A DNA stretch of 64,000 nt from Fluviicola chungangensis (GTDB taxonomy: Bacteria; Bacteroidota; Bacteroidia; Flavobacteriales_D; Crocinitomicaceae). Position numbers and translations under genes: made by a program. The stretch is from positions 602,808 through 666,807 of the forward strand of contig NZ_VLPL01000001.1 in the NCBI RefSeq assembly GCF_007558725.1, written 5' to 3'. Positions 1 through 64,000 of this stretch are shown in pieces; positions within the stretch are counted from its first letter, which is position 1; the number at the start of each line of letters is the position of its first letter. The notes below the pieces were generated by a model. It was given only the letters and a program-made list of their open reading frames with translations, made no database searches and had not been told where the DNA came from.

Positions 1-435
1 GAATCAACTTTAAAATGGGTTGGTACAGGAGCTGAAATGTCTGATACTGCACGTGCAATTCTTTCTTACAAAGGAATTTTGTACAAAAATCACTTATTGA
101 AAGGTGTAACAAAAGGAGCTTTGACTGCTGAGCAGGTAGAAACTAAATTTGCTGCTTGGGAAGCTGAAAAAGCATCTAAAATCCAAGGGAAAATTGAAGG
201 TCTTGGAAAAGACGCTGTTGCTGATAAAGCAGCACGTTTGAAAGCTGAAGCTGATGCAAATGAAGCAAAAGCAAAAGCGATTGAAGCTAAAAACACGCCT
301 GTTGAAGAAGCTCCTGTAGTGGAAGAGGTTGCCGAAGAAGCAGAAACTGCAACTCCGGAAGCTGCTGCCGAAGAGGCTACTGAAGCTCCTGCAGAGGATG
401 CTCCGGCTGCTGAAGAAGGAGAAGCTGAGGCTTAA
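1..435 (+). CDS. rpsP: 30S ribosomal protein S16, 5'-truncated by the window edge
   Basis: The frame is open from base 1, so only the C-terminal part of S16 is present. The stretch reading WVGTGAEMSDTARAILSYKGI matches the conserved end of the S16 core, where a tryptophan-glycine-alanine segment precedes SDT and the final helix. S16 is a small-subunit protein that binds 16S rRNA early in assembly. After the core there is a tail of about 80 residues, first lysine and alanine rich, then strongly acidic (Glu, Ala, Pro). Such extensions are usual for S16 of Bacteroidota. The ATG at 37 is internal, not the real start. rimM follows after 18 nt, the usual rpsP-rimM order, so co-transcription is likely. 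Confidence 0.93.
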   Translation, partial: ESTLKWVGTGAEMSDTARAILSYKGILYKNHLLKGVTKGALTAEQVETKFAAWEAEKASKIQGKIEGLGKDAVADKAARLKAEADANEAKAKAIEAKNTPVEEAPVVEEVAEEAETATPEAAAEEATEAPAEDAPAAEEGEAEA

Positions 436-453
436 TTCATTAAAAGTTGATCT

Positions 454-984
454 ATGCAACATGCTGATTGCTTTCAACTTGGTTATATTGCGAAACTTCA
501 CGGATACAAAGGTGAAGTTTCGCTATTTTTAGACGTAACCAATCCGGAAGATTACAAAACTCTGGATGCCTTTTTCATCGACATCAACGGCCAACTAACC
601 CCTTTCTTTGTTCAATCCTTTCAATTAAAACATAAAGGGTTTGCAGCAATCAAACTGGAAGGTGTTGATTCTGAAAACGATGCTAAAATAATCCTGCGCA
701 AAAACTGCTACCTTCCTTTGTCTGTTCTCCCGGAATTAGATGACAAGCATTTTTACGATCACGAAATCGTCGGTTTCAAATTAGTGGACACACGTTACGG
801 AGAAACCGGGATCATTGAACAAGTAGTCGATAACAGCGTAAATCCATTGATCGTTGTCATGAACGGCGAAAAAGAGATCCTCATCCCATTCATTGAAGGA
901 CTTGTTCAAAAGGTCGACCGTAAATCCAAAACATTGCATGTCACGTCTCCCGAAGGACTGATTGAAATGTACATGGGTGAATAA
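454..984 (+). CDS. rimM: 16S rRNA processing protein RimM
   Basis: This is a 176-residue protein of the usual RimM length. RimM binds S19 and helps mature the head of the 30S subunit. The N-terminal half starts with a segment like CFQLGYIAKLHGYKGEV, the family's glycine-containing opening that forms the RimM beta barrel. The second half, from about residue 95 (the region with HFYDHEIVGF), is the PRC-barrel domain. It lies directly after rpsP, the classic neighbour. The stop codon shares one base with the ATG of the following methyltransferase gene, so the three genes are probably translated from one mRNA. Confidence 0.93.
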   Translation: MQHADCFQLGYIAKLHGYKGEVSLFLDVTNPEDYKTLDAFFIDINGQLTPFFVQSFQLKHKGFAAIKLEGVDSENDAKIILRKNCYLPLSVLPELDDKHFYDHEIVGFKLVDTRYGETGIIEQVVDNSVNPLIVVMNGEKEILIPFIEGLVQKVDRKSKTLHVTSPEGLIEMYMGE

Positions 985-1685
985 TGAGTGTTTTTCAATT
1001 CAAACACTTCCAGGTACAGCAAAAACATGCCGCTTTAAAAGTCGGGACCGATTCGATGATTCTCGGATCTGTCTGTCATTGGGAAAATCCTAAACGCTTA
1101 TTGGACATAGGCACCGGAACCGGAATTCTTTCGCTCATGTGTGCACAACGTTTCAATTTTCATGAAATAATCGGACTCGAGATTTCAGAATATGCGGTTT
1201 TGGACGCTCATTTCAATGCACAAAACAGTCCGTTCCAATCCCCGATTTCGATCATAAACCAACCCATCCAGCAATATTTTCCCAAAGAACCATTCGATGC
1301 GATTATCAGCAATCCGCCATTCTTTGAGAACAGTCAGAAAAACCCGGATGAGCATAAATCATTGGCTCGCCACACGGAAAGTCTGTCATTTCCGGATTTG
1401 ATTCGTTCTATTTCCAGGTTACTTACAAAAACAGGTAAAGCCTGGATCATTATTCCGTTCGAAAGTACAGAAAGCATCCAACGATTGGCAGAAGAAAACA
1501 ATTTGTTTATTTCGGAACTCATCACCCTTTTCGGGAAACCCGACAAGCCTGTGCGCATGATCGTTTCGCTGATCAAATACCCCCTCGAAGCCCAATTTTC
1601 GTCTTTGCACATCCGAACGGAAAATGGCAGTTACACGGAAGAATACAAGGCTTTGACACGTGAATTTCACGACCGTGTCTTATAA
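984..1685 (+). CDS. trmN6: tRNA1(Val) adenine-37 N6-methyltransferase family
   Basis: A 233-residue class I SAM-dependent methyltransferase. The SAM-binding glycine motif DIGTGTG is at residues 41-47 and the catalytic NPPF motif of N6-adenine methyltransferases is at 110-113. The start KHFQVQQKHAALKVGTDSMILG is characteristic of the YfiC/TrmN6 family, which methylates A37 of tRNA1(Val). The gene overlaps the rimM stop by one base. Its 3' end overlaps the end of the convergent thioredoxin-like gene by six bases. Substrate specificity is assigned from the family only. Confidence 0.85.
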   Translation: MSVFQFKHFQVQQKHAALKVGTDSMILGSVCHWENPKRLLDIGTGTGILSLMCAQRFNFHEIIGLEISEYAVLDAHFNAQNSPFQSPISIINQPIQQYFPKEPFDAIISNPPFFENSQKNPDEHKSLARHTESLSFPDLIRSISRLLTKTGKAWIIIPFESTESIQRLAEENNLFISELITLFGKPDKPVRMIVSLIKYPLEAQFSSLHIRTENGSYTEEYKALTREFHDRVL

Positions 1686-2228
1686 CAAGGCCACTACTTC
1701 TTCCTGGATCTCCACTCCGTGATGTTCGTTATACCAATTCTGAAGTTTGATTTTCACCTCTTCAAAAGGAGCTTTGCTCTCATGTAATTCCTGGTAAAGA
1801 ACCTGGCATTCAACCGGTCTTGGTCCCCAGGTTGCTTGATCCTCACCCGCGGCATTTTTAATTACCAGTTTCGGAATAGCCTTGGAGCCGTTTGTAAGGT
1901 ATTGCTCAATACGATGCGGTTCGGAATCACGCAATTCGTAGTCCACATGGATTAACGGATTCAATTCCGCCATCATATGGATAAACGGTACAATGTGTGA
2001 GGCATCGCCACACCAAGGCTCGGTAATGACAATCCATTCCTGCTTTTCGTTGATTGACTCGATCTTTTCTCTGACATGAGGCAGGATCTCTCCTTTTTTC
2101 AACCATCGGTTCATGCGCGACCAATTAAGCTTGGTGTAATTCAAATAATCTTCGTTATCGTAGGGAGCTTGTTGATTAGATGCATTTAAAATCTGTTCGA
2201 ATTGTTTTAAATAAGTTTGAAAGTCCAT
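1680..2228 (-). CDS. Thioredoxin-like family protein
   Basis: A 182-residue protein with a thioredoxin-fold core. The segment WIVITEPWCGDASH at about 66-78 corresponds to the active-site loop, but it reads CGDA and has a single cysteine (C73) instead of CxxC. This pattern is typical of a family of small cytoplasmic thioredoxin-like proteins found in Bacteroidota and Firmicutes, which may act on mixed disulfides or as monothiol reductants. There is no signal peptide, so it is cytoplasmic. It is convergent with trmN6, overlapping by six bases. A -7 box (TAACTTTG) lies 19 nt upstream of the start, so it probably has its own promoter. Confidence 0.8.
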   Translation of the reverse strand: MDFQTYLKQFEQILNASNQQAPYDNEDYLNYTKLNWSRMNRWLKKGEILPHVREKIESINEKQEWIVITEPWCGDASHIVPFIHMMAELNPLIHVDYELRDSEPHRIEQYLTNGSKAIPKLVIKNAAGEDQATWGPRPVECQVLYQELHESKAPFEEVKIKLQNWYNEHHGVEIQEEVVALL

Positions 2229-2247
2229 GTCTGTAAATTTGATAGTT

Positions 2248-2255
2248 CAAAGTTA
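2248..2255 (-). promoter_or_regulatory. Bacteroidota-type -7 promoter box for the thioredoxin-like gene
   Basis: On the minus strand this reads TAACTTTG, a full match to TAnnTTTG, 19 nt before the ATG at 2228. No TTG -33 element is seen at the usual spacing. Confidence 0.5.
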
Positions 2256-2332
2256 CGGCTCAATTCTTGGAGAACGTATGACAAAAATCACTAAATAACC
2301 GGTCAATTTTGAATTAGGATTTCAATAATACA

Positions 2333-2350
2333 GTTCGCAAATTTGCGAAC
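2333..2350. repeat. 18-bp perfect palindrome
   Basis: The sequence GTTCGCAAATTTGCGAAC is its own reverse complement. It lies 10 nt beyond the stop of the minus-strand M16 peptidase gene and upstream of the thioredoxin-like gene. There is no T-run, so it is not a standard intrinsic terminator. It could be a processing hairpin or a protein-binding site. Confidence 0.6.
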
Positions 2351-2359
2351 AAGCGAATT

Positions 2360-3616
2360 CTAATTTCCAGAACCCGAATCGGACTTCACATCATAAATCA
2401 ATTCCGATATATGCTCTTCCCTAAAATAGGTCTGTGCAATTTCCAGTAACTCCTCGCTGGTTAGCTTATCAATCCCGGCATACATTTCCCCGATCGTGTC
2501 AATCTGGTTGAACAATAGCAATGATTTCCCCAATCCCTGCATTAGTCCGAGGTTCGAATCCAGCGACAAAGCAATATGCCCTTTGAGTTGTTCTTTGGCC
2601 TGTTGCAATTGTTTTGCCGTTAATGGGATTTCACGCAGTTTCTTTAATTCGGCATAAATGATCTTCATCGTTTTTGCCAGGTATTTCGGATCGGTTCCAA
2701 AATAAATAGACCAATATCCCAAATCCGGGTACGGAGAGTATTGTGCTTCTATATTGTACGTATATCCGTATTTCTCACGAACGGAAAGAATCAAACGGGA
2801 ATTCATTGCCGGGCCACCCAGTACATTCGTAAGCATGGTCATTCCCCTGCGGTGATCGCTGTTGTATCCGGGAGCTATTCCGCCAATGATGGCATGTGCC
2901 TGGTAATTTCCTTCTTCTACCCGTTTCTTTACAGGTATATAACTGTCAAACCCTCTCGGGATCGCTTTCATTTTTCCAGAAGGCATGGAATGAAAATACT
3001 TTTCCAAGCATTTCACCAGTGTATTCAAGGGGATATCTCCGACAAATGAAATCACTGTGTTTTCGGTAAAAAAGAACTTATCTACATAATTTTTGAGCGA
3101 ATCTCTACCGAAAGATTGCACCGATTCAGGCGTACCCAAAATGTTATTCCCCAAAGGGTGATTGGGGAAGATGAGCGCCTCGTAATCATCGAAAATCTTA
3201 TCGCTTGGGCTGTCCAGGTACGAATTCAATTCGTCCAATACAATCTCCTTTTCCTTTTGGATCTCCTTTTCAGGGAAATTACTGTTGATTGCAATGTCTG
3301 ATAATAGCTCCGCAGCACGATTCAAGTGGGTTTTCACAAACGAAGCGTAGAGACAAATCTCTTCTTTCGTGGTATATGCGTTCAATTCTCCTCCCACTGA
3401 ATCCAGTCGGGAGAGAATATGGAATGCTTTCCGTTTTTGAGTCCCTTTGAAAATACTGTGCTCCAGGAAATGTGCCAGTCCGACTTCATGGTCCTCTTCA
3501 AACCTGGAACCGGCCAAAACAGTCACTCCCAAATGAGCAACCGGTGAGCCTGTGTGCAGATAAACCAATCTCAGCCCGTTGGAAAGGGTATATATGTGGG
3601 GTAATAATTCAATCAT
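2360..3616 (-). CDS. M16 family zinc metallopeptidase (processing-peptidase-like)
   Basis: A 418-residue protein of the short, processing-peptidase type. The inverted zinc motif HxxEH is intact (H49, E52, H53) and the third ligand is E129, at the usual spacing of 76. The C-terminal half is the second, inactive M16 domain; it contains the segment REKYGYTYNI, which is typical of substrate-binding halves. No signal peptide is visible, so it is likely cytoplasmic. It is the last gene of a tight minus-strand run after DUF4494 and pdxH, with only 3 nt separating it from pdxH. Its substrate is unknown. Confidence 0.9.
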   Translation of the reverse strand: MIELLPHIYTLSNGLRLVYLHTGSPVAHLGVTVLAGSRFEEDHEVGLAHFLEHSIFKGTQKRKAFHILSRLDSVGGELNAYTTKEEICLYASFVKTHLNRAAELLSDIAINSNFPEKEIQKEKEIVLDELNSYLDSPSDKIFDDYEALIFPNHPLGNNILGTPESVQSFGRDSLKNYVDKFFFTENTVISFVGDIPLNTLVKCLEKYFHSMPSGKMKAIPRGFDSYIPVKKRVEEGNYQAHAIIGGIAPGYNSDHRRGMTMLTNVLGGPAMNSRLILSVREKYGYTYNIEAQYSPYPDLGYWSIYFGTDPKYLAKTMKIIYAELKKLREIPLTAKQLQQAKEQLKGHIALSLDSNLGLMQGLGKSLLLFNQIDTIGEMYAGIDKLTSEELLEIAQTYFREEHISELIYDVKSDSGSGN

Positions 3617-3619
3617 TCA

Positions 3620-4267
3620 TTAAGGATACTTGCGATATAATTCCCAAGAATTGTCCGGTTTCAAATTAAACACGATCCGGTCGTGTAAGCGGGAAGGTCT
3701 TCCCTGCCAGAACTCCACATTGATCGGCCGAATCAAATAACCTCCCCAATGTTCGGGTCTTGGAATAAAATCCGGGAACTTCCCAGCGTATTCAGCCACT
3801 CGTTTCTCCAGTTCGTCTCTTGAGTTCAGGAATTCACTTTGGTGGGATGCCCAAGCTCCCAACTTGCTGCCTCTCGGACGTGATTCAAAATAAGCGTCGC
3901 TCATTTCAGCCGGAACTTTTTCCGCAAACCCGGTAACACTGATCTGGCGTTCCAATTCCGGCCAGTACAATAACGCATGTACTTGCGGGTTCGCTTCGAT
4001 TGCTTTTCCCTTATCGCTGGAATAATTCGTATAAAAAACAATTCCTTCCTCCAGTAACTCTTTCCAGTAAACCACACGAGACCTTGGAAACCCATTCAAT
4101 CCCAAAGTTGAAACAATCATCGCATTGGGTTCCATCGCAGGTTTTTCAATCGCTTCCCGAAGCCATTTGGCTAACAAGGCAAAAGGTTCATCACCAAAGT
4201 GATCTTCCAGTTTCCCTTTGTCAAATTGGTGATGGTCGTTTCGAATTACATCGAGGAAATCATCCAT
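3620..4267 (-). CDS. pdxH: Pyridoxamine 5'-phosphate oxidase
   Basis: A 215-residue flavoprotein of standard length. PdxH oxidises pyridoxine or pyridoxamine 5'-phosphate to pyridoxal 5'-phosphate with FMN and oxygen. Diagnostic segments are the RSRVVYWKE stretch with the FMN-binding arginine, YTNYSSDKG, and ESRPRGSKLGAWAS near the middle. The C-terminal RPINVEFWQGRPSRLHDR matches the signature of the dimerisation region. It sits 2 nt after the DUF4494 gene and 3 nt before the M16 gene, so the three form an operon. PLP-dependent enzymes are frequent elsewhere in the window. Confidence 0.95.
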   Translation of the reverse strand: MDDFLDVIRNDHHQFDKGKLEDHFGDEPFALLAKWLREAIEKPAMEPNAMIVSTLGLNGFPRSRVVYWKELLEEGIVFYTNYSSDKGKAIEANPQVHALLYWPELERQISVTGFAEKVPAEMSDAYFESRPRGSKLGAWASHQSEFLNSRDELEKRVAEYAGKFPDFIPRPEHWGGYLIRPINVEFWQGRPSRLHDRIVFNLKPDNSWELYRKYP

Positions 4268-4269
4268 TT

Positions 4270-4875
4270 TTATTCTTCTTCTCCGAATTGGTCATCAATC
4301 ACTGAATCTTCGTCATCTCCTTCGAATTCATCCACATCCGACCCCGGAGCTGAAAATACCGTTTTTGTTCCCATAGCATGTTCAGCAACTTCTGCTTTCA
4401 CTTGTTTTTCGAAATCAACAGCTACACGATCTTCGGCTTCATCTCCAAAAGGGAAAACATCCACGATAGGGGAAATCGTAATAGAAGGAATCACATAATC
4501 GATCATCATTCCACCCAGACTCTCTTTCAGGCGTTCATATGCATCCTTAACGGAATGAGCCGTTACAATGAAATTTTGAGATACTTTTTTGGCTTTCGCA
4601 CCTTCTTCACCACCATCGCCTCCGGCTTCATAAGTGATTTTGCATTTGTACCAAACATCTGCATCCTCATAGTGGAAAATATCGTGGAAATCAGTACGTG
4701 TAATTCCTGTCACGACAAACTCACCGCGGATCAGGCTTCCAAGCTCTTCATAGATTCTTGCTTCCGCATCTGTGAACGTCATTGCTGCAACCAGATACGG
4801 TTCTGAAACACGCTTAAAAGTACCGTCTTCCAGCTGTTTTGTATATTTAACCTTTACGGTAAACCAACTATTCAT
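4270..4875 (-). CDS. DUF4494 domain-containing protein
   Basis: A 201-residue protein. Residues 1-150 show the DUF4494 pattern: a start like NSWFTVKVKYTK, then LVAAMTFTDAEARIYEEL and FHYEDADVWYKCKITY. The family is common and nearly confined to Bacteroidota and has no established function. The last 40 residues are strongly acidic (Asp, Glu) and probably disordered. No signal peptide or membrane segment is seen. It is first in the operon with pdxH and the M16 peptidase. A TATCTTTG box lies 20 nt upstream. Confidence 0.85.
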   Translation of the reverse strand: MNSWFTVKVKYTKQLEDGTFKRVSEPYLVAAMTFTDAEARIYEELGSLIRGEFVVTGITRTDFHDIFHYEDADVWYKCKITYEAGGDGGEEGAKAKKVSQNFIVTAHSVKDAYERLKESLGGMMIDYVIPSITISPIVDVFPFGDEAEDRVAVDFEKQVKAEVAEHAMGTKTVFSAPGSDVDEFEGDDEDSVIDDQFGEEE

Positions 4876-4895
4876 TTATCCATTTTTTAGAGGAA

Positions 4896-4903
4896 CAAAG
4901 ATA
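4896..4903 (-). promoter_or_regulatory. -7 promoter box for the DUF4494-pdxH-M16 operon
   Basis: The minus strand reads TATCTTTG, a perfect TAnnTTTG match, 20 nt before the ATG of the first gene. No good -33 TTG is found at 17-20 nt spacing. Confidence 0.5.
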
Positions 4904-4992
4904 CTACTAATTCAAAATGAAAAATGCAAAATACCAAAGTGAATTCGTTAAATTTCCGAAAGTTGACTTCCTGTTTGGAATTTTGAATTGTT

Positions 4993-6075
4993 TTAATCCC
5001 TATAGATTTGTCCGTTATACAAAACGATTACTGCTCGATTTTTCATTTGAACCATGACACCGTGGCCGTTGATAACGAAATCCGTGTCGTTGATCGAGGT
5101 GACTTCTTTGTAAACTCCTCCAACGGAGGCACCTACTCCACCCATTAAAGTCCTGAAAGCCACCACATCGTTTTTCATCTGCCATTCTTTCACTACGAAA
5201 TTGGCCAGGTTTTTCTTTTCTCCTTTGTAAAATTGGTACGTCGTATTGGCGTCGCCCCAAACCACCAGATCATCTTTTGCATCCCAAAACTGGGCGAAGG
5301 AACTCAGGGTTTCATATTTTCCTTTTCCGTAATATTTCAGGTTTCCCTGTAAATCTTCGTATGCAACAAATCCTCTTCCGGCTTTGACTTTAGGCGATCT
5401 GAATTCTTCCACATCAAAAAATTCCCCATCCTGGAAAACGGCAAATGTACGGGTTTGCGGATCGTTAAAACCGAGTATGTCGGTTCCTGCAAAAAACTCG
5501 TATTCTGTCCCATTGTACGTCCCCAAGTCATAGATTTGTCCCCTGTAGAAGACTTTGTAAATATCTCCGTTATCTTTAAAAACGACCAAATTATCTCCCT
5601 GGACCACCGGAGAAGGCAGTTCCACCGTACTTTGAACAAGTGTCGATATTTTCCCCTTGTAGACCACATTCAATGAATTGTAACGTGTATCCTGAAAAGT
5701 AATCAATGAATCACCCACCCAGTAATCCGCACCGAACGAAGTCAGGTTATGCGGTTTTCCGTTTTCATAATAATAAATGAGCTGACCAATATTCCAGGCC
5801 GCCATATGGTCCGAAATCTTGAATGTTGCCGGCTGGTTGGTCATTACCCGGGAAAAAGTTCCGTCGTAAATTTTAAAATCGCGCTGGTTGTTGTAATAAG
5901 CAATTACTTCATCTCCGTATGCAACCCCTGTAACTGCCTGGTGATCGACCTGGTTAAAATACCCGTCTTTAAACGAATGGAAAAAATTGTTGTAGTCCAT
6001 ATAGGCGAAAACAGTCTGTTTTTGTGCAAAAAGACCGGATGTAAGCAGCAAAAAGCCAAAAGTCAAAAATTTCAT
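4993..6075 (-). CDS. Secreted repeat protein of unknown function
   Basis: I take the ATG at 6075, giving 360 residues that begin with a clean signal peptide (MKFLTFGFLLLTSGLFAQ). The upstream in-frame ATG at 6099 adds a hydrophobic lead that looks unnatural. The mature part is rich in Tyr, Phe, Asp and Gly, with loosely repeated units of about 45-50 residues such as VFKDNGDIYKVFYRGQ, VYKGKISTL and YQFYKGEKKNLANF. The repeats suggest a beta-propeller-like fold. No T9SS tail or lipobox is seen, so a periplasmic or secreted location is likely. It is divergent from the M16 pair, and I do not recognise a function. Confidence 0.75.
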   Translation of the reverse strand: MKFLTFGFLLLTSGLFAQKQTVFAYMDYNNFFHSFKDGYFNQVDHQAVTGVAYGDEVIAYYNNQRDFKIYDGTFSRVMTNQPATFKISDHMAAWNIGQLIYYYENGKPHNLTSFGADYWVGDSLITFQDTRYNSLNVVYKGKISTLVQSTVELPSPVVQGDNLVVFKDNGDIYKVFYRGQIYDLGTYNGTEYEFFAGTDILGFNDPQTRTFAVFQDGEFFDVEEFRSPKVKAGRGFVAYEDLQGNLKYYGKGKYETLSSFAQFWDAKDDLVVWGDANTTYQFYKGEKKNLANFVVKEWQMKNDVVAFRTLMGGVGASVGGVYKEVTSINDTDFVINGHGVMVQMKNRAVIVLYNGQIYRD

Positions 6076-6211
6076 AGTCCCGAATATAACAAAAACCATG
6101 CTAACTAATGGTTAATTGCGAAACCCCAATAAGGCCAAAAAACTTTTCGCTCTTACTGAAAGCAGATAAAAACCGTTCGTCCAGTTTTATATCCGAAATT
6201 CACCTAAATGA

Positions 6212-6240
6212 TTGTAAAGCAATTTTTGTTGTTATTTTCG
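6212..6240 (+). promoter_or_regulatory. Promoter for the M16 peptidase pair
   Basis: A TTG at 6212-6214 is followed after 18 nt by TATTTTCG at 6233-6240, one mismatch from TAnnTTTG. The start codon follows 24 nt later. This fits the Bacteroidota -33/-7 layout. Confidence 0.45.
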
Positions 6241-6264
6241 TGCAAACAAGTCGAAAAATTCAAC

Positions 6265-7731
6265 ATGAAAAAAAGTCTTTTTACAGCATTGTTGCTTTCT
6301 TCTTCGATTACCGCTTTCTCCCAGGAGAAAGTAAAGTACATCGAATATGATCTGGCAAACGGAATGCATGTTATTTTACATGAAGAACACGCTACTCCCA
6401 TTGTAGCTGTTTCAGTCATGTATCACGTAGGTTCAAAAAACGAAAACCCGTCTCGAACAGGTTTTGCGCACTTTTTTGAACATTTGTTATTTGAAGGTTC
6501 CACCAACATTAAAAGAGGTGAATACTCTGAATTAGTGGAAAAAAATGGTGGAGCGTTAAATGCAAATACCAGCCAGGACAGAACGTATTACTACGAGATC
6601 CTTCCTTCCAACCAATTGGAATTGGGATTGTGGCTGGAGAGTGAACGTTTGCTTCACGCAAAAGTAGACCAAACAGGTGTTGAAACACAACGGGAAGTCG
6701 TAAAAGAGGAAAAAAGACAGCGTGTTGACAATCAGCCTTACGCTACATTTATGGAGAACCTATTCAAACTGGCATACAAAAACCATCCGTACCGCTGGGT
6801 ACCGATCGGAAGTATGGAAGATTTGAATGCAGCCCAGGAAATTGATTACGTGAATTTCTACCATACATTCTATGTTCCTTCCAATTCCATTCTTTCCATT
6901 GCCGGGGATATCAATATCGAACAAACAAAGAAGTGGATCGATAAGTACTTTGCTTCCGTTCCGAAAGGACAAGCAATTAACTTGTTCCGTGATTTCGAAA
7001 ACCTGGGAGAAGGTGAATTCAAAACGAAATACGGTGTGGAGAAAATGGCGTTTGACGCCAAAAACTTCAATAACCCGACTGATCCGAAAGCAAAAGAATT
7101 ATTGAAGAAGTACACGGCAATGCCGTGTGATATTCCAAGACCAAATCCGGCTTTCGAACCGATCACCGGTGTTCAGCGAGAAACCGTTTACGACAACATT
7201 CAATTGCCTGCAGTATTTATGGGATACAAATTCCCGAAAGAAACGGACAAGGATTTTGCTGCGATTGAAATGTTAAATGCCGTGTTATCCGGAAGTAATT
7301 CTTCCCGCATGAACAAAGACATTGTAGAGAAAAAACAACAAGCAGTTGCTGCCTTCTCTTTCGCATTCAATATGGAAGACCCGGGATTAGGAATTGTTGC
7401 TGCTATTGCTGCTAACGGAACAAAAGTGGAAGATTTGGAGAAATCACTGGATGAAGAGATCAAATCGATCCAGGACAATTTAATTTCCGAAGAAGAATTT
7501 CAGGCTGTTCGCAATCAGTTCGAGAACCAAATCGTAAGCTCCAACTCAACAGTAGCCGGAATCGCTGAAAATTTAGCTCAAAACAAAATGTATTTCGGAA
7601 ATACGGAGTTGATCAACAAGCAAATGGAAATCTACATGGGTATTACACGTGAAGATATCCAACGTGTTGCTAAAAAGTACCTGACCCAGGACAATCGGAT
7701 CATTTTATATTATTTACCAAAGGCAAACTAA
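6265..7731 (+). CDS. Exported M16 family zinc metallopeptidase, active subunit
   Basis: I take the ATG at 6265, giving 488 residues, because the signal peptide MKKSLFTALLLSSSITAFSQ starts there. The zinc motif HxxEH is intact at H69, E72, H73, and the third ligand is E149. The remainder contains the second M16 domain (from about residue 200) with an insertion near 240-310 containing the two-cysteine-poor stretch TAMPCDIPRPNPAFEP. The protein is exported to the periplasm or outer envelope. The next gene, 12 nt downstream, encodes an M16 protein lacking the zinc motif. Such active/inactive pairs are a common M16 arrangement, so the two probably form a heterodimer. Confidence 0.92.
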   Translation: MKKSLFTALLLSSSITAFSQEKVKYIEYDLANGMHVILHEEHATPIVAVSVMYHVGSKNENPSRTGFAHFFEHLLFEGSTNIKRGEYSELVEKNGGALNANTSQDRTYYYEILPSNQLELGLWLESERLLHAKVDQTGVETQREVVKEEKRQRVDNQPYATFMENLFKLAYKNHPYRWVPIGSMEDLNAAQEIDYVNFYHTFYVPSNSILSIAGDINIEQTKKWIDKYFASVPKGQAINLFRDFENLGEGEFKTKYGVEKMAFDAKNFNNPTDPKAKELLKKYTAMPCDIPRPNPAFEPITGVQRETVYDNIQLPAVFMGYKFPKETDKDFAAIEMLNAVLSGSNSSRMNKDIVEKKQQAVAAFSFAFNMEDPGLGIVAAIAANGTKVEDLEKSLDEEIKSIQDNLISEEEFQAVRNQFENQIVSSNSTVAGIAENLAQNKMYFGNTELINKQMEIYMGITREDIQRVAKKYLTQDNRIILYYLPKAN

Positions 7732-7743
7732 CAGAACAGCGTC

Positions 7744-9822
7744 ATGAAAAAGTTAATTACACTTGTTGCTTTAACAGCATTTACAGGGGTTTACGGACAA
7801 GTTGACCGTTCTGTAAGACCCGCTGCGGCTGCGGCTCCAACCATTAATATTAAAAACTCGGAAGTTTTCAAATTAAGTAACGGTATTACCGTTATTCTTT
7901 CTGAGAACCATAAATTACCACGGGTTTCTTTCTCGCTTACCATGGGAGCTTCTCCTATGATTGAAGGTTCTAAAGCAGGAACAAACAACCTGATGGGGCA
8001 ATTATTGACTTCCGGAACAACCAAACGTTCGAAAGACGTATTGGATAAAGAAGTGGATAATATGGGTGCAGACCTGAATGCAGATGGTCATTCCATTTAC
8101 TTCTCCTGTTTGACCAAGCACATGGAAACAGGATTGGATATCATGCAGGATGTCGCAATGAATCCAGCGTTCCCGCAAAGTGAATTTGAACGCATCAAAA
8201 AACAAAATGAATCCGGATTGTTATCTGCGAAATCAGATCCCAACACGATGGCTTCCAATGCAGAATCAAAGATCGATTTCCCGAATCACCCGCTTGGTGA
8301 AGTGATGGACGAAGCTTCTTTGGCTGCAATTACACTGGACGATGTGAAAAACAACTACAAGCAGGTATTTACACCGAACGGAGCATACCTGGTAATTGTA
8401 GGGGATATCACCAAAGACAATGCAATGAAAATGGCTGAAAAGTATTTCGGAGCATGGAAAGGTGGTCAGCCGTACAAGGAAGATTTCGGGAAAGGGTTGA
8501 AAGCAAAAGGAAACCGTGTGATTTTCGTTAACAAGCCAGGAGCCGTACAATCAGTTATATCCATTACATTCCCTATCGAAATGAAACCGGGAGCTTCCGA
8601 TCAAATCGCACTGAATGTGATGAACAGCATTTTGGGTGGAGGATCATTCGGAGCCCGCTTGATGCAAAACCTTCGTGAAGATAAAGCCTACACTTACGGT
8701 GCGTATTCTTCTTTCGAGGTGACCAGAGACGGAAGCTGGTTCGGAACATCCGGAAGTTTCAGAAATGAAGTAACGGATTCAGCGATCACTCAATTGTTGG
8801 CAGAGATCACGAAAATCAGCGACAGCTACGTAACAGATGATGAATTGAACCTTGCGAAGTCTGCAATGGCAGGAGGATTTGCACGTTCATTGGAAAGACC
8901 TCAAACAATTGCTCGTTTTGCGTTGAATATTATCCGTGACAATTTACCTGCCGATTACTACCAAACATACTTAAAGCGCCTGGATGCTATTACTAAGGAT
9001 GACGTATTGACCGTTGCTCAAAAATACTTCAAGAACGGATTCAATATCGTAGTAGTAGGAAACGAGGATATTTTACCAAAACTGAAAGCGTTCGATAGCG
9101 ATGGTGTAATCGAAAAATTAGATCCATTCGGAAATCCTGTAAAGGAAATGAAGAAGGCAGACATCACAGCAGACCAATTGATTGAAAGATATGTCAATAC
9201 GGTTACGAAAACGGCTTCTGCTAAGGATTTGGCGAAGAAAATGAAGAAAGTAAAATCAGTTGTAAAGAAAATCGAACTTTCTTCCCCTCAAATCCCGGTA
9301 GTAATCACCATGACGGAAGCTTTTGTTGCTCCGAACAAAGAAGCAATAAAAATTGAAGCACAGGGAATGGTTTTCCAAAGCTCATATTACGACGGGACAA
9401 CAGGTTCTGAAATGAATATGCAGACAGGCAAAAAAGCAATGAGTGCTGAGGAAATTGCCGCGAAGAAAAAAGGAGAAGGTTTGTTCCCTGAAGCGACATA
9501 TAAAACTTCCGGGATGAAGTACGAAATCAAAGGCATCGAGACAATCGCAGGAAAAGACTATTATGTGTTGACTACGAATGATGGTGAAAAAGAATCTTTT
9601 GATTACTTCGATGCGGTTACTAACCTGAAATTCAAAACCGTTTCCATTACCAAAAAAGAGGAAGAAACTAATGAAGTAACCGTCATGTATGATGATTACA
9701 AGGAGGTAAACGGTTTTCTTTTTCCTCACAAACTAACCCAAATCATGGGTGAAATGACACTTTCCGGAACTGTAAAAACAATTGAATTCAACGGAGAAGT
9801 TGACAAGACATTGTTTGAATAA
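7744..9822 (+). CDS. Exported inactive M16 protein with LolA-like C-terminal domain
   Basis: A 692-residue protein with a signal peptide ending near residue 19 (MKKLITLVALTAFTGVYGQ). Residues 40-450 form two M16 domains, but the zinc motif position reads NNLMG (81-85) where HxxEH would be, so it cannot bind zinc. The second half keeps the substrate-binding REDKAYTYGAYSSF motif. From about residue 455 a different domain begins at TADQLIERYVNTV, resembling the LolA/LolB-like outer-membrane-lipoprotein fold, and runs to the end. It follows its likely active partner by 12 nt, and a strong terminator lies about 60 nt after the stop. The LolA-like assignment rests on pattern only. Confidence 0.85.
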   Translation: MKKLITLVALTAFTGVYGQVDRSVRPAAAAAPTINIKNSEVFKLSNGITVILSENHKLPRVSFSLTMGASPMIEGSKAGTNNLMGQLLTSGTTKRSKDVLDKEVDNMGADLNADGHSIYFSCLTKHMETGLDIMQDVAMNPAFPQSEFERIKKQNESGLLSAKSDPNTMASNAESKIDFPNHPLGEVMDEASLAAITLDDVKNNYKQVFTPNGAYLVIVGDITKDNAMKMAEKYFGAWKGGQPYKEDFGKGLKAKGNRVIFVNKPGAVQSVISITFPIEMKPGASDQIALNVMNSILGGGSFGARLMQNLREDKAYTYGAYSSFEVTRDGSWFGTSGSFRNEVTDSAITQLLAEITKISDSYVTDDELNLAKSAMAGGFARSLERPQTIARFALNIIRDNLPADYYQTYLKRLDAITKDDVLTVAQKYFKNGFNIVVVGNEDILPKLKAFDSDGVIEKLDPFGNPVKEMKKADITADQLIERYVNTVTKTASAKDLAKKMKKVKSVVKKIELSSPQIPVVITMTEAFVAPNKEAIKIEAQGMVFQSSYYDGTTGSEMNMQTGKKAMSAEEIAAKKKGEGLFPEATYKTSGMKYEIKGIETIAGKDYYVLTTNDGEKESFDYFDAVTNLKFKTVSITKKEEETNEVTVMYDDYKEVNGFLFPHKLTQIMGEMTLSGTVKTIEFNGEVDKTLFE

Positions 9823-9882
9823 GAGATTAGCAGCAGCTGACTGATTTAAAAGCGTCAGCGCAGCTTTCGATTTGAAAAAAAG

Positions 9883-9913
9883 CCCGGTACTTGATCGAAG
9901 TGCCGGGTTTTTT
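9883..9913 (+). terminator. Intrinsic terminator after the M16 pair
   Basis: A 10-bp stem (CCCGGTACTT with AAGTGCCGGG, one G-T pair) around the loop GATCG is followed by six T. It ends the plus-strand M16 operon. Confidence 0.85.
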
Positions 9914-10020
9914 ATTGCTCCCTGACAACTTTTTTTTCCCGGTGGTATTGAGTAAACACAAATAATCCGTTATGAAATTAGTTTTCACTCTTTTTGCCTT
10001 GAACTCGAAGGACGCGTGAT

Positions 10021-10158
10021 TCTGCACACGAACGTTATGAAAACCTCATCAAAGAGCAACCGGAATGCGTTCGGCAAATTCCAGTAAAGCACCTGGCTTC
10101 GTATCTGGGCATTACACAACGCCATTTAAGCCGCATCCGAAAAGGGTTTATTTGGTGA
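10021..10158 (+). pseudogene. Remnant of a Crp/Fnr-family regulator (C-terminal HTH only)
   Basis: The frame starting at 10021 encodes about 45 residues ending at a TGA. It reads SAHERYENLIKEQPECV, then IPVKHLASYLGITQRHLSRI. This matches the end of Crp/Fnr regulators: the ERY segment of the linker helix and the winged-helix recognition helix (LASYLGIT..HLSRIR). No ATG or cyclic-nucleotide-binding domain precedes it. The frame is closed by a TGA at 10000-10002, and I could not find the missing half upstream. It is most likely a decayed gene fragment rather than a working small protein. Confidence 0.7.
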
Positions 10159-10190
10159 CAAATGTCCTTTTTTAAGGAAGTTTTAGCAAG

Positions 10191-10198
10191 TAGTTTTG
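10191..10198 (+). promoter_or_regulatory. -7 promoter box for the quinone reductase gene
   Basis: TAGTTTTG matches TAnnTTTG and lies 15 nt before the ATG at 10214. No clear TTG -33 element is present. Confidence 0.45.
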
Positions 10199-10213
10199 CT
10201 CAAAAAAACAATC

Positions 10214-10795
10214 ATGGGCAAGAAAATCTTACTAATCAACGGACATCCGAATAAGGACTCATTCAATTTCGGAATTGCAGCAGCATATAAAAAAGGTGCT
10301 GCCGATTCCGGTGCTGAAATCCGGGAAATCGTCATTGCAGAACTGAACTTTAACCCGAACCTTCAATTCGGGTATCAAAAAAGAACGGAATTGGAACCCG
10401 ATCTTTTGAGCGCATGGGAAAAAATCCAGTGGGCGGAGCACCTGGTGTGGATTCACCCGGTTTGGTGGGGCGGACTTCCTGCCATCACCAAAGGATTTAT
10501 CGATCGCTTATTTCTTCCGGGATTCGCTTTTCAATACCGGGAAAACTCTCCGTTTTGGGACAAACTCTTAACAGGGAAAACAGCACATATCATCACAACT
10601 TTGGATCAGCCGTCCTTGTTTTACCGCATCGTATTTCACAGACCAAGTGTTAATCAATTGAAGCGATCCGTTTTGAAATTCTGCGGGATCAAACCTGTTA
10701 AAGTCAGTTACATCGGTATTGTCCGGAATTCCAAACCGGAAATGCGCGAGAAGTGGTTGGAAAAGGTTCAGAATTTGGGAAAACAATTGAAATAG
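10214..10795 (+). CDS. NAD(P)H-dependent quinone oxidoreductase, flavodoxin-2 family
   Basis: I take the ATG at 10214, giving 193 residues, because the conserved start MGKKILLINGHP begins there and a -7 box lies just upstream. The flavodoxin-like fold shows the NGHPNKDSF phosphate loop for the flavin and the central HPVWWGGLPAITKGFIDR segment, which is diagnostic of the NQO1/MdaB/KefF group. These soluble FAD or FMN enzymes reduce quinones by two electrons. No signal peptide is seen. It stands alone, just downstream of a Crp/Fnr remnant that might once have regulated it; this link is speculative. Confidence 0.88.
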   Translation: MGKKILLINGHPNKDSFNFGIAAAYKKGAADSGAEIREIVIAELNFNPNLQFGYQKRTELEPDLLSAWEKIQWAEHLVWIHPVWWGGLPAITKGFIDRLFLPGFAFQYRENSPFWDKLLTGKTAHIITTLDQPSLFYRIVFHRPSVNQLKRSVLKFCGIKPVKVSYIGIVRNSKPEMREKWLEKVQNLGKQLK

Positions 10796-10828
10796 TGCTC
10801 TGTCATCTATATATACGTCGGAGAATAA

Positions 10829-11737
10829 TTAAACTCCACCATTTTTCAATCCGCCGGTATGTATGAAAAGGATGGTTTGCGGTATGTTAAAATCCTGCTG
10901 TTTTAGCCATTCCATCAAGGCATGAAACGCTTTCCCGGTGTAGATTTTATCCAACGGCAAATCGTATGCATTTTTACAAGAGGAAATAAAATCCAGGAGA
11001 TCCGGAGTCCATTTCCCATAACCACCGAAATGGGCTTCCGGGTGCACTTCTACCCGCCTCATGTAGTCATCAATTGTTTCTTCATCGATCAAAAACGGAA
11101 AAAGCTGCTTGCGCATTTCAGCTTCCGAATCAAATCCTTTCAACGCAGGAACAACATGCAGTACCGTATTTTCAGCTGATCCGATCAGCAACCCGCAACT
11201 GGTTGTCGTAGTTCCCTGTGCAACAAACACGTGGTCTACTTTTTCAGAAAGTTCTTTCCAGATTTCCTGGCATCCAACCATTCCGTAATAATTTGCGCCT
11301 CCTTCCGGGACCAATAAAAAATGTGGATGAGCTTCTTTCCAGCCTTCCTGGCAGCTTTTTTCATTACGTTCGTCATACGATTCGCGCGAAACAAACTTCA
11401 GTTCCATGCCCAGTTCGGAACAACGTTTCAGGTTCTCATTGCTCTCGCTGTTCAATTCTTCCCCTCTTACAACTCCGATTGATTTCAATCCGGCAGATAC
11501 ACAGGCAGCGGCAACTGCCAACAAATGGTTTGAATAAGCTCCGCCGAAAGTAAGAATTCCGTCTTTTTTCTGGTATTCAGCCAGTTCGATATTGTATTTG
11601 AGCTTGCGCCATTTATTCCCGGAGACTTCCGGGTGAATCAGGTCATCCCGCTTTACAAGTAGGCGAACGTTCCGGAATTTACCGGGATCCAATCTGATTT
11701 CCTGTAAAATGGATTTGGATGTATCAAAGAGCTCCAT
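10829..11737 (-). CDS. PLP-dependent D-cysteine desulfhydrase / ACC deaminase family protein
   Basis: With the ATG at 11737 this is 302 residues, and MELFDTSKSILQEIRL is a natural start. The earlier ATG at 11779 would overlap the divergent DUF5522 gene. It is a fold-type II PLP enzyme. The motif VSGNKWRKLKY carries the Schiff-base lysine, and LTFGGAYSNHLLAVAAA holds the substrate-binding serine-asparagine pair of the ACC deaminase/D-cysteine desulfhydrase family. In non-plant-associated bacteria such proteins more often act as D-cysteine desulfhydrases. The choice between the two activities cannot be made from what I see. Confidence 0.83.
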   Translation of the reverse strand: MELFDTSKSILQEIRLDPGKFRNVRLLVKRDDLIHPEVSGNKWRKLKYNIELAEYQKKDGILTFGGAYSNHLLAVAAACVSAGLKSIGVVRGEELNSESNENLKRCSELGMELKFVSRESYDERNEKSCQEGWKEAHPHFLLVPEGGANYYGMVGCQEIWKELSEKVDHVFVAQGTTTTSCGLLIGSAENTVLHVVPALKGFDSEAEMRKQLFPFLIDEETIDDYMRRVEVHPEAHFGGYGKWTPDLLDFISSCKNAYDLPLDKIYTGKAFHALMEWLKQQDFNIPQTILFIHTGGLKNGGV

Positions 11738-11745
11738 GAAATGTG

Positions 11746-11753
11746 TAATTTTG
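11746..11753 (+). promoter_or_regulatory. -7 box immediately before the DUF5522 start codon
   Basis: TAATTTTG ends 4 nt before the ATG at 11758. At this distance transcription would start at or very near the start codon. Confidence 0.45.
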
Positions 11754-11757
11754 TTGT

Positions 11758-11943
11758 ATGAATGATAATTTTCGTCCACTTCCCAAAAATAATGGTTTAG
11801 ATCCGGAAGATTTTTATTATACCCCGGAAGGGTATATTGTTTTTACGGAAAAATATCATTTAAAGCGTGGATATTGTTGTAAAAGCGGCTGCAGACATTG
11901 TCCGTACGGATATGATAAAAAAACAGACTCCTTCAGAAAGTAA
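11758..11943 (+). CDS. DUF5522 family small cysteine-rich protein
   Basis: A 61-residue protein containing the segment GYCCKSGCRHCPYGYDK, the signature of DUF5522. The cysteine arrangement CC-x2-GC-x2-C suggests a zinc or iron-sulfur ligand set, but this is not proven. The start, with LDPEDFYYTPEGYIVFTEKYH, is also typical. The family is widespread in Bacteroidota and Proteobacteria with no established role. It is divergent from the desulfhydrase-type gene; a -7 box lies only 4 nt before its ATG. Confidence 0.85.
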   Translation: MNDNFRPLPKNNGLDPEDFYYTPEGYIVFTEKYHLKRGYCCKSGCRHCPYGYDKKTDSFRK

Positions 11944-11994
11944 TTATCAATTACGAATGATTTAATTATCAAGACTGGAATTCCTACCTGATAA

Positions 11995-12369
11995 TTAACC
12001 CACATATTCCAGAAATAACCGATCCACCTCCTTCTCCAAATCATCCGTCTTCCCGGGATGTGGACGTGAAGTTTGAATGACCGAACTCCTTACAGCAGTC
12101 AACCAACGGAAGCGTTCCGGTAATTCTTCACACGCAATGGGCCCACCGGCTTTTGATCCGGCGCTAATCAACTCAAAAGCATGTAAGTTCGCTTTGATCT
12201 GTTCCAGGTCTATTTCGCACTTAAAGAGTTTCAGTCGTTCTTCGGGAAGCACGATCCTGGTTTGAATGAACCCTTGCTTTTTCGAGAACAAGATAATACC
12301 CACGTTGATGAATTCTTCGCGTTCAACCTGCGGTACCAGGCGTATTACTGCATATTCATATAAAAACAT
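11995..12369 (-). CDS. DUF3037 domain-containing protein
   Basis: With the ATG at 12369 this is 124 residues beginning MFLYEYAVIRLVPQVEREEF. The next segment, NVGIILFSKKQGFIQTR, is the DUF3037 signature. The gene overlaps the end of the HipA-like kinase gene by 14 nt, so the two are translationally linked. DUF3037 genes frequently sit beside this kind of HipA-like kinase, and the two presumably act together. No function is established. It is cytoplasmic, with no membrane segment. The upstream in-frame ATGs at 12390 and 12378 would lengthen the overlap. Confidence 0.85.
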   Translation of the reverse strand: MFLYEYAVIRLVPQVEREEFINVGIILFSKKQGFIQTRIVLPEERLKLFKCEIDLEQIKANLHAFELISAGSKAGGPIACEELPERFRWLTAVRSSVIQTSRPHPGKTDDLEKEVDRLFLEYVG

Positions 12370-13144
12370 TCCGGGCATTTTTAGCTTCATTTACGAACTG
12401 TTGCGAATGATCAAGACGAATAGTTAAAAACCGTTTGTATACCATTCTTATCTCATCCGGAGTTGCTTCCAGGTCTTCCCATTCCAGCCAGGATTCAGGA
12501 AGTGCATCCACCAGTTCATTCAATTTTTCCTGCGTCAACCTGGAATGCGCAAACGCGTCTGCTTCATCCATCTTGGCAGCTTGTGGCAGAAGCACATGAT
12601 CTTTCACATAGGTGAAATTACTTTGAGCGGTTTTCTCCCAGTTTTCCCACGTATGATGAAAATAAAACGATGCACCGTGATCGATCAGCCACAATTCCTT
12701 TTTCCAGATCAACATGTTCGTATTTCTGAAAGTACGGTCAATGTTCGTTATAAAGGCATCCAGCCACACAATCCGCGAAGCCGTTTCCTCATCCACTTTT
12801 GTCACCACAGGATCAAATGTAATGGCACCGGAAAGAAAATGCAACCCCAAATTCAATCCATGACTTGCACGCAACAAATCCTGAATTTCTTCATCTGCTT
12901 CAGAACGTCCGAAATCTTCATCCAGGTTTATAAAGACCAATTCAGGAACTTTAAAGCCCAGCATGCGTGCAATTTCCCCTCCCAAAAATTCAGATATTAA
13001 TGCTTTTACTCCATGTCCGGCTCCTTTAAACTTCAGAACATACTTGAAATCGTCATCCGCATCCACCAATGCAGGCAGTGAACCACCTTCCCGCAAAGGG
13101 GAAATGTATCTCGTTACGTTTACCGTTCTTAAAAAATCTGACAT
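12356..13144 (-). CDS. HipA-like protein kinase family protein
   Basis: With the ATG at 13144, one base after the stop of the acyltransferase gene, this is 262 residues. Kinase features are visible: a lysine-bearing strand KYVLKFKG (35-41), the catalytic-loop-like NIDRTFRNTN (134-143) with D136 and N141/N143, and LIDHGAS (153-159) in the place of the metal-binding DFG. This is the compact HipA-like family found next to DUF3037, not the full HipA toxin with an N-terminal subdomain. No HipB-type HTH antitoxin is adjacent. Its substrate is unknown; a role in stress or growth control is only an analogy with HipA. Confidence 0.8.
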   Translation of the reverse strand: MSDFLRTVNVTRYISPLREGGSLPALVDADDDFKYVLKFKGAGHGVKALISEFLGGEIARMLGFKVPELVFINLDEDFGRSEADEEIQDLLRASHGLNLGLHFLSGAITFDPVVTKVDEETASRIVWLDAFITNIDRTFRNTNMLIWKKELWLIDHGASFYFHHTWENWEKTAQSNFTYVKDHVLLPQAAKMDEADAFAHSRLTQEKLNELVDALPESWLEWEDLEATPDEIRMVYKRFLTIRLDHSQQFVNEAKNARNVFI

Positions 13145-13145
13145 A

Positions 13146-13700
13146 TCAATCTTCTTTACGGATTCCGTTTTCAGGAACTTTGCCGGTAAATTCCGCCAAA
13201 ACATTCTTGATATACTTTATATCAGTATCTACGTCACCTGTAGGTACAAAAAGGGAATGGAATCCGCCGATTTTCTGTTTATAATCGATGTAACCGATAT
13301 AAATGGGAACATGTGCCTGCTGAGCAATGTAATAAAAACCTTTTTTCCATTTGGGCTGATAACTGCGTGTTCCTTCAGGGGTAAAAACCATGAAGCACTT
13401 TTCATTTTCATTCAAATACTTCACTGCCTGCTCAGTAATGTTGTTGTTGCTCTTCTTCCGGTCGACGGGAATTCCTCCCATTGCTTTTAAAATTGGTCCC
13501 AGCGGAAAAAAGAACAAATCTTTCTTGATCAGGAACTTCGCATTCACTTTATAATGTGCAAATGCAATTTTTCCGATAATAAAATCCCAATTGGATGTAT
13601 GTGGTCCCATGACCACAACTGCTTTTTTAACTCCTATTGGAACATGATCATCTATTTTCCAACCGAATAGCTTAAGTAACCAGAAAAAGAATTTTCCCAT
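13146..13700 (-). CDS. 1-acyl-sn-glycerol-3-phosphate acyltransferase family protein
   Basis: A 184-residue PlsC-like acyltransferase. The catalytic HxxxxD motif is H34-TSNW-D39, preceded by GP instead of the usual N, which is common in a Bacteroidota subgroup. The third motif is FTPEGTRS (107-113) and the second is GGIPVDR (75-81). These enzymes transfer an acyl chain to lysophosphatidate or related lipids at the inner membrane; the N-terminus is hydrophobic. The stop is one base from the ATG of the HipA-like gene, so this is the head of a three-gene unit. A -7 box lies 4 nt before its ATG. Confidence 0.88.
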   Translation of the reverse strand: MGKFFFWLLKLFGWKIDDHVPIGVKKAVVVMGPHTSNWDFIIGKIAFAHYKVNAKFLIKKDLFFFPLGPILKAMGGIPVDRKKSNNNITEQAVKYLNENEKCFMVFTPEGTRSYQPKWKKGFYYIAQQAHVPIYIGYIDYKQKIGGFHSLFVPTGDVDTDIKYIKNVLAEFTGKVPENGIRKED

Positions 13701-13704
13701 GAAA

Positions 13705-13712
13705 CAAAGTTA
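13705..13712 (-). promoter_or_regulatory. -7 box immediately before the acyltransferase start codon
   Basis: The minus strand reads TAACTTTG, ending 4 nt before the ATG at 13700. A similar box on the plus strand (13730-13737) serves the divergent gene. Confidence 0.45.
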
Positions 13713-13729
13713 CAATTTCAATAAAAAAT

Positions 13730-13737
13730 TACCTTTA
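13730..13737 (+). promoter_or_regulatory. -7-like box immediately before the gene at 13742
   Basis: TACCTTTA differs from TAnnTTTG in the last base and ends 4 nt before the ATG at 13742. Confidence 0.35.
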
Positions 13738-13741
13738 TGCC

Positions 13742-15091
13742 ATGCAAATAAAAAAACGCTTTTATGCTGCCTTTCTTGTAGTGCTGCTTACAGCCTCCAG
13801 TTTACTCATTTTTATTTGCCTGAATATTCTTTCTACCAATCAAACCAACCCGCTTGTACCCATTCCTGGGGATGTTAAATGGGTAGTAAGACTGGATGCA
13901 GAATCATTTGTCAAGAAAGAAGTGTACAACACCTTGTTTGCTGAAAAAGACGATGCCTTTATCCAAAAGGTGCGCGAATTGATTAATAAGAACTTCAACG
14001 GCGATTCCAATAAAAAATCACTGCGGATTGATCCCCAGGAAGACATTGTGCTCTACAGCATTGAACGAAATCATAAAACCTATCTGTTGATTGCTGTGCA
14101 GACAAAGGATGCAGACGCTTTCAGTAAGCACATTGGTGCCTATTGCAAATCCAACCAGGCCGGAAGTGCAAAAGGACATTGCGGATTGTTTATCCAACAG
14201 ATCAAGGGAAAAAAAGACCGGGATGAATTGGAACAAACGCTCATGCAAATCCTTAATCAGCCTTTTAAAGAACTCAAGAAAGCTGCTCCCGAAAAGAACG
14301 AATTCATTGCTTTGGACCTCCAAAAACTTCCGGCAAAAAGTGGTTTTTCTTCCATGAAATTATCCGTTCAACACCGGGATAAATCCATTAACCTGGAAGG
14401 GAATGTGGTATATCCCAAAAAACTTCATGCCAGTTTGAAATTCGGTTTGAAATCCGAAGGAGTATATGTTTATTCACGGTTCATCCCGGAAGCATTGCCG
14501 GATACCTTACTGAACTTCCTACCCGACGGACTTCCTCACTTTAAAGACATTGAAGCTTATGCGGTAGATTTTCAGGGAACATACCTCGAGGACCCGAAAG
14601 ACAGTCTTCCAAGTATTATTGGATTTTTACCCACGCCGGTCATGAACCTGATCGTTCAATCGAAACATGACTGCAAGGTAGAAGATTTGTGGAAAGCATT
14701 TCCAGAGTCGGTTCGCAGACCAAACCTGACTTTGAACTTCGGGAATACGGTGTTTCATTTAAAGCAGCTTTCAGCCAACGCCTACTTTATCGGGGTTGAT
14801 CCAACAGCAATTGTTCCCTATTCGGGCAACGATGTATTTTTCGTCAAAGGTCACCTGGAAAAATCTACGAAGATTTACGGAAGTACTTTTGTTACTGCGT
14901 TCATTGAAAACATGGGACCTGTCAAAGCATTTAACGATTTCCTGAACAGTTCCGAATCGATCAGTATCGAGATCAAACATCAGCACGGGAGCCTGTATAC
15001 AATCAGTGGACAGATCAATTTCAAGAAAGACAAACGCCCACTTCATGAAATGACCAAAATGGTATTCGGAATGCCGATTTTTGAACAATAG
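13742..15091 (+). CDS. Membrane-anchored protein of unknown function
   Basis: A 449-residue protein. Residues 5-30 form one hydrophobic segment (FYAAFLVVLLTASSLLIFICL), best read as an N-terminal membrane anchor. The rest is soluble and probably extracytoplasmic. It contains PGDVKWVVRLDAESFVKKE near the start and alternating beta-rich stretches, with cysteines near 133, 145 and about 310. Proteins with this opening are common in Bacteroidota, but I know no function. It is divergent from the acyltransferase gene and ends exactly next to the convergent DUF2141 gene. Confidence 0.75.
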   Translation: MQIKKRFYAAFLVVLLTASSLLIFICLNILSTNQTNPLVPIPGDVKWVVRLDAESFVKKEVYNTLFAEKDDAFIQKVRELINKNFNGDSNKKSLRIDPQEDIVLYSIERNHKTYLLIAVQTKDADAFSKHIGAYCKSNQAGSAKGHCGLFIQQIKGKKDRDELEQTLMQILNQPFKELKKAAPEKNEFIALDLQKLPAKSGFSSMKLSVQHRDKSINLEGNVVYPKKLHASLKFGLKSEGVYVYSRFIPEALPDTLLNFLPDGLPHFKDIEAYAVDFQGTYLEDPKDSLPSIIGFLPTPVMNLIVQSKHDCKVEDLWKAFPESVRRPNLTLNFGNTVFHLKQLSANAYFIGVDPTAIVPYSGNDVFFVKGHLEKSTKIYGSTFVTAFIENMGPVKAFNDFLNSSESISIEIKHQHGSLYTISGQINFKKDKRPLHEMTKMVFGMPIFEQ

Positions 15092-15535
15092 TTAAACGTA
15101 ACGCACTTTTGCAGTCATCGTTTTATCTTCTTTTAGTACGAATTTAAAATTCTCAAATTTGGGTTTGCTCCAGGAAGTGTGGTAGTAATCTGCAAATCCA
15201 AATCCTTCATCGGGCATGAACATGGTGTAATCCATTTCTTTGTTCTTATTTTCATCATCCAAAAGTGCTATTCCGTATTCCCCTTCTTCAATTCCGGTAA
15301 AAGTGCATATCAATGTATTGTTCTTCATTTCACTCTTATCCACGATCTTCACCTTCCAGGGAAGTCCTTTGTTGTAATTTTCTGCACTCCGGAAAATTTG
15401 AAGCTGAATACTTCCTTTATTATTCCGGATGTTAGTTACTTTAATTGTGATGGTATGATAGTTTGTTGCTTTGAATGATGCGGAAACCAGGTAAATAACC
15501 GCGAGTAAAATGACTGTGAAGAATGATCTTTTCAT
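15092..15535 (-). CDS. DUF2141 family secreted protein
   Basis: I take the ATG at 15535, giving 147 residues with a signal peptide (MKRSFFTVILLAVIYLVSASF). The body shows the DUF2141 pattern: ITIKVTNIRNNKGSIQLQIF near the start, then EGEYGIALLDDENKNKEMDYTMF, with an acidic DENKN loop that looks like a calcium site, and DEGFGFA toward the end. It is an extracytoplasmic beta-sandwich family with unknown role, frequent in Bacteroidota. It is convergent with the gene at 13742 with no spacer between the stops. Confidence 0.85.
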   Translation of the reverse strand: MKRSFFTVILLAVIYLVSASFKATNYHTITIKVTNIRNNKGSIQLQIFRSAENYNKGLPWKVKIVDKSEMKNNTLICTFTGIEEGEYGIALLDDENKNKEMDYTMFMPDEGFGFADYYHTSWSKPKFENFKFVLKEDKTMTAKVRYV

Positions 15536-15659
15536 GGTGTTAAACAGATGTGCTTGCATAAATTTAATACATCCTCTTAAAACCTTTACACGTTTCGATT
15601 TGATTTAACAAATTACTTCCGTTTTCAATTCAGGATAGCAAACTAGTTCTTAAATTGGA

Positions 15660-15749
15660 ATGAGTAATGCACTGATTTCTGCGATAGTAAAAAATGATCT
15701 CGACGCAGTGAAGAAGCTCATAGAAGAAAAAGAATATTTGACAAGCTAA
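15660..15749 (+). pseudogene. Short ankyrin-like ORF, probably a gene remnant
   Basis: An ATG-started frame of 29 codons encodes MSNALISAIVKNDLDAVKKL and then IEEKEYLTS. This resembles the opening helix pair of ankyrin-repeat proteins, where the first repeat begins with LISAI..ND...VK.LIE. It stops before a full repeat. It lies alone in a 270-bp gap between two minus-strand genes. I regard it as a decayed ankyrin gene rather than a working peptide. Confidence 0.35.
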
Positions 15750-15803
15750 AACATCCTGCTAATTTGTCTTCTCTCTATAATCGCATTGAAAGAGATTGAA
15801 TCA

Positions 15804-16595
15804 TCAAGTTTTGATCTGATGTAACAATTCTGTGAAATAGGCCGGTGCACCGATCAATCGCGACCCGTACCAGGAAAAATATTCTCCATCGACCAAAACA
15901 ACCTGGCTTGCCGGAAATTGATTTTGCAATTCTTCGATGTGTTTCTCTTTAAAAGGAAAAGGCTCTGAGCTTAAGAAGATCAGATCGGGATTTAACTGCT
16001 GTAAGTTCACTTCCGGGTAACGTTCCTTTGTCATTGCATTTTCAAACCCCAGCGTATGCAACATGGAATCGATGAAGGTGTTTGGTCCGACTGCGATATA
16101 CGGATTTTTCCAAATGAGGTATAAAACGGTTTTACCTGTTTTTTTTAACCCTTCCAATTGTGAGAAGTTCGTTTTGATTTCCGAAACAATCTCTTCAGCT
16201 CTTTTTGCCGTTTCAGTGATCTCTCCTATTTTCCGGATCATATCGAGCGCATCTTCCAAGTTGAAAATATCGCTCATCCAGGTTGGATGGATTACTTCCA
16301 GTTCTTCGATATCCGCCTGATTATTTTCTTCCTTGTTCCCAATGACCAAATCAGGATTCAAGGATCGAACCAGGTCAATTTTGACATTCTTGGTCCCTCC
16401 AATGAGCTGCACTTCTTTTTTCAACCCAACAGGATGTACACAAAACTTGGTAATACCGACCAATTTGTCCCGCAAACCCAGGTCGACCAATAATTCGGTT
16501 TGCGAAGGAACTAATGAGACAATACGCGAAACGGTGGATTGAATCTCCACCGTTCGCTGCATTTGATCTGTGTAATTTTTTTTATCCATTCTCAT
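15804..16595 (-). CDS. BtuF-like helical-backbone substrate-binding protein
   Basis: A 263-residue protein of the type III solute-binding fold, as in BtuF and FhuD. The opening SRIVSLVPSQTELLVDLGL and GITKFCVHP are diagnostic for this family, as is the middle LNPDLVIGNKEENN. It binds cobalamin, haem or a siderophore-like ligand for an ABC importer. No signal peptide or lipobox is seen at the N-terminus, which is odd for a periplasmic protein but common in Bacteroidota members of this group. No permease or ATPase gene is adjacent. It lies 61 nt downstream of cystathionine beta-synthase on the same strand. Confidence 0.83.
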   Translation of the reverse strand: MRMDKKNYTDQMQRTVEIQSTVSRIVSLVPSQTELLVDLGLRDKLVGITKFCVHPVGLKKEVQLIGGTKNVKIDLVRSLNPDLVIGNKEENNQADIEELEVIHPTWMSDIFNLEDALDMIRKIGEITETAKRAEEIVSEIKTNFSQLEGLKKTGKTVLYLIWKNPYIAVGPNTFIDSMLHTLGFENAMTKERYPEVNLQQLNPDLIFLSSEPFPFKEKHIEELQNQFPASQVVLVDGEYFSWYGSRLIGAPAYFTELLHQIKT

Positions 16596-16656
16596 TTAAA
16601 AACATGCAGTACTCTGTCGTGACTGAACACTACGGTTTTCATTTATCATGAGGTTA

Positions 16657-18018
16657 TTACGCCAAAGACGCAATTACATCCTGACGAGTCAGGATCTTTT
16701 TGTCTCCGTTTGCCCGTTCAACAATCACTGCAGGAGTCTGTTCATTGATCAGTTTCGCCACATCTTCCAATTTTGCTGTTCCCATAACAACCGGGAAAGG
16801 TTTCTGCATGATTTTGGAAATCGGTGTGTCTCTCAATGCCGGATTGTCAACCAACAACTGGTAAACCTGGGAATCATTCAATGAACCGACCAATTCTCCG
16901 TCACGCAATACCGGAATTTGGGAAATGTTGTACTTACGCATTTTCATAATGGCATGCGACACCAATTCTTCGGAATATAAGGTAACCAAAGGTAAGTCTG
17001 CATGACGTGCAATGACATCTTCCGCTGTTTTAAATTCTTCTTCCAGGAATCCGCGTTCGCGCATCCAATCGTCATTGAAGATCTTACCAACATAGCGGCT
17101 TCCATGATCGTGGAACAAAACTACCACCACATCGTTTTCAGTCAACTGGTCCTGCAATTGCAACAATCCACCGATAGCAGCTCCTGCGGAGTTTCCTACG
17201 AAAATTCCTTCTTCGCGTGCCAAACGACGCGTGTAAATTGCAGCATCTTTATCCGTTACTTTCTCAAATAGATCAATCACATCAAAATCCACGTTTGCAG
17301 GAAGGATGTCTTCCCCGATTCCCTCGGTGATGTACGGATAGATTTCATTTTCGTCAAAAATTCCTGTTTCCTTGTATTTTTTGAAAACAGAACCGTAGGT
17401 ATCGATTCCCCAAATCTTGATATTCGGGTTTTGCTCTTTCAGGTATTTTCCAACTCCGGAAATGGTACCTCCTGTTCCCACTCCGACAACGAAATGTGTC
17501 ACCTTCCCGTCGGTCTGTTCCCAGATCTCCGGTCCTGTTTGCTCGTAATGAGCAATGCGGTTCGACAAATTATCGTATTGGTTCACGTACCAGGAATTCG
17601 GAATTTCTTTCGCCAGTCTTTTGGAAACAGAATAATATGAACGCGGATCCGAAGGCTCAACTGCAGTTGGACAAACCACTACTTCCGCACCTACCGCACG
17701 CAGAATATCCATCTTCTCTTTCGACTGCTTGTCATTCAAAACACAAATCAGTTTATAACCTTTTACAATAGCAGCCAGAGCAAGCCCCATTCCTGTGTTA
17801 CCGGAAGTTCCTTCAATGATAGTACCGCCCGGTTTCAATAATCCGTTCTTTTCCGCGTCTTCGATCATTTTCACCGCCATTCGGTCCTTTACGGAGTTCC
17901 CCGGATTCGTTGTTTCAACTTTCGCCAAAACAGTTGCCTTACAGTTTTTGGTTAGTTTGTTTAATTTGACCAAAGGAGTATTCCCAATGGTTTCCAATAT
18001 GTTGTTATAAACTTTCAT
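16657..18018 (-). CDS. Cystathionine beta-synthase
   Basis: I take the ATG at 18018, giving 453 residues. Residues 1-325 are a fold-type II PLP domain; the PLP lysine lies in NPGNSVKDRMAVKM and the phosphate loop in EGTSGNTGMGLAL. From about residue 335 to the end two CBS domains follow (LPLVTLYSEELVSHAIMKM and ISKIMQKPFPVV), the usual regulatory module. It condenses serine, or O-acetylserine, with homocysteine or sulfide; a cysteine-synthase role is an alternative. The presence of CBS domains favours the beta-synthase name. A TATCTTTG box is 15 nt upstream. Confidence 0.92.
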   Translation of the reverse strand: MKVYNNILETIGNTPLVKLNKLTKNCKATVLAKVETTNPGNSVKDRMAVKMIEDAEKNGLLKPGGTIIEGTSGNTGMGLALAAIVKGYKLICVLNDKQSKEKMDILRAVGAEVVVCPTAVEPSDPRSYYSVSKRLAKEIPNSWYVNQYDNLSNRIAHYEQTGPEIWEQTDGKVTHFVVGVGTGGTISGVGKYLKEQNPNIKIWGIDTYGSVFKKYKETGIFDENEIYPYITEGIGEDILPANVDFDVIDLFEKVTDKDAAIYTRRLAREEGIFVGNSAGAAIGGLLQLQDQLTENDVVVVLFHDHGSRYVGKIFNDDWMRERGFLEEEFKTAEDVIARHADLPLVTLYSEELVSHAIMKMRKYNISQIPVLRDGELVGSLNDSQVYQLLVDNPALRDTPISKIMQKPFPVVMGTAKLEDVAKLINEQTPAVIVERANGDKKILTRQDVIASLA

Positions 18019-18033
18019 GCATTGAATTTTACA

Positions 18034-18041
18034 CAAAGATA
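18034..18041 (-). promoter_or_regulatory. -7 promoter box for cystathionine beta-synthase
   Basis: The minus strand reads TATCTTTG, ending 15 nt before the ATG at 18018. No TTG is placed at the usual -33 distance. Confidence 0.5.
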
Positions 18042-18174
18042 GTTTTAATCCAAAATATAAAATTCAAAATGAAAAAGATCAGCGAATTTTGATTCCAAGA
18101 AGATGTTTGTTCAGGTTCTCTGCATTAAATCATCTAGTGACATTTTGATTGTTGTCACATAATAAACGTAACTG

Positions 18175-19770
18175 TCAATCTTCAATTACTACTTTTCCTT
18201 TCAATTCTCCAACTGAATAATAATAAATCCCGCTGCCACAAGTTGGATACCATGTACTTGAGTTTTCCCCAGCAAGCAATATAAACTCATCTACTTTTTT
18301 TCCATCACTCGAAAAAATAGAAATCAGTTGATCCTTATCTTGAGGTGCCGAAAAATCAAACACGACAAAATCATTGGACGGATTGGGGTAGAGATTCAGG
18401 TCGAAGTTCTTTGCTGCAAAATTCGATGTGGCTAAATCCGTGATTTTCAACTTTACCAACCAAGCATCCGTACTCCCATGTGTTCCCGTAGTCTGGTTAC
18501 CGGAAACTGGACTCGCAGTTGAAGCCAAACAAATCAATGTGTCTCCTCGTTGATATCCTACAGAAACCCCATCATCTGCTGACCCACCTAAAGTGAATTG
18601 TCCAATGGGTGTTCCATCTGTATTTACAAAAACCATCCAACCATCTCTTGCGCCATACGAAGGAGCAGTCCTGTTCCCTGTACCTTGCGCTGATTGCGCA
18701 TTTGAGCCGATAGCTAACAACCCATCCTCTAAAAGAACTATTCTACTAGGGTAATCATCATGTGATCCCCCAAAACTTCTTTCCCAAACTTTATTTAAGT
18801 CATCATCTAATTTTACTAACCAAATGTCGCTTCTTGAATTCCCATCAAAACCAGGTACCTGGAGTGTTGTTTTGTTTCCGGTTGCTCCCGAATAAGAAGA
18901 GTTGACAAAATAGAGATTGGTTCCATCGGTAATAAGTGTTCCTGCCGGTTCTTCGGAATTTGACCCACCAAAACACTTATCCGCCACAACATTCAATGTA
19001 TTATCCAGTTTGACCATCCAAACATCAGTTGCCCCATATCCATTATCTGTTTTATCACCACTTGTTCCAACTAAAGAATACCCCATTAAAAACAATTCCT
19101 GGTTATCGGTTATAGTAGCATCTCTAAAAGTGTCTCCGTTAGCACTTCCTATGACTTTTTCGGTTACAACCGATAAATCTAGAGGATCGATTTCCAATAG
19201 CCAATAATCCCCAGCTCCTTTTGAGTCCTGAGTTTTATTGCCACTGATGGGAGAATTACTTGTGCCCAAAAGTAGGAAATGATTACTCCATTTCATTAAT
19301 TTCACTGCTTGATCACCAGAAGTTCCACCATAAGTTTTCTGATCAAGAATATTTCCGTCTAAATCCAATTTTAAGAACCAAAAATCATAGAGCCCATAAT
19401 TCGTAGCATTCATTTCAAAAGAAGGCGTTGAAAAAGTAGTTAATAAACAATAAATTGCCGTATCGGTAACAATCGCACCTGTATATGAATCTTCTTGATT
19501 TCCTCCTATGGTTTTTTGCCATTCGATGTTAAAATTCAGGTCTGTTTTCAGGATCCACAAATCAAAACCACCACGCGAATTTTCACTTTTATCAAACGAA
19601 CTGTTCGAATTGGAAAGTCCAATCAAATAGTAACCCGAACTGTCCGGAGTATAAATCATTTCCAATCCATCAAAACCACTGCCTCCAATATTTTTTTGAA
19701 AAACAATATCGAATTGTGTAAAAGCTGTATTTATTGATACTGCTAAAAGAAAAGTGAAAAGCGTTTTCAT
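18175..19770 (-). CDS. T9SS type A secreted protein with seven GGS-type repeats
   Basis: A 531-residue protein with an N-terminal signal (MKTLFTFLLAVSINTAFTQ). The C-terminal 80 residues are a Por-type T9SS sorting domain: NLYPNPSNDFVVFDF near 455 and a final GIYYYSVGELKGK. Between them I count seven repeats of about 55-65 residues. Each has a core like (F/T)GGSxxD followed by a hydrophobic strand, then GxxDxWLVKLD. Examples are IGGNQEDSYTGAI, YGGTSGDQAV, FGGSNSEEPAGTL and FGGSHDDYPSRI. Seven repeats suggest a seven-bladed beta propeller. It is exported by T9SS to the cell surface. The ligand is unknown. Confidence 0.85.
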   Translation of the reverse strand: MKTLFTFLLAVSINTAFTQFDIVFQKNIGGSGFDGLEMIYTPDSSGYYLIGLSNSNSSFDKSENSRGGFDLWILKTDLNFNIEWQKTIGGNQEDSYTGAIVTDTAIYCLLTTFSTPSFEMNATNYGLYDFWFLKLDLDGNILDQKTYGGTSGDQAVKLMKWSNHFLLLGTSNSPISGNKTQDSKGAGDYWLLEIDPLDLSVVTEKVIGSANGDTFRDATITDNQELFLMGYSLVGTSGDKTDNGYGATDVWMVKLDNTLNVVADKCFGGSNSEEPAGTLITDGTNLYFVNSSYSGATGNKTTLQVPGFDGNSRSDIWLVKLDDDLNKVWERSFGGSHDDYPSRIVLLEDGLLAIGSNAQSAQGTGNRTAPSYGARDGWMVFVNTDGTPIGQFTLGGSADDGVSVGYQRGDTLICLASTASPVSGNQTTGTHGSTDAWLVKLKITDLATSNFAAKNFDLNLYPNPSNDFVVFDFSAPQDKDQLISIFSSDGKKVDEFILLAGENSSTWYPTCGSGIYYYSVGELKGKVVIED

Positions 19771-19812
19771 ACAAAGTAAAATGAAGGAGGCCGAAGCCTC
19801 CTGGTTAACGAA

Positions 19813-21342
19813 TTATTCTGTTAAAGCCGTTTCCTGTATAACGGTTCCGTCATCTAAAATTACGGAAACTCTCAATTGGTTGTATGGAATATCACCGGTA
19901 ATTGGTATTACTCGAAGGATTTCAGTATTGGCAATTAAATTGACTGCTTCTGTGTAAACCGTTGTTCCATCTAGTTTTTGTACCAAGATATTGACAGAAG
20001 TATTCTCATTTGATTGAACACCGAATTTTAACTCTGAATTTACTATTACATTGGGTGAGATACTAATTTCAACAACTCGTGCGTCTGCAATTGGACCTAA
20101 CACTCTATAGACCGGAATGATTCTCCCATCAGTTAAGAACAAATTGATTCTGTACAAACCAGCAGAAAAATCACCTTCTTCTCCTTTCACACTAGGTGTT
20201 CCATTCGGATTATCAATAGATAAATAATACCCGGATTCTTTATCCAGGGATTCAAAGGTGATTCCCCCGATAAGTCCTCCAAGACCACCACCAATAGGGC
20301 CGTCCGGAATCAAACAATCCTCCGGATCTCCAGAAACATCACCCGTAGCAAAATCAAAACAAAGCTCTATTGCTTCCATAAAATCATCAATATTGGGAGC
20401 CCCAGGTCCTCCTGAACTTCCTGAACCGTTCTGCATGGTTGAACAATACAATTGATTTGGAATTTGATAAATCGGATTCCCTTGAGAGTCTGTCCCTGTT
20501 TGGGTTAAAAACCAAGCTTGGTTTCCCGTTACTGTATTTCCACTAGTTGGAAGTGATGCAGGATCCAAATTAGCATTAAAAATACTTGTCCCCGTCCCGA
20601 TATTTGCTTCACACCAATCCGTAGATGCTTCATAGTTTCCCGTATTTGCAGTGTTAAAATGCTCATACTTGTCCATTTTCTTTTCAACCAAGAAACCTGT
20701 TGTTACTATATTGTTTTGCGCATCATAATATGGCCCACCTGGTGTAGTGGGAAAAATCTCGATATGATCCCTTTCGTAAATTAATGACCCAAATCCAGCA
20801 GTTGCTTTTCTGTAAGGATGAAGAACATCATACAATTCATAATTCACAATATCAATCGCCTGATAATAAGGAGCATACTGCCCAATTAAAGCATTGTGTG
20901 CACCTGCATTATCAGAAGCCATCAAATAAGTGGAACCATTATAAGTCTGCATAAGGTTAATACGGTAGGACTCACGTAGGCCATTGCAATCCAAATAACA
21001 AATGGGTACCGGACCAGGATGATCTCCAATAGATTGAGGATCACTTTCTTCCAATAAAACATCAGTAGAACTATATTTTCCAATGGTGTAAAATAAATCT
21101 GAAGAAGTTAACTGAGGAGACGTGAATTGAAAGTAGTTATTCGTAGATCTTGTAGATGAAATTAATGTGTAACTACTATTTACCAGTTGATAAACATTGA
21201 CCTTGTAGTTTACTCCATCTTCTTTCGACCAATAAATGAAACCATTGGATTTCCATGGAGTTAGATACGACTGAAGAGTTTGACCTTGAGTCGTTAGTGC
21301 AAAAGTAGCATTGATGAACAATGCTAATAAGATTTTCTTCAT
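19813..21342 (-). CDS. Large secreted protein of unknown function
   Basis: A 509-residue protein with a signal peptide (MKKILLALFINATFALTTQG). I recognise no named domain. Residues 1-110 resemble a fibronectin-like stretch with WSKEDGVNYKVNVYQ; a glycine- and serine-rich low-complexity patch (GSGSSGGPGAP, then PIGGGLGGLIGG) lies around 300-360. The last 80 residues (SELKFGVQSNENTSVNILVQKLDGT) look like a degenerate sorting-tail fold but lack the PNP motif. It lies 42 nt upstream of the seven-repeat T9SS gene on the same strand, so they may be co-transcribed. It is divergent from the DUF6340 gene. Confidence 0.7.
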   Translation of the reverse strand: MKKILLALFINATFALTTQGQTLQSYLTPWKSNGFIYWSKEDGVNYKVNVYQLVNSSYTLISSTRSTNNYFQFTSPQLTSSDLFYTIGKYSSTDVLLEESDPQSIGDHPGPVPICYLDCNGLRESYRINLMQTYNGSTYLMASDNAGAHNALIGQYAPYYQAIDIVNYELYDVLHPYRKATAGFGSLIYERDHIEIFPTTPGGPYYDAQNNIVTTGFLVEKKMDKYEHFNTANTGNYEASTDWCEANIGTGTSIFNANLDPASLPTSGNTVTGNQAWFLTQTGTDSQGNPIYQIPNQLYCSTMQNGSGSSGGPGAPNIDDFMEAIELCFDFATGDVSGDPEDCLIPDGPIGGGLGGLIGGITFESLDKESGYYLSIDNPNGTPSVKGEEGDFSAGLYRINLFLTDGRIIPVYRVLGPIADARVVEISISPNVIVNSELKFGVQSNENTSVNILVQKLDGTTVYTEAVNLIANTEILRVIPITGDIPYNQLRVSVILDDGTVIQETALTE

Positions 21343-21529
21343 ATTTTTTGATTTAAGTGAGTTGTGAAACTAATACAAAAAAGTCAATCAATAAACAGTT
21401 TATCGTAAATTTTAACAAAAAAGTTATTTTGAAAAAATATTTAAAGATATTAAAGTTTTGTTTATCAAAACTTTACAGTTTAAATAAGAAAATCAATTAT
21501 TGATTCAGCAACTAAAAAACCATTTTATC

Positions 21530-21558
21530 TTGAATTTATAAAGAATCAAATATATTTG
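21530..21558 (+). promoter_or_regulatory. Promoter for the DUF6340 lipoprotein gene
   Basis: TTG at 21530-21532, an 18-nt spacer, then TATATTTG at 21551-21558, an exact Bacteroidota -33/-7 layout. The ATG follows 17 nt later. This is one of the best promoter matches in the window. The surrounding 230-bp divergent gap is very AT rich and I see nothing else in it. Confidence 0.7.
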
Positions 21559-21575
21559 TATCCAAGCAAAATACG

Positions 21576-22607
21576 ATGAAACAAATACTTACTATCTGCA
21601 CCATTAGTTTATTGATTTTCAGTTCTTGCAGAACAACTCAAGGAATGAGAATTGAAGTACAGCGTCCGGCAACGATCAGCATCAATCCGCAAATCAAATC
21701 TCTGGCATTACTGAATCATTCCATCCCCGGAAAAGCAGGATTACTTGAAGGGACCTTAACGCTCGAAACGCCGAAACAGGATAAAGAATTGTCCAATGAA
21801 TGCATCCGGGGAATAGACGAACTTTTAAGAACAAGTTCCCGTTTTCAAATTATGCGCTGCGACAGTTCCATGCTTGCATCCAAAGCTACAAGCGTAGATT
21901 TCGGATCACCCATGACCTGGGAACAGGCAGACAGTATTTGTAAGCAATACGGAACAGATGCGGTTTTAAGTCTGGAATTCTTTGACACGGATTTCAGCGT
22001 GATCAATTCTGCTGCAACAGCTGCAACAACGGTTCAAAATGTATTGAACGGGAATGGTGCGGAAGTAGAAATCACCGGAAAAGCAACAGCCAGAGCAGGT
22101 TTTCGCTTATACTATCCGGCAGATAAAACCATTCTGTATGAAGACCGGTACAAGCAAGACAGAACATGGATCCAGCGATCCTCCAACCCGGTTGAAGCTC
22201 TGGCCCGTTTAATTAAACGCAACGACGCCCTGGTAAATGTCAGTTACTTCACCGGCCAATCCTTTGCACATGACCTGGTACCACTTTACTTTTGGGAACA
22301 ACGCATGATGTATGTCGGAAAAAAAGGCCGTATGAAAATCGGTGCAAGGCAAGCGCTTACAAGAGATTGGGAAGGTGCACTGAATACCTGGAAAGAAGAA
22401 TACGACTCGAATCCGAAATCAAAGATAAAAGCCCGTGCAGCTTACAATATCGCCTTGGCCTATGAAGTTTTAAACGATTTGCAGAATGCGAAATTGTGGG
22501 TGCAAAAATCCTATGTGGAAGGAGGTAAGGACGAAGCTTTGTACTACTCCAACATCCTGGAAAAACGCATCCGGGATTTCGGGATTTTGGAAAACCAAAC
22601 ACGTTGA
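21576..22607 (+). CDS. DUF6340 family lipoprotein
   Basis: A 343-residue protein with a lipoprotein signal: the hydrophobic segment LTICTISLLIFSSC gives a lipidated cysteine at about residue 17. The body matches DUF6340, a Bacteroidota family: VQRPATISINPQIKSLALLNHS at the start, the central DAVLSLEFFDTDFSV, and a C-terminal TPR-like helical region (AAYNIALAYEVLNDLQNAKLW). No function is known. It probably sits in the outer or inner membrane facing the periplasm. It has its own strong-looking promoter and is 125 nt before dnaX. Confidence 0.85.
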   Translation: MKQILTICTISLLIFSSCRTTQGMRIEVQRPATISINPQIKSLALLNHSIPGKAGLLEGTLTLETPKQDKELSNECIRGIDELLRTSSRFQIMRCDSSMLASKATSVDFGSPMTWEQADSICKQYGTDAVLSLEFFDTDFSVINSAATAATTVQNVLNGNGAEVEITGKATARAGFRLYYPADKTILYEDRYKQDRTWIQRSSNPVEALARLIKRNDALVNVSYFTGQSFAHDLVPLYFWEQRMMYVGKKGRMKIGARQALTRDWEGALNTWKEEYDSNPKSKIKARAAYNIALAYEVLNDLQNAKLWVQKSYVEGGKDEALYYSNILEKRIRDFGILENQTR

Positions 22608-22719
22608 GAGGCAGGGAAAAAGTTCGGCCTGCTCAAATGAATTGTTTATTCCCGGTTTTACTTTTCAATTTTCCTTTGTTTTAGTTATTAACAGCATTCA
22701 AACTTTGCGAAAGTTTGAT

Positions 22720-22727
22720 TAATTTTG
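22720..22727 (+). promoter_or_regulatory. -7 box immediately before the dnaX start codon
   Basis: TAATTTTG ends 5 nt before the ATG at 22733. Transcription would begin at or near the start codon. Confidence 0.45.
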
Positions 22728-22732
22728 TGGTC

Positions 22733-23848
22733 ATGTCGGATTTCGTTGTTTCTGCCAGAAAATACAGACCCCAGACCTTTGATACGGTTGTTGGGCAGAA
22801 AGCAATTACCAACACGCTTAAAAATGCAATCAAGAACCAGCATTTGGCTCAAGCCTTCTTATTTTGCGGTTCACGCGGAGTTGGTAAAACAACTACTGCA
22901 CGTATTTTAGCGAAAACGATCAACTGTTTTAACAGAACAGAGGTTGTTGAAGCCTGTGATCAGTGCGAAAGCTGTAAATCTTTTAACGAAGGAGCTTCCT
23001 TAAATGTTTACGAATTGGATGCGGCATCGAACAACTCCGTAGATGATATCCGCGGGCTGATTGACCAAGTGCGCATTGCTCCGCAATTGGGAACCCACAA
23101 GGTGTATATCATTGACGAGGTCCACATGTTGTCAACGGCAGCTTTCAATGCGTTCTTAAAAACCTTGGAAGAACCGCCAGCACACGCAATTTTCATTTTA
23201 GCAACAACGGAAAAACACAAGATCCTGCCAACTATTTTGTCTCGTTGTCAGATTTTTGATTTCCAGCGAATAAAAGTCAAAGACATCGCAGACCATTTGG
23301 CGCATGTGGCTACACAGGAAGCTATTTCTGCAGATCCGGATGCATTGCACCTGATTGCTCAAAAAGCGGATGGTGCTTTGCGTGACGCCTTGTCTATTTT
23401 CGACCAGATTGTCAGCTTCTGCGGAACAACGATTACGCATAAAGCCGTACTGGAAAATCTGAATGTACTGGATCACGATTATTATTTCAAAGTTGTAGAA
23501 AACGCTTTGAATGAAGATATTCCCGCCTGTTTGTTGCTTTTTAATGATGTCATGGAAAAAGGATTTGACGGACATCATTTCTTAGTGGGACTTGCAGAAC
23601 ATTTCAGGAACCTATTGATCTGTAAAGATCCGCGCACGGCAAATTTGCTGGAAGTCGGTGAAACCACAGAGAAACTATTTGTGGAACAGGCGAAAAAAGT
23701 CGACGGCGCGTTTGCATTGCGTTGTTTAGGCGTACTCAGTAAAGCCGATGTGGATTACAAGTCCGCAAAGAATCAGCGACTGCTGGTCGAATTGACCCTG
23801 ATGCAAATCTGTTCGGTTAAATCTGAGCTCGAAAAAAAAAATCCTTAA
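22733..23848 (+). CDS. dnaX: DNA polymerase III subunit gamma/tau, zero-frame part (gamma-like)
   Basis: I take the ATG at 22733, giving 371 residues. This is the clamp-loader ATPase: Walker A GSRGVGKTT near residue 46, a four-cysteine zinc site (C at FNRTEVVEACDQCESCK), the DEVH Walker B near 120 and the SRC sensor-1 region. The collar domain follows. The frame stops after EKKNP, just past an A10 run at 23832-23841. The rest of tau continues in the -1 frame (next entry). Normal reading therefore yields a gamma-like protein, and slippage at the A-run would give tau. A sequencing indel in the homopolymer is the alternative. A -7 box lies 5 nt upstream. Confidence 0.92.
   Translation: MSDFVVSARKYRPQTFDTVVGQKAITNTLKNAIKNQHLAQAFLFCGSRGVGKTTTARILAKTINCFNRTEVVEACDQCESCKSFNEGASLNVYELDAASNNSVDDIRGLIDQVRIAPQLGTHKVYIIDEVHMLSTAAFNAFLKTLEEPPAHAIFILATTEKHKILPTILSRCQIFDFQRIKVKDIADHLAHVATQEAISADPDALHLIAQKADGALRDALSIFDQIVSFCGTTITHKAVLENLNVLDHDYYFKVVENALNEDIPACLLLFNDVMEKGFDGHHFLVGLAEHFRNLLICKDPRTANLLEVGETTEKLFVEQAKKVDGAFALRCLGVLSKADVDYKSAKNQRLLVELTLMQICSVKSELEKKNP
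23832..23841 (+). other. A10 slippery run, candidate frameshift or transcriptional slippage site in dnaX
   Basis: Ten consecutive A, read as GAA AAA AAA AAT in the zero frame. A -1 shift opens a frame with no stop that runs into the tau C-terminal domain. A stem TTTCGTC/GACGAAA (23871-23877 with 23898-23904) lies about 30 nt downstream, probably too far to be a classic frameshift stimulator. A-run slippage is known for dnaX in E. coli (ribosomal) and Thermus thermophilus (transcriptional). Confidence 0.65.
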
Positions 23849-24447
23849 CTGATCCGGTCCTCATTATTCCTTTCGTCGGACAAAGTCTGAGAAACGAGAC
23901 GAAACCGGTGAACAAACCTTCCGTAGCGCCCGAAAGAGCTGCTTTTTCTGTAAAACCTGAGGCCAAAGTCCTTTCTGCTCCTACCGGAAATCTGAATTCC
24001 AATAATTTATCGATCAATCATTTAATTGAGCAGCAAAAAGCAAAAGCACATGTTCCTCAAAGTGATTTACCTAAAAAAGAATTCCACAAGGATGATGTGG
24101 TCCGGCTTTGGAAAACCATGGCACATACCCAAAAACTGAACGGACAGGACCAGGTTTACCATGTTATGATCAAACGTGACCCCATACAGCTGGATGAAAC
24201 GACTTTCCAGTTTGAAGTGGACAATACTATTCAAATGACCCGACTGGAAGGTGCGATTGGGGAAGTAATGGCATACATCCGGAAGGAAATCCAAAATTAC
24301 GACCTGGTTATCCAGTTGGAAATGCTTAAAGATGCTCCTGAAGAAGTGAAGTATCTCAACGGTCCTGACCGATTTGAGAAATTAGCCAAGAAAAATTCAA
24401 ACCTTTTCGACCTGAAGAATCGTTTTAACTTAGACATCGATTATTAA
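23842..24447 (+). CDS. dnaX: dnaX tau extension, read in the -1 frame after the A10 run
   Basis: About 201 codons in the frame reached by a -1 shift. It is open from the A-run through SLTDPVLIIPFVG and a proline- and alanine-rich linker. From about 24050 it forms a compact domain with VVRLWKTMAHTQKLNGQDQVYHVM and DLKNRF close to the end. This matches the C-terminal part that Bacteroidota tau proteins carry. The apparent GTG start at 23908 is unlikely, because the frame is open and coding upstream. With slippage the full tau would be about 571 residues. The lipoprotein gene starts 4 nt after its stop. Confidence 0.8.
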   Translation, partial: SLTDPVLIIPFVGQSLRNETKPVNKPSVAPERAAFSVKPEAKVLSAPTGNLNSNNLSINHLIEQQKAKAHVPQSDLPKKEFHKDDVVRLWKTMAHTQKLNGQDQVYHVMIKRDPIQLDETTFQFEVDNTIQMTRLEGAIGEVMAYIRKEIQNYDLVIQLEMLKDAPEEVKYLNGPDRFEKLAKKNSNLFDLKNRFNLDIDY

Positions 24448-24451
24448 TTAT

Positions 24452-25255
24452 ATGAAAATCCTTAAAATTAGCATCCTTTGTCTGCTGTTTATTGCAAGTT
24501 CCTGTGGTGAAGAAAACACTTCGGATTCAAATACTACAACAGAAGCCACAAACCAAAAAAGCAACGAAAGTTTCGATGCACGGGCCAAAAGAGAAATTAT
24601 GGCTTCCTTGGCAATTCCTGTAAATGAGAAGTTTTCTATGCGGATCTACAAGGAATATATCAATGCTGATACGATCCAGGATGCCATCATTACGATCAAT
24701 CGACTGGAATATGCTATGGATGAGGCAATTAAAAACAACCGTCAGGCAAAGGCTGCTGAAATCGGGTTTACGGGGAATTACAACTACCTGTTCTATTACG
24801 ATGGCGCACTTGACCGGATTTCCAATCCCATTTTTGCTCCTTCCAGCCCGGGAAGAGAACTGGATATTGAGTTCAAATCGTTGGTTGCCCCAACCAGGAA
24901 AGACCTGATTGTCGGATACCGGATTCGCAATTCAGGGTGGAAAAGTTACTTTTCTGTATTTAACGACCACGATATGATGATGGTTTTTCAATGGAAATGG
25001 TTTGATTTTGCCGGAGAAGATCATCCGGAAGCATTTGTCCACGAATTCGAAGAGAATCCGAACCAGATCCCGATGGACATTGCCATTTATTCCAGTGAGA
25101 TCGATTCTTACACCAAGAACATCGGAGACATCTACACGTATGTCCCTTCGATCACGAAGAAAAAAGAACTGAAGTTTAAATTTTTCTTAGACCCGGTGGC
25201 GAAAAAATACCGTCTCTATCCGGAATTTGCTAAGAACCTGCCAAAGAAAATATGA
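24452..25255 (+). CDS. Lipoprotein of unknown function
   Basis: A 267-residue protein with a lipobox: the signal MKILKISILCLLFIASSC places the lipidated cysteine at about residue 18, followed by a Ser/Thr/Asn-rich linker. The mature body, from about residue 45, includes RLEYAMDEAIKNNRQAKAAEIGF and YNYLFYYDGALDRISNPIF. I do not recognise the domain. It starts 4 nt after the tau stop and overlaps the following esterase by 4 nt (ATGA), so it belongs to the dnaX-led run. It is probably anchored in the outer membrane. Confidence 0.75.
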   Translation: MKILKISILCLLFIASSCGEENTSDSNTTTEATNQKSNESFDARAKREIMASLAIPVNEKFSMRIYKEYINADTIQDAIITINRLEYAMDEAIKNNRQAKAAEIGFTGNYNYLFYYDGALDRISNPIFAPSSPGRELDIEFKSLVAPTRKDLIVGYRIRNSGWKSYFSVFNDHDMMMVFQWKWFDFAGEDHPEAFVHEFEENPNQIPMDIAIYSSEIDSYTKNIGDIYTYVPSITKKKELKFKFFLDPVAKKYRLYPEFAKNLPKKI

Positions 25256-25878
25256 GTTTCGCAGAAGGGAAAATAGATGTCCCCTCTTCTCTGAGATACC
25301 GGACGATCCAAAACGGTCAAAATGCCAGGCATTTGGTATATGTGCTTCACGGATACGGACAATTGGTGGAATATTTCAGTCAAAAATTTTCAGGGATTCC
25401 CCATGAAGAAATTTTATTTGTTTTCCCTGAAGGGAGACACCGGTTTTATTTAAGAGGAACTTCCGGAAGAGTCGGTGCATCCTGGATGACCAAAGAATGG
25501 AGAGAGGAAGATATTCGATTGAACATCGTTGGACTGGACCTGCTTCACCAAGAAATACTGAAAAGTTATTCCCCCGAAAAGATCACCGTGATCGGATTTT
25601 CACAAGGCGGAGCTACTGCGGCCCGCTGGCTTGCAAACGGAAAAATTACCTGTGATCATTTTATTTCCTGGGCAAGTGTTTACCCTCCCGACCTGGCCAT
25701 TGAAGCACCTACCGAGCTTGCTCAAAAAAACACCTTTGTTTTGGGAACTGAAGACGAATACTTCCCGAAAGAAGACCAGGAAATATTGATTGCCGATTAC
25801 CGGTCCAAAGGAATTCGTGTTGCACATTTTGAGGGAACTCACGATATTGACAAAGAAATACTTACAGCCATTTTATGA
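25252..25878 (+). CDS. Alpha/beta hydrolase, phospholipase/carboxylesterase type
   Basis: A 208-residue serine hydrolase. The nucleophile elbow is GFSQGG (115-120) with S117. The acid is probably the aspartate in GTEDEYF and the histidine is in EGTHDI near the end. An HGYG oxyanion loop is at 33-36 (VLHGYG). The length and motifs fit the carboxylesterase/phospholipase (AB_hydrolase_6-like) families. No signal peptide is seen. It is linked to both neighbours by ATGA overlaps. The natural ester substrate is unknown. Confidence 0.83.
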   Translation: MSFAEGKIDVPSSLRYRTIQNGQNARHLVYVLHGYGQLVEYFSQKFSGIPHEEILFVFPEGRHRFYLRGTSGRVGASWMTKEWREEDIRLNIVGLDLLHQEILKSYSPEKITVIGFSQGGATAARWLANGKITCDHFISWASVYPPDLAIEAPTELAQKNTFVLGTEDEYFPKEDQEILIADYRSKGIRVAHFEGTHDIDKEILTAIL

Positions 25879-26483
25879 AACGTTTTTTTCTATTTCTCAT
25901 CCTTGTTTCAGGTATCAACTTCAGTTTTGCACAGGAAGACACGGAACTCTATATTCATGACGAAGAGGAAGCCGATAAAAAAGAATTTACTCCATACAAT
26001 GAGATTGGGGCAGATTTGCATTTTTCTGCAGGGAGTTTTGGTGGAACGGGTGGAATTGGGTTGAAATTCGGGGTTGTTCGGAACAAATATATTTCGTTCG
26101 GTCCTTCTGCACGTTATCATTACTCCTTTTACAAACAATACGGTTTAACGGGATCTTATTCCGTTTATGGAGGCGGCGCATTTATTCACGGGCGATTTTT
26201 CAATTATTTATTTGTAGGATTTGAATTTGAGCTTTTATCCAACCCGTACAATTACGCCAATGGAATCGTTTCTGCCAAAAGGACCTGGGCCCCAACCGGA
26301 TTACTCGGCTTTGGTTTTTCCCATGCATTCGGAGAAGAACAAAATTTCCGGTTAAATGCCGGAATCATGTATGATTTAATCAATAGTTCAAACAGTCCGT
26401 TCAGACCCGGATACTTTATGAAAAAAGAAAACGGAACATTGATCCCGCTTATTTACCGAATCGCGTTCTTTTTCAAGCTATGA
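25875..26483 (+). CDS. Outer-membrane beta-barrel-like protein of unknown function
   Basis: A 202-residue protein with a signal peptide (MKRFFLFLILVSGINFSFAQ). An acidic stretch (DTELYIHDEEEADKK) comes first, then alternating aromatic and glycine-rich strands such as GADLHFSAGSFGGTGGIGLKFG and ARYHYSFYKQYGLTGSYSVYGGG. The C-terminus is LIYRIAFFFKL and ends in aromatic-type residues. This composition fits a small outer-membrane barrel. It overlaps the esterase gene by 4 nt (ATGA) and ends the dnaX-led run. No family name is evident. Confidence 0.72.
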   Translation: MKRFFLFLILVSGINFSFAQEDTELYIHDEEEADKKEFTPYNEIGADLHFSAGSFGGTGGIGLKFGVVRNKYISFGPSARYHYSFYKQYGLTGSYSVYGGGAFIHGRFFNYLFVGFEFELLSNPYNYANGIVSAKRTWAPTGLLGFGFSHAFGEEQNFRLNAGIMYDLINSSNSPFRPGYFMKKENGTLIPLIYRIAFFFKL

Positions 26484-26514
26484 TTGGTTTCGACCTGTCT
26501 TTTCAAGTATTTTA

Positions 26515-27078
26515 TTATTTCCAATTCAACCTGAATAAGGTATAGACCGCCATATCTGAATAAACGCCGTTGAAATAGATTCGATCTTTGTAATGGGCTT
26601 CTTTTTCAAATCCCAGGGACTCCAACAGGTAAATTGCTCCTCTGTTTTCAGGAGATACCACCGCTTCGATAGCATGCAGGTTCATTTCCTTAAATCCGAA
26701 AGAAACTATGGCAGTAACAGCTTCCAGGGCAATATTCTTTCCCCAGAAATCGACTGCGAGTTCTCCACCTATTTCCGCGCGGTTATTCGGATAATCAATC
26801 CGGTTAAACCCACATGTCCCGATAATTTGCGAACCATCTCTTAAAATTCCTGCCCATCCGATCCCGGACCCTGATTCGAATGCATCCGAGGTCTTTTTCA
26901 CCAATTCTTCTGCCGCTTCAAGGCCAGTTATGCTGTTTCGTGCAATGAACTGATTTACGCGGTTACTTTGACGCATCTTCATGATCTCCATAGCATCCTT
27001 GAGTTCGATTTGTCTCAAGAGCAGTCTTTTTGTCCGGATCACCGGAAACTGATCAAAAACATGCTGATTCAATTTCAT
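26515..27078 (-). CDS. GNAT family N-acetyltransferase (RimJ/RimL-like)
   Basis: A 187-residue GNAT protein. The opening RTKRLLLRQIELKDAMEIMKMR is typical of the RimJ/RimL subgroup. The acetyl-CoA-binding region is in the AELGGELAVDFWGKNIALEA part, and NRGAIYLLESLGFEKE is the usual motif before the last strand. It is predicted to transfer acetyl groups to amines, such as ribosomal protein N-termini or small molecules. It is convergent with the barrel-like gene, 31 nt away, and cytoplasmic. Confidence 0.87.
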   Translation of the reverse strand: MKLNQHVFDQFPVIRTKRLLLRQIELKDAMEIMKMRQSNRVNQFIARNSITGLEAAEELVKKTSDAFESGSGIGWAGILRDGSQIIGTCGFNRIDYPNNRAEIGGELAVDFWGKNIALEAVTAIVSFGFKEMNLHAIEAVVSPENRGAIYLLESLGFEKEAHYKDRIYFNGVYSDMAVYTLFRLNWK

Positions 27079-27200
27079 TTTAAATAATTTAACTCATTAA
27101 TTATCAAACACTTAATATACTTTACCTAAAGTTCCGTACGCAATAGTACGATATTACCTCCTGCATTGATCATTGAGCAGGTATCAAAGCAAACTGTCAA

Positions 27201-27230
27201 AAAAAATCCTCTTCGAAAAGCGAAGAGGAT
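27201..27230 (-). terminator. Intrinsic terminator after the FKBP genes
   Basis: A perfect 10-bp stem (ATCCTCTTCG with CGAAGAGGAT) around a 5-nt loop. On the minus strand it is followed by a run of T at 27199-27205. It lies just past the FKBP lipoprotein stop at 27238. Confidence 0.85.
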
Positions 27231-27237
27231 TTAATTA

Positions 27238-28155
27238 TTATTTTACAGTTCCCATCGGTCCGAAATCGACCAGCTCAACATAGAAAACCAATGTTGCAAA
27301 TGGTGGAATCGTATTCGGATCCGGAGAATCTTTTCCGTATGCCATGTTTTGCGGAACGTACAATTTGTATTTCCCTCCTTTTTTCATGAAAGGAATCCCG
27401 ACCGTCCAACCCGGGATGACTCCTCCCAAATTAAACACGGGAATTTGAGCTGCCGTTAAAGAAGATTGTAAGGTATCGCCTTCCGTATTCATCAAAACAT
27501 AATGTGCTTTTACATCGCTGGTAGCAGTTGGACTTCCTCCGGTTCCTGCCACGACAGTTTCCATATACAATCCGTTCGGCAATTCTTTCACACCAGCCAT
27601 TTTCTTCACCTTATTAAAGAACGCAGTTTCTTTTTTAGTCACTTCAGCCATCACCCGGTTGTTGATCTTTACCATAAAGTCTTTCAACATGGTTTCCTTC
27701 AGTTCTTTTTTGATCAAGGTATCTTCCTTTTTCAAACCAAGGCTGAATCCGTATATCAGGTATTCTTTATCAAAGTCATCAAAAGATTTCGCCTGTTTCC
27801 AACTGGTTTTGAACATCCCGCCGATGAACTTACCGATACACAAAGAAGCATCTTTCACATATTGCTGATTGAATTCCTGCTGGTTTTGCCCAAACAGGTT
27901 TTGAATGGTTGTCTGACAAGCCACATCAAACGCTTTTTCATTATTCAATCCCTCTTCAAATCCTTTCAGAATCTGATCTTTATCGTATTTCGCAAAATTC
28001 GGGTCCGCAAGTAATTGTCCTGCATTATCAGCACCCATTAAATATGAAATTTGCTGTTTCGGAGTATTTAACGGCAGTACTTCCCCTGTACCTTTATCAT
28101 CACCACATGCGAAATTAACCGCTAAAAGTAGAGAAGCCAGAATGATTTTTTTCAT
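27238..28155 (-). CDS. FKBP-type peptidyl-prolyl isomerase, lipoprotein
   Basis: A 305-residue protein with a lipobox (LLLAVNFAC, cysteine about residue 17), so it is anchored in an envelope membrane. The middle carries FKBP N-terminal helical domain features (QISYLMGADNAGQLL, ILKGFEEGLNN), the dimerisation module. The C-terminal 100 residues are the FKBP fold, with GVIPGWTVGIPFMKKGGKYKLYVPQNMAYG, the hallmark run of the isomerase. It catalyses cis-trans proline isomerisation in the periplasm. It directly follows a second FKBP gene (stop and ATG are 1 nt apart), and a terminator closes the pair. Confidence 0.93.
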   Translation of the reverse strand: MKKIILASLLLAVNFACGDDKGTGEVLPLNTPKQQISYLMGADNAGQLLADPNFAKYDKDQILKGFEEGLNNEKAFDVACQTTIQNLFGQNQQEFNQQYVKDASLCIGKFIGGMFKTSWKQAKSFDDFDKEYLIYGFSLGLKKEDTLIKKELKETMLKDFMVKINNRVMAEVTKKETAFFNKVKKMAGVKELPNGLYMETVVAGTGGSPTATSDVKAHYVLMNTEGDTLQSSLTAAQIPVFNLGGVIPGWTVGIPFMKKGGKYKLYVPQNMAYGKDSPDPNTIPPFATLVFYVELVDFGPMGTVK

Positions 28156-28156
28156 C

Positions 28157-28762
28157 TTAATTGTTTTCGATTCCTAATAATTCAACGTCAAAAATAAGCG
28201 TCATGAATGGCTTGATCGCACCGCCCGGATGCGGATGAGCTCCGTACGCCAAATTTTCCGGGATATACAAGCGGTATTTAGATCCGACAGGCATCAATTG
28301 CAATGCTTCCGTCCATCCTTTAATCACCTGGTGTACTCCGAAAGTTGCCGGAATTCCTCTTGAAACCGAACTGTCAAAGACCGTTCCGTCAATTAATGTG
28401 CCGTGATAATGCACATTCACCGTATCCGTACTTTTAGGTTTTGAACCTGTTCCCTGTTCAATCACTTCGTATTGTAAACCTGAGGCTGTTGTAGTAACTC
28501 CCTCTTTCTTCGCATTTTCAGCAAGGAATTCCGCACCTTCTTTTTTGTAAACCTCAAATTTTGATGTAGTGATTTCCTCCACGTATTTTTGAATGATTGC
28601 ATTTGCCTGATCAGGTGAATACTTCATGGTTTTTCCCTGGAAAACATCTGAAATCGCTTCCGCCATAACTGCCGGGTCAATTCCTCCTAAATCTTGTTGT
28701 AAAAGGCTGTCTGCTACGCTTAAACCAATGCAATAGCTAACTGCTTGAATATCTTGTGACAT
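28157..28762 (-). CDS. FKBP-type peptidyl-prolyl isomerase
   Basis: A 201-residue protein lacking a signal peptide, so it is likely cytoplasmic unless exported by another route. Residues 1-75 form an FKBP N-terminal helical domain (SYCIGLSVADSLLQQDLGGIDP), and 95-199 the FKBP domain, with HYHGTLIDGTVFDSS and GVHQVIKGWTEALQLMPVGSKYRLYIPENLAYG. It resembles FklB-type isomerases. It is transcribed just before the lipoprotein paralogue, which suggests duplication followed by relocation to the envelope. A -7 box lies 16 nt upstream. Confidence 0.92.
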   Translation of the reverse strand: MSQDIQAVSYCIGLSVADSLLQQDLGGIDPAVMAEAISDVFQGKTMKYSPDQANAIIQKYVEEITTSKFEVYKKEGAEFLAENAKKEGVTTTASGLQYEVIEQGTGSKPKSTDTVNVHYHGTLIDGTVFDSSVSRGIPATFGVHQVIKGWTEALQLMPVGSKYRLYIPENLAYGAHPHPGGAIKPFMTLIFDVELLGIENN

Positions 28763-28778
28763 GCTTAATAATTTGTGG

Positions 28779-28786
28779 CAAAGATA
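28779..28786 (-). promoter_or_regulatory. -7 promoter box for the FKBP pair
   Basis: The minus strand reads TATCTTTG, ending 16 nt before the ATG at 28762. No TTG -33 is present at a good distance. Confidence 0.48.
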
Positions 28787-28881
28787 ATCTATAATTATGA
28801 ATGCCGAATTACGAATGCATGATTAAAAATAAGTAAATCAAAACTTATTGAAACAGCTTAACTAATCTGTGTTTCCAATGA

Positions 28882-30294
28882 TTAATTTCTAACTCCTTGT
28901 CCGATAACTCGTCCGTACATACTCATTTCCAACCTCATAGCCCCATCACCTTGCTTGGTAAATTCCATTACTCCATTTGTACCTCCTTGTCTGATAGCTT
29001 GGAAAGTATTCTCAGATGAAGGAAAAAAACGCATATCCCAAGCCAATTTATCCGTATTGTAGACTAAATGTCCATCCAAGTATGAAATGATGTGTTTTTG
29101 AGTAGAATCTGACGGATCTATATATTCTCCTGTAAATTGTTTGATCTTGTCCTCACTCAGATCGATTTTCTTGACGAACTCATTGGAAGAAGGTTTGTTG
29201 TCCAAAATTTCAGTAATCGATTCATAAGGGCACACACCATTTTTGAAATTATTCAGCACAATAATCGTTCGATCCTTCTTAGAGTTGTAATGAATCAGGG
29301 TAATGTACCCGTCCCAGCTTCCCGTATGTCCGAAAGAAATGGAGTTATCTCCTTTTCGAACATCGAAACCAAAGCCATAATCCACTTTTTCACCTTTTGT
29401 AGTTTGAGTAATTCCCATCACTTCTTCAAACTCTTGTTTTGTTAAAAGCTCATTATTTTTGATCGCATTTATCCACTTATACAGGTCTTCTACAGTAGAA
29501 TTTATTTTCGCAGCACCATAGATTCCATCCATGTAATAAACCATCATATGTCCAATCTTCTTATCATCTTCCGTTGCTTTCTCGAATGAATTATTCACCC
29601 AACTGTATCCGTAGGCATAATTCTTTATTTTTTTAGGTTCCAATCTTCTATTGTAAACGAATGTTTGGGTCATCTTCAAAGGTTTGAAGATTTTTTCGCT
29701 CAGATAATCTCCCCATTTTTTTCCAGATACTCGTTCAATTATTGCTGCAAGAAGAACATAGTTCGTATTGGTATACCGGTGTTCAGAACGAGGAGTAAAT
29801 TCCAAGGTGTCTTTCCGTTCTGCATAATAATTAATCACATCTTGATTGGTGGCTATGCGGGTGTTTTGCCAATCTCGTTCAAAACCACCCAAAAATTCAG
29901 GTATTCCGCTCATGTGTCTTAGTAAATCATAAATGGTCACCCCTTTAAAACTGCTTAGTTCCGGAAGATATGTTGTGATATCATCCGTATAATTCAGTTT
30001 GTTTTCCCGATGAAGCAATGCGATTCCAACTCCTGTAAACTGCTTGCTGCAAGATGCCAGTTCAAAAATGGTTTTTGAACTATTCATCTCCTTTGTTAAT
30101 TCATTACTATAACCTTTACCCGATTTGTAACTAATTTTTCCCTTTTCTGCTATCAACACACTTCCGTTAAACTGATTTTGGACCGTCAGAGCACTGAATA
30201 AGGAGTCCAGTCGTTTTTCTATAGTATTTTTTTGTCCGAAAGACCATGTACAGGCTAATAGTAAAGCTGTTATTAAAGCGGTTTGAATATTCAT
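28882..30294 (-). CDS. Exported class C beta-lactamase-like serine hydrolase
   Basis: A 470-residue protein with a signal peptide (MNIQTALITALLLACTWSFGQ). The first 350 residues are a serine beta-lactamase/D,D-peptidase domain. The SxxK motif is in ELASCSKQF, the YxN motif in HRYTNTNYVLL, and the HxG triad motif in FGHTGSWDG. The last 100 residues are a separate small domain with FTGEYIDPSDSTQKH, seen in many such hydrolases. They may act on peptides or esters and are rarely antibiotic resistance genes. The immediate upstream gap holds only a remnant of a TPR gene. Confidence 0.88.
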   Translation of the reverse strand: MNIQTALITALLLACTWSFGQKNTIEKRLDSLFSALTVQNQFNGSVLIAEKGKISYKSGKGYSNELTKEMNSSKTIFELASCSKQFTGVGIALLHRENKLNYTDDITTYLPELSSFKGVTIYDLLRHMSGIPEFLGGFERDWQNTRIATNQDVINYYAERKDTLEFTPRSEHRYTNTNYVLLAAIIERVSGKKWGDYLSEKIFKPLKMTQTFVYNRRLEPKKIKNYAYGYSWVNNSFEKATEDDKKIGHMMVYYMDGIYGAAKINSTVEDLYKWINAIKNNELLTKQEFEEVMGITQTTKGEKVDYGFGFDVRKGDNSISFGHTGSWDGYITLIHYNSKKDRTIIVLNNFKNGVCPYESITEILDNKPSSNEFVKKIDLSEDKIKQFTGEYIDPSDSTQKHIISYLDGHLVYNTDKLAWDMRFFPSSENTFQAIRQGGTNGVMEFTKQGDGAMRLEMSMYGRVIGQGVRN

Positions 30295-30450
30295 AATTGT
30301 TTTGTGATTTTCTATGCTTTACAAAGGTAGGAAAAAATTCGTACGAATATATTACTATGTTGTTTTTAGCAAGAGTAACTTCAATCCGATGACAAGCCTC
30401 ACAGAAATAGTTCGCTTCTTCCTTTGCTTTATTCTCCGTGACCAGTTTGA

Positions 30451-30816
30451 TTAGCTTTTTCCAGCATTATCCGGGTGTAAGGAATTGAGATCACTGTCTG
30501 AGCTAATATGCTCCAGGTCAGTGCAAGATCCGTTATCCGCCATCTTAAACAACTGGACGAAGGCTGAATCAGGTATTGCTGCTAAAGCCCAGGAACATGC
30601 AGCATTGTACCGATCTCCGTAGTATCCTTTCCCCCAAAAAAAAGCGAAAGCCTCCGCATATTTTTGTGCGGAAGCTTTATACTCTTTAATTTCATAAAGA
30701 CCAAATGCCTGAGTTACCAGCGAATCATATACTTTTCCCTGCTGTGCATGAGCATTTTGCACCCGGAACAAGCAACTAAAGATTACTACACCGATTATAA
30801 AAGTGGTTCTGATCAT
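30451..30816 (-). CDS. Truncated TPR-like secreted protein, probable frameshift
   Basis: A 121-residue frame with a signal peptide (MIRTTFIIGVVIFSCLFRVQNAHAQ). The body carries one TPR-like pair (AFGLYEIKEYKASAQKYAEAF, then YNAACSWALAAIPDSAF) and SSDSDLNSLHPDN, which is the usual end block of a family that continues with RW-K-L. Here the frame ends after HPDNAGKS. Skipping one base near 30462-30466 restores WKKLIKLVTENKAKEEANYF, a perfect family-like continuation. I therefore read a 1-bp deletion. The real tail after that is lost. Confidence 0.6.
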   Translation of the reverse strand: MIRTTFIIGVVIFSCLFRVQNAHAQQGKVYDSLVTQAFGLYEIKEYKASAQKYAEAFAFFWGKGYYGDRYNAACSWALAAIPDSAFVQLFKMADNGSCTDLEHISSDSDLNSLHPDNAGKS

Positions 30817-30888
30817 TTGGTAATTATTGGGCTTTGTTATAGCACAAAATTAGTCCGTCAAAAAATCAAATACTTGTAGAATTGGGAC

Positions 30889-31680
30889 TCATTCATCAAA
30901 TTTCCAAAAAATATCTTCTTCTCCCATTTTTTGAACGGATGCAAAAAAAGTACCTGGCGTTTGTCCGGTTAATTCCTTGAATCGGTTTGTGAAATCCGAC
31001 TGATCATAATACAAACTGTATAGCGAAACTTCCGTCAGGTTTTTCATTCCCAAGTTGATCGCTGCCTGAATACTGGTACGAAACTTAACGACTTTCTTGT
31101 ATTCCTCAATCGAGCATCCCAAATGTCTTTTGAAATGGCGAAGTAAGGTTTTCCTGCTCACACTTATCTGAAGTGCCAGGTCATCCACCCGAATAGTTCC
31201 AAACGTGTTGAAAATATGATTCACTGCTTCTTTTACGATTTCCAGGTCCGGATTCGGTCTGAAACGTCTTTCAAATAAAGAATCAAGCAAATCTCTTTTT
31301 TCGTGCAGTTCCTTTGCCTGGAATACTTCTTTCAATTCAGGGACAATTTCCGGATTCCAATATTGAAAGAGAAATGTTTGCGGATCATAGAGTTCTGAAA
31401 CGGGCAAGGAAACAAAATAATTCATTCCCAACGGGTTAAATGCAACGCCAATCTTTTGAAACGCCCCATTGAGTTCGACTGAAATTTGACTGTTGTAATT
31501 CATGGTATACAAAGCCCGAAGTGTTTCTCCTTCATTATAAACCGTAAATCCATGCTTGAAATGCGGATAAAACACAAAATTCCGTTTAAATTCAGCTTCA
31601 TCCGAATCGTGGAAATAATAATAGGAAATATACTTTGCAATCAGCTCGCTTTTGGGTTTTACAGTTACAAAACGTTCCAT
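30889..31680 (-). CDS. AraC family transcriptional regulator
   Basis: A 263-residue regulator. The C-terminal 110 residues are the double helix-turn-helix of AraC proteins: RVDDLALQISVSRKTLLRHFKRHLG for the first and VSLYSLYYDQSDFTNRFKELTGQTP for the second, the conserved signature. The N-terminal 160 residues are an unassigned sensor domain (ELIAKYISYYYF) of the kind common in Bacteroidota. It probably activates a nearby operon, but none is obvious; the neighbours on either side are the damaged TPR gene and metZ. A TAATTTTA box ends 4 nt before the ATG. Confidence 0.88.
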   Translation of the reverse strand: MERFVTVKPKSELIAKYISYYYFHDSDEAEFKRNFVFYPHFKHGFTVYNEGETLRALYTMNYNSQISVELNGAFQKIGVAFNPLGMNYFVSLPVSELYDPQTFLFQYWNPEIVPELKEVFQAKELHEKRDLLDSLFERRFRPNPDLEIVKEAVNHIFNTFGTIRVDDLALQISVSRKTLLRHFKRHLGCSIEEYKKVVKFRTSIQAAINLGMKNLTEVSLYSLYYDQSDFTNRFKELTGQTPGTFFASVQKMGEEDIFWKFDE

Positions 31681-31684
31681 GAGC

Positions 31685-31692
31685 TAAAATTA
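31685..31692 (-). promoter_or_regulatory. -7-like box immediately before the AraC regulator
   Basis: The minus strand reads TAATTTTA, one base off TAnnTTTG, ending 4 nt before the ATG at 31680. It belongs to the group of boxes unusually near start codons. Confidence 0.3.
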
Positions 31693-31863
31693 GCACTTTC
31701 GCCGCGGAGCGATTATTCGCTTGAATCAATAGTTGGTTCTATTTACTCAACGGGTTCGCTTCGGCAGATTTGTACATTTTAACTGTAAGTAAGTTTACTA
31801 ACTTGCTAATCTTTCAATCATTAACTGCAAATGACATCAACTCATCATTTTCAAATCAGTAAC

Positions 31864-33033
31864 TTACCTACTGAGTGCCTGATCAATATCTTCCCAAATA
31901 TCTTCCACATGTTCCAATCCGATACTTAAACGTACCAAACCGTCTGAAATACCGACTGCTTCACGCTCTTCCGGTTTTAATTTACTGTGCGTAGTTGATG
32001 CCGGGTGTGTTGCAATACTTCGGCTGTCTCCCAAATTAGGAGTTAACGAAAACAGGTTCAGACGGTCCAAAAAGCGTCTTCCCGCTTCCAAACCTCCTTT
32101 GACCTCGAAAGTGACAATCCCGCCACCATATTTCATCTGATCTTTGGCAATTACCTGTTGCGGATGTGAATCCAGGAACGGGTATTTCACCCATGCAACT
32201 TGCCGATTTCTCTCCAGGCGAACGGCAATTTCATACGCCTGTGAACAATGTTTTTCCATTCTCAAATGCAACGTTTCCAGCGATTTGGAAAGAATCCAGG
32301 CGTTAAACGGGGACAAAGCAGGCCCGCTGTGACGGGCAAATCCCTGGATACGGGCAATGACCTCTTTCGCGGAAACGATCAATCCGCCCAATACCCTTCC
32401 TTGACCATCCATATATTTCGTGGCGGAATGGATCACGATATCAGCTCCCAATTTCAAAGGCTGTTGCAATACCGGCGTGGCAAAACAATTATCTACCACT
32501 AACAGGACATTTTTCGCTTTACAAATAGCAGCCAGCCTTTTGATGTCAATAATATCCAAACCGGGATTGGAAGGGGTTTCGATATAAACAATTTTTGTTT
32601 CGGGTCGGATTGCCTGTTCATACCCATCGTAATCGATCGCATCTACGTACGTGGTTGAAATTCCCCATTTCGGAAGAATATTTACAAACAACTGGTGTGT
32701 TGAGCCGAAAACCGACTTCGAAGAAACTATGTGATCCCCACTCTGAAGCAGGGCAGCAAACGTAGTGAAAACGGCAGCCATTCCCGTAGCTGTGGCCCAA
32801 GCGGCTCCCCCGGTTTCCAATAGGGCTACTTTTTCCAGCAGTTCATCTACATTCGGATTGGAATAGCGGGAATAGATGTTTGCCTCGATCTCATCCGAAA
32901 AAGCTGCGCGCATCTGTTCCGCGTCATCGAATACATAACTGGATGTCAAATACAAAGGAACACTGTGTTCTGCTTCCTGTGAGCGTTCATTTTGAGTGCG
33001 GATTGCCAACGTTTCGTTTCTATAATTTTTCAT
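31864..33033 (-). CDS. metZ: O-succinylhomoserine sulfhydrylase (trans-sulfuration PLP enzyme)
   Basis: A 389-residue fold-type I PLP enzyme. The Schiff-base lysine is in SATKYMDGQGR, and the NPGLDIIDIKRL, IYSRYSNPNVDELLEKVALLE and VVDNCFATPVLQQP segments are characteristic of MetZ. It adds sulfide to activated homoserine to give homocysteine, the direct sulfhydrylation route. It overlaps the osmC stop by 4 nt and closes the metX operon. MetX-type acylation gives either O-acetyl- or O-succinylhomoserine, and this name follows the MetZ sequence; the true substrate may be the acetyl ester. Confidence 0.87.
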   Translation of the reverse strand: MKNYRNETLAIRTQNERSQEAEHSVPLYLTSSYVFDDAEQMRAAFSDEIEANIYSRYSNPNVDELLEKVALLETGGAAWATATGMAAVFTTFAALLQSGDHIVSSKSVFGSTHQLFVNILPKWGISTTYVDAIDYDGYEQAIRPETKIVYIETPSNPGLDIIDIKRLAAICKAKNVLLVVDNCFATPVLQQPLKLGADIVIHSATKYMDGQGRVLGGLIVSAKEVIARIQGFARHSGPALSPFNAWILSKSLETLHLRMEKHCSQAYEIAVRLERNRQVAWVKYPFLDSHPQQVIAKDQMKYGGGIVTFEVKGGLEAGRRFLDRLNLFSLTPNLGDSRSIATHPASTTHSKLKPEEREAVGISDGLVRLSIGLEHVEDIWEDIDQALSR

Positions 33034-33443
33034 AATTGATGTCTAACTTCTGTTCGAATGGTAATATTTGGACTCAGGGATGCGGAAACGGAGCAATATT
33101 TTTCATGACTTAATTTCACTGCTGCAAGCGCTTTATTCAAGTCCACTTCTTTATTGAAAGTAAAAACCAATTGAATAGTTTCAAAGGACGAAGGAACGGC
33201 ATCTTTGCGATTAGCATCTATGGTCACTTCGTAAAACAAAACTTCCTGACGCTGCTTTTGCAGGATCAACAGCACATCTACGGACATACAACCTGCAAGC
33301 GAACTTGCCAGTACTTCCATGGGGCGCATTCCTTTATTTTGACCTCCTATTTTTTCTGCTGCATCCATTTTCATTACAATTCCGGATTCATTTTTCACTT
33401 CCATGACAAACGGGGATTCTACCAGTTTTAATTCTAATCTCAT
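33030..33443 (-). CDS. OsmC family protein
   Basis: A 137-residue protein with the OsmC pattern: a first cysteine region LASSLAGCMSVDVLLILQK and a second cysteine near KYCSVSASLSPNI, the peroxidatic and resolving pair that reduce organic hydroperoxides. Both cysteines are present (C in AGCMS and in KYCSV). It is embedded in the methionine operon and overlaps both hom (4 nt) and metZ (4 nt). This placement suggests a role tied to sulfur metabolism, perhaps handling a persulfide or thiol intermediate. That is inference. Confidence 0.88.
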   Translation of the reverse strand: MRLELKLVESPFVMEVKNESGIVMKMDAAEKIGGQNKGMRPMEVLASSLAGCMSVDVLLILQKQRQEVLFYEVTIDANRKDAVPSSFETIQLVFTFNKEVDLNKALAAVKLSHEKYCSVSASLSPNITIRTEVRHQL

Positions 33444-34687
33444 GACAATTCCTCTATTAATTCTGTTGATTCTGACGCCGAAAGGATGGATTTAGTGTCC
33501 AATTCAACGCTGTCCGGAACAACCGCCAGAAAATATTCTGAAGCGGCATTCCAATCCATTTTTTGAATTTCGCTGTAGCGGATCAACCCGATTTTGTAGC
33601 TATGTGATTGTCCGGAATACGTTTCCAGGGTATCTGCAAACTCTACCTCATCAAGTTTCTCCTGGGTGGTTGCACTGACATATACTTTCAATGAAAAATC
33701 ATTTTCGAACGTCAATCGTTCTTCTGTTTTGGACTTCTTGTATTCATAGGCATAATCAAACTGCAGCGCTGAAATATCAGAAAGTACCGCACTTGCTGTC
33801 GGGTGGCTTCCCGCACCTTTTCCAAGGAATAATTGTTTATCGGAAAATAAAGCCTCTACCACTACCGCATTGAATTCATTCTCCACGTTGAATGCGAAAT
33901 GATTCGCTGGAATCAAATGCGGTGCAACAAACCCGATCACCTGGTTATTGATACGGGTTCCGAAAGCCAGTAATTTAATCTTCAATCCTTTTTCGCGGGC
34001 GTATGTTGCATCCCAATCTTTCAGTTGACGGATTCCGTAATTCCAAACAGCATCCTGTTTCGCTGTAAACCCAAAAGCATGCTTTAACAACAGAACGAGT
34101 TTGTATTTTGCATCAAAACCATCCACATCCGAAGTCGGATCCAATTCAGCAAATCCAAGATCCTGGGCATTTTTTAATGCTTCATCAAAGGATTCACCTT
34201 CACCTGTCTTTGTCAAAATATAGTTCGTTGTCCCGTTTACGATTCCATTAATATTGGACAGAGAATCGTTGTTGTAATATTCTTCCAGGTTTCGGATAAT
34301 CGGAATGGAACCGCCAACGGAAGCTTCATACAGGAACGACACCTGGTTCTCCTTTGCCAGGGAAATCAATTCATCCAAATAATACGCGATCAGTTTTTTA
34401 TTGGCTGAAACTACATGCTTGCCTGATTTCAATGCTTTGGTCACGATTTCATAAGCAGCTTCATAATCATTGATCAATTCTACCACCACGTTGATCTCTT
34501 CATCATCCAGGATCCGATCTGCATCCGTACTGAAATAATTTGCATCAATGATGCGTTTTTTACTCAAATCCTTAATAACAATGTGCTTGATCGAAGCCTG
34601 CAGAAGCGTCGTTTTGTTTAATACTTCATACAATCCGGTTCCAACACATCCGAAACCGAATAATCCTATTGTGAGTTGTTTTTTCAT
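33440..34687 (-). CDS. hom: Homoserine dehydrogenase
   Basis: A 415-residue enzyme that reduces aspartate semialdehyde to homoserine. The NAD-binding start GLFGFGCVGTGLYEVL, the conserved SANKKLIAYYL and the catalytic core EASVGGSIPIIRNL, followed by NGTTNYILT and the domain with the invariant lysine in DGFDAKYKLVLL, are all present. The C-terminal 90 residues do not show an evident ACT domain, so feedback control may differ. It lies 1 nt after the metX stop and overlaps osmC by 4 nt, which fits supply of homoserine to MetX. Confidence 0.92.
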   Translation of the reverse strand: MKKQLTIGLFGFGCVGTGLYEVLNKTTLLQASIKHIVIKDLSKKRIIDANYFSTDADRILDDEEINVVVELINDYEAAYEIVTKALKSGKHVVSANKKLIAYYLDELISLAKENQVSFLYEASVGGSIPIIRNLEEYYNNDSLSNINGIVNGTTNYILTKTGEGESFDEALKNAQDLGFAELDPTSDVDGFDAKYKLVLLLKHAFGFTAKQDAVWNYGIRQLKDWDATYAREKGLKIKLLAFGTRINNQVIGFVAPHLIPANHFAFNVENEFNAVVVEALFSDKQLFLGKGAGSHPTASAVLSDISALQFDYAYEYKKSKTEERLTFENDFSLKVYVSATTQEKLDEVEFADTLETYSGQSHSYKIGLIRYSEIQKMDWNAASEYFLAVVPDSVELDTKSILSASESTELIEELS

Positions 34688-34688
34688 C

Positions 34689-35744
34689 TTAATTAATCTT
34701 TAAAAATTGTTTAATGTGATTTGTTAATGTTTCTGTTTCTACCAGGAAACCGTCGTGACCAAAATCAGATTGCAGACGCACCAGTTTCGCACGCGGCAAA
34801 TAACCGGCAATTTCTTCCTGCTCCGAAATCGGGAACAACATATCCGAATCAATCCCAATTACCAGCGCAGGCATGCGACATCGTTCCAACACTTTTTCAT
34901 CCCGATTCCGGAAGACATTGTGTGAATCCATCGCTTTTGACAAAATCCAATAACTGAACGCATTAAACCGATTCACCAATTTCTCCCCCTGGTATTTTTG
35001 GTAGGAACTCGCTTTGAACTCATCGAAAGCAGTATGATCATCCTCACTCTGTGTCAAACGATAACCTTCGTAAGTCCTGTAACTCAACATTCCCATCGCA
35101 CGGGCAGCTTTCAACCCTGCTTTTCCTCCATGTTCTTTTTTATCATAAAATGTCGGATCTGCCTGGATTGCCATCCGTTGCGCTTCATTGAATGCGATTC
35201 CGAATGGCGAATGTTTCAGGTTGGTCGCTATGGGAATCACATGATCGATCTTATCCGGGATCAGTAAGGACCATTCCAGCACTTGCTGTCCACCCAGCGA
35301 AGCACCGATCAAAACATGAATCCGTTGGATATCGAGTTCTTTTCGAACCCGTTCCAATCCGGCCACCATATCCCGGATAGTCAGCACAGGAAAAGCATCG
35401 AATCGCTCTTCAGGTAAAAGCTCTTTACTCAAGGGGCCGGTTGATCCGTAAGCACTTCCCGGGACATTTACTGCCACTATGAAATAGTTATTCGGATCAA
35501 AACATTTTCCTTCTCCGAATAAATCGCCCCACCATTCTTGCACCAAATGATTTCCGGTAAGTGCATGACATACCCACACGACATTGGATTGCTCGTCGTT
35601 CAATTTACCCCATGTTTGATAGGCTAGGGAAAGATTGGATAATTTCTTTCCGGATTCCAAAAAGAACTCGGAGCCGGATGAATACAAATGTTGAAATGGC
35701 TGTAAAGCCTTTTCGCTTGTGCGAAATGAAACGATTCTTGACAT
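34689..35744 (-). CDS. metX: Homoserine O-acyltransferase
   Basis: A 351-residue alpha/beta hydrolase-fold acyltransferase. The start LSLAYQTWGKLN, the nucleophile elbow GASLGGQQVLEW and the late DSDMLFP and DFGHDGF carry Ser, Asp and His of the triad. MetX acylates homoserine, classically with acetyl-CoA; several MetX proteins use succinyl-CoA, and here the downstream gene looks like MetZ, so the acyl group is uncertain. It is the first gene of the operon and is preceded by a SAM-I-type riboswitch, which fits repression by SAM. Confidence 0.93.
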   Translation of the reverse strand: MSRIVSFRTSEKALQPFQHLYSSGSEFFLESGKKLSNLSLAYQTWGKLNDEQSNVVWVCHALTGNHLVQEWWGDLFGEGKCFDPNNYFIVAVNVPGSAYGSTGPLSKELLPEERFDAFPVLTIRDMVAGLERVRKELDIQRIHVLIGASLGGQQVLEWSLLIPDKIDHVIPIATNLKHSPFGIAFNEAQRMAIQADPTFYDKKEHGGKAGLKAARAMGMLSYRTYEGYRLTQSEDDHTAFDEFKASSYQKYQGEKLVNRFNAFSYWILSKAMDSHNVFRNRDEKVLERCRMPALVIGIDSDMLFPISEQEEIAGYLPRAKLVRLQSDFGHDGFLVETETLTNHIKQFLKIN

Positions 35745-35897
35745 GAAAAAATGTGTTGTAAATGAAAAATGGGATTGACTGAAGAATTAACGACAGCAAC
35801 AACAACACATTTGACCGGAAATAACGTTAAAAGGGATTACCCGAAGAACCGGGTGCAGATAAGGAATGTAAATTTTTGCTCTTTTCATAACACATTA

Positions 35898-36031
35898 TTT
35901 ATATTCGTCCGATACACTTTGTATCAAACTCGGAAGTTGGCACCGGTTTTCCAACCCCGACAAATATCATCGGGACTTAAAGTTGGTTGCCAGAGGGTCA
36001 AAAAGTCCGTCTCTCGCCTCTTCTGTATAAA
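35898..36031 (-). promoter_or_regulatory. SAM-I-type (S-box) riboswitch upstream of metX
   Basis: Read on the minus strand, the region carries CTCTGGCAACC, the hallmark of SAM-I helix P2/P3, and later CGGTGCCAACTTCC, the hallmark J3/4-P4 region. A P4-like hairpin follows (GATAC/GTATC). The ends TTTATA and TATAAA can pair as P1. The element ends about 153 nt before the metX ATG. A weak hairpin (ACCCG/CGGGT, 35839-35854) between it and metX may belong to the expression platform. It should lower expression of metX, hom, osmC and metZ when SAM is abundant. Confidence 0.85.
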
Positions 36032-36150
36032 CTACTTGTATTCTCGCTTAGAATTACGGCGCAAAGGTTTTGAAAAGATTTTGAGAAAAGCAAATAAAAT
36101 TGCAACATTTTTGATAATGAGAATCATCGGGTATCTTTATGAAATTTTAC

Positions 36151-36158
36151 TACATTTA
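36151..36158 (+). promoter_or_regulatory. -7-like box immediately before the TPR-SpoIIE gene
   Basis: TACATTTA, one base off TAnnTTTG, ends 5 nt before the GTG at 36164. An overlapping TAGTTTTG (36157-36164) runs into the start codon itself. Confidence 0.3.
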
Positions 36159-36163
36159 GTTTT

Positions 36164-38272
36164 GTGAAAAACATTCTACTAGTTATATCATTCTTGAGCC
36201 CTGTATTTTTATGGTCTCAACTTTCTGTTTCCTCCACTTATAACAAATTAAAAAAATGCAAATCAACCCAGTGCGATTTGATATTTATAAAAACCGTAGA
36301 TACGGAAATCAAAAAGGACAAGGCACACGAGTTTGAATGGTTAGCCTGGGAGGCCGGCATCTTAGATTCGATCGGTTCGGATAAGAGAGATTCCATTCTC
36401 CAATTAATCCCATTGAAACGAGTCCCTGATTTAAAATACGGTTCCTCCGTATATCTCGCTTTGGGAAAACAAAAGGCTGATTCCAGTCAATTCAATGATG
36501 CGATCGTTTTATTTTATAAAGGACTCAAAACATCTCAGAGGTATGGGTTTCAATTCCTTGAAGCAACTATTCAGCGACAAATTGCTTTGAGCTATCTGAA
36601 ATTGGATGAATATAAAAAAGCGGAAAGCCATTTACTCAGTTCCCTGAAAATCGCCAGACAACTGGAAGATCCTTTGCTACAGGCGAACGCATACATTAGC
36701 TTGGGGAATGCAGTGAAGGAGCAAAAAAGATATCCGGAGGCTATTCGTTATTACAACAAAAGCCTGGCTATCGCAAGAGAACTGAAAAACAAACGTTTAA
36801 TTGCCGGAAACTACAATAACTTAGGTAATGTTATGCGCCGGACAAAAAAATATACCGAAGCGCTGAATTATTTTTTCAAAGCCTTAGAGATGAATAAGGC
36901 GACCAATAATCAGGAATGGATTTCATTCAATTATAACAACATCGGTCAAACTTACCAGGATCTTTCCAATTATTCCGAGGCCATAAATTATTTCAGAAAA
37001 TCCTGTGAACTAAAACAAGAAATCGGTGACTCATTGAATCTCATATCCAGTTACCTGGGATTAGCCGGTGCATTGGCTAAAAATGGTTCCTATAAAGATG
37101 CTTTTGAATTTATGGAAAAATACAATTCATTGAAAGACACCATGAATTTGCATGAACAGGTAAAAGCATTGGAAGAATTAGAAACGAAGTATGAGACCGA
37201 AAAGAAAGAAGCTCAAATAAAGAATTTTCAAATCCAGGGTGAGTTACAAAAAGAGCGCGAACGGCGGTTAAATGACCAGGCTGAAAAAAACAGGAACTAC
37301 GTGATTTTGTCAGTCGTATTGCTGCTGTTCTTGAGCGGCGGACTTTTAATACTCATCCGGTCAAACAGGCAGAAGCAACTTTCGAACAAGTTACTCAATT
37401 CCAAAAATTCTGAAATTGCGGAATCCCACCTTGCATTATCTGAAGCTATGGGTGAACTTCAGGTTAAAAACAAAGAAGTTCTGGATTCCATTAATTACGC
37501 AAATTATATCCAGCAAGCCTCTTTACCCAATCTGAAACAATTTAAAAACCCCGCAGTTGATATTGAATTGTTTTTTTCCCCAAAGGACATTGTAAGCGGT
37601 GATTTTTATTTCCTGTTTCCGCGAAAGGATGCACTGATTTTCGGAATCGGTGATTGCACTGGCCACGGTGTTCCGGGTGCAATGGTCTCGCTCATCGGAA
37701 TGAATGGATTAGAGAAAGTGACGAAAGAAAATACCGGTCTGAACACTGCTTCCATGGTTGAAGAAGTAAACGAGTTTTTATTGAAAAGCCTCCACCGGGG
37801 AAGCAACACCATCAATGATGGAATGGATTTGAGTTTTTGTGTGTTCGAGCCGAACAATAAAATACTTTATTTTACCGGGGCAAATCACAATGCTTTAGTC
37901 ATCCGCAGGAAATCAAAAAACACCGAGGATGAATTTCCAACCAAATACGAAAATGAAACTATTCAGATGGGAGTGATCAGCGGTACGCGAAGACCGGTTG
38001 GAAGATCATTTGTAAATGTTCCTTTTGAAAACAATCAATTCAATTGTATTTCAGGAGATCGGATAGTGCTATTCTCCGATGGTTATTCAGATCAAATCGG
38101 CGGGGAAACACGTAAAAAAATGAAACGTGCAAACATGATGAACTTACTTTTGGTTTCCTCCTCCGAAACGATCAGCAATCAAATGAACTACATGCGTGAA
38201 GCATTCCATAAATGGAAAATGGGTGCCGAACAAATTGATGATGTTTGTGTTATGATTATCGAAATAAAATAA
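36164..38272 (+). CDS. TPR and SpoIIE-type (PP2C) phosphatase membrane protein
   Basis: A 702-residue protein starting at a GTG, with a signal-like segment (NILLVISFLSPVFLWSQ). Residues about 95-330 hold several TPR units with the NNLGN and NNIGQTY pattern. A coiled coil and a transmembrane helix (YVILSVVLLLFLSGGLLILI, about 377-398) follow. The C-terminal 240 residues are a SpoIIE/PP2C phosphatase with GDFYFLF, GDCTGHGVPGAMVS and DGMDLSFCVF; the last metal aspartate lies in EQIDDVCVMI. This layout is a sensor phosphatase: TPRs outside, catalytic domain inside, probably acting on an anti-sigma antagonist. No partner gene is nearby. Confidence 0.88.
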   Translation: MKNILLVISFLSPVFLWSQLSVSSTYNKLKKCKSTQCDLIFIKTVDTEIKKDKAHEFEWLAWEAGILDSIGSDKRDSILQLIPLKRVPDLKYGSSVYLALGKQKADSSQFNDAIVLFYKGLKTSQRYGFQFLEATIQRQIALSYLKLDEYKKAESHLLSSLKIARQLEDPLLQANAYISLGNAVKEQKRYPEAIRYYNKSLAIARELKNKRLIAGNYNNLGNVMRRTKKYTEALNYFFKALEMNKATNNQEWISFNYNNIGQTYQDLSNYSEAINYFRKSCELKQEIGDSLNLISSYLGLAGALAKNGSYKDAFEFMEKYNSLKDTMNLHEQVKALEELETKYETEKKEAQIKNFQIQGELQKERERRLNDQAEKNRNYVILSVVLLLFLSGGLLILIRSNRQKQLSNKLLNSKNSEIAESHLALSEAMGELQVKNKEVLDSINYANYIQQASLPNLKQFKNPAVDIELFFSPKDIVSGDFYFLFPRKDALIFGIGDCTGHGVPGAMVSLIGMNGLEKVTKENTGLNTASMVEEVNEFLLKSLHRGSNTINDGMDLSFCVFEPNNKILYFTGANHNALVIRRKSKNTEDEFPTKYENETIQMGVISGTRRPVGRSFVNVPFENNQFNCISGDRIVLFSDGYSDQIGGETRKKMKRANMMNLLLVSSSETISNQMNYMREAFHKWKMGAEQIDDVCVMIIEIK

Positions 38273-38275
38273 GCA

Positions 38276-39700
38276 TCAACACTCGGAAATATTTACCGAA
38301 ATATTGGTCGCCAATCCGCCATCGGAAGTTTCCTTGTACTTTTCGTTCATATCCAGGGCAGTTTCCCACATGGTTTTGATCACTCCGTCCAAAGAAACTT
38401 TAGCGGTATCCGGATTTCCCTGTAAAGCAAGCTGACAGGCCGTAATCGCTTTAATCGCCCCCATGGTATTTCGTTCAATGCAAGGAATTTGCACCAATCC
38501 TCCGATCGGATCACAGGTTAATCCCAAATGATGTTCCATGGCAATTTCCGCAGCCATCATTGCCTGGTCCGGATCACCACCCAAACATTCCGTCAAAGCG
38601 GCCGCAGCCATGGCAGAAGAAACTCCAATTTCGGCCTGGCATCCACCCATCGCGGCTGAAATAGTAGAGCGTTTTTTGAAAATACTTCCAATTTCCGCAG
38701 CCACGGTCATGAATCGAATAATGTCTTTATCTTCCGTCCCACCGGCGAAACAAACATAATACATCAAAACGGCCGGAATTACTCCCGAAGCTCCATTTGT
38801 AGGTGCTGTCACCACTCTCCCGAATGCCGCATTTTCTTCGTTTACGGAAAGTGCAAAACAACTAACCCAATTCAAGGTGTTTTGAAAGATATTGCTGGTT
38901 GCCTGAATTTGTTTGATAAAATCTTTCGAGTCTTTGCAAGCGATGCCATTCAAGAGGCGTCTGCTCATTTCATATGCCCTTCTCTTTACGTTCAATCCTC
39001 CCGGAAGTGTTCCTTGCGTGTTTACACCCCGGTAAACGCAATCACGCATAACATTCCATATCTCTAAACATCCGGCAAATGTTTCTTCCTGGGATCTCCA
39101 GGTCAATTCATTTCGCAAGACGATTTCAGAAATCCCCACACCTTGTTCATCACAATATCTTTTCAGATCTGAAGCGGTTTCAATCGGAAAGGGCAACTGA
39201 ACGGAATCCGCTGATTTTTTTTCCTCTTCCCCTTCTTTCACTACGAATCCACCTCCAACAGAGTAATACGTGTGTGATTCTTCCGAACCATCCATCATAA
39301 CAACAGTCAAAGTCAGCGCATTCGGATGGCCGGGCAGTGATTTATTAAAATGAAAGATCAGATCTGTTTCGGGATCGAACGTAATGACGTGTTCCCCACA
39401 AATTTCTAATGTTTTTGTCTGATGAATTTTCTCAAATTTCGGGTCAATGGTGTTCACCGGAATGGTAACAGGGTCTTCTCCCATCAATCCCAAAAGAACA
39501 GCAATATCGGTTCCGTGTCCTTTACCTGTTTTGGCTAAAGAACCATATAAATCCACATGAATCCGTTTAATCTCTTTGATTCCCGGCTTTTCCTGGTATA
39601 AATTGATGAATTGCTGTGCAGCTCTCCACGGTCCCATGGTGTGAGAGCTCGAAGGACCGACTCCGATCTTAAAAATATCAAAAACACTAATTTGTTCCAT
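38276..39700 (-). CDS. sdaA: L-serine ammonia-lyase, iron-sulfur type
   Basis: A 474-residue single-chain L-serine deaminase, converting serine to pyruvate and ammonia. The start has the [14 protein letters not shown] signature. The cysteines for the [4Fe-4S] cluster lie in [20 protein letters not shown] and IPCIERN, as in E. coli SdaA. The alpha and beta halves are fused. It is convergent with the TPR-SpoIIE gene, the stops being 3 nt apart. A -7 box and a perfect hairpin lie upstream of its ATG. Confidence 0.95.
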
Positions 39701-39721
39701 TGGGTGAGTTTACTGAAGCAA

Positions 39722-39746
39722 GGTTAAGCAAAGAAATTGCTTAACC
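39722..39746. repeat. Perfect inverted repeat in the sdaA leader
   Basis: GGTTAAGCAA and TTGCTTAACC flank a 5-nt loop, a perfect 10-bp stem. It lies between the -7 box at 39755 and the ATG at 39700, so it is either an operator or a 5'-end hairpin of the mRNA. A second repeat, GGGAATT/AATTCCC, lies at 39774-39793. Confidence 0.7.
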
Positions 39747-39754
39747 GGTCGTTA

Positions 39755-39762
39755 CAAAGGTA
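39755..39762 (-). promoter_or_regulatory. -7 promoter box for sdaA
   Basis: The minus strand reads TACCTTTG, an exact TAnnTTTG match, about 54 nt before the ATG. The hairpin at 39722-39746 lies between. Confidence 0.5.
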
Positions 39763-39837
39763 AGTTTTCATCAGGGAATTGTTAAGAATTCCCGGTTAAA
39801 TGAATAGAAATAAAACATCCTTGTTTAATTCACGGAA

Positions 39838-40602
39838 TTATCTCACAAAAACCCATTCAGTAGCTGAAGATTGCTTTTCATCATACGAATATCCGTCAAC
39901 GTGGTAACTTTTCAAATCTTCGGGATCAGTCAGCTCATTTTGAATGATGTATCTGCTCATTGCTCCGCGGGCATGTTTCGCAAAGATCATTACCACTTTG
40001 TATTCGCCGTTTTTAAACTCCTTGAAGACAGGAGTCACCACCGGATTCTTAACCTTTTTCCAAAGAATTGCCTTATTATACTCGGCCGAAGCCAGGTTGA
40101 TAATTGCCTCTCCTTTTTCTGTTTCTTTCAACAGGGATTTAGTCAATTTATCTCCCCAAAACTGATACAGGCTTGAAATTCCTTCTTTGATATCCCATCT
40201 TGTTCCCATTTCCAAGCGGTACGGATGAATTAAATCCATTGGCTTCAGCAGACCATACATCCCGGATAAAATACGCAGATCATTTTGGGCCTTTTTCAAT
40301 TCCTCCCGGGAAAGTGACTCGATATCCAGGCCTTTGTAAACTTCACCCGTAAAAAGAAAAGCAGCAGGTCTTATGTCTTCGGTTGGTTCGGGAGATAAAT
40401 GCCACGATTTATTCCTGTTCACATTCAATTCTGCAATATCTTTTGAAACATGCATCAATTCCATAATGTCCTTTGCTTTCATTTTTTTCAATTTCCCAAC
40501 CAGGGATTTTGCTTCTTTGGAGAAGACAGGTTGTGTGAAATCAAATTCCGGGAATTGACAATTTTCGTTGATGGATTTTGCAGGAGAAATGAGAATTTTC
40601 AT
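39838..40602 (-). CDS. yaaA: Peroxide stress protein YaaA
   Basis: I take the ATG at 40602, giving 254 residues, since the conserved LISPAKS segment starts at residue 3. The YaaA family limits free iron during peroxide stress and has DNA-binding ability in E. coli. Conserved blocks are ELMHVSKDIAELN, FLFTGEVYKGLD, LSGMYGLLKPMDLIHPYRLEMG and the NLASAEYNK segment. No membrane segment is seen. It is transcribed on its own on the minus strand, between sdaA and the type B adhesin. Confidence 0.93.
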   Translation of the reverse strand: MKILISPAKSINENCQFPEFDFTQPVFSKEAKSLVGKLKKMKAKDIMELMHVSKDIAELNVNRNKSWHLSPEPTEDIRPAAFLFTGEVYKGLDIESLSREELKKAQNDLRILSGMYGLLKPMDLIHPYRLEMGTRWDIKEGISSLYQFWGDKLTKSLLKETEKGEAIINLASAEYNKAILWKKVKNPVVTPVFKEFKNGEYKVVMIFAKHARGAMSRYIIQNELTDPEDLKSYHVDGYSYDEKQSSATEWVFVR

Positions 40603-40727
40603 AATTGATTTTGCTTTGCTCAAAAATACGTTGAAAAAATCGAATTGGTTTTCCGTTTAAAACAAGAATCGCCTCAAGTATATCCCGAGACGATTCCAAC
40701 GCTATGAATAGTGTTTAGGTGTGACTA

Positions 40728-43700
40728 TCATTTCAGCAAACTTACGTGGCCATCCAGTTCTGTTTTTTTATCGCTCGATTTATGTTTCACTTTGATTTTC
40801 CAGATGTAAGTTCCATCAAGCAATTTCTCATTGTGGTAAGTTCCATCCCAACCTTCTTCATAATTCAGTGATTCAAAAATGAGTTCTCCCCATCGGTTGT
40901 AAATCCACAGATGGTAACTGTTTACATCAAACCCGGATGTTAAAACAGGTTTAAAGACATTGTTAAATTCATCACCGTCCGGAGAAAATGCATTCGGAAC
41001 ATAATAAATCAAATCTTCTCCCACATGGACTGTTCTGGAAGTCGTATCCCGGCAGCCATCGCTGCTTACCGCAACCAAATAGACTTCATAATAAGCGGCT
41101 TCTTCATCCGGAAAAACATGGGTCGGATTTTCTGCCGTACTACCGAAAGATCCATCAGAAAAATCCCAGGAATAACTCACTGCTCCATAGGAATTATTGA
41201 AGAAATTGGCGAATGTATTGGATGTTTCCAGGTCCGTCGGAGTTACATTAAAATCAGCAATTGGATTCGGGTAAACACATAAAAAAGCAGGTTTTGTCCC
41301 CGAATTGGTACATCCTTCCGGAGTAGAAACCGTCAGTGTCACATCGTAGCATCCCGGTTCTCTCAACTCCATGTCCACGGTACCGCACCCCGCATATTGA
41401 TCGCCGTTGGACAAACTCCATTGGCAATTGTTCAGATTTCCGGTAGATTGATTTGTTAAGGTGGTAATCAAAGGTGAACATCCTGCGACTTCCGTTGCCG
41501 AAAAATCAACCTGAGGAATAGGAACTACCGTAACACGGATTACATCTGTATTTTTACATCCGTTTACATCCGTCCCTTCAACAGTATAATCAAGAGTTGT
41601 TGAAGGAGTAAAAGCAACTCCGTTTATTACATAATTATCCCAAACATATGTGGCCGCACCCTGGCCATTCAAGGTAGCCGATTCCCCGTCGCAGATCGGA
41701 AAGTCATTCCCTGCAAATACATTAGGAAGGTCCCAAACTCTCACCAAAACATCACTTCCGATCACATTGGAACACATGGAAGCCGAACTTTCCTGAACAG
41801 ATATTAATTCGTAAATAAAATCTCCGGGAATACTCGTGGGAACAGACATATTTAGTTGACCTGAAACAGAAACAATGGTTTGCGGAGCTCCTCCATTTAC
41901 CGAATAAGTAAATGTAAACGGCGACACGCCATTTGTTCCCTGGAAGCTTACAATCGGTTGATTTTCATTCAGACAAAGGCTTGTGTCTCCTTCAATTGTG
42001 GCGCTCGGAAGCGGATTGATGTTAATGGTTGCAGTTCCTGCCTGGTTGGCTGTACAAGCGGTTGAAGAACCATCCTGAACACTCTGTAAAGTATAAACGA
42101 AGCTTCCAACTGTTGTTGTAGGTATCGTAATCGCAACCATGTTGGTTCCATTCAGCGTAGAGATCGTTTGTGAAACGCCATTCAAGGTATATGTAAAAGT
42201 ATAAGGGCCGACTGTGTTCCCTCCTGTAAAAGTCACTTGAGGCTGATTGGAGTATTGGCAAATTGTTGCATCTCCGGTAATGGAGGCAGTGGGTAAATCG
42301 TTTACAACGATAGTTGCTACTCCCTGTTGTAAATTTAAACAGGCAGCGGCACTGGCATCCTCCACGCTAATCAAACTGTATTGATGGGTCCCGGCTACAT
42401 TTGTAGGAACTGTAATCGTTGCAACTCCGGCAGCATTTGACGTCACTTGTACTGTTCCTCCCCCATTGTACGAATAGCTGAAGGTATACGGTGCCGTAGC
42501 ATTTGCTCCTGTAAATGTAACTGTTGGCTGAGGATCATTCATACAAACGGTTGCACTACCAGAAATAACCGCTGTCGGCATCGGATTTACAGTCAGTACT
42601 CTGACATCCGTGTTTGTGCATCCCGCAGCGCTTGTTCCGGTAGCTGTATAATTTGTTGTTCCTACAGGAGGTGTGACTGTTGTTCCGTTAGGAGTATTCA
42701 CCCCCCAAACATAACTGACTGCGGTTCCGGTGGCAAGCATGATCATTTGATCTCCTTCGCACATGGTAGCATCAGCACCGGCATCCACTGTTGGTAAGGC
42801 ATTGATTGTTAGCTGAGTACTTGTAACGGCATAACACGGAACACTTGGAGTGAACGAAATCGTGTACAACTGGGAAGTGGTTGTAGTACTTGTAGATAAA
42901 TCGATCACCCCCGTATTCGGATTAATGGTAACGGTAGCAGGAGAAACACTGTAAGTTCCTGCCAAAGGAGTTGAAAGATTTGGTGTCGGGTCAGCCGCAT
43001 CCATGCAATACTCCGAATCGGGATAGGATAAAGTATACGGATTGGATGGATTTACAGTTACCAAAACCTGGTCCGTTGCTGCACAGCCATTCAAATCCGT
43101 CCCATTCACCGTATAAGTTTGCGTAATTGCCGGAGCAAACGCAACGCCATCTGTAACTCCGTTATCCCACACAAAGTTCGTTCCTCCGGAAGCTGCTAAC
43201 GTGACATTTTGTCCTTCACAAACCGTTTGATCCGGCCCTCCATTGATAAACGGAACAAACACATTAACTGTAAGAGGAGCCGACTGGCATAGAAGATTTC
43301 CGTTGTTATCATACAACCCGGCAACAATTACCGTATCGCTATAAATCGGAAGAGTAATCGTGTTCGATGAGGGCGTGTTGCTTCCCGGAATGTCCCATCC
43401 GATATTGGTTGTTAAACAAGGACCTGCATTGATAAAAATATTATCCAATCCCCAGTTATCACAACAATTACCGGAAGAATTCAACTGGATCCATCTGAAC
43501 ATGGTGTTCGTTGTGGCAGCAGCCGCCGGAATCGGAATTGAAAATTGACTCCAGTTAGTGTAGGCTGTTGCTCCATTGATCGATGCATTTCCTCCCGGAT
43601 TTGCACCGAGTTGAAAACCCCATGGACTGAAATAAACGAATTCAATCCAGGTCACACCACCGTCCAGACTATATTCGATAGAAACACCTTCGTCTTGTTC

Positions 43701-44090
43701 GTCAGGGCCTTCACAAGGAACGGCGCCTCCCTGAATGGCGTATCTCATTTCAAAATCCAGTGTTCCGCCAGAACAAACATCAAAACCAGGACTGGTAATA
43801 TTTGGTGTTCCCACAGCCGTTGAAGCCCAAAAATAAGGCGTATTATCCAACGAATTCCCACAGGGAGAACCATAGTTAGCCGCTCCTGACGTAGACCATC
43901 CTGCAGGAAGTGCATTGTTATTAAAGTCAAAGGCCTGATTTGACTGAGTAACGGTTCCGGAAGCCGTTAACGTAACGACAGCTCCCGGACATATCGTTAG
44001 AGGGTTTGGTCCCGCAATTGAGACTTCGCAAGTTTGAGTATACCCAGTGAGCACACCGAGCAGACACACTATAAGTAATGTTGCTTTCAT
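40728..44090 (-). CDS. Large T9SS type B surface protein with repeats, PKD and CHU_C domains
   Basis: I take the ATG at 44090, giving 1120 residues with signal MKATLLIVCLLGVLTGYTQ. After the signal comes a jellyroll-like domain (about 40-235, with FDFNNNALPAGWSTSG). Next are Ig-like modules; three of about 100 residues repeat closely (starting ISGSATVCMNDPQP, ITGDATICQYSNQP and IEGDTSLCLNENQP). A PKD domain (VSYSWDFSDGSFGSTAENPTHVF) precedes the C-terminal gliding-associated sorting domain: AFSPDGDEFNNVF, then YNRWGELIFES and WDGTYHN. It is exported by T9SS and remains on or is released from the surface. The ligand is unknown. Confidence 0.88.
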   Translation of the reverse strand: MKATLLIVCLLGVLTGYTQTCEVSIAGPNPLTICPGAVVTLTASGTVTQSNQAFDFNNNALPAGWSTSGAANYGSPCGNSLDNTPYFWASTAVGTPNITSPGFDVCSGGTLDFEMRYAIQGGAVPCEGPDEQDEGVSIEYSLDGGVTWIEFVYFSPWGFQLGANPGGNASINGATAYTNWSQFSIPIPAAAATTNTMFRWIQLNSSGNCCDNWGLDNIFINAGPCLTTNIGWDIPGSNTPSSNTITLPIYSDTVIVAGLYDNNGNLLCQSAPLTVNVFVPFINGGPDQTVCEGQNVTLAASGGTNFVWDNGVTDGVAFAPAITQTYTVNGTDLNGCAATDQVLVTVNPSNPYTLSYPDSEYCMDAADPTPNLSTPLAGTYSVSPATVTINPNTGVIDLSTSTTTTSQLYTISFTPSVPCYAVTSTQLTINALPTVDAGADATMCEGDQMIMLATGTAVSYVWGVNTPNGTTVTPPVGTTNYTATGTSAAGCTNTDVRVLTVNPMPTAVISGSATVCMNDPQPTVTFTGANATAPYTFSYSYNGGGTVQVTSNAAGVATITVPTNVAGTHQYSLISVEDASAAACLNLQQGVATIVVNDLPTASITGDATICQYSNQPQVTFTGGNTVGPYTFTYTLNGVSQTISTLNGTNMVAITIPTTTVGSFVYTLQSVQDGSSTACTANQAGTATININPLPSATIEGDTSLCLNENQPIVSFQGTNGVSPFTFTYSVNGGAPQTIVSVSGQLNMSVPTSIPGDFIYELISVQESSASMCSNVIGSDVLVRVWDLPNVFAGNDFPICDGESATLNGQGAATYVWDNYVINGVAFTPSTTLDYTVEGTDVNGCKNTDVIRVTVVPIPQVDFSATEVAGCSPLITTLTNQSTGNLNNCQWSLSNGDQYAGCGTVDMELREPGCYDVTLTVSTPEGCTNSGTKPAFLCVYPNPIADFNVTPTDLETSNTFANFFNNSYGAVSYSWDFSDGSFGSTAENPTHVFPDEEAAYYEVYLVAVSSDGCRDTTSRTVHVGEDLIYYVPNAFSPDGDEFNNVFKPVLTSGFDVNSYHLWIYNRWGELIFESLNYEEGWDGTYHNEKLLDGTYIWKIKVKHKSSDKKTELDGHVSLLK

Positions 44091-44154
44091 AGTAAGTCGT
44101 ATAAATGAATAAGAAGTAAAGATCAACGGATCTTCATCCGGTTCGAATGCTGAA

Positions 44155-44577
44155 TTATTCGACGATCAAATTTTCAATTCGTAATTCCTGGAAGTTCCAT
44201 GCTCCCGAAAAATTCGGATTACGCAGGTAGACTTTAGTTTTGTCATCAGAACCGCAAGAGGCTGTATAAACCTGGTTGGGTGACAAACTAACATAGTAGA
44301 GGCTCTCATCACTGCCATTACATCCGGCACATCCTTCATCGTATTGAACGACAATATTAAAGCCCGCATGTAAATTCGCATTGGTAAGGTTTTCAATTTT
44401 TAAAAAAGCAAATTGATAAGCTTGTTTTCCGGTTTCAACGTCACAGTCCCCACGCACATAGGATATTTTAATTTGCGGAGTAGTAATGAGCTGGTGCTCC
44501 TCCTGTGAAAACGCTGTCGAACAAAAAAGCACGCAAGCAGCAATACTTTTTGTCCATTTGAACAGATCCCTTTTCAT
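44155..44577 (-). CDS. Small secreted protein of unknown function
   Basis: A 140-residue protein with a signal peptide (AACVLFCSTAFSQ). The mature part contains EEHQLITTPQIKISYVRGDCD, a CAGCNGSDES loop and a late cysteine near residue 112. Four cysteines suggest a disulfide-stabilised sandwich. No family is recognised. It lies 64 nt upstream of the type B adhesin gene on the same strand and is probably co-transcribed with it. A TTG-N19-TATATTTG promoter 265 nt upstream is the best candidate for the pair, giving a long leader. Confidence 0.7.
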   Translation of the reverse strand: MKRDLFKWTKSIAACVLFCSTAFSQEEHQLITTPQIKISYVRGDCDVETGKQAYQFAFLKIENLTNANLHAGFNIVVQYDEGCAGCNGSDESLYYVSLSPNQVYTASCGSDDKTKVYLRNPNFSGAWNFQELRIENLIVE

Positions 44578-44841
44578 AATCTAACAGTTAGTAGCATCGG
44601 TCTATTTTAGTAGACAAATGTTTATTAATAGATGTGTGTTTAATAATAACCTCCCAAATAGTATTTTAGTCAAGTCATCTATTTTCAAGACTCTCTTTTG
44701 ACTAAACAGTCTGCCTATTTTATCAAAACACAAAAGTTGGTTACAATTCTATTATTCCAGTCGAATATTAAGGTTTCGTTTGAATCAGTCCTTAGAAAAT
44801 GGACTATGAAGATTTCAGTTTTGTTCTTTGGAGGAACATAA

Positions 44842-44871
44842 CAAATATATAATAATTTAGTTCTTATGCAA
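44842..44871 (-). promoter_or_regulatory. Promoter upstream of the secreted protein/adhesin genes
   Basis: On the minus strand TTG (44869-44871), a 19-nt spacer, then TATATTTG (44842-44849). The layout fits a Bacteroidota promoter but leaves a leader of about 260 nt before the ATG at 44577. Confidence 0.5.
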
Positions 44872-45024
44872 GAAAAACAGGAATTATTATTTCAAAAAGT
44901 TTTGATGAGGGGGGTGTTACGATTAAAACAACATGTTACGAAATTCATCAGGCAAATACTGGTAACGTCTGATTACATCTCTGTCGTTTGGAAAATTAAT
45001 GTGTCGTTCTTTTTATAACGGTTC

Positions 45025-45080
45025 ATCGGTATATACCGATATTCCGATATAGCTATTTCACTAAATTGGAATATCGGAAT
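45025..45080. promoter_or_regulatory. Operator-like palindromes upstream of the ArsR-like regulator
   Basis: A perfect 16-bp palindrome ATCGGTATATACCGAT (45025-45040) is directly followed by one arm of a 10-bp inverted repeat, ATTCCGATAT (45041-45050) with ATATCGGAAT (45071-45080). They lie 73-129 bp before the start of an ArsR-type protein and are plausible autoregulatory binding sites. Confidence 0.6.
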
Positions 45081-45153
45081 TTAACATTAATACTATTGTA
45101 ATAAATCAACTTTTCCACTAACTTAAATAAAATGCATTTATTTTAAATCAATC

Positions 45154-45444
45154 ATGGGAGCATCAAAAGATTACAATTACACACCTGAAGAACTACTTAT
45201 GTCGCAATTTGGAAGAGCAATCGGACATCCTGCAAGATCACGAATGATTAAACTGCTAAAAGAGAACAAATCATTCAGAAATACTGATATGTGCAAAATA
45301 CTGGAAATGCGGGTATCCACAATTCACGACCACATTAAGATCCTAAGAGAAGCAGATCTAATTCATATAGAGTATGCAAGGCACGCATACCACATCACAT
45401 TGAACCAGGAAAACTACCAGTTATATCTTAGCCAATTTAATTAA
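45154..45444 (+). CDS. ArsR-like winged-helix transcriptional regulator
   Basis: A 96-residue protein with a winged-helix fold. The opening helix SQFGRAIGHPARSRMIKLLKE is the family's dimer and first helix, and MCKILEMRVSTIHDHIKILREADLI is the helix-turn-helix with a recognition helix (STIHDHIK). The wing includes YARHAYHITL. No clear metal-binding cysteine set is present, so it is probably not a heavy-metal sensor. The target is unknown. Two palindromic motifs upstream suggest that it controls its own promoter. No gene downstream on the plus strand is close enough to be a certain target. Confidence 0.85.
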   Translation: MGASKDYNYTPEELLMSQFGRAIGHPARSRMIKLLKENKSFRNTDMCKILEMRVSTIHDHIKILREADLIHIEYARHAYHITLNQENYQLYLSQFN

Positions 45445-45508
45445 AGGCTTACATACCTCATAATAATCTCTGATTTATGCCCGTTTTTTTTCTGATATCT
45501 GAGACAGG

Positions 45509-45540
45509 CCTGTTGAATTCATTGTACGAAACTCAACAGG
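45509..45540. repeat. Imperfect-context inverted repeat after the ArsR-like gene
   Basis: CCTGTTGA and TCAACAGG form an 8-bp stem around a 16-nt loop. There is no T-run on either strand, so a terminator role is weak. Confidence 0.4.
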
Positions 45541-45619
45541 TATTTCAGCGCTTTCTTCTATTAAAAGAACTCTTGAATATACCCCTGCAATTAATATTTC
45601 TTTAAATGATCATCAAAGA

Positions 45620-46831
45620 TTACTTCCAGCCAAAATGCTTTTCCGCTTCATCAACGATCTGACCGCCAATTGCCAGTGAAGCTGTTGCTGCCGGTGAAGG
45701 CGCATTCAAAACATGGATGGAGTTTTCATGGAATTCAAAGCGGAAATCATCCCGGGTATCTCCGTCTTCGGCCAATAGTAATGCACGTACTCCTGCTCTG
45801 CCCGGATGAATATCTTCCATTGTCAGTGACGGAATAATCCGCTGCAATGTTTTCAGGAATAAACGTTTTGAAAACGCTCTGCGGTATTCATCGATTCCAA
45901 ATTTCATGTTATTAAAAAACAACTTCCAGGTCCCTTTGTAGGTCAATGCATCAAAAGTGTCTTTCATCGAAAAATCTGTTTTTCCGTATCCTTCGCGTTT
46001 AAAGGTGAATACCGCATTGGGTCCGCACTCGATCTCACCGTTGGTCATTCGGGTGAAATGTACGCCTAAGAACGGGAAATCAGGATTCGGCACCGGATAG
46101 ATCAAATTTTTAACCTTATGTTTCGCTTCCTCTGTCAATTCGTAGTAATCTCCGCGGAAACCAACTACTTTTTCTTTCAACTTCACACCATCCTTCTTAG
46201 CCAAACGGTCTGCTTGTAAACCTCCACAGAAAATCAAAAACTTCGCTTCGACAGTTCCTTTGTTCGTTACAATCGTAGTTTTTTCAGGTGAGCGCTCAAT
46301 ACCAATGACCTCATGCCCCAACTTCATAGCGCTTTTTGGCTGCATGGAAAGTGCTATTTCCGCCATTTTCTCTGTTGCTCCCCGAAAATCGATAATTCCG
46401 GTACAAGGAACCCAAATACCGCCGATGCTTTCCACATACGGTTCGATTTCCTTTACCCGTTTCGCATCAATCATTTCAATTCCTTCGGTATTGTTTGCCA
46501 ACCCGTTCTGAAAAATCTTATCCATGTTGGACAATTCCGATTGATCTACGGCAACCACTACTTTTCCGCAGACATCGTGTGCAATATGGTGTTCTTTGGC
46601 AAAAGCAACCAATTCATGACGACCTGCAACACAATTTTTAGCTTTCAGTGAACCCGGTTTATAATACAACCCGCTGTGAATCACTCCTGAATTGTTTCCC
46701 GTCTGATGGTCTGCCAGTTTCGCTTCTTTCTCAATCAAAACAATTGCTAAATCCGGATAACGCTTTTGCATTTTGTAAAGTGTCGCTGCACCTACTATTC
46801 CACCACCGATAATTGCTACGTCGTACGCCAT
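45620..46831 (-). CDS. lhgO: L-2-hydroxyglutarate oxidase
   Basis: I take the ATG at 46831, giving 403 residues, because the FAD-binding start YDVAIIGGGIVGAATLYKM begins there; the upstream in-frame extension is hydrophobic and unlikely. This FAD-dependent oxidoreductase removes L-2-hydroxyglutarate. Typical blocks are GNNSGVIHSGLYYKPGSLKA, VPCTGIIDFR, GVHFTRMTNGEIECGPNAV and HVLNAPSPAATASLAIG. It is divergent from the acyltransferase gene and a TACATTTG box lies upstream. Confidence 0.93.
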   Translation of the reverse strand: MAYDVAIIGGGIVGAATLYKMQKRYPDLAIVLIEKEAKLADHQTGNNSGVIHSGLYYKPGSLKAKNCVAGRHELVAFAKEHHIAHDVCGKVVVAVDQSELSNMDKIFQNGLANNTEGIEMIDAKRVKEIEPYVESIGGIWVPCTGIIDFRGATEKMAEIALSMQPKSAMKLGHEVIGIERSPEKTTIVTNKGTVEAKFLIFCGGLQADRLAKKDGVKLKEKVVGFRGDYYELTEEAKHKVKNLIYPVPNPDFPFLGVHFTRMTNGEIECGPNAVFTFKREGYGKTDFSMKDTFDALTYKGTWKLFFNNMKFGIDEYRRAFSKRLFLKTLQRIIPSLTMEDIHPGRAGVRALLLAEDGDTRDDFRFEFHENSIHVLNAPSPAATASLAIGGQIVDEAEKHFGWK

Positions 46832-46849
46832 GAATTTGTAAAATTTCTG

Positions 46850-46857
46850 CAAATGTA
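46850..46857 (-). promoter_or_regulatory. -7 promoter box for lhgO
   Basis: The minus strand reads TACATTTG, 18 nt before the ATG at 46831. The same motif appears on the opposite strand at 46885, so the divergent gap is nearly symmetric. Confidence 0.48.
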
Positions 46858-46884
46858 CTAGAAAAAGCAATAGTATATAATCAC

Positions 46885-46892
46885 TACATTTG
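46885..46892 (+). promoter_or_regulatory. -7 promoter box for the acyltransferase gene
   Basis: TACATTTG on the plus strand, 32 nt before the ATG at 46925. No TTG -33 at the usual spacing. Confidence 0.45.
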
Positions 46893-46924
46893 AACACCGT
46901 CAAAAGGAAAAACAAGAATAAACG

Positions 46925-48040
46925 ATGCAAAAAGGAAAAATTCACTTTGAAAACCTGAACGGATTGCGGTTCATTGGTGCTTTCATGGTTTTTCTTTTCC
47001 ATGCGTTTACCATCAACCGGGAAGTCTGGGGCGATTTTTTTGAATCTCCCTCATTTCGGGTTATTCGTAAATTGACTTCTATCGGACATTATGGTGTCAA
47101 TCTCTTTTTTGTCCTTAGCGGCTTTTTAATTACTTATTTGCTGTTAAAAGAATTAAAGGAAAAAGGGAAAATTCATGTGGGTTTCTTTTTGATCCGGCGA
47201 ATCCTGAGACTTTGGCCGCTTTACTTTGTAATCATCCTTTTTGGGTTCTTTGTTTTTCCTCATCTTCCATTCGGCATCCAAACGATTCATGAATTCTGGC
47301 GTTACAGCCTGTTCTTATCTAATTTTGATGAAATAATCAACGGTAGCAGGGATTCCTTAAATTTTCTCACCGCAACCTGGAGTGTCAGCATCGAAGAACA
47401 GTTTTACATCGGCTGGGCACTGGTGATTGGTTTTTTTCAATGGAAAACGATTCGCTCTTTCCGGATCTTCTTCCTGGCAGTGATTGGCTGTTCTTTCCTG
47501 TTCCGTTGGTACTATTCAGAAAATCAATCGTTTTTATATTATCATACCCTAAGTGTCATTTCAGATATGGCAATCGGTGGATTATTGGCCTCATGGGTGT
47601 TTGAAAAACCATCCATCCGGATTATAGAAGAACTCAAAAAGGGACAAATCATCGGGATTTATCTTCTCGGAACCGTTTTTTTGTACACAGCCCACAAGTT
47701 GCTTCCCGGAAGGATGATCTCTTTTGAACGATTAATCTCAGGAGTTTTTTTTGCTTTCGTCCTGGTTGAGCAACTCAAATCCAAACATTCTTTCTTCAAA
47801 GCAGACCGGATTCCTTATTTCGAACGGGCGGGAAAACTAACTTATGGTTTTTACCTGTTTCACAGCCTCCTGATATTCTATCTCTGTAAAGCATTCGAAG
47901 CATTTAATTGGAACCAGCGAGCGGGCTATTTCGTGCTCTATTTCCTATTATTACTGGTATCAAATAGTCTCTTGTCACTTATCTCTTACCGGTATTTCGA
48001 AAAACCCTTACTGAATCTTAAACGTTATTTCAGAGCATGA
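46925..48040 (+). CDS. Acyltransferase family 3 membrane protein (OafA/NodX-like)
   Basis: A 371-residue integral membrane acyltransferase. The start NLNGLRFIGAFMVFLFHAF has the conserved arginine and histidine of the family, and FFLIRRILRLWPLYF holds the R-x10-type loop. The segment TATWSVSIEEQFYIGWAL is also typical. About ten transmembrane helices are predicted from the hydrophobic blocks. Such proteins O-acylate surface glycans. The last four bases overlap the start of the GNAT gene (ATGA). Confidence 0.9.
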   Translation: MQKGKIHFENLNGLRFIGAFMVFLFHAFTINREVWGDFFESPSFRVIRKLTSIGHYGVNLFFVLSGFLITYLLLKELKEKGKIHVGFFLIRRILRLWPLYFVIILFGFFVFPHLPFGIQTIHEFWRYSLFLSNFDEIINGSRDSLNFLTATWSVSIEEQFYIGWALVIGFFQWKTIRSFRIFFLAVIGCSFLFRWYYSENQSFLYYHTLSVISDMAIGGLLASWVFEKPSIRIIEELKKGQIIGIYLLGTVFLYTAHKLLPGRMISFERLISGVFFAFVLVEQLKSKHSFFKADRIPYFERAGKLTYGFYLFHSLLIFYLCKAFEAFNWNQRAGYFVLYFLLLLVSNSLLSLISYRYFEKPLLNLKRYFRA

Positions 48041-48516
48041 TCTCAATTGAAAACATCCAACTCGGTGACAACGCAGCTATTGCGCATTTAATTCGTGAAG
48101 TCCTGACAGAATTTGGCGCCAATAAACCCGGAACGGTATTCACTGACCCAACAACAGATAACCTGTTTAAACTCTTTCAGACAAAACATGCACACTATTT
48201 CGTAGCGAAGGAACAGGGGATCATTATCGGGGGATGCGGCATTTACCCGACAGAAGGATTACCGGAAGGCTGTATTGAATTGGTGAAACTTTATGTTGCG
48301 AAAAGTCATCGGGGTGTCGGTTTGGGAAAAATGCTGATGGAAAAATCTATTTCAGCAGCAATATCAGAAGGTTACAGCGAAATCTATTTGGAAACCCTTC
48401 CCGAATTACATATTGCTGTGGGACTATACGAACATTTGGGCTTTGAGTACCTGGATCATCCCTATGGGGATTCCGGGCATTTTGCCTGTGATTTGTGGAT
48501 GCGTAAACTAGTTTAA
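48037..48516 (+). CDS. GNAT family N-acetyltransferase
   Basis: A 159-residue GNAT protein. The acetyl-CoA loop is RGVGLGKMLM (about 90-99), following VKLYVAKSH. Downstream, YLETLPELHIAVGLYEHLGFEYL is the usual last-strand motif. Its amine substrate is unknown. It overlaps the acyltransferase gene by 4 nt (ATGA), so translation is coupled. Its stop codon is the left end of a 40-bp palindrome. Confidence 0.87.
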   Translation: MISIENIQLGDNAAIAHLIREVLTEFGANKPGTVFTDPTTDNLFKLFQTKHAHYFVAKEQGIIIGGCGIYPTEGLPEGCIELVKLYVAKSHRGVGLGKMLMEKSISAAISEGYSEIYLETLPELHIAVGLYEHLGFEYLDHPYGDSGHFACDLWMRKLV

Positions 48517-48553
48517 ACACGTAGGGCGCGATTAATCGCGCCCTACGTGTTTA
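48514..48553. repeat. 40-bp perfect palindrome between convergent genes
   Basis: The two 20-nt arms are exact reverse complements with no loop. The left arm begins with the TAA stop of the GNAT gene and contains CACGTAGGGCGCGATT; the centre is ATTAAT. The core is GC rich amid AT-rich sequence. It sits between convergent genes and is followed by a T-rich stretch, so it may act as a bidirectional terminator or be a dispersed repeat element. Confidence 0.85.
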
Positions 48554-48567
48554 TCATCATTTTAATT

Positions 48568-48825
48568 TTATTGCAAACCGTTCAATTCCTCAATAAAGTA
48601 AACACCTTTATCTTCCATCATCTGACGAATAGCAGGGAAATCTTTCTTTGTCTTTGCTTCGTGGATCTTACTCAAAACGTCATCTCCAAAACTCAATGCT
48701 TCATCAATTAATTTCTCTGTAGCTTCTGTTTTGGATTCGTTATACAATTGGATTGAAAAACACTCATCCAATACGTCGATGATCATCCCGTTCAATTGCT
48801 TTTTGATTACTCTCTTATTTGCCAT
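48568..48825 (-). CDS. Small helical protein of unknown function
   Basis: I take the ATG at 48825, giving 85 residues. The protein is largely alpha-helical, with KQLNGMIIDVLDECFSIQLYN and EATEKLIDEALSFGDDVLSKI, and is acidic with scattered lysines. I recognise no family, and it has no signal peptide. It is convergent with the GNAT gene across the 40-bp palindrome. Confidence 0.65.
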   Translation of the reverse strand: MANKRVIKKQLNGMIIDVLDECFSIQLYNESKTEATEKLIDEALSFGDDVLSKIHEAKTKKDFPAIRQMMEDKGVYFIEELNGLQ

Positions 48826-48926
48826 TTTTGATACTTTTTTTGACAAATTTAAGCAATATTCACCGACATTTAGTTAATTTCTGTGGGCACGACGCCAGAT
48901 TGACAAATCAAGCATTAAAAATTCCG

Positions 48927-48934
48927 TAAATTTG
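48927..48934 (+). promoter_or_regulatory. -7 box immediately before the exonuclease/GIY-YIG gene
   Basis: TAAATTTG ends 4 nt before the GTG at 48939. It is an exact TAnnTTTG match and supports the GTG start. Confidence 0.48.
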
Positions 48935-48938
48935 TGCC

Positions 48939-50315
48939 GTGAATTACGCAATTGTAGATATCGAAACAACCGGTGGGTCAACTAAGTCTTCCAAGATTAC
49001 CGAAATCGCTATATACAAACACGACGGAACACAGATCATCGATTCCTTTGCGACCCTGGTAAACCCGGAAATACCAATCCCTGAATTCATCTCCCGGTTG
49101 ACGGGAATTCACGATAAAATGGTCGAAGATGCTCCGAAATTCTACGAAATCGCCAAACAGATTATTGAATTTACTGAAGATTGTATTTTCGTTGCTCACA
49201 ATGTTGGTTTTGATTACGGGATCATTCGACATGAATTCAAATTATTGGGATACGATTACCGGAAAGCACATTTGTGTACAGTGAGAGCATCCCGTTATGT
49301 CATCCCGGATCATGAATCTTACAGCCTGGGAAAATTGACCAAAGCACTGGGAATTAATCTGGTCGACAGGCACCGTGCGAAAGGCGATGCGGAAGCTACC
49401 GCTCATTTATTTACACTCTTATACCAAACGGATCCAAAAGGATTGCAGACTTTTATCCAGGAAGAAGTCAACCCGAAAATACTGCATCCGAACCTGGATC
49501 TCGAAATACTGGAAGAAATTCCCAACAAACCCGGAGTTTATAAGTTCTACAACGATGTGAACCAGTTGATCTATATCGGTAAAAGCAAACATATCCGGAA
49601 ACGGATCGAACAGCATCTGAAAAACTCCAAAACGCTCAAAGGTTCGATCATGAGGCAGGAAATTGCCCGTATCGAATTCGAATTAACGGGGTCTGAACTG
49701 ATTGCGTTATTGTTTGAATCCGAATTGATAAAGGTCCATAAACCATTATATAACAGGGCGCTTCGAAAAAGCACGTTTGCTTACGGATTGTTTGATTTTG
49801 AGGACCAGGCCGGGTATGTCCAGCTTTATGTCGACAAAATCAGCAAAACCTCCAGTGCACCCATTACCACTTTTACCACCAAACGGGAGGCAAACGAGTA
49901 CATTTTCAACCTGGTGGAAAAACATCAGTTGTGCCAGAAACTGTGCAGCCTGGAAAAGAGCAATGGAAGCTGTTTCGGATACAAGGTGCGTAAATGCCAC
50001 GGAGCTTGTGTAGGTGTGGAAACTCCTGAATCCTATAATTCACGGATTAGCGAATTAATCAATTTGCTGACGTTTGACGACGATAATTTCTTTATCGTGG
50101 AAAATGGCAGGGATAAGCGTGAAAAGAGTGTTATATGGATCGAAAATGGTTCTTATCGTGGTTTTGGTTTTGTTCCGTATTACACATTGAAACAAGCTCA
50201 CCGAAATTGGCTCCGTTTTATCGAGTTGCATCCCGAAGACAAAGATGCCCGAACAATTCTGCGCTATTACCTAAGAAAAAACAGCGAAACTGTCAAAATT
50301 CCTTTCGGAGGATAA
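48939..50315 (+). CDS. DnaQ-like exonuclease fused to a GIY-YIG nuclease domain
   Basis: A 458-residue protein starting at GTG, because the conserved exonuclease motif YAIVDIETTGG begins at once. Residues 1-170 are a DEDDh 3'-5' exonuclease: DIETTG (motif I), FVAHNVGFDYGI (II) and HRAKGDAEATAHLF (III). From about 190, NKPGVYKFYNDVNQLIYIGKSKHIRKRIEQHL is a GIY-YIG domain like that of UvrC and Cho. A region with cysteines (CQKLCSLEKSNGSCFGYKVRKCHGACVG) follows, as in UvrC-type proteins. It probably acts in DNA repair, cutting and trimming damaged strands. It is a known fusion, usual in Bacteroidota. Confidence 0.88.
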   Translation: MNYAIVDIETTGGSTKSSKITEIAIYKHDGTQIIDSFATLVNPEIPIPEFISRLTGIHDKMVEDAPKFYEIAKQIIEFTEDCIFVAHNVGFDYGIIRHEFKLLGYDYRKAHLCTVRASRYVIPDHESYSLGKLTKALGINLVDRHRAKGDAEATAHLFTLLYQTDPKGLQTFIQEEVNPKILHPNLDLEILEEIPNKPGVYKFYNDVNQLIYIGKSKHIRKRIEQHLKNSKTLKGSIMRQEIARIEFELTGSELIALLFESELIKVHKPLYNRALRKSTFAYGLFDFEDQAGYVQLYVDKISKTSSAPITTFTTKREANEYIFNLVEKHQLCQKLCSLEKSNGSCFGYKVRKCHGACVGVETPESYNSRISELINLLTFDDDNFFIVENGRDKREKSVIWIENGSYRGFGFVPYYTLKQAHRNWLRFIELHPEDKDARTILRYYLRKNSETVKIPFGG

Positions 50316-50508
50316 CCATCCTTCAATCTTTTCTTTGAATCAAAATATTCCCGACCAATAATGCGAGGACAAGTGAAATGATTACTATCATGGCGTGTGT
50401 TTTTACTTCATGTTCAAACGGTTCAAAAGTTAAACATTGAATCCTTCGACCGGTTGAACCCTTTCTTTCTTGATTGAACTTTTTTTGAAAGGTTGTAAAA
50501 AACAGCAT

Positions 50509-50537
50509 AAAAAAACGACCCATCTACTGAAGGGCCG
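50509..50537 (-). terminator. Intrinsic terminator after secDF
   Basis: On the minus strand CGGCCC pairs with GGGTCG (one G-T) around a 10-nt loop, followed by a T run at 50509-50515. It lies about 20 nt past the secDF stop. Confidence 0.7.
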
Positions 50538-50558
50538 CTCTCAATTAGTTAAGTCTGT

Positions 50559-53500
50559 TTATTTCTTACTCTTGATCTTAAATGATCTCGTAAAGTCAAC
50601 CAAAATTGGTGTAGCAACACACAAAGAAGAGTATGTTCCGATTACAACACCAACCAATAATGCAAATAAGAATCCTTTAATTGCCGGTCCTCCGAAGATG
50701 AACATGATCAACAATACGACAAACAAGATCATGGATGTATTGAAGGTACGACTCAAAGTTTTATTCAATGCTTCGTTGATTACCTGTTTCGCTTCGTGTT
50801 GATTCTTGTCAAAATTCAAGTTTTCCCGAATACGGTCAAATACAATCACCGTATCGTTCATCGAGTAACCGATTACTGTCAGGATCGCCGCGATAAACGC
50901 CTGGTTCACATCCAGGCTGAATGGTAAAATTCCATGAAGCAGCGAGAATATAGAAAGTACGAACAATACGTCATGTGCCAATCCTAAGATTGCACCCAAT
51001 GAATACTGCCATTGACCGAAGCGGATGAAGATATAAGCAAAGATCGCAATCAAAGCCAAGGTAATGGAAAGTGTCGCAGAAGACCACATTTCTTCAGAAA
51101 CCGAAGCTGAAATCGAACGGGTGTCCGTTACAGTAATACCTCCGGTCTTTTCTTTGATCGTTTCAAATCCTTCTTTCATTTTATCTTCCACTTTAGAAGT
51201 AGCAGATGCATCAGCCAATAAGTAGTTTGTTGTAATCTCTACGTTGTAAGCATTCGATTTGGTTTTGATCTCCACATTCGATTTTTCACCGTTTTTCTCA
51301 ATGAAAACAGATTCCATTGCCTTTCTTACTGTTTCAATATCTGCAGGCTTCTCCATTTTCACACCGAATGTTCTACCCCCTGTAAATTCAACACTTTGTT
51401 TCAATCCTCTTGTAGCCATTGCTGCAATTCCCAGGATAGTCACCGAGATCGAGAAAATATAGAAGTACTTTCTCTTACCGATCCAGTCAAAATGGAAGTT
51501 TGAGAACATGTTATGAGTATACTTCGTACTGAATGAAACCTTTTTCCCTTTTTCCAAAGAAGAAGTAATGATCAGTTTGGAAATAATAATTGCGGAGAAA
51601 ACCGAAGTGAAAATACCTACGATCAATGTAGTCGCGAAAGATTCGATCTCACCTGTTCCGAAAATCTTTAGAATCATTGCTACCAATAAATGCGTAACGT
51701 TCGCATCAATAATGGAAGGCAAAGCTTTAATAAAACCGATATTCACCGCTTCTTCCGCAGATTTCCCATGAGTATTTTCTTCTTTGATACGTTCAAAGAT
51801 CAGGATGTTCGCATCGACCGCCGTACCAATTGTTAATACGATACCGGCAATACCTGCTAATGTCAATACCGCTCCGAAAGAAGCCAAACATCCGAAGATA
51901 AGAACCACGTTTACAGCCAATGCAATGTTTGCGACCAAACCTCCTTTTCCGTAATAGAAATACATGTAGATAAATACCGCAAGGAAAGCAAAAGCAAATG
52001 AAATCAATCCAGCTTCAGAGTTTTCCTTACCGATTGTCGGTCCTACTTTTGTTTGTTGTTTGATTACACATGGTGCTGGAAGTGATCCTCCATTCAATAA
52101 TCCGGATAAGTCATCTGCCTCAGCAATACTGAAATTACCGGAAATTTCCGTGCTTCCTCCTTTGATTGGCTCGTTTACAACCGGTGCGGAATAAACCACA
52201 TTATCCATTGTAATTGCAACTGAACGTCCCACGTTTCTTTCTGTCATTTGAGCCCATTTCTGAGTTCCGTCAATTGACATCGTTACACTTACTGTCGTTT
52301 GAAGGTTTTGCTGATTGAATGATCTTACGGCAGAACGAACGTCTTCACCTCCAACCATTGCTTTTCCTCCTTCCGGAATTCTTACAGCATACAATACATA
52401 TCCTTTTTTACCTTCAGCACCTTCTTCCAGGTTTGCTGACCACATGAATCTTAAATCTTGCGGGAATAACGCCATGATATCGGAACGCTTCAGGATTTCG
52501 TCCACTTCGTCCCTGTCTTCCGCATTCGCCATTCCAAGCCCCATTCCCGGCTCTACTTTTAAGTAATCGAATAATGGTTTTCTAGCTCCCGCCAACGGCT
52601 TTGAAGAAAGTGACTTGATCGGAGCAACCTTTGCAGAATCTGCTTTAGTTGAATCGGAAACATTCGTTGTATCGGCTAACGTTTTCTTGATCTCCGGGCT
52701 TCTCGACAATACATTTGCATTGGATAATCCAACCTGGATCCCGGCGTCTCCCAACACGTATGTTTCGTAGAACTCCAGATTCGCAGTAGAAACCAATTTT
52801 GCTGCTACTGTTGCTTCGTCCTGAACTCCCGGAAGTTCAATGTATAAACGATTCTTGCGGGATTCTTTTTGAATATTCGGTTGCGCAACACCAAACTGGT
52901 TGATACGCTTACTCATAATCTGTTCCACCCCATCCATGGAGCTTGCAATCTTATCATGAAAATAAGAAGCTACTTCTTCATTGGAAGAGTTGTAAGACAA
53001 TTCTTTTACTTCGGAAATATTCAACTGACGAACCAATTTTTCCGATCCGTTTCTGTTTTCAAATTGCTCCATGAACAAGTCAATGAAGTCTCCCCCTTTT
53101 GTTGTATGGATTCGGTAAGCCTCATCAAAAGGAACCTTGAACTTCAAATCTCTCGAGTTACGCGCATATGATTGAACAAATTTCGGAACATCGATTTCCA
53201 TTGTCACACTCATACCACCTACCAGGTCCAAACCAAAAGCCAAAGAACGTGCTTTAACATCTTTGAATTTAGATCCGATAATCGGATAAACAGCTTTTTC
53301 CGCTTTTTCAGTCAACACCTGGTTGATCATTGCAGCTTTAGCAAGTTCAAACGCCTCGGGCTTATTGAAATCGATGACTGTTCCATTCGATAAAGCAACT
53401 TTATTGCTGTCATTGGCAGCTGCTTTTTCTTTTAACTCTTCAACTAGTCCCAGTGCCTCACGTTCAGCATCGTTTTCAACACCGATTGCCACCCAGGTAA

Positions 53501-53570
53501 ATGATAGTTGATACACACATACCGCAGTAAGCAAAATAGTTAAAAACCAGAAAAATCCTTTATTACGCAT
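50559..53570 (-). CDS. secDF: Fused protein translocase subunits SecDF
   Basis: A 1003-residue protein that joins SecD (about 1-640) and SecF (about 690-1003) in one chain. SecDF uses the proton gradient to finish protein export at the inner membrane. SecD signatures are FGLDLVGGMSVTMEID, the GTAVDANILIFERIKEE motif and the P1 domain. SecF starts near FHFDWIGKRKYFYIFS with the later GYSMNDTVIVFDRIREN. Each half has six expected transmembrane helices. SecD has an Ala/Ser-rich insertion near 290-330. A TATATTTG box is 25 nt upstream; a terminator follows. Confidence 0.95.
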   Translation of the reverse strand: MRNKGFFWFLTILLTAVCVYQLSFTWVAIGVENDAEREALGLVEELKEKAAANDSNKVALSNGTVIDFNKPEAFELAKAAMINQVLTEKAEKAVYPIIGSKFKDVKARSLAFGLDLVGGMSVTMEIDVPKFVQSYARNSRDLKFKVPFDEAYRIHTTKGGDFIDLFMEQFENRNGSEKLVRQLNISEVKELSYNSSNEEVASYFHDKIASSMDGVEQIMSKRINQFGVAQPNIQKESRKNRLYIELPGVQDEATVAAKLVSTANLEFYETYVLGDAGIQVGLSNANVLSRSPEIKKTLADTTNVSDSTKADSAKVAPIKSLSSKPLAGARKPLFDYLKVEPGMGLGMANAEDRDEVDEILKRSDIMALFPQDLRFMWSANLEEGAEGKKGYVLYAVRIPEGGKAMVGGEDVRSAVRSFNQQNLQTTVSVTMSIDGTQKWAQMTERNVGRSVAITMDNVVYSAPVVNEPIKGGSTEISGNFSIAEADDLSGLLNGGSLPAPCVIKQQTKVGPTIGKENSEAGLISFAFAFLAVFIYMYFYYGKGGLVANIALAVNVVLIFGCLASFGAVLTLAGIAGIVLTIGTAVDANILIFERIKEENTHGKSAEEAVNIGFIKALPSIIDANVTHLLVAMILKIFGTGEIESFATTLIVGIFTSVFSAIIISKLIITSSLEKGKKVSFSTKYTHNMFSNFHFDWIGKRKYFYIFSISVTILGIAAMATRGLKQSVEFTGGRTFGVKMEKPADIETVRKAMESVFIEKNGEKSNVEIKTKSNAYNVEITTNYLLADASATSKVEDKMKEGFETIKEKTGGITVTDTRSISASVSEEMWSSATLSITLALIAIFAYIFIRFGQWQYSLGAILGLAHDVLFVLSIFSLLHGILPFSLDVNQAFIAAILTVIGYSMNDTVIVFDRIRENLNFDKNQHEAKQVINEALNKTLSRTFNTSMILFVVLLIMFIFGGPAIKGFLFALLVGVVIGTYSSLCVATPILVDFTRSFKIKSKK

Positions 53571-53595
53571 TTTGATTGATTGTATTTTAAGGTCG

Positions 53596-53603
53596 CAAAT
53601 ATA
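53596..53603 (-). promoter_or_regulatory. -7 promoter box for secDF
   Basis: The minus strand reads TATATTTG, an exact TAnnTTTG match, 25 nt before the ATG at 53570. Confidence 0.5.
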
Positions 53604-53704
53604 TACACTTTAGGATAAAAATTGCCATGATTGATTAAACCTGTGGAAAAAAAATCCCGATTCCGAGCAAAAACAGCTTTTGAACTGAGCTAAATCTTTA
53701 GTCT

Positions 53705-54826
53705 TTATTTCAAATCTTCAATAAAATCGAGTACTTTATCTGAAAAGGCCTCCCAGGAATTAGCTCTTTTATAATTCTGAATTGCTTCAAAATAAGATTC
53801 TTTCGAATTTCCCAGAAAATAGGTATTGATTGCATCCGAAATGGCCTGACCGGTAATCTCTTTCACGATCATTCCCGTCACCCCGTCTTCAATGGTTTCC
53901 TTCAGTCCTCCTACATCCGTTGCGATAATCGGAAGATCAAAATGATAGGAAATGGCTGTGATCCCACTTTGAGTAGCACTTCTGTAAGGCAACACACATA
54001 CTTCTGCCGCAGAGAAAAAATGGGTTACCTCCGCATCTGAAATATAATTATTGAACACATGAACACGCCCCGAAATAGCCGGATCCTGCAACTGTTTCCG
54101 ATACTTGTCAAAACTGCCGTATACTTCTCCTGCAATAATCAATTCAATGGAAGGATCAACCGTTTTAAATGCGTCTATCAGTAAGTCCAGTCCTTTGTAT
54201 TCACGGATAAATCCAAAAAAAAGGGCGTATTTCTTCGCAGGATCCAGTTTTAATTCCCGGCATGCTTCTTCCTTTGTTTTTTTTTCACCGAAATGATCGT
54301 AAAGCGGGTGATCGATACGGATGTATTTTGCATGGGGTTTAGCCGAAAGCAAATCGTTCAAGACACTATCCGACATGACTACAAATCCATCAATCTGTTT
54401 GAGGTAAAACCGGTTAAATGCCGTGTCAAAGAAACGTTTTTCGTGCGGGATCAGGTTGTCCAGGATGCAGATAATTTTTGTCTCCTTTTTCAACTTCTTT
54501 GCAACCATACCAAGTGACGGAGCAAAAAATGTCATCCAATACCTCAGGATCAACACATCGGGTCCGAATTTCCGGATTAGCCTGGCCGTTTTCAGGTAAC
54601 TAACGGGATTAATCGTGTCCAGCACCGGGATCGCCGGAATTCTATCGACTTGGTCTTTCTCCGTTACATATTGCGTTTCACCGGGAAACAGGAAATTGGG
54701 GTACTGCCTTTTAAAGGTAAAGGCCTTCACGGAATGCTCTTTCTCAAAAACCCTGTAAATGCTTGCATTAAATTGTGCAATACCTCCTCTGAAGGGATAA
54801 AAGGTTGAAAGAAAAGCTATTTTCAT
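53705..54826 (-). CDS. Glycosyltransferase, GT4 family (group 1)
   Basis: A 373-residue retaining glycosyltransferase with a GT-B fold. The start AFLSTFYPFRGGIAQFNASIYRVF has the GGI loop of the donor-facing N-terminal domain. The C-terminal domain carries FGFIREYKGLDLLIDAFK and AEVCVLPYRSATQSGITAISYHFDLPIIATDVGGLKE, the E-x7-E region in which the first acidic residue appears replaced (SATQSGITAIS). It adds a sugar from a nucleotide sugar to a surface polysaccharide or glycolipid. Other glycan genes (gmhB and a GT2) lie upstream on the same strand. Confidence 0.88.
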   Translation of the reverse strand: MKIAFLSTFYPFRGGIAQFNASIYRVFEKEHSVKAFTFKRQYPNFLFPGETQYVTEKDQVDRIPAIPVLDTINPVSYLKTARLIRKFGPDVLILRYWMTFFAPSLGMVAKKLKKETKIICILDNLIPHEKRFFDTAFNRFYLKQIDGFVVMSDSVLNDLLSAKPHAKYIRIDHPLYDHFGEKKTKEEACRELKLDPAKKYALFFGFIREYKGLDLLIDAFKTVDPSIELIIAGEVYGSFDKYRKQLQDPAISGRVHVFNNYISDAEVTHFFSAAEVCVLPYRSATQSGITAISYHFDLPIIATDVGGLKETIEDGVTGMIVKEITGQAISDAINTYFLGNSKESYFEAIQNYKRANSWEAFSDKVLDFIEDLK

Positions 54827-54927
54827 TGAATTATACTTATTGCCTCTGCCGGCTTAAGATCGCTTGCAGAAATTTTCACAGATCTTGCTTACGGACAAAA
54901 ATAAAATTAATTTATGAACCGGGTTGC

Positions 54928-55614
54928 TTAATTTCCGGAAGACACGAGCCGCATTTCCAATAAATGTCCTTTCTTGATATTATCGGGATTGCCATTATTT
55001 ATGATGAAATCTTTAAAATACTTATGTACCATGCCAATTCCCCTGGCATAAACTTCAAATTTTCGGCGGGAGTCGATGTAAGAATTGAATTCTTCCTGCT
55101 CAACCGTTACGGTAGATGGAAAAGTATTATTTCCCAAAGCATACGCTTCGTGAATACCGGAATAATAACAATTTAGCGGATCCAAAGTATTGTAGGCATT
55201 CATGTCCCATTCGTCATCTTCACTGGGTGCGAAGACCAACTTAATGGTCCGGTTGTTTTCTTCGACCAATTCGGCCCTTCCATTGTCAATAATCGCCGTC
55301 CAGATATCGTGAATCATCCAAGGACCATTTGGAGCAGCACTGTAATAACGTTCAAATTGCCTGGCAATTCGACCCGAATTATCGGTAATCGTATCCCCGA
55401 CAACGGTTTTGATAAAGTAATCGAATGTATCTCTCAGGTTCACCTGCTGGTCCACAAAGACTTCATGAGCAGAATAAATAACGTAATGCCCTTCATTCAG
55501 AGGGAAATAGTCGTAGTACATATCGAATTCCTCGTTTTTCTTACACGAATTTGCCGTCAGAAAAACAAGCAGACATGAAACAGCTATTGTTATGGTTCCG
55601 AGTTTCTTAATCAC
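54928..55614 (-). CDS. Lipoprotein of unknown function
   Basis: A 228-residue protein with a lipobox (LLVFLTANSC, cysteine about residue 24). The mature part has YYDYFPLNEGHYVIYSAHEV near the start and a late FEVYARGIGMVHKYFKDF. Such proteins with FPLNEGNYWVY-type openings are frequent in Bacteroidota, but I know no function. It stands between the glycosyltransferase and YwqK-like genes on the minus strand. Confidence 0.72.
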   Translation of the reverse strand: MIKKLGTITIAVSCLLVFLTANSCKKNEEFDMYYDYFPLNEGHYVIYSAHEVFVDQQVNLRDTFDYFIKTVVGDTITDNSGRIARQFERYYSAAPNGPWMIHDIWTAIIDNGRAELVEENNRTIKLVFAPSEDDEWDMNAYNTLDPLNCYYSGIHEAYALGNNTFPSTVTVEQEEFNSYIDSRRKFEVYARGIGMVHKYFKDFIINNGNPDNIKKGHLLEMRLVSSGN

Positions 55615-55683
55615 AGAATGAAATTACAAAAAAAAGGAGATTCACGTTGCTGATTTGTTTAAAAAGGATGTTTGATTGAAGAA

Positions 55684-56445
55684 TTAACCGTTCGGATTGA
55701 TTCCTTTATCTTTCAATTGTTTGAGGTATTTCTCCAGCTCCTTCCCTTCAATCCGTTTTCCGTAGCGGTAATATTGTTTCCCGGTTTCCTTCCCGGATTG
55801 ATCATGAGCAGATTGCCATCCGTGCTGGATTCCTCCTTTGTAACGCTCGGTGATCATCACTTTTCCGTTAGGGTGGTTGATTACTGCAACTCCTTCTTTT
55901 TTGCCGTTAACATAAGTTACCTTACTTTTGATGACTCCTGTGTCAAAATATTCGATCACATCTCCGTGAACAACTCCCATTTTATAAGGTGTTATTTTGG
56001 CAACAACGACGCGTTTGTCACTCGGATCCTCAAAAACATAATAGATTGTTTGGTTTCCGTTCAACTTTCCTTTTAAATAGGTTTCTTTCGTACTCAATCT
56101 TCCCGATGGGCCATAATATTCCCAAACACTGTCTTTTTCCTGGTTTCTGAAAATTCCTTTTGCCATCACCAATCCGTTCTCATGATACATGACTGAAGTG
56201 GAGCGACCGGTTTTCTCATCGTGCTTCACCACCGCTTTCACTTTTGTGGAAGGGTAATAATAGGTGAACGTGCCTACAGGTTTATCGTCTTTAAATTGTC
56301 CTTTATATTCAAAAGCGCGTGACTTTGGGTAGGTTTTCTGCCAGGCTCCCTGCTTTCTGCCCTGGGTGTCTTTTTGATTGACTGTTTGTGCCCAGAGAGG
56401 TGAGCTTACCAAAAACAACGCACTAAAAATGATCCTTGTTATCAT
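55684..56445 (-). CDS. Secreted YwqK-like/MORN-type repeat protein
   Basis: A 253-residue protein with a signal peptide (MITRIIFSALFLVSSPLWAQ). The mature part is a series of about seven units of 22-25 residues, each with a YxxNGxxxxxG-like motif such as YHENGLVMAKGIFRNQ, YFDTGVIKSKVTYVNGK and NHPNGKVMITERYKGG. This is the MORN or YwqK antitoxin-like repeat. The YwqK label comes from database naming; no toxin gene is adjacent, and here the protein is exported. It overlaps the 3' end of gmhB by 23 nt, so translation is linked. Confidence 0.82.
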   Translation of the reverse strand: MITRIIFSALFLVSSPLWAQTVNQKDTQGRKQGAWQKTYPKSRAFEYKGQFKDDKPVGTFTYYYPSTKVKAVVKHDEKTGRSTSVMYHENGLVMAKGIFRNQEKDSVWEYYGPSGRLSTKETYLKGKLNGNQTIYYVFEDPSDKRVVVAKITPYKMGVVHGDVIEYFDTGVIKSKVTYVNGKKEGVAVINHPNGKVMITERYKGGIQHGWQSAHDQSGKETGKQYYRYGKRIEGKELEKYLKQLKDKGINPNG

Positions 56446-56986
56446 AGTCCAATAAATTTATAAACGATTCAAGTGAATCACATGTTAAATCAGCTGTTTT
56501 ATGTTCAGAGACATCGTCATGTCTGATAAACACCGTTTTCATTCCAAGTTCCTTGCCAAATTCGATATCCGAATCCGAATCCCCCACCATGATCGATTTG
56601 TGAAAATCAATCGATGGGAATTCCTGTTTCGCCAAAAGTGCCATTCCGGAACCCGGTTTTCGTAAATCTGAATTATCGGAAGCTAAGGCGGGAGCGAAAT
56701 AATAGCGATCGATGTGCCCGTTTTCAGCGTCGAGTAATTCACTACAATAATCATGAATATCCGAAAGGTTACGTTCCGTCATCAATCCTTTCCCGATTCC
56801 TTGCTGGTTTGTTACCACAAAAACGTACGAAAACAATTTATTCGCTTTTGAAATAGATTTTGCAACTCCCGGAAGTAGTATAAATTCATCTTTCTGTTTG
56901 ACATAGTCATCCATGATACGCACGTTGATTACTCCGTCCCTATCCAGAAAAAGCGTCCACGATCCATCCACCTGCCAGTTTTTCAT
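56423..56986 (-). CDS. gmhB: HAD-IIIA phosphatase, D-glycero-D-manno-heptose 1,7-bisphosphate phosphatase-like
   Basis: A 187-residue HAD phosphatase. Motif I is FLDRDGVIN near residue 13, with the catalytic aspartates; motif II is VVTNQQGIGKG and motif IV is MVGDSDSDIEFG. The GVIN and TNQQG features are typical of the GmhB (heptose bisphosphate) type. The four-cysteine zinc loop of classical GmhB is not obvious here, so a histidinol-phosphatase-type or other sugar role is possible. It is 7 nt downstream of the GT2 gene and overlaps the YwqK-like gene, which places it in a glycan-related minus-strand unit. Confidence 0.8.
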   Translation of the reverse strand: MKNWQVDGSWTLFLDRDGVINVRIMDDYVKQKDEFILLPGVAKSISKANKLFSYVFVVTNQQGIGKGLMTERNLSDIHDYCSELLDAENGHIDRYYFAPALASDNSDLRKPGSGMALLAKQEFPSIDFHKSIMVGDSDSDIEFGKELGMKTVFIRHDDVSEHKTADLTCDSLESFINLLDYDNKDHF

Positions 56987-56993
56987 GGAACTA

Positions 56994-57944
56994 TCAGATT
57001 TCAGTTTCGATCAGGTAATGGTTTCGCGTTGAGGAATTTCGCCCTACCAATTCAGCCAGGAAACCCGCAAGGAAGAACTGAACCCCCATGATCATTGCCG
57101 CCAGCCCCACAAAAAACTCCGTACGTTCGGCCAATTTGATCGCCGTTGAGTGAACAAAAAGTTTATCGATCGCCAGGTAGGCAGCAATTCCAAACCCAAT
57201 GATAAAAAGTAAAGAACCCATTGCTCCAAAAAAATGCATCGGCTTTTTACCGAATTTCCCCATGAAAACCACTGTCATGAGATCAAGCGGACCATTCAAA
57301 AAGCGGTTCAGTCCAAACTTGGTAGTCCCGTATTTTCTGGCCTGATGGATCACTACCTTTTCACCGATTTTATTGAAACCGGCAAATTTAGCCAGGGGTG
57401 GAATATAGCGATGCATGTCACCATAGAGCTCGATGCTTTTAACGACCGCATTTTTATAAGCCTTTAATCCGCAATTGAAATCGTGCAGATTAATTCCCGT
57501 CATTCTTCTGGCCGCCCAGTTATACAATTTTGTAGGAACTGTTTTTGTTACCGGGTCATAACGTTTTTTCTTCCATCCGGAAACCACATCGTAGTCCTCT
57601 TCCGCAATCATTCGGTGTAATTCGGGAAGTTCATCCGGAGAATCTTGTAAGTCCGCATCCATGGTGACCACCACTTTCCCTTCAGCGGCCTGAAAGCCGG
57701 TATGCAACGCGGCAGATTTACCATAATTACGCTGAAACTTAATCCCTCTTACATTCGGGTCAATTGACTTCAAAGATTCAATGACTTTCCAGGAACCATC
57801 CTTACTTCCATCATCCACAAAAATGACTTCGTAAGATAAGTTATGCTCGTTCAATACACGCTTAATCCATGCGTGCAGTTCAGGCAAAGACTCTACTTCA
57901 TTGAATAAAGGGACGACAATTGATAATTCAAGTTGATTTTCCAA
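56994..57944 (-). CDS. Glycosyltransferase family 2, membrane (dolichyl-phosphate mannose synthase-like)
   Basis: I take the TTG at 57944, giving 316 residues, because the conserved domain start ELSIVVPLFNEVESLP follows at once and a good promoter lies upstream at 57962-57990. The ATG at 58007 lies before that promoter. The GT-A catalytic core has the DDGSKDGSW motif and the MDADLQDSPDELPELHRMI region. The C-terminal 80 residues contain two transmembrane helices (FFGAMGSLLFIIGFGIAAYLAI and AAMIMGVQFFLAGFLAELVG). Such enzymes load sugars onto undecaprenyl phosphate for surface glycans. gmhB follows after 7 nt. Confidence 0.85.
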   Translation of the reverse strand: MENQLELSIVVPLFNEVESLPELHAWIKRVLNEHNLSYEVIFVDDGSKDGSWKVIESLKSIDPNVRGIKFQRNYGKSAALHTGFQAAEGKVVVTMDADLQDSPDELPELHRMIAEEDYDVVSGWKKKRYDPVTKTVPTKLYNWAARRMTGINLHDFNCGLKAYKNAVVKSIELYGDMHRYIPPLAKFAGFNKIGEKVVIHQARKYGTTKFGLNRFLNGPLDLMTVVFMGKFGKKPMHFFGAMGSLLFIIGFGIAAYLAIDKLFVHSTAIKLAERTEFFVGLAAMIMGVQFFLAGFLAELVGRNSSTRNHYLIETEI

Positions 57945-57961
57945 CGCTTTTAACTTTTGAA

Positions 57962-57990
57962 CAAAAATAAGGATTCTGTTGGATTGACAA
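57962..57990 (-). promoter_or_regulatory. Promoter for the GT2-gmhB-YwqK unit
   Basis: On the minus strand TTG (57988-57990), an 18-nt spacer, then TATTTTTG (57962-57969), matching TAnnTTTG. The proposed TTG start follows 17 nt later. Confidence 0.6.
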
Positions 57991-58053
57991 GACAGACAAA
58001 GCAGCACCTTTTTTCAACGAGCTCTTTGCTTTGATGAAGCATTTGCGGTAAGG

Positions 58054-58164
58054 CTATAAAAAGAATATAGCTGCAATAATAAAAATCACAATAATGGCGA
58101 TGTATTGCCACACATCCACGAAATAAGGATAGAGTTTTTTGTAAGTTTTTTTGATTTTAGACAT
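58054..58164 (-). CDS. 36-residue single-pass membrane peptide
   Basis: An ATG at 58164 opens a frame of 36 codons ending in TAG. It encodes a basic N-terminus (MSKIKKTYKKLYPYF), then VDVWQYIAIIVIF and a hydrophobic end IIAAIFFL, one membrane helix. Similar short basic-plus-helix peptides sit in many Bacteroidota genomes. It lies between the GT2 gene and clpB, on the minus strand. No function is known. Confidence 0.5.
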   Translation of the reverse strand: MSKIKKTYKKLYPYFVDVWQYIAIIVIFIIAAIFFL

Positions 58165-58328
58165 TCCTGCAATTTTTGGCTAAATTACTATTTATAACGA
58201 TCATCTCACACAACCGAATCACGTCATTTTGTCGGTTTGAATTTTCTAAAACTGTCTTTTTGTCTTGAAATTCTTCCAAAATGAGATTTGGTTCGTGATT
58301 TGACAAAAAGAAATCAAATACAAAAAAA

Positions 58329-60953
58329 ATGGATAGCAATCAATTTACTATAAAAACACAAGAAGTCATTCAGGCAGCTCAGGAGTATGCTCAAACAGAA
58401 GGGCATCAGGCTATCGAGAATGCGCACTTGCTGAAGGGAATTTTCCTCAAAGACGCAGATGTGATTCCTTATTTACTCAAACAATCACAAGTCAATCCGA
58501 AGAACATCGAACTTGCCCTGGACCGGATTCTTGAAAGCCAGAGTAAAGTTTCCGGCGGACAAATATACCTTTCCCCCAAAGCACAGGAAACACTTCAGCT
58601 GGCATTAAAATTGGCCAAGGAACATGGAGATGAGTATGCTACTGTCGAAATGCTTTTCCTGGCCCTGATTGATGCAAAAGATCAGATCGGGCAATTGCTG
58701 CGCGATGCAAAACTGGACAAGAAAAAGGTTATAAAAGATATTATGGACTTAAGAAACGGAGAAAAAATTACTTCCAATCAACAGGAAGGAACTTACAAAT
58801 CGCTTGAAAAATATGCAAAGAACCTGAATGAACTGGCTAAGGAAGGGAAATTAGACCCGGTTATCGGCCGGGACGATGAAATTCGACGGGTACTTCAGAT
58901 TCTGACAAGAAGAACGAAGAACAACCCGATCCTGATCGGTGAACCTGGAGTTGGTAAAACAGCCATTGCAGAAGGGATTGCACACCGGATTATTGATGGA
59001 GACGTTCCTGAAAACCTGAAATCAAAAATTGTATACAGCCTGGACATGGGTGCGCTAGTTGCGGGAGCAAAATACAAGGGAGAATTCGAGGAACGTTTGA
59101 AATCCGTTGTAAAAGAAGTTACAAGTGCTGATGGAGAAATCATCCTGTTTATTGACGAAATTCACACCCTGGTCGGGGCAGGCGGTGGCGAAGGCGCTAT
59201 GGATGCAGCGAACATTTTAAAACCTGCATTAGCCAGAGGTGAATTAAGAGCTGTCGGTGCTACAACCTTGAACGAATACCAGAAGTACTTTGAGAAAGAC
59301 AAAGCCTTGGTGCGTCGATTCCAACCGGTTTTCGTAGATGAACCGGATACCGAAGATGCCATTTCCATTTTGCGTGGTATCAAGGAGAAATACGAAAATC
59401 ATCACAAAGTGCTGATCAAAGATGCTGCGATCATTGCTGCTGTTGAATTGTCCCAGCGCTATATTACCGAACGTCATTTGCCGGATAAGGCAATCGACCT
59501 GATCGACGAAGCGGCTTCCAAACTTCGGATGGAGATCAATTCAAAACCGGAGGAACTGGATGAATTGGAACGTCGGATTATGCAGCTCGAAATTGAACGT
59601 GAGGCAATCAAACGCGAAAACGATACGAAGAAACTGGAAACTCTGGGAAAGGAATTGGCCTCACTGGAAGAACAACGCAATGCATTCAATGCAAAATGGC
59701 AAGCAGAAAAAGATATCGTTGAAGGTGTTCAGAAAACAAAGGAAATGATTGAAAACCTGAAATTGGAAGCCGATCAGGCAGAACGTTCAGGAGATTATGG
59801 AAAAGTGGCGGAAATTCGCTACGGAAGAATCAAAGAAGCGGAGATCCAACTGGAGGAAGCGAAGAAAAAACTGATGGAATTACAGGCAAATTCCAAACTG
59901 ATCAAAGAAGAAGTCGATGCTCAGGAAATTGCCGATGTGGTTTCCAAATGGACGGGTATTCCGGTTTCTAAAATGGTTGAAAGTGAAGTTTCCAAATTAC
60001 TTCGGTTGGAAGATGAGCTTGGAAAACGGGTAGTTGGCCAGGAAGAGGCCATTGAAGCCTTATCGGATGCTGTGCGAAGAAGCAGGGCCGGATTGCAGGA
60101 TATGCGTAAACCGATCGGTTCATTCATTTTCTTAGGTCCGACAGGAGTTGGTAAAACGGAATTGGCAAAAGCATTAGCAGATTTCCTGTTCAATGACGAA
60201 AATGCCATGACGCGAATTGACATGTCCGAATACCAGGAAAAACACAGTGTAAGCCGTTTGGTAGGAGCGCCTCCGGGATATGTCGGTTACGACGAAGGCG
60301 GACAATTAACGGAAGCAGTTCGCCGAAGACCTTATTCCATCGTTTTGCTGGATGAAATTGAGAAAGCGCATCCGGACGTATTCAATATCTTATTACAAGT
60401 GTTGGACGACGGACGTTTGACCGATAACAAGGGAAGAACCGTGAATTTCAAAAACACGATTATCATTATGACTTCTAACATGGGGTCTCATTTGATCCAG
60501 GAAAGTTTTGAAGGAGTGAAAGAAGAAAACCTGCATGAGGCGATGGAAAAAGCAAAATTCAAAGTTTTGGAATTGTTGAGACAAACCATTCGCCCTGAGT
60601 TTTTGAACCGGATTGATGAAACAATCATCTTTACTCCGCTGAACAAGCGTTATGTGAGACAAATCGTCCAATTACAATTGAACCATTTGAAAGATATGCT
60701 GCTTGAAAAAGGGATCAAAATGCACATAACTGAAGATGCAAAAACTCATTTGGTTGAGGCCGGTTATGACCCTCATTTTGGAGCAAGACCTGTAAAAAGA
60801 GTCATCCAGAAGCAAGTACTGAATGAATTATCCAAAGCATTGTTGTCAGGAACATTAGACACTTCCCTGACAGTTGTAATGGATATTTTTGATGGGAAAA
60901 TAGTATTTAGAAAACCAATTTCTCAGGAAGAAGAAATTGATGCAAAATCATAA
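58329..60953 (+). CDS. clpB: ATP-dependent chaperone ClpB
   Basis: An 874-residue AAA+ disaggregase. Residues 1-145 are the Clp N-domain. The first nucleotide-binding domain has Walker [10 protein letters not shown] (about 205) and Walker [17 protein letters not shown]. The middle coiled-coil domain (about 400-530) carries long heptad-like charged helices. The second domain has Walker [10 protein letters not shown] (about 604) and Walker [16 protein letters not shown]. Together with DnaK it resolves aggregates after heat stress. It is transcribed alone, and a terminator follows. Confidence 0.97.
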
Positions 60954-61272
60954 GTAAAAGCAGTAGTTTAGTTTTAGGTGTAAAAAGCGGGGATTTGCCA
61001 AGGCAGATTCCCGCTTTTTTATGGGTTCAGAACCTTGTGAACGAATGCGTTCATTTTCTGTCGCAGCATTCAAATTGACAGTGATTTAGCAGATTTGCTA
61101 AGATTAACAGCATTATCTATTGAAAATAAAATACTTAGATAAAAAAAATGAGCAAGTTAGTAAACATGCTAACTTACTTACAACACCCCCAAAAATCCGC
61201 CTAAAAAATTCACACAACACTACTATCAAATCTCACTTTCTATACTACTTTTATCCTCACAAATCAAACAGC
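60954..61272. other. Intergenic region after clpB
   Basis: This 319-bp gap holds the clpB terminator (60982-61020) and otherwise AT-rich sequence. An in-frame upstream extension of the YdcF gene (ATG at 61120) reads as unnatural protein, so I treat it as non-coding. Confidence 0.55.
60982..61020 (+). terminator. Intrinsic terminator after clpB
   Basis: A long hairpin: AAAAAGCGGG pairs with CCCGCTTTTT, with additional pairing of GGATTTGCC and GGCAGATTCC within. It ends in a run of six T. Confidence 0.85.
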
Positions 61273-61926
61273 ATGAAACGCAAACGTAACTGGTCCAAAA
61301 TCATTAAACGATCCTTTCTTTTTTCTTTCATTTTCGGATTACTCTGGTTCTTTGGCGCCAATTGGGCTATCGAATCAAATGCGGAAGGAAAAGTATTCGA
61401 CCAGGTAAGCGATTGCCCGGAAGTGAAAGTTGCCCTTGTTCTCGGAACATCACGCTTACTCAAACATGGAAACGACAACCTCTATTTTTCGTACAGGATA
61501 AAAGCTGCCGTTGAATTATATCGTGCCGGAAAGGTTCAGTATATTCTCGTGAGCGGAGACAACGGCACCACTACCTATGATGAACCGACCGATATGAAAA
61601 ACGCCTTGATTGCAGCCGGGATTCCCGCAAAAAGGATTTACTTGGATTACGCCGGTTTCAGAACGCTTGACTCCATGGAACGCGCCCTCAAAGTATTTAA
61701 TCAAAAAGAAGTCATTGTCGTATCCCAGCGTTTTCACAACGAACGCGCCATTTATTTGGGTGAGCATTTTGGTATGACGGTCTATGGCTACAATGCAAAA
61801 GATGTTGCCAAAATGAATGGCTTTAAAACGAAGGTCCGCGAACGTTTTGCCCGGATGAAAGTGTTTTGGGATATTCTATTCGGTGTGGACTCCAAGTTTC
61901 TTGGTCCACAGGTGAAAATCGGATAG
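61273..61926 (+). CDS. YdcF/SanA family (DUF218) membrane protein
   Basis: I take the ATG at 61273, giving 217 residues with a basic start and one transmembrane helix (SFLFSFIFGLLWFFGANWAI). The rest is the DUF218 domain with VALVLGTSRLLKHGN, YRIKAAVELYRAGKVQYILVSGDNG, and ERALKVFNQKEVIVVSQRFHNERAIYLG. SanA in E. coli affects outer-membrane barrier function, and this protein is probably periplasm-facing. Earlier in-frame starts from 61120 look non-coding. Confidence 0.87.
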   Translation: MKRKRNWSKIIKRSFLFSFIFGLLWFFGANWAIESNAEGKVFDQVSDCPEVKVALVLGTSRLLKHGNDNLYFSYRIKAAVELYRAGKVQYILVSGDNGTTTYDEPTDMKNALIAAGIPAKRIYLDYAGFRTLDSMERALKVFNQKEVIVVSQRFHNERAIYLGEHFGMTVYGYNAKDVAKMNGFKTKVRERFARMKVFWDILFGVDSKFLGPQVKIG

Positions 61927-61927
61927 T

Positions 61928-62431
61928 TTATTTTCCCATAACAGACAAAACCTGCATGATATCTTCCGGTTTTTTCGTTCCGATCAGCAGCCTTTTTCCG
62001 TTTTTAAAAACCAACTGCAATCCCATTCTACCAGATACGTTCAGGGCTTTACCTTTACCCGCCAAACTGTAGCGAATTCCCCATCCTCCGTATTCTGCCA
62101 AGGGAGCATATTCCCGAAGATAAACCTCATCCAGATCTTCCCAACGGTAGTTTCTGAACTTCAGCTGGATCGGATAAAATCTGACAGCAATCCCCGCATC
62201 TGAAATCCGTGTCTCCAATTTCATGATAAAAAATAAGAAGGAAAGAATGAGCATGAATAAAAACCCGATCAATAACATCGCATTATCAACCATACTGTTT
62301 CCTAATGGTGTTCCGAAGAATACTTGCGTGACGATAAAAAATCCCATTATCCCTTTAATACCCGCGAAAAGAAACCACAACCACCATTGCCTGAATTTTT
62401 GGGTCTCTGAAAATCGATAATATTCCTTCAT
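61928..62431 (-). CDS. Membrane protein of unknown function, PH-like
   Basis: A 167-residue protein with two hydrophobic segments (WLWFLFAGIKGIMGFFIVTQVFFG and NAMLLIGFLFMLILSFLFFIM). A C-terminal soluble part runs from about 85 with ETRISDAGIAVRFYPIQLKFR and YRWEDLDEVYLREYAPLAEYGGWGIRY, which resembles bacterial PH-like domains attached to membrane helices. The end has LVFKNGKRLLIGTKKPEDI. No function is known. It is convergent with the YdcF gene, with 1 nt between the stops. Confidence 0.75.
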   Translation of the reverse strand: MKEYYRFSETQKFRQWWLWFLFAGIKGIMGFFIVTQVFFGTPLGNSMVDNAMLLIGFLFMLILSFLFFIMKLETRISDAGIAVRFYPIQLKFRNYRWEDLDEVYLREYAPLAEYGGWGIRYSLAGKGKALNVSGRMGLQLVFKNGKRLLIGTKKPEDIMQVLSVMGK

Positions 62432-62639
62432 ACTCTTTTTAATTTGAATTCAATTCAATACGTACATCCTTCCTCAGAAAAGTCCTGAGCAATAAACCAA
62501 TCAGAATCCAATCCTTATCCAAGGAATCAATTCATACTGAATGCAAAAAACAGATTAGTAATTTCTTTTCGTAAAAAGCGGTTTCATCGGTAATATCAAT
62601 AGCATCGGTGCCATATAATCGTGCTACTCAAATATAACA

Positions 62640-63722
62640 TTATTTCGATAACTTTTCCAACAAAAGTAAATAAGGATCCAGCATATGGTTCATAAACTTT
62701 TCTTTCGGATCCTGTGGAAACCGGGTATAATATTCGACATCCGGATAAAGAATAATGTAGTTCCCACAACGCGTAAAATCTGCTGAATGAGCCAGTTCCG
62801 GAGGTTCAAACCCATCCAGGTTTTTGGTCATTAATTTTCCTAACTTATTTCCCAGATACTTTTCAAAACGCCTTTGGGATTTTTTGGAAGGACGATTCAT
62901 TTTATTGTACATATTCCGGACAACCAGTCTTGGGAAAAAAGGTAATTTCCTGATTGCTTTTTTGGCATCCTGAAAGGGGTTAATTGCGCTAAAATCATTC
63001 ACGGTCTGAATAGAAAAGGGTGATTCGGGAACCCAGTCCAAGGCGTTTACCGTATTGAATGCCCAACCATTCTGGGTCATTTTCTCATAATAGTAAGCAA
63101 AATACAAGTTCCCTGGTTTAGGTGCAGCACTGCAATACGTTTTGAACTGCACATCTGCCGGAATAATTCCATTTTCTTTCATAATCAACAGGTGAGCCGT
63201 TAGTAAATAAGCCAATGCTCCTCCCTGGCTGTGGCCGGTAATGTAAAATTCCTTCTTCCCCTGGTCTATCTTGGCAAAGAGCAGAGAATCCATGTCCTTC
63301 CAGATACATCCCAATGCTGTAGTCCAGCCAACGTGTACCAAGGCCTTTGGGTCTTTCGATAATTCGTAATAGAACGTGTCTTTTTCACTGATTTTGATCC
63401 ATCCCTTCGCCGGGACCATTCCTGCATAGAAATTCGCTCCCCAACTGGCAAATGTTCCGGTTGTACCGCGCAAAGACAATACACCTACACCAGCCCGATC
63501 TTCCCAATAATCCCATTTATTGTCAAACCCCAGCACATTGGAACGGTACTTGAACTCAAATCGCTTGGGTGCCGGCATGGAATCCCAGAAAGAAGTATCT
63601 GCAAAACGAAAATTGACCTTCAACAATTCTGCGGCTTCTTCTTTATCGTATCCGGGCTGCAGCTGCGAATAAGAATAGGAAATAAGGGCCGGAAAAAGGA
63701 AAACAAGCAGTCTGTTTTTCAT
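62640..63722 (-). CDS. Secreted class 3-type lipase
   Basis: A 360-residue protein with a signal peptide (MKNRLLVFLFPALISYSYSQ). The nucleophile elbow is YITGHSQGGALAYLL, typical of class 3 lipases (Lipase_3), and ALGCIWKDMDSLLFAK precedes it. The Asp and His of the triad are probably in VNALDWVPESP and a later histidine, but I am not sure of their positions. It should hydrolyse lipids outside the cytoplasm. It is separated by 5 nt from the LprI-like gene upstream on the minus strand and may be co-transcribed with it. Confidence 0.85.
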   Translation of the reverse strand: MKNRLLVFLFPALISYSYSQLQPGYDKEEAAELLKVNFRFADTSFWDSMPAPKRFEFKYRSNVLGFDNKWDYWEDRAGVGVLSLRGTTGTFASWGANFYAGMVPAKGWIKISEKDTFYYELSKDPKALVHVGWTTALGCIWKDMDSLLFAKIDQGKKEFYITGHSQGGALAYLLTAHLLIMKENGIIPADVQFKTYCSAAPKPGNLYFAYYYEKMTQNGWAFNTVNALDWVPESPFSIQTVNDFSAINPFQDAKKAIRKLPFFPRLVVRNMYNKMNRPSKKSQRRFEKYLGNKLGKLMTKNLDGFEPPELAHSADFTRCGNYIILYPDVEYYTRFPQDPKEKFMNHMLDPYLLLLEKLSK

Positions 63723-63727
63723 TTATA

Positions 63728-64000
63728 TTAAATTAAATGTATCAGGAAATCTACTAATGCCAACAAGTGGTCTTTTTGTGCTTTCATTAAACGTTGTGTG
63801 TATGTTATGGATTGAATACTTCCGCCACCGCTGTATTCTTCCTGCATCAGTTTTCCGATTAACCTGCGTTCTTCTTCCAGGAGAGACCTACGGGCCCGAT
63901 GCCAGGAAATCACCAATTCTTTGTCTTCTTCTTTCATTTTGGTGAGAAGAACTGCATAATAATTATCTACCAGTTTCTCATATTCGGAGGCACAAGCCAG
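63728..64000 (-). CDS. LprI-like (DUF1311) protein, 5'-truncated by the window edge
   Basis: The minus-strand frame is open to the window end, so the N-terminus is missing; the ATG at 63937 is internal. The visible 90 residues start with ACASEYEKLVDNYYAVLLTKM and contain KEEDKELVISWHRARRSLLEEERR, the usual lysozyme-inhibitor LprI-type pattern: YY, then ED-K-L, W and R. The end is LLALVDFLIHLI. These are exported proteins, usually anchored, that may act in the envelope. The lipase gene follows 5 nt later. Confidence 0.65.
   Translation of the reverse strand: MACASEYEKLVDNYYAVLLTKMKEEDKELVISWHRARRSLLEEERRLIGKLMQEEYSGGGSIQSITYTQRLMKAQKDHLLALVDFLIHLI

Follow-up and report, generated by a model that had tools for sequence, protein, structure and literature searches.

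The dnaX gene is the classic case of a single gene that delivers two products by slipping. In the window, that is, the whole stretch of 64,000 nucleotides of Fluviicola chungangensis that was analysed, the frame of dnaX is split at a run of ten A, which raises the question how tau could be made from this gene and whether the RNA polymerase or the ribosome does the slipping. In the literature covered, as far as the cited passages go, proof of slippage by the polymerase at dnaX exists for Thermus, and for a handful of two-ORF genes such slippage has been proposed. A gene caller ending such genes at gamma would miss tau.

Anatomy of the split gene

The locus comprises the following features.

22733–23848, plus strand: zero-frame ORF of dnaX, gamma form, 371 aa, end EKKNP
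23825–23827, plus strand: GAG codon two before the run codon, preferred to GAA according to family codon counts
23832–23841, plus strand: A10, candidate slippage site
23839–24447, plus strand: -1 frame, tau-specific part, 202 codons plus TAA (24445–24447)
23846–23848, plus strand: TAA, zero-frame (gamma) stop
23850–23852, plus strand: TGA, third-frame stop, met with 9 or 12 A in the mRNA
23871–23904, plus strand: stem drawn by the first-pass annotation, no excess stability in window or family
24061–24444, plus strand: conserved C-terminal tau domain, from the alignment and a structure model (mean pLDDT 74.2)

The zero frame starts at ATG 22733 and reads GAA AAA AAA AAT CCT TAA (E K K N P stop) across the run, just as the first-pass annotation had described for a dnaX that is split by an A10 and closes after EKKNP. 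Its claims that the -1 frame is free of stops for about 200 codons into the C-terminal domain of tau and that tau would have about 571 residues are also borne out: the frame stays open for 202 codons up to the TAA at 24445, the end of the PRK14971 profile is matched, and counted from ATG 22733 tau comes to 369 + 202 = 571 residues. Reading the three frames in the window, the run length modulo three yields one tau and two gamma-like ends.

Profile matches place the ATPase, the lid and domain III of DnaX in the gamma part. The zero-frame ORF matches TIGR02397 (dnaX_nterm) over its cut-off with an E-value of 1.5e-132, and PRK14971 (DnaX gamma/tau) with an E-value of 5e-202 and 673 bits, just missing the whole-protein cut-off of 685. 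The downstream ORF, searched from its first GTG at 23908, matches PRK14971 (E 7.3e-17) at positions 458–614 of 614, that is, at the end of the profile; a Pfam search with the downstream ORF matched no family.

The A10 is the sole run of at least ten A or T in the window. The second longest is a T9 (54277–54285) inside a glycosyltransferase-like ORF (53705–54826, minus strand), where it reads as A9 and the ORF is unsplit.

Coding content of the slipped frame

By building an HMM from the C-termini of 110 unsplit tau proteins we could show that the slipped frame codes for tau in every split locus: the slipped-frame ORFs of 109 of 109 split loci (100 in the -1 frame and nine in the +1 frame) match with E-values below 1e-5, the ORF of the window with 2e-30. 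On the other two frames of the same 109 stretches no match below an E-value of 0.01 was found.

The model of the tau-specific domain is of moderate quality (pLDDT 74.2, pTM 0.53) and shows helices at residues 10–26 and 30–38, a strand, a helix at 56–77, a further strand and two low-confidence helices. Sequence comparison of this domain with solved structures gave nothing significant, the best hit (E 0.088) being unrelated and DnaA following with 0.3 and 0.34. A Foldseek search of the model against the PDB likewise returned no E-value below 0.001. Its first three ranks were DnaA domain I with SirA (0.027), a domain of PscP (0.05), which we reject as unrelated, and DciA with DnaB (0.078). DnaA domain I and the helicase loader DciA, both non-significant structural neighbours, are replication proteins. 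Domain V of E. coli tau may have a related fold. That the tau-specific domain contacts the polymerase or the helicase would be a guess.

Conservation in genus and family

All 13 genomes of the genus in which the linker could be examined, the window's genome included, have an A10 at the same site and tau in the -1 frame; the fourteenth genome (G005) stops short of the linker and was left out of this count, its locus (L020) being unclassified, as the sequence ends before the linker and a second gene fragment lies on another contig. As the whole genome has 26 overlapping A10 places (both strands, 4.27 Mb) and all congeneric genomes examined keep the run together with the split, the A10 in dnaX is above chance. 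The comparison with related genomes that the first-pass annotation had proposed thus turned out in its favour.

In the family, 56 distinct coded loci were examined, and 43 of them have an A9 or a longer run. Tau lies in the -1 frame in 39 of these 43 loci and in the zero frame in two; two are undecided, of which at least one (L069) is interrupted by the end of a contig. The zero-frame stop is found at the identical codon in 41 of the 43 (TAA in 31, TGA in 10). In both unbroken genes (genomes G099 and G117) the run is an A11, and tau is read without a break through KKKWLTDPV and KKKSLTDIV, which nearly match KKKSLTDPV, the junction predicted for the slippage product of the window. Natural near relatives that are one A apart are on offer, such as the A10 and A11 members of one genus (G095 and G099 type). 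One locus (L035, from the draft genome G016) contains an in-frame TAA within gamma near residue 260; it was classified at the linker only, where it has an ordinary A10 and tau in -1.

Comparison across the phylum

For the wider comparison 74 of 158 sampled genomes of the class were taken, about one per family with extra genomes having short frames, and 20 of 53 listed genomes from outside the class. As this sampling favoured extra genomes with short frames, the share of split genes in the set is a biased estimate. After removal of four duplicates from 232 classified loci, 228 distinct Bacteroidota loci from genomes and named records were left, five of them having no decidable state.

A run of A9–A12 is present at the linker in 198 of the 228 loci. 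The longest run is 10 in 155 loci, 11 in 22, 9 in 19, 12 in two and shorter than 9 in 30. When the run is present, tau lies in frame 0 in 99 loci, in -1 in 87 and in +1 in nine, with three undecided; the 30 run-less loci divide into 15 unbroken genes, 13 splits in -1, all from the window's family, and two undecided cases. Unbroken relatives devoid of the run, which according to the first-pass annotation would speak against slippage, are not the rule: 99 of the 114 unbroken relatives examined keep it, and the two in the family have one A extra. In 108 full dnaX genes, 96 of the A or T runs of at least nine are found at the linker and four elsewhere. Outside the class, an A9 or A10 stands at the linker in eight of the 20 genomes examined (L271–L273, L275, L278 and L284–L286), four of them with a -1 split.

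The run is ancient, and the frame next to it switches: more than one frame state occurs within 13 of 66 coded families. For example, Flavobacterium strain YO12 has an A9 and tau in +1, and its near relatives have an A10 and tau in -1. A quick tree of 123 gamma proteins requires at least 20 changes of the frame state, even with the count restricted to rows with an A-run, and at least eight changes of run presence. The tree is limited to loci having a complete gamma part, 123 of the 228, and excludes L020, L032 and L035; as 46 of its 120 inner branches are open, the 20 frame changes are to be taken as a rough minimum.

Run-less splits in the family

The 13 run-less -1 splits (L042–L045, L048, L159–L164, L257 and L258) belong to the family genera g5, g9, g11, g20 and g23. 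The heptamer A_AAA_AAG is found in the single locus of g9 and in two of the four of g5, and the frames overlap as TAATG in genome G035 and as ATGA in G083. In g11, GTATCTTAAGT or GCATCTTAAGT stands at the stop in five of six genomes; the conserved sequence at the stop, TATCTTAAG, is also present in g20 and two g5 genomes, and most of these g11, g20 and g5 loci have no evident slippery heptamer. Together with genome G113, which has an A10, the run-less genera form one supported tree group, within which the places of G113 and g23 are open. A single loss of the run in this group would be the simplest reading of the tree, and the run-less splits look like a replacement of the mechanism.

Closure of the other frames

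A -1 ribosomal slip enters only one other frame, whereas all three arise when the polymerase gains or loses A on the run; a protein with the third-frame end could not result from a -1 ribosomal shift. Both non-tau frames meet a stop within 15 codons from the run in 192 of 195 A-run loci, whatever the default frame, as compared to 311 of 780 at control points 90–270 nt further on, a shift control that ignores relatedness. The exceptions are L046, L217 and L110, and closure holds without exception in 59 of 61 coded families. Where tau is in -1, a stop in the third frame, which is out of reach for a -1 shift, comes within 15 codons in 86 of 87 loci (control fraction 0.68). At a fixed linker point of the 15 unbroken run-less loci, about half have the same closure. 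Within the family, the third frame closes past the gamma stop at a median of 10 nt in the 13 run-less splits versus 4 nt in 39 loci, a difference with p = 7e-5 when kinship is ignored.

Splits in both directions are, in the relevant passages of Antonov et al. (PMC3711429), a mark of transcriptional realignment. Together with the closure of the third frame, the occurrence of -1 and +1 splits fits polymerase slippage of the Thermus dnaX type better than a -1 ribosomal shift. A run that is kept while the frame switches all ways and the other frames are closed separates polymerase slippage from ribosome slippage by sequence alone.

Proposed mechanism and alternatives

We consider it probable that the two-ORF dnaX is expressed by programmed slippage of the RNA polymerase at the A10. 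The polymerase would slip on the run and produce transcripts with a varying number of A. Transcripts with 10 (or 7 or 13) A would give gamma, ending EKKNP; 11 (or 8 or 14) A would give tau of about 571 aa, with a peptide running into SLTDPVLIIPFVGQ; and 9 or 12 A would lead to the TGA at 23850 and another gamma-like product ending ILN. One gene would thereby supply both clamp-loader subunits. Slippage on the run making tau and plain reading making gamma, as the first-pass annotation suggested, appears to be the best reading of the evidence and is supported. The anatomy, the conserved run, the conserved tau domain in the slipped frame and the stops in both other frames are established. We infer that slippage takes place in the organism and is mainly transcriptional, and likewise its frequency and a function of both products in the replisome. 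Several observations go against polymerase slippage: the A-run loci have 87 -1 splits and nine +1 splits, an imbalance that would also follow from a ribosomal share in the -1 direction; 13 run-less loci of the family are split all the same; and the GAG preference and the Shine–Dalgarno-like 4-mers upstream of the run as well as the small excess of structure outside the family (see below) belong here too.

The strongest alternative, which we regard as unlikely on the whole, is that tau is made from a uniform mRNA by -1 ribosomal frameshifting in the run (A_AAA_AAA), perhaps aided by the upstream GAG. The window and 87 of 96 split A-run loci have the -1 direction, dnaX of E. coli is a precedent with its shift at A_AAA_AAG (in the passages cited from PMC3711429 and PMC5009743), and the same heptamer turns up in the run-less genus g9 and in half of the g5 genomes. 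On the contrary, nine A-run loci require a +1 shift, the closure of the third frame, which this shift does not enter, is just as tight as that of the gamma frame, the family has no conserved downstream structure (see below), and Bacteroidia ribosomes are reported not to recognise Shine–Dalgarno sequences, according to the part of PMC9976891 concerned. Low prfB frameshifting in Flavobacterium johnsoniae is cited in a passage of PMC12421855.

Possible stimulators were considered in this context. For the 198 A-run loci, 55-nt stretches before the run, after it and at a control point were folded and compared with shuffles (43 loci of the family and 154 or 155 others per stretch). In the window the stretch adjoining the run has a z of 0.15. 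The stem at 23871–23904 can be drawn as the first-pass annotation did, but the 55-nt stretch that holds it (z -0.77) is not more stable than its shuffles. In the 43 family loci there is no excess of downstream structure (mean z -0.09, control 0.04); in 154 loci outside the family the stretch directly after the run shows a small excess (mean z -0.56, control point -0.19). A stem–loop stimulator as the main element of the window's gene is rejected, as neither window nor family has excess stability, and the stem is probably without a role.

At the position two codons before the run codon, Glu is encoded by GAG in 37 of the 41 family loci that have it there (GAA in four; 43 A-run loci in all) and in 29 of 39 loci outside the family, as compared to 717 GAG versus 1644 GAA for Glu codons overall in the same genes and to 12 GAG in 42 family loci at the Glu codon 14 before the run. 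Counted by genus, 18 of the 19 family genera with the run have Glu there, 14 with GAG only, three with GAA only and one with both. This preference looks like selection on nucleotides, which could act on a stimulator of the ribosome, on pausing of the polymerase or on another feature. Shine–Dalgarno-like 4-mers are also moderately in excess upstream (84 seen versus 57.9 expected, of 198 loci, by a synonymous shuffle that ignores relatedness), and both observations together hint at a ribosomal element. The GAG preference and the large majority of -1 over +1 splits leave room for a ribosomal share in tau synthesis.

That polymerase and ribosome contribute about equally seems improbable to us: such a joint process shares all points in favour of either, and A-runs are slippery for both machines, as stated in the passages used of PMC3711429, but nothing demands the two together. 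We give hardly any weight to a homopolymer error of sequencing or assembly, or to a dead gene. An A10 is error-prone in some chemistries and many relatives are drafts or MAGs, but all 13 congeneric genomes examined share the run and the split, 41 of 43 A-run loci of the family close the zero frame at one and the same codon, and the slipped frame holds a conserved tau in 109 of 109 split loci, all of which speaks against it. Just as negligible is a separate downstream protein made by reinitiation, for which the stop–start overlaps TAATG and ATGA of the run-less G035 and G083 could be quoted, as the first listed ATG, GTG or TTG in the -1 frame is the GTG at 23908, 60 nt past the gamma stop, and the peptide LTDPV after the run is identical in family members having gamma fused to it. 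On this evidence error, dead gene and reinitiation are rejected for the window's gene.

Comparison with known systems

Programmed polymerase slippage at an A10 has been proposed before. Antonov et al. 2013 (PMC3711429) list 17 two-ORF dnaX genes from 12 genera, nine with an A10 and all in the -1 direction, and propose transcriptional realignment. The dnaX of the window is one more two-ORF A10 gene of this kind and itself no different: gamma is in the zero frame, the tau domain in the -1 frame, the junction is an A10, and the frame transition is kept in relatives. The nine A10 species may well include Bacteroidota. What our comparison adds are the +1 cases, the unbroken relatives that keep the run and the closure of both other frames; in the literature covered, the phylum-wide run, the +1 cases, the both-frame closure and a count of the switches were not found.

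The precedents that the first-pass annotation invoked, E. coli and Thermus, hold for slippage at A-runs; the roles of the products, on the other hand, are reversed there, since tau is the plain product and the slip leads to gamma. In Thermus thermophilus transcriptional slippage at an A9 is proven (in the sections cited of PMC1088944 and PMC5009743), and gamma and tau likewise come from one gene. A linker run of at least nine A and early stops in both non-tau frames are common to both genes. Tau is in the zero frame in Thermus, whereas in the window it is in -1 and plain reading gives gamma; slippage is proven for Thermus and predicted for the window's gene. The E. coli gene employs a -1 ribosomal frameshift at A_AAA_AAG, according to the cited parts of PMC3711429 and PMC5009743. 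It shares with the window's gene the production of gamma and tau from one gene at A-rich Lys codons, and purines (GAG) upstream. On the contrary, the window has no A_AAA_AAG, as the run goes on as AAT, though the A10 contains A_AAA_AAA, and it has no supported downstream stem–loop (z 0.15). The plain product is tau in E. coli and gamma here, and the relatives of the window's gene need both shift directions.

For a wider reading of these data we see about even chances. The Bacteroidota would have inherited one polymerase-slippage site in dnaX and kept it while the downstream frame drifts among the three frames by small indels. The frame would be free to drift because slippage would be efficient enough for either product as the default. 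The polymerase would do the job of the E. coli ribosome since Bacteroidia ribosomes ignore Shine–Dalgarno sequences, and one subclade of the family would have lost the run and make both products otherwise.

The named relatives whose dnaX is nearest to that of the window are Flavobacteriales, including a Crocinitomicaceae MAG (L082) with 79% identity. Two further records, titled as MAGs of Chryseobacterium gleum (L079, 81% identical) and Chitinophaga pinensis (L083, 75% identical), are closer to the window's dnaX than the true Flavobacteriaceae or Chitinophaga records compared. The former and genome G014, which belongs to the window's family, have the same stretch; the titles of both records look misassigned.
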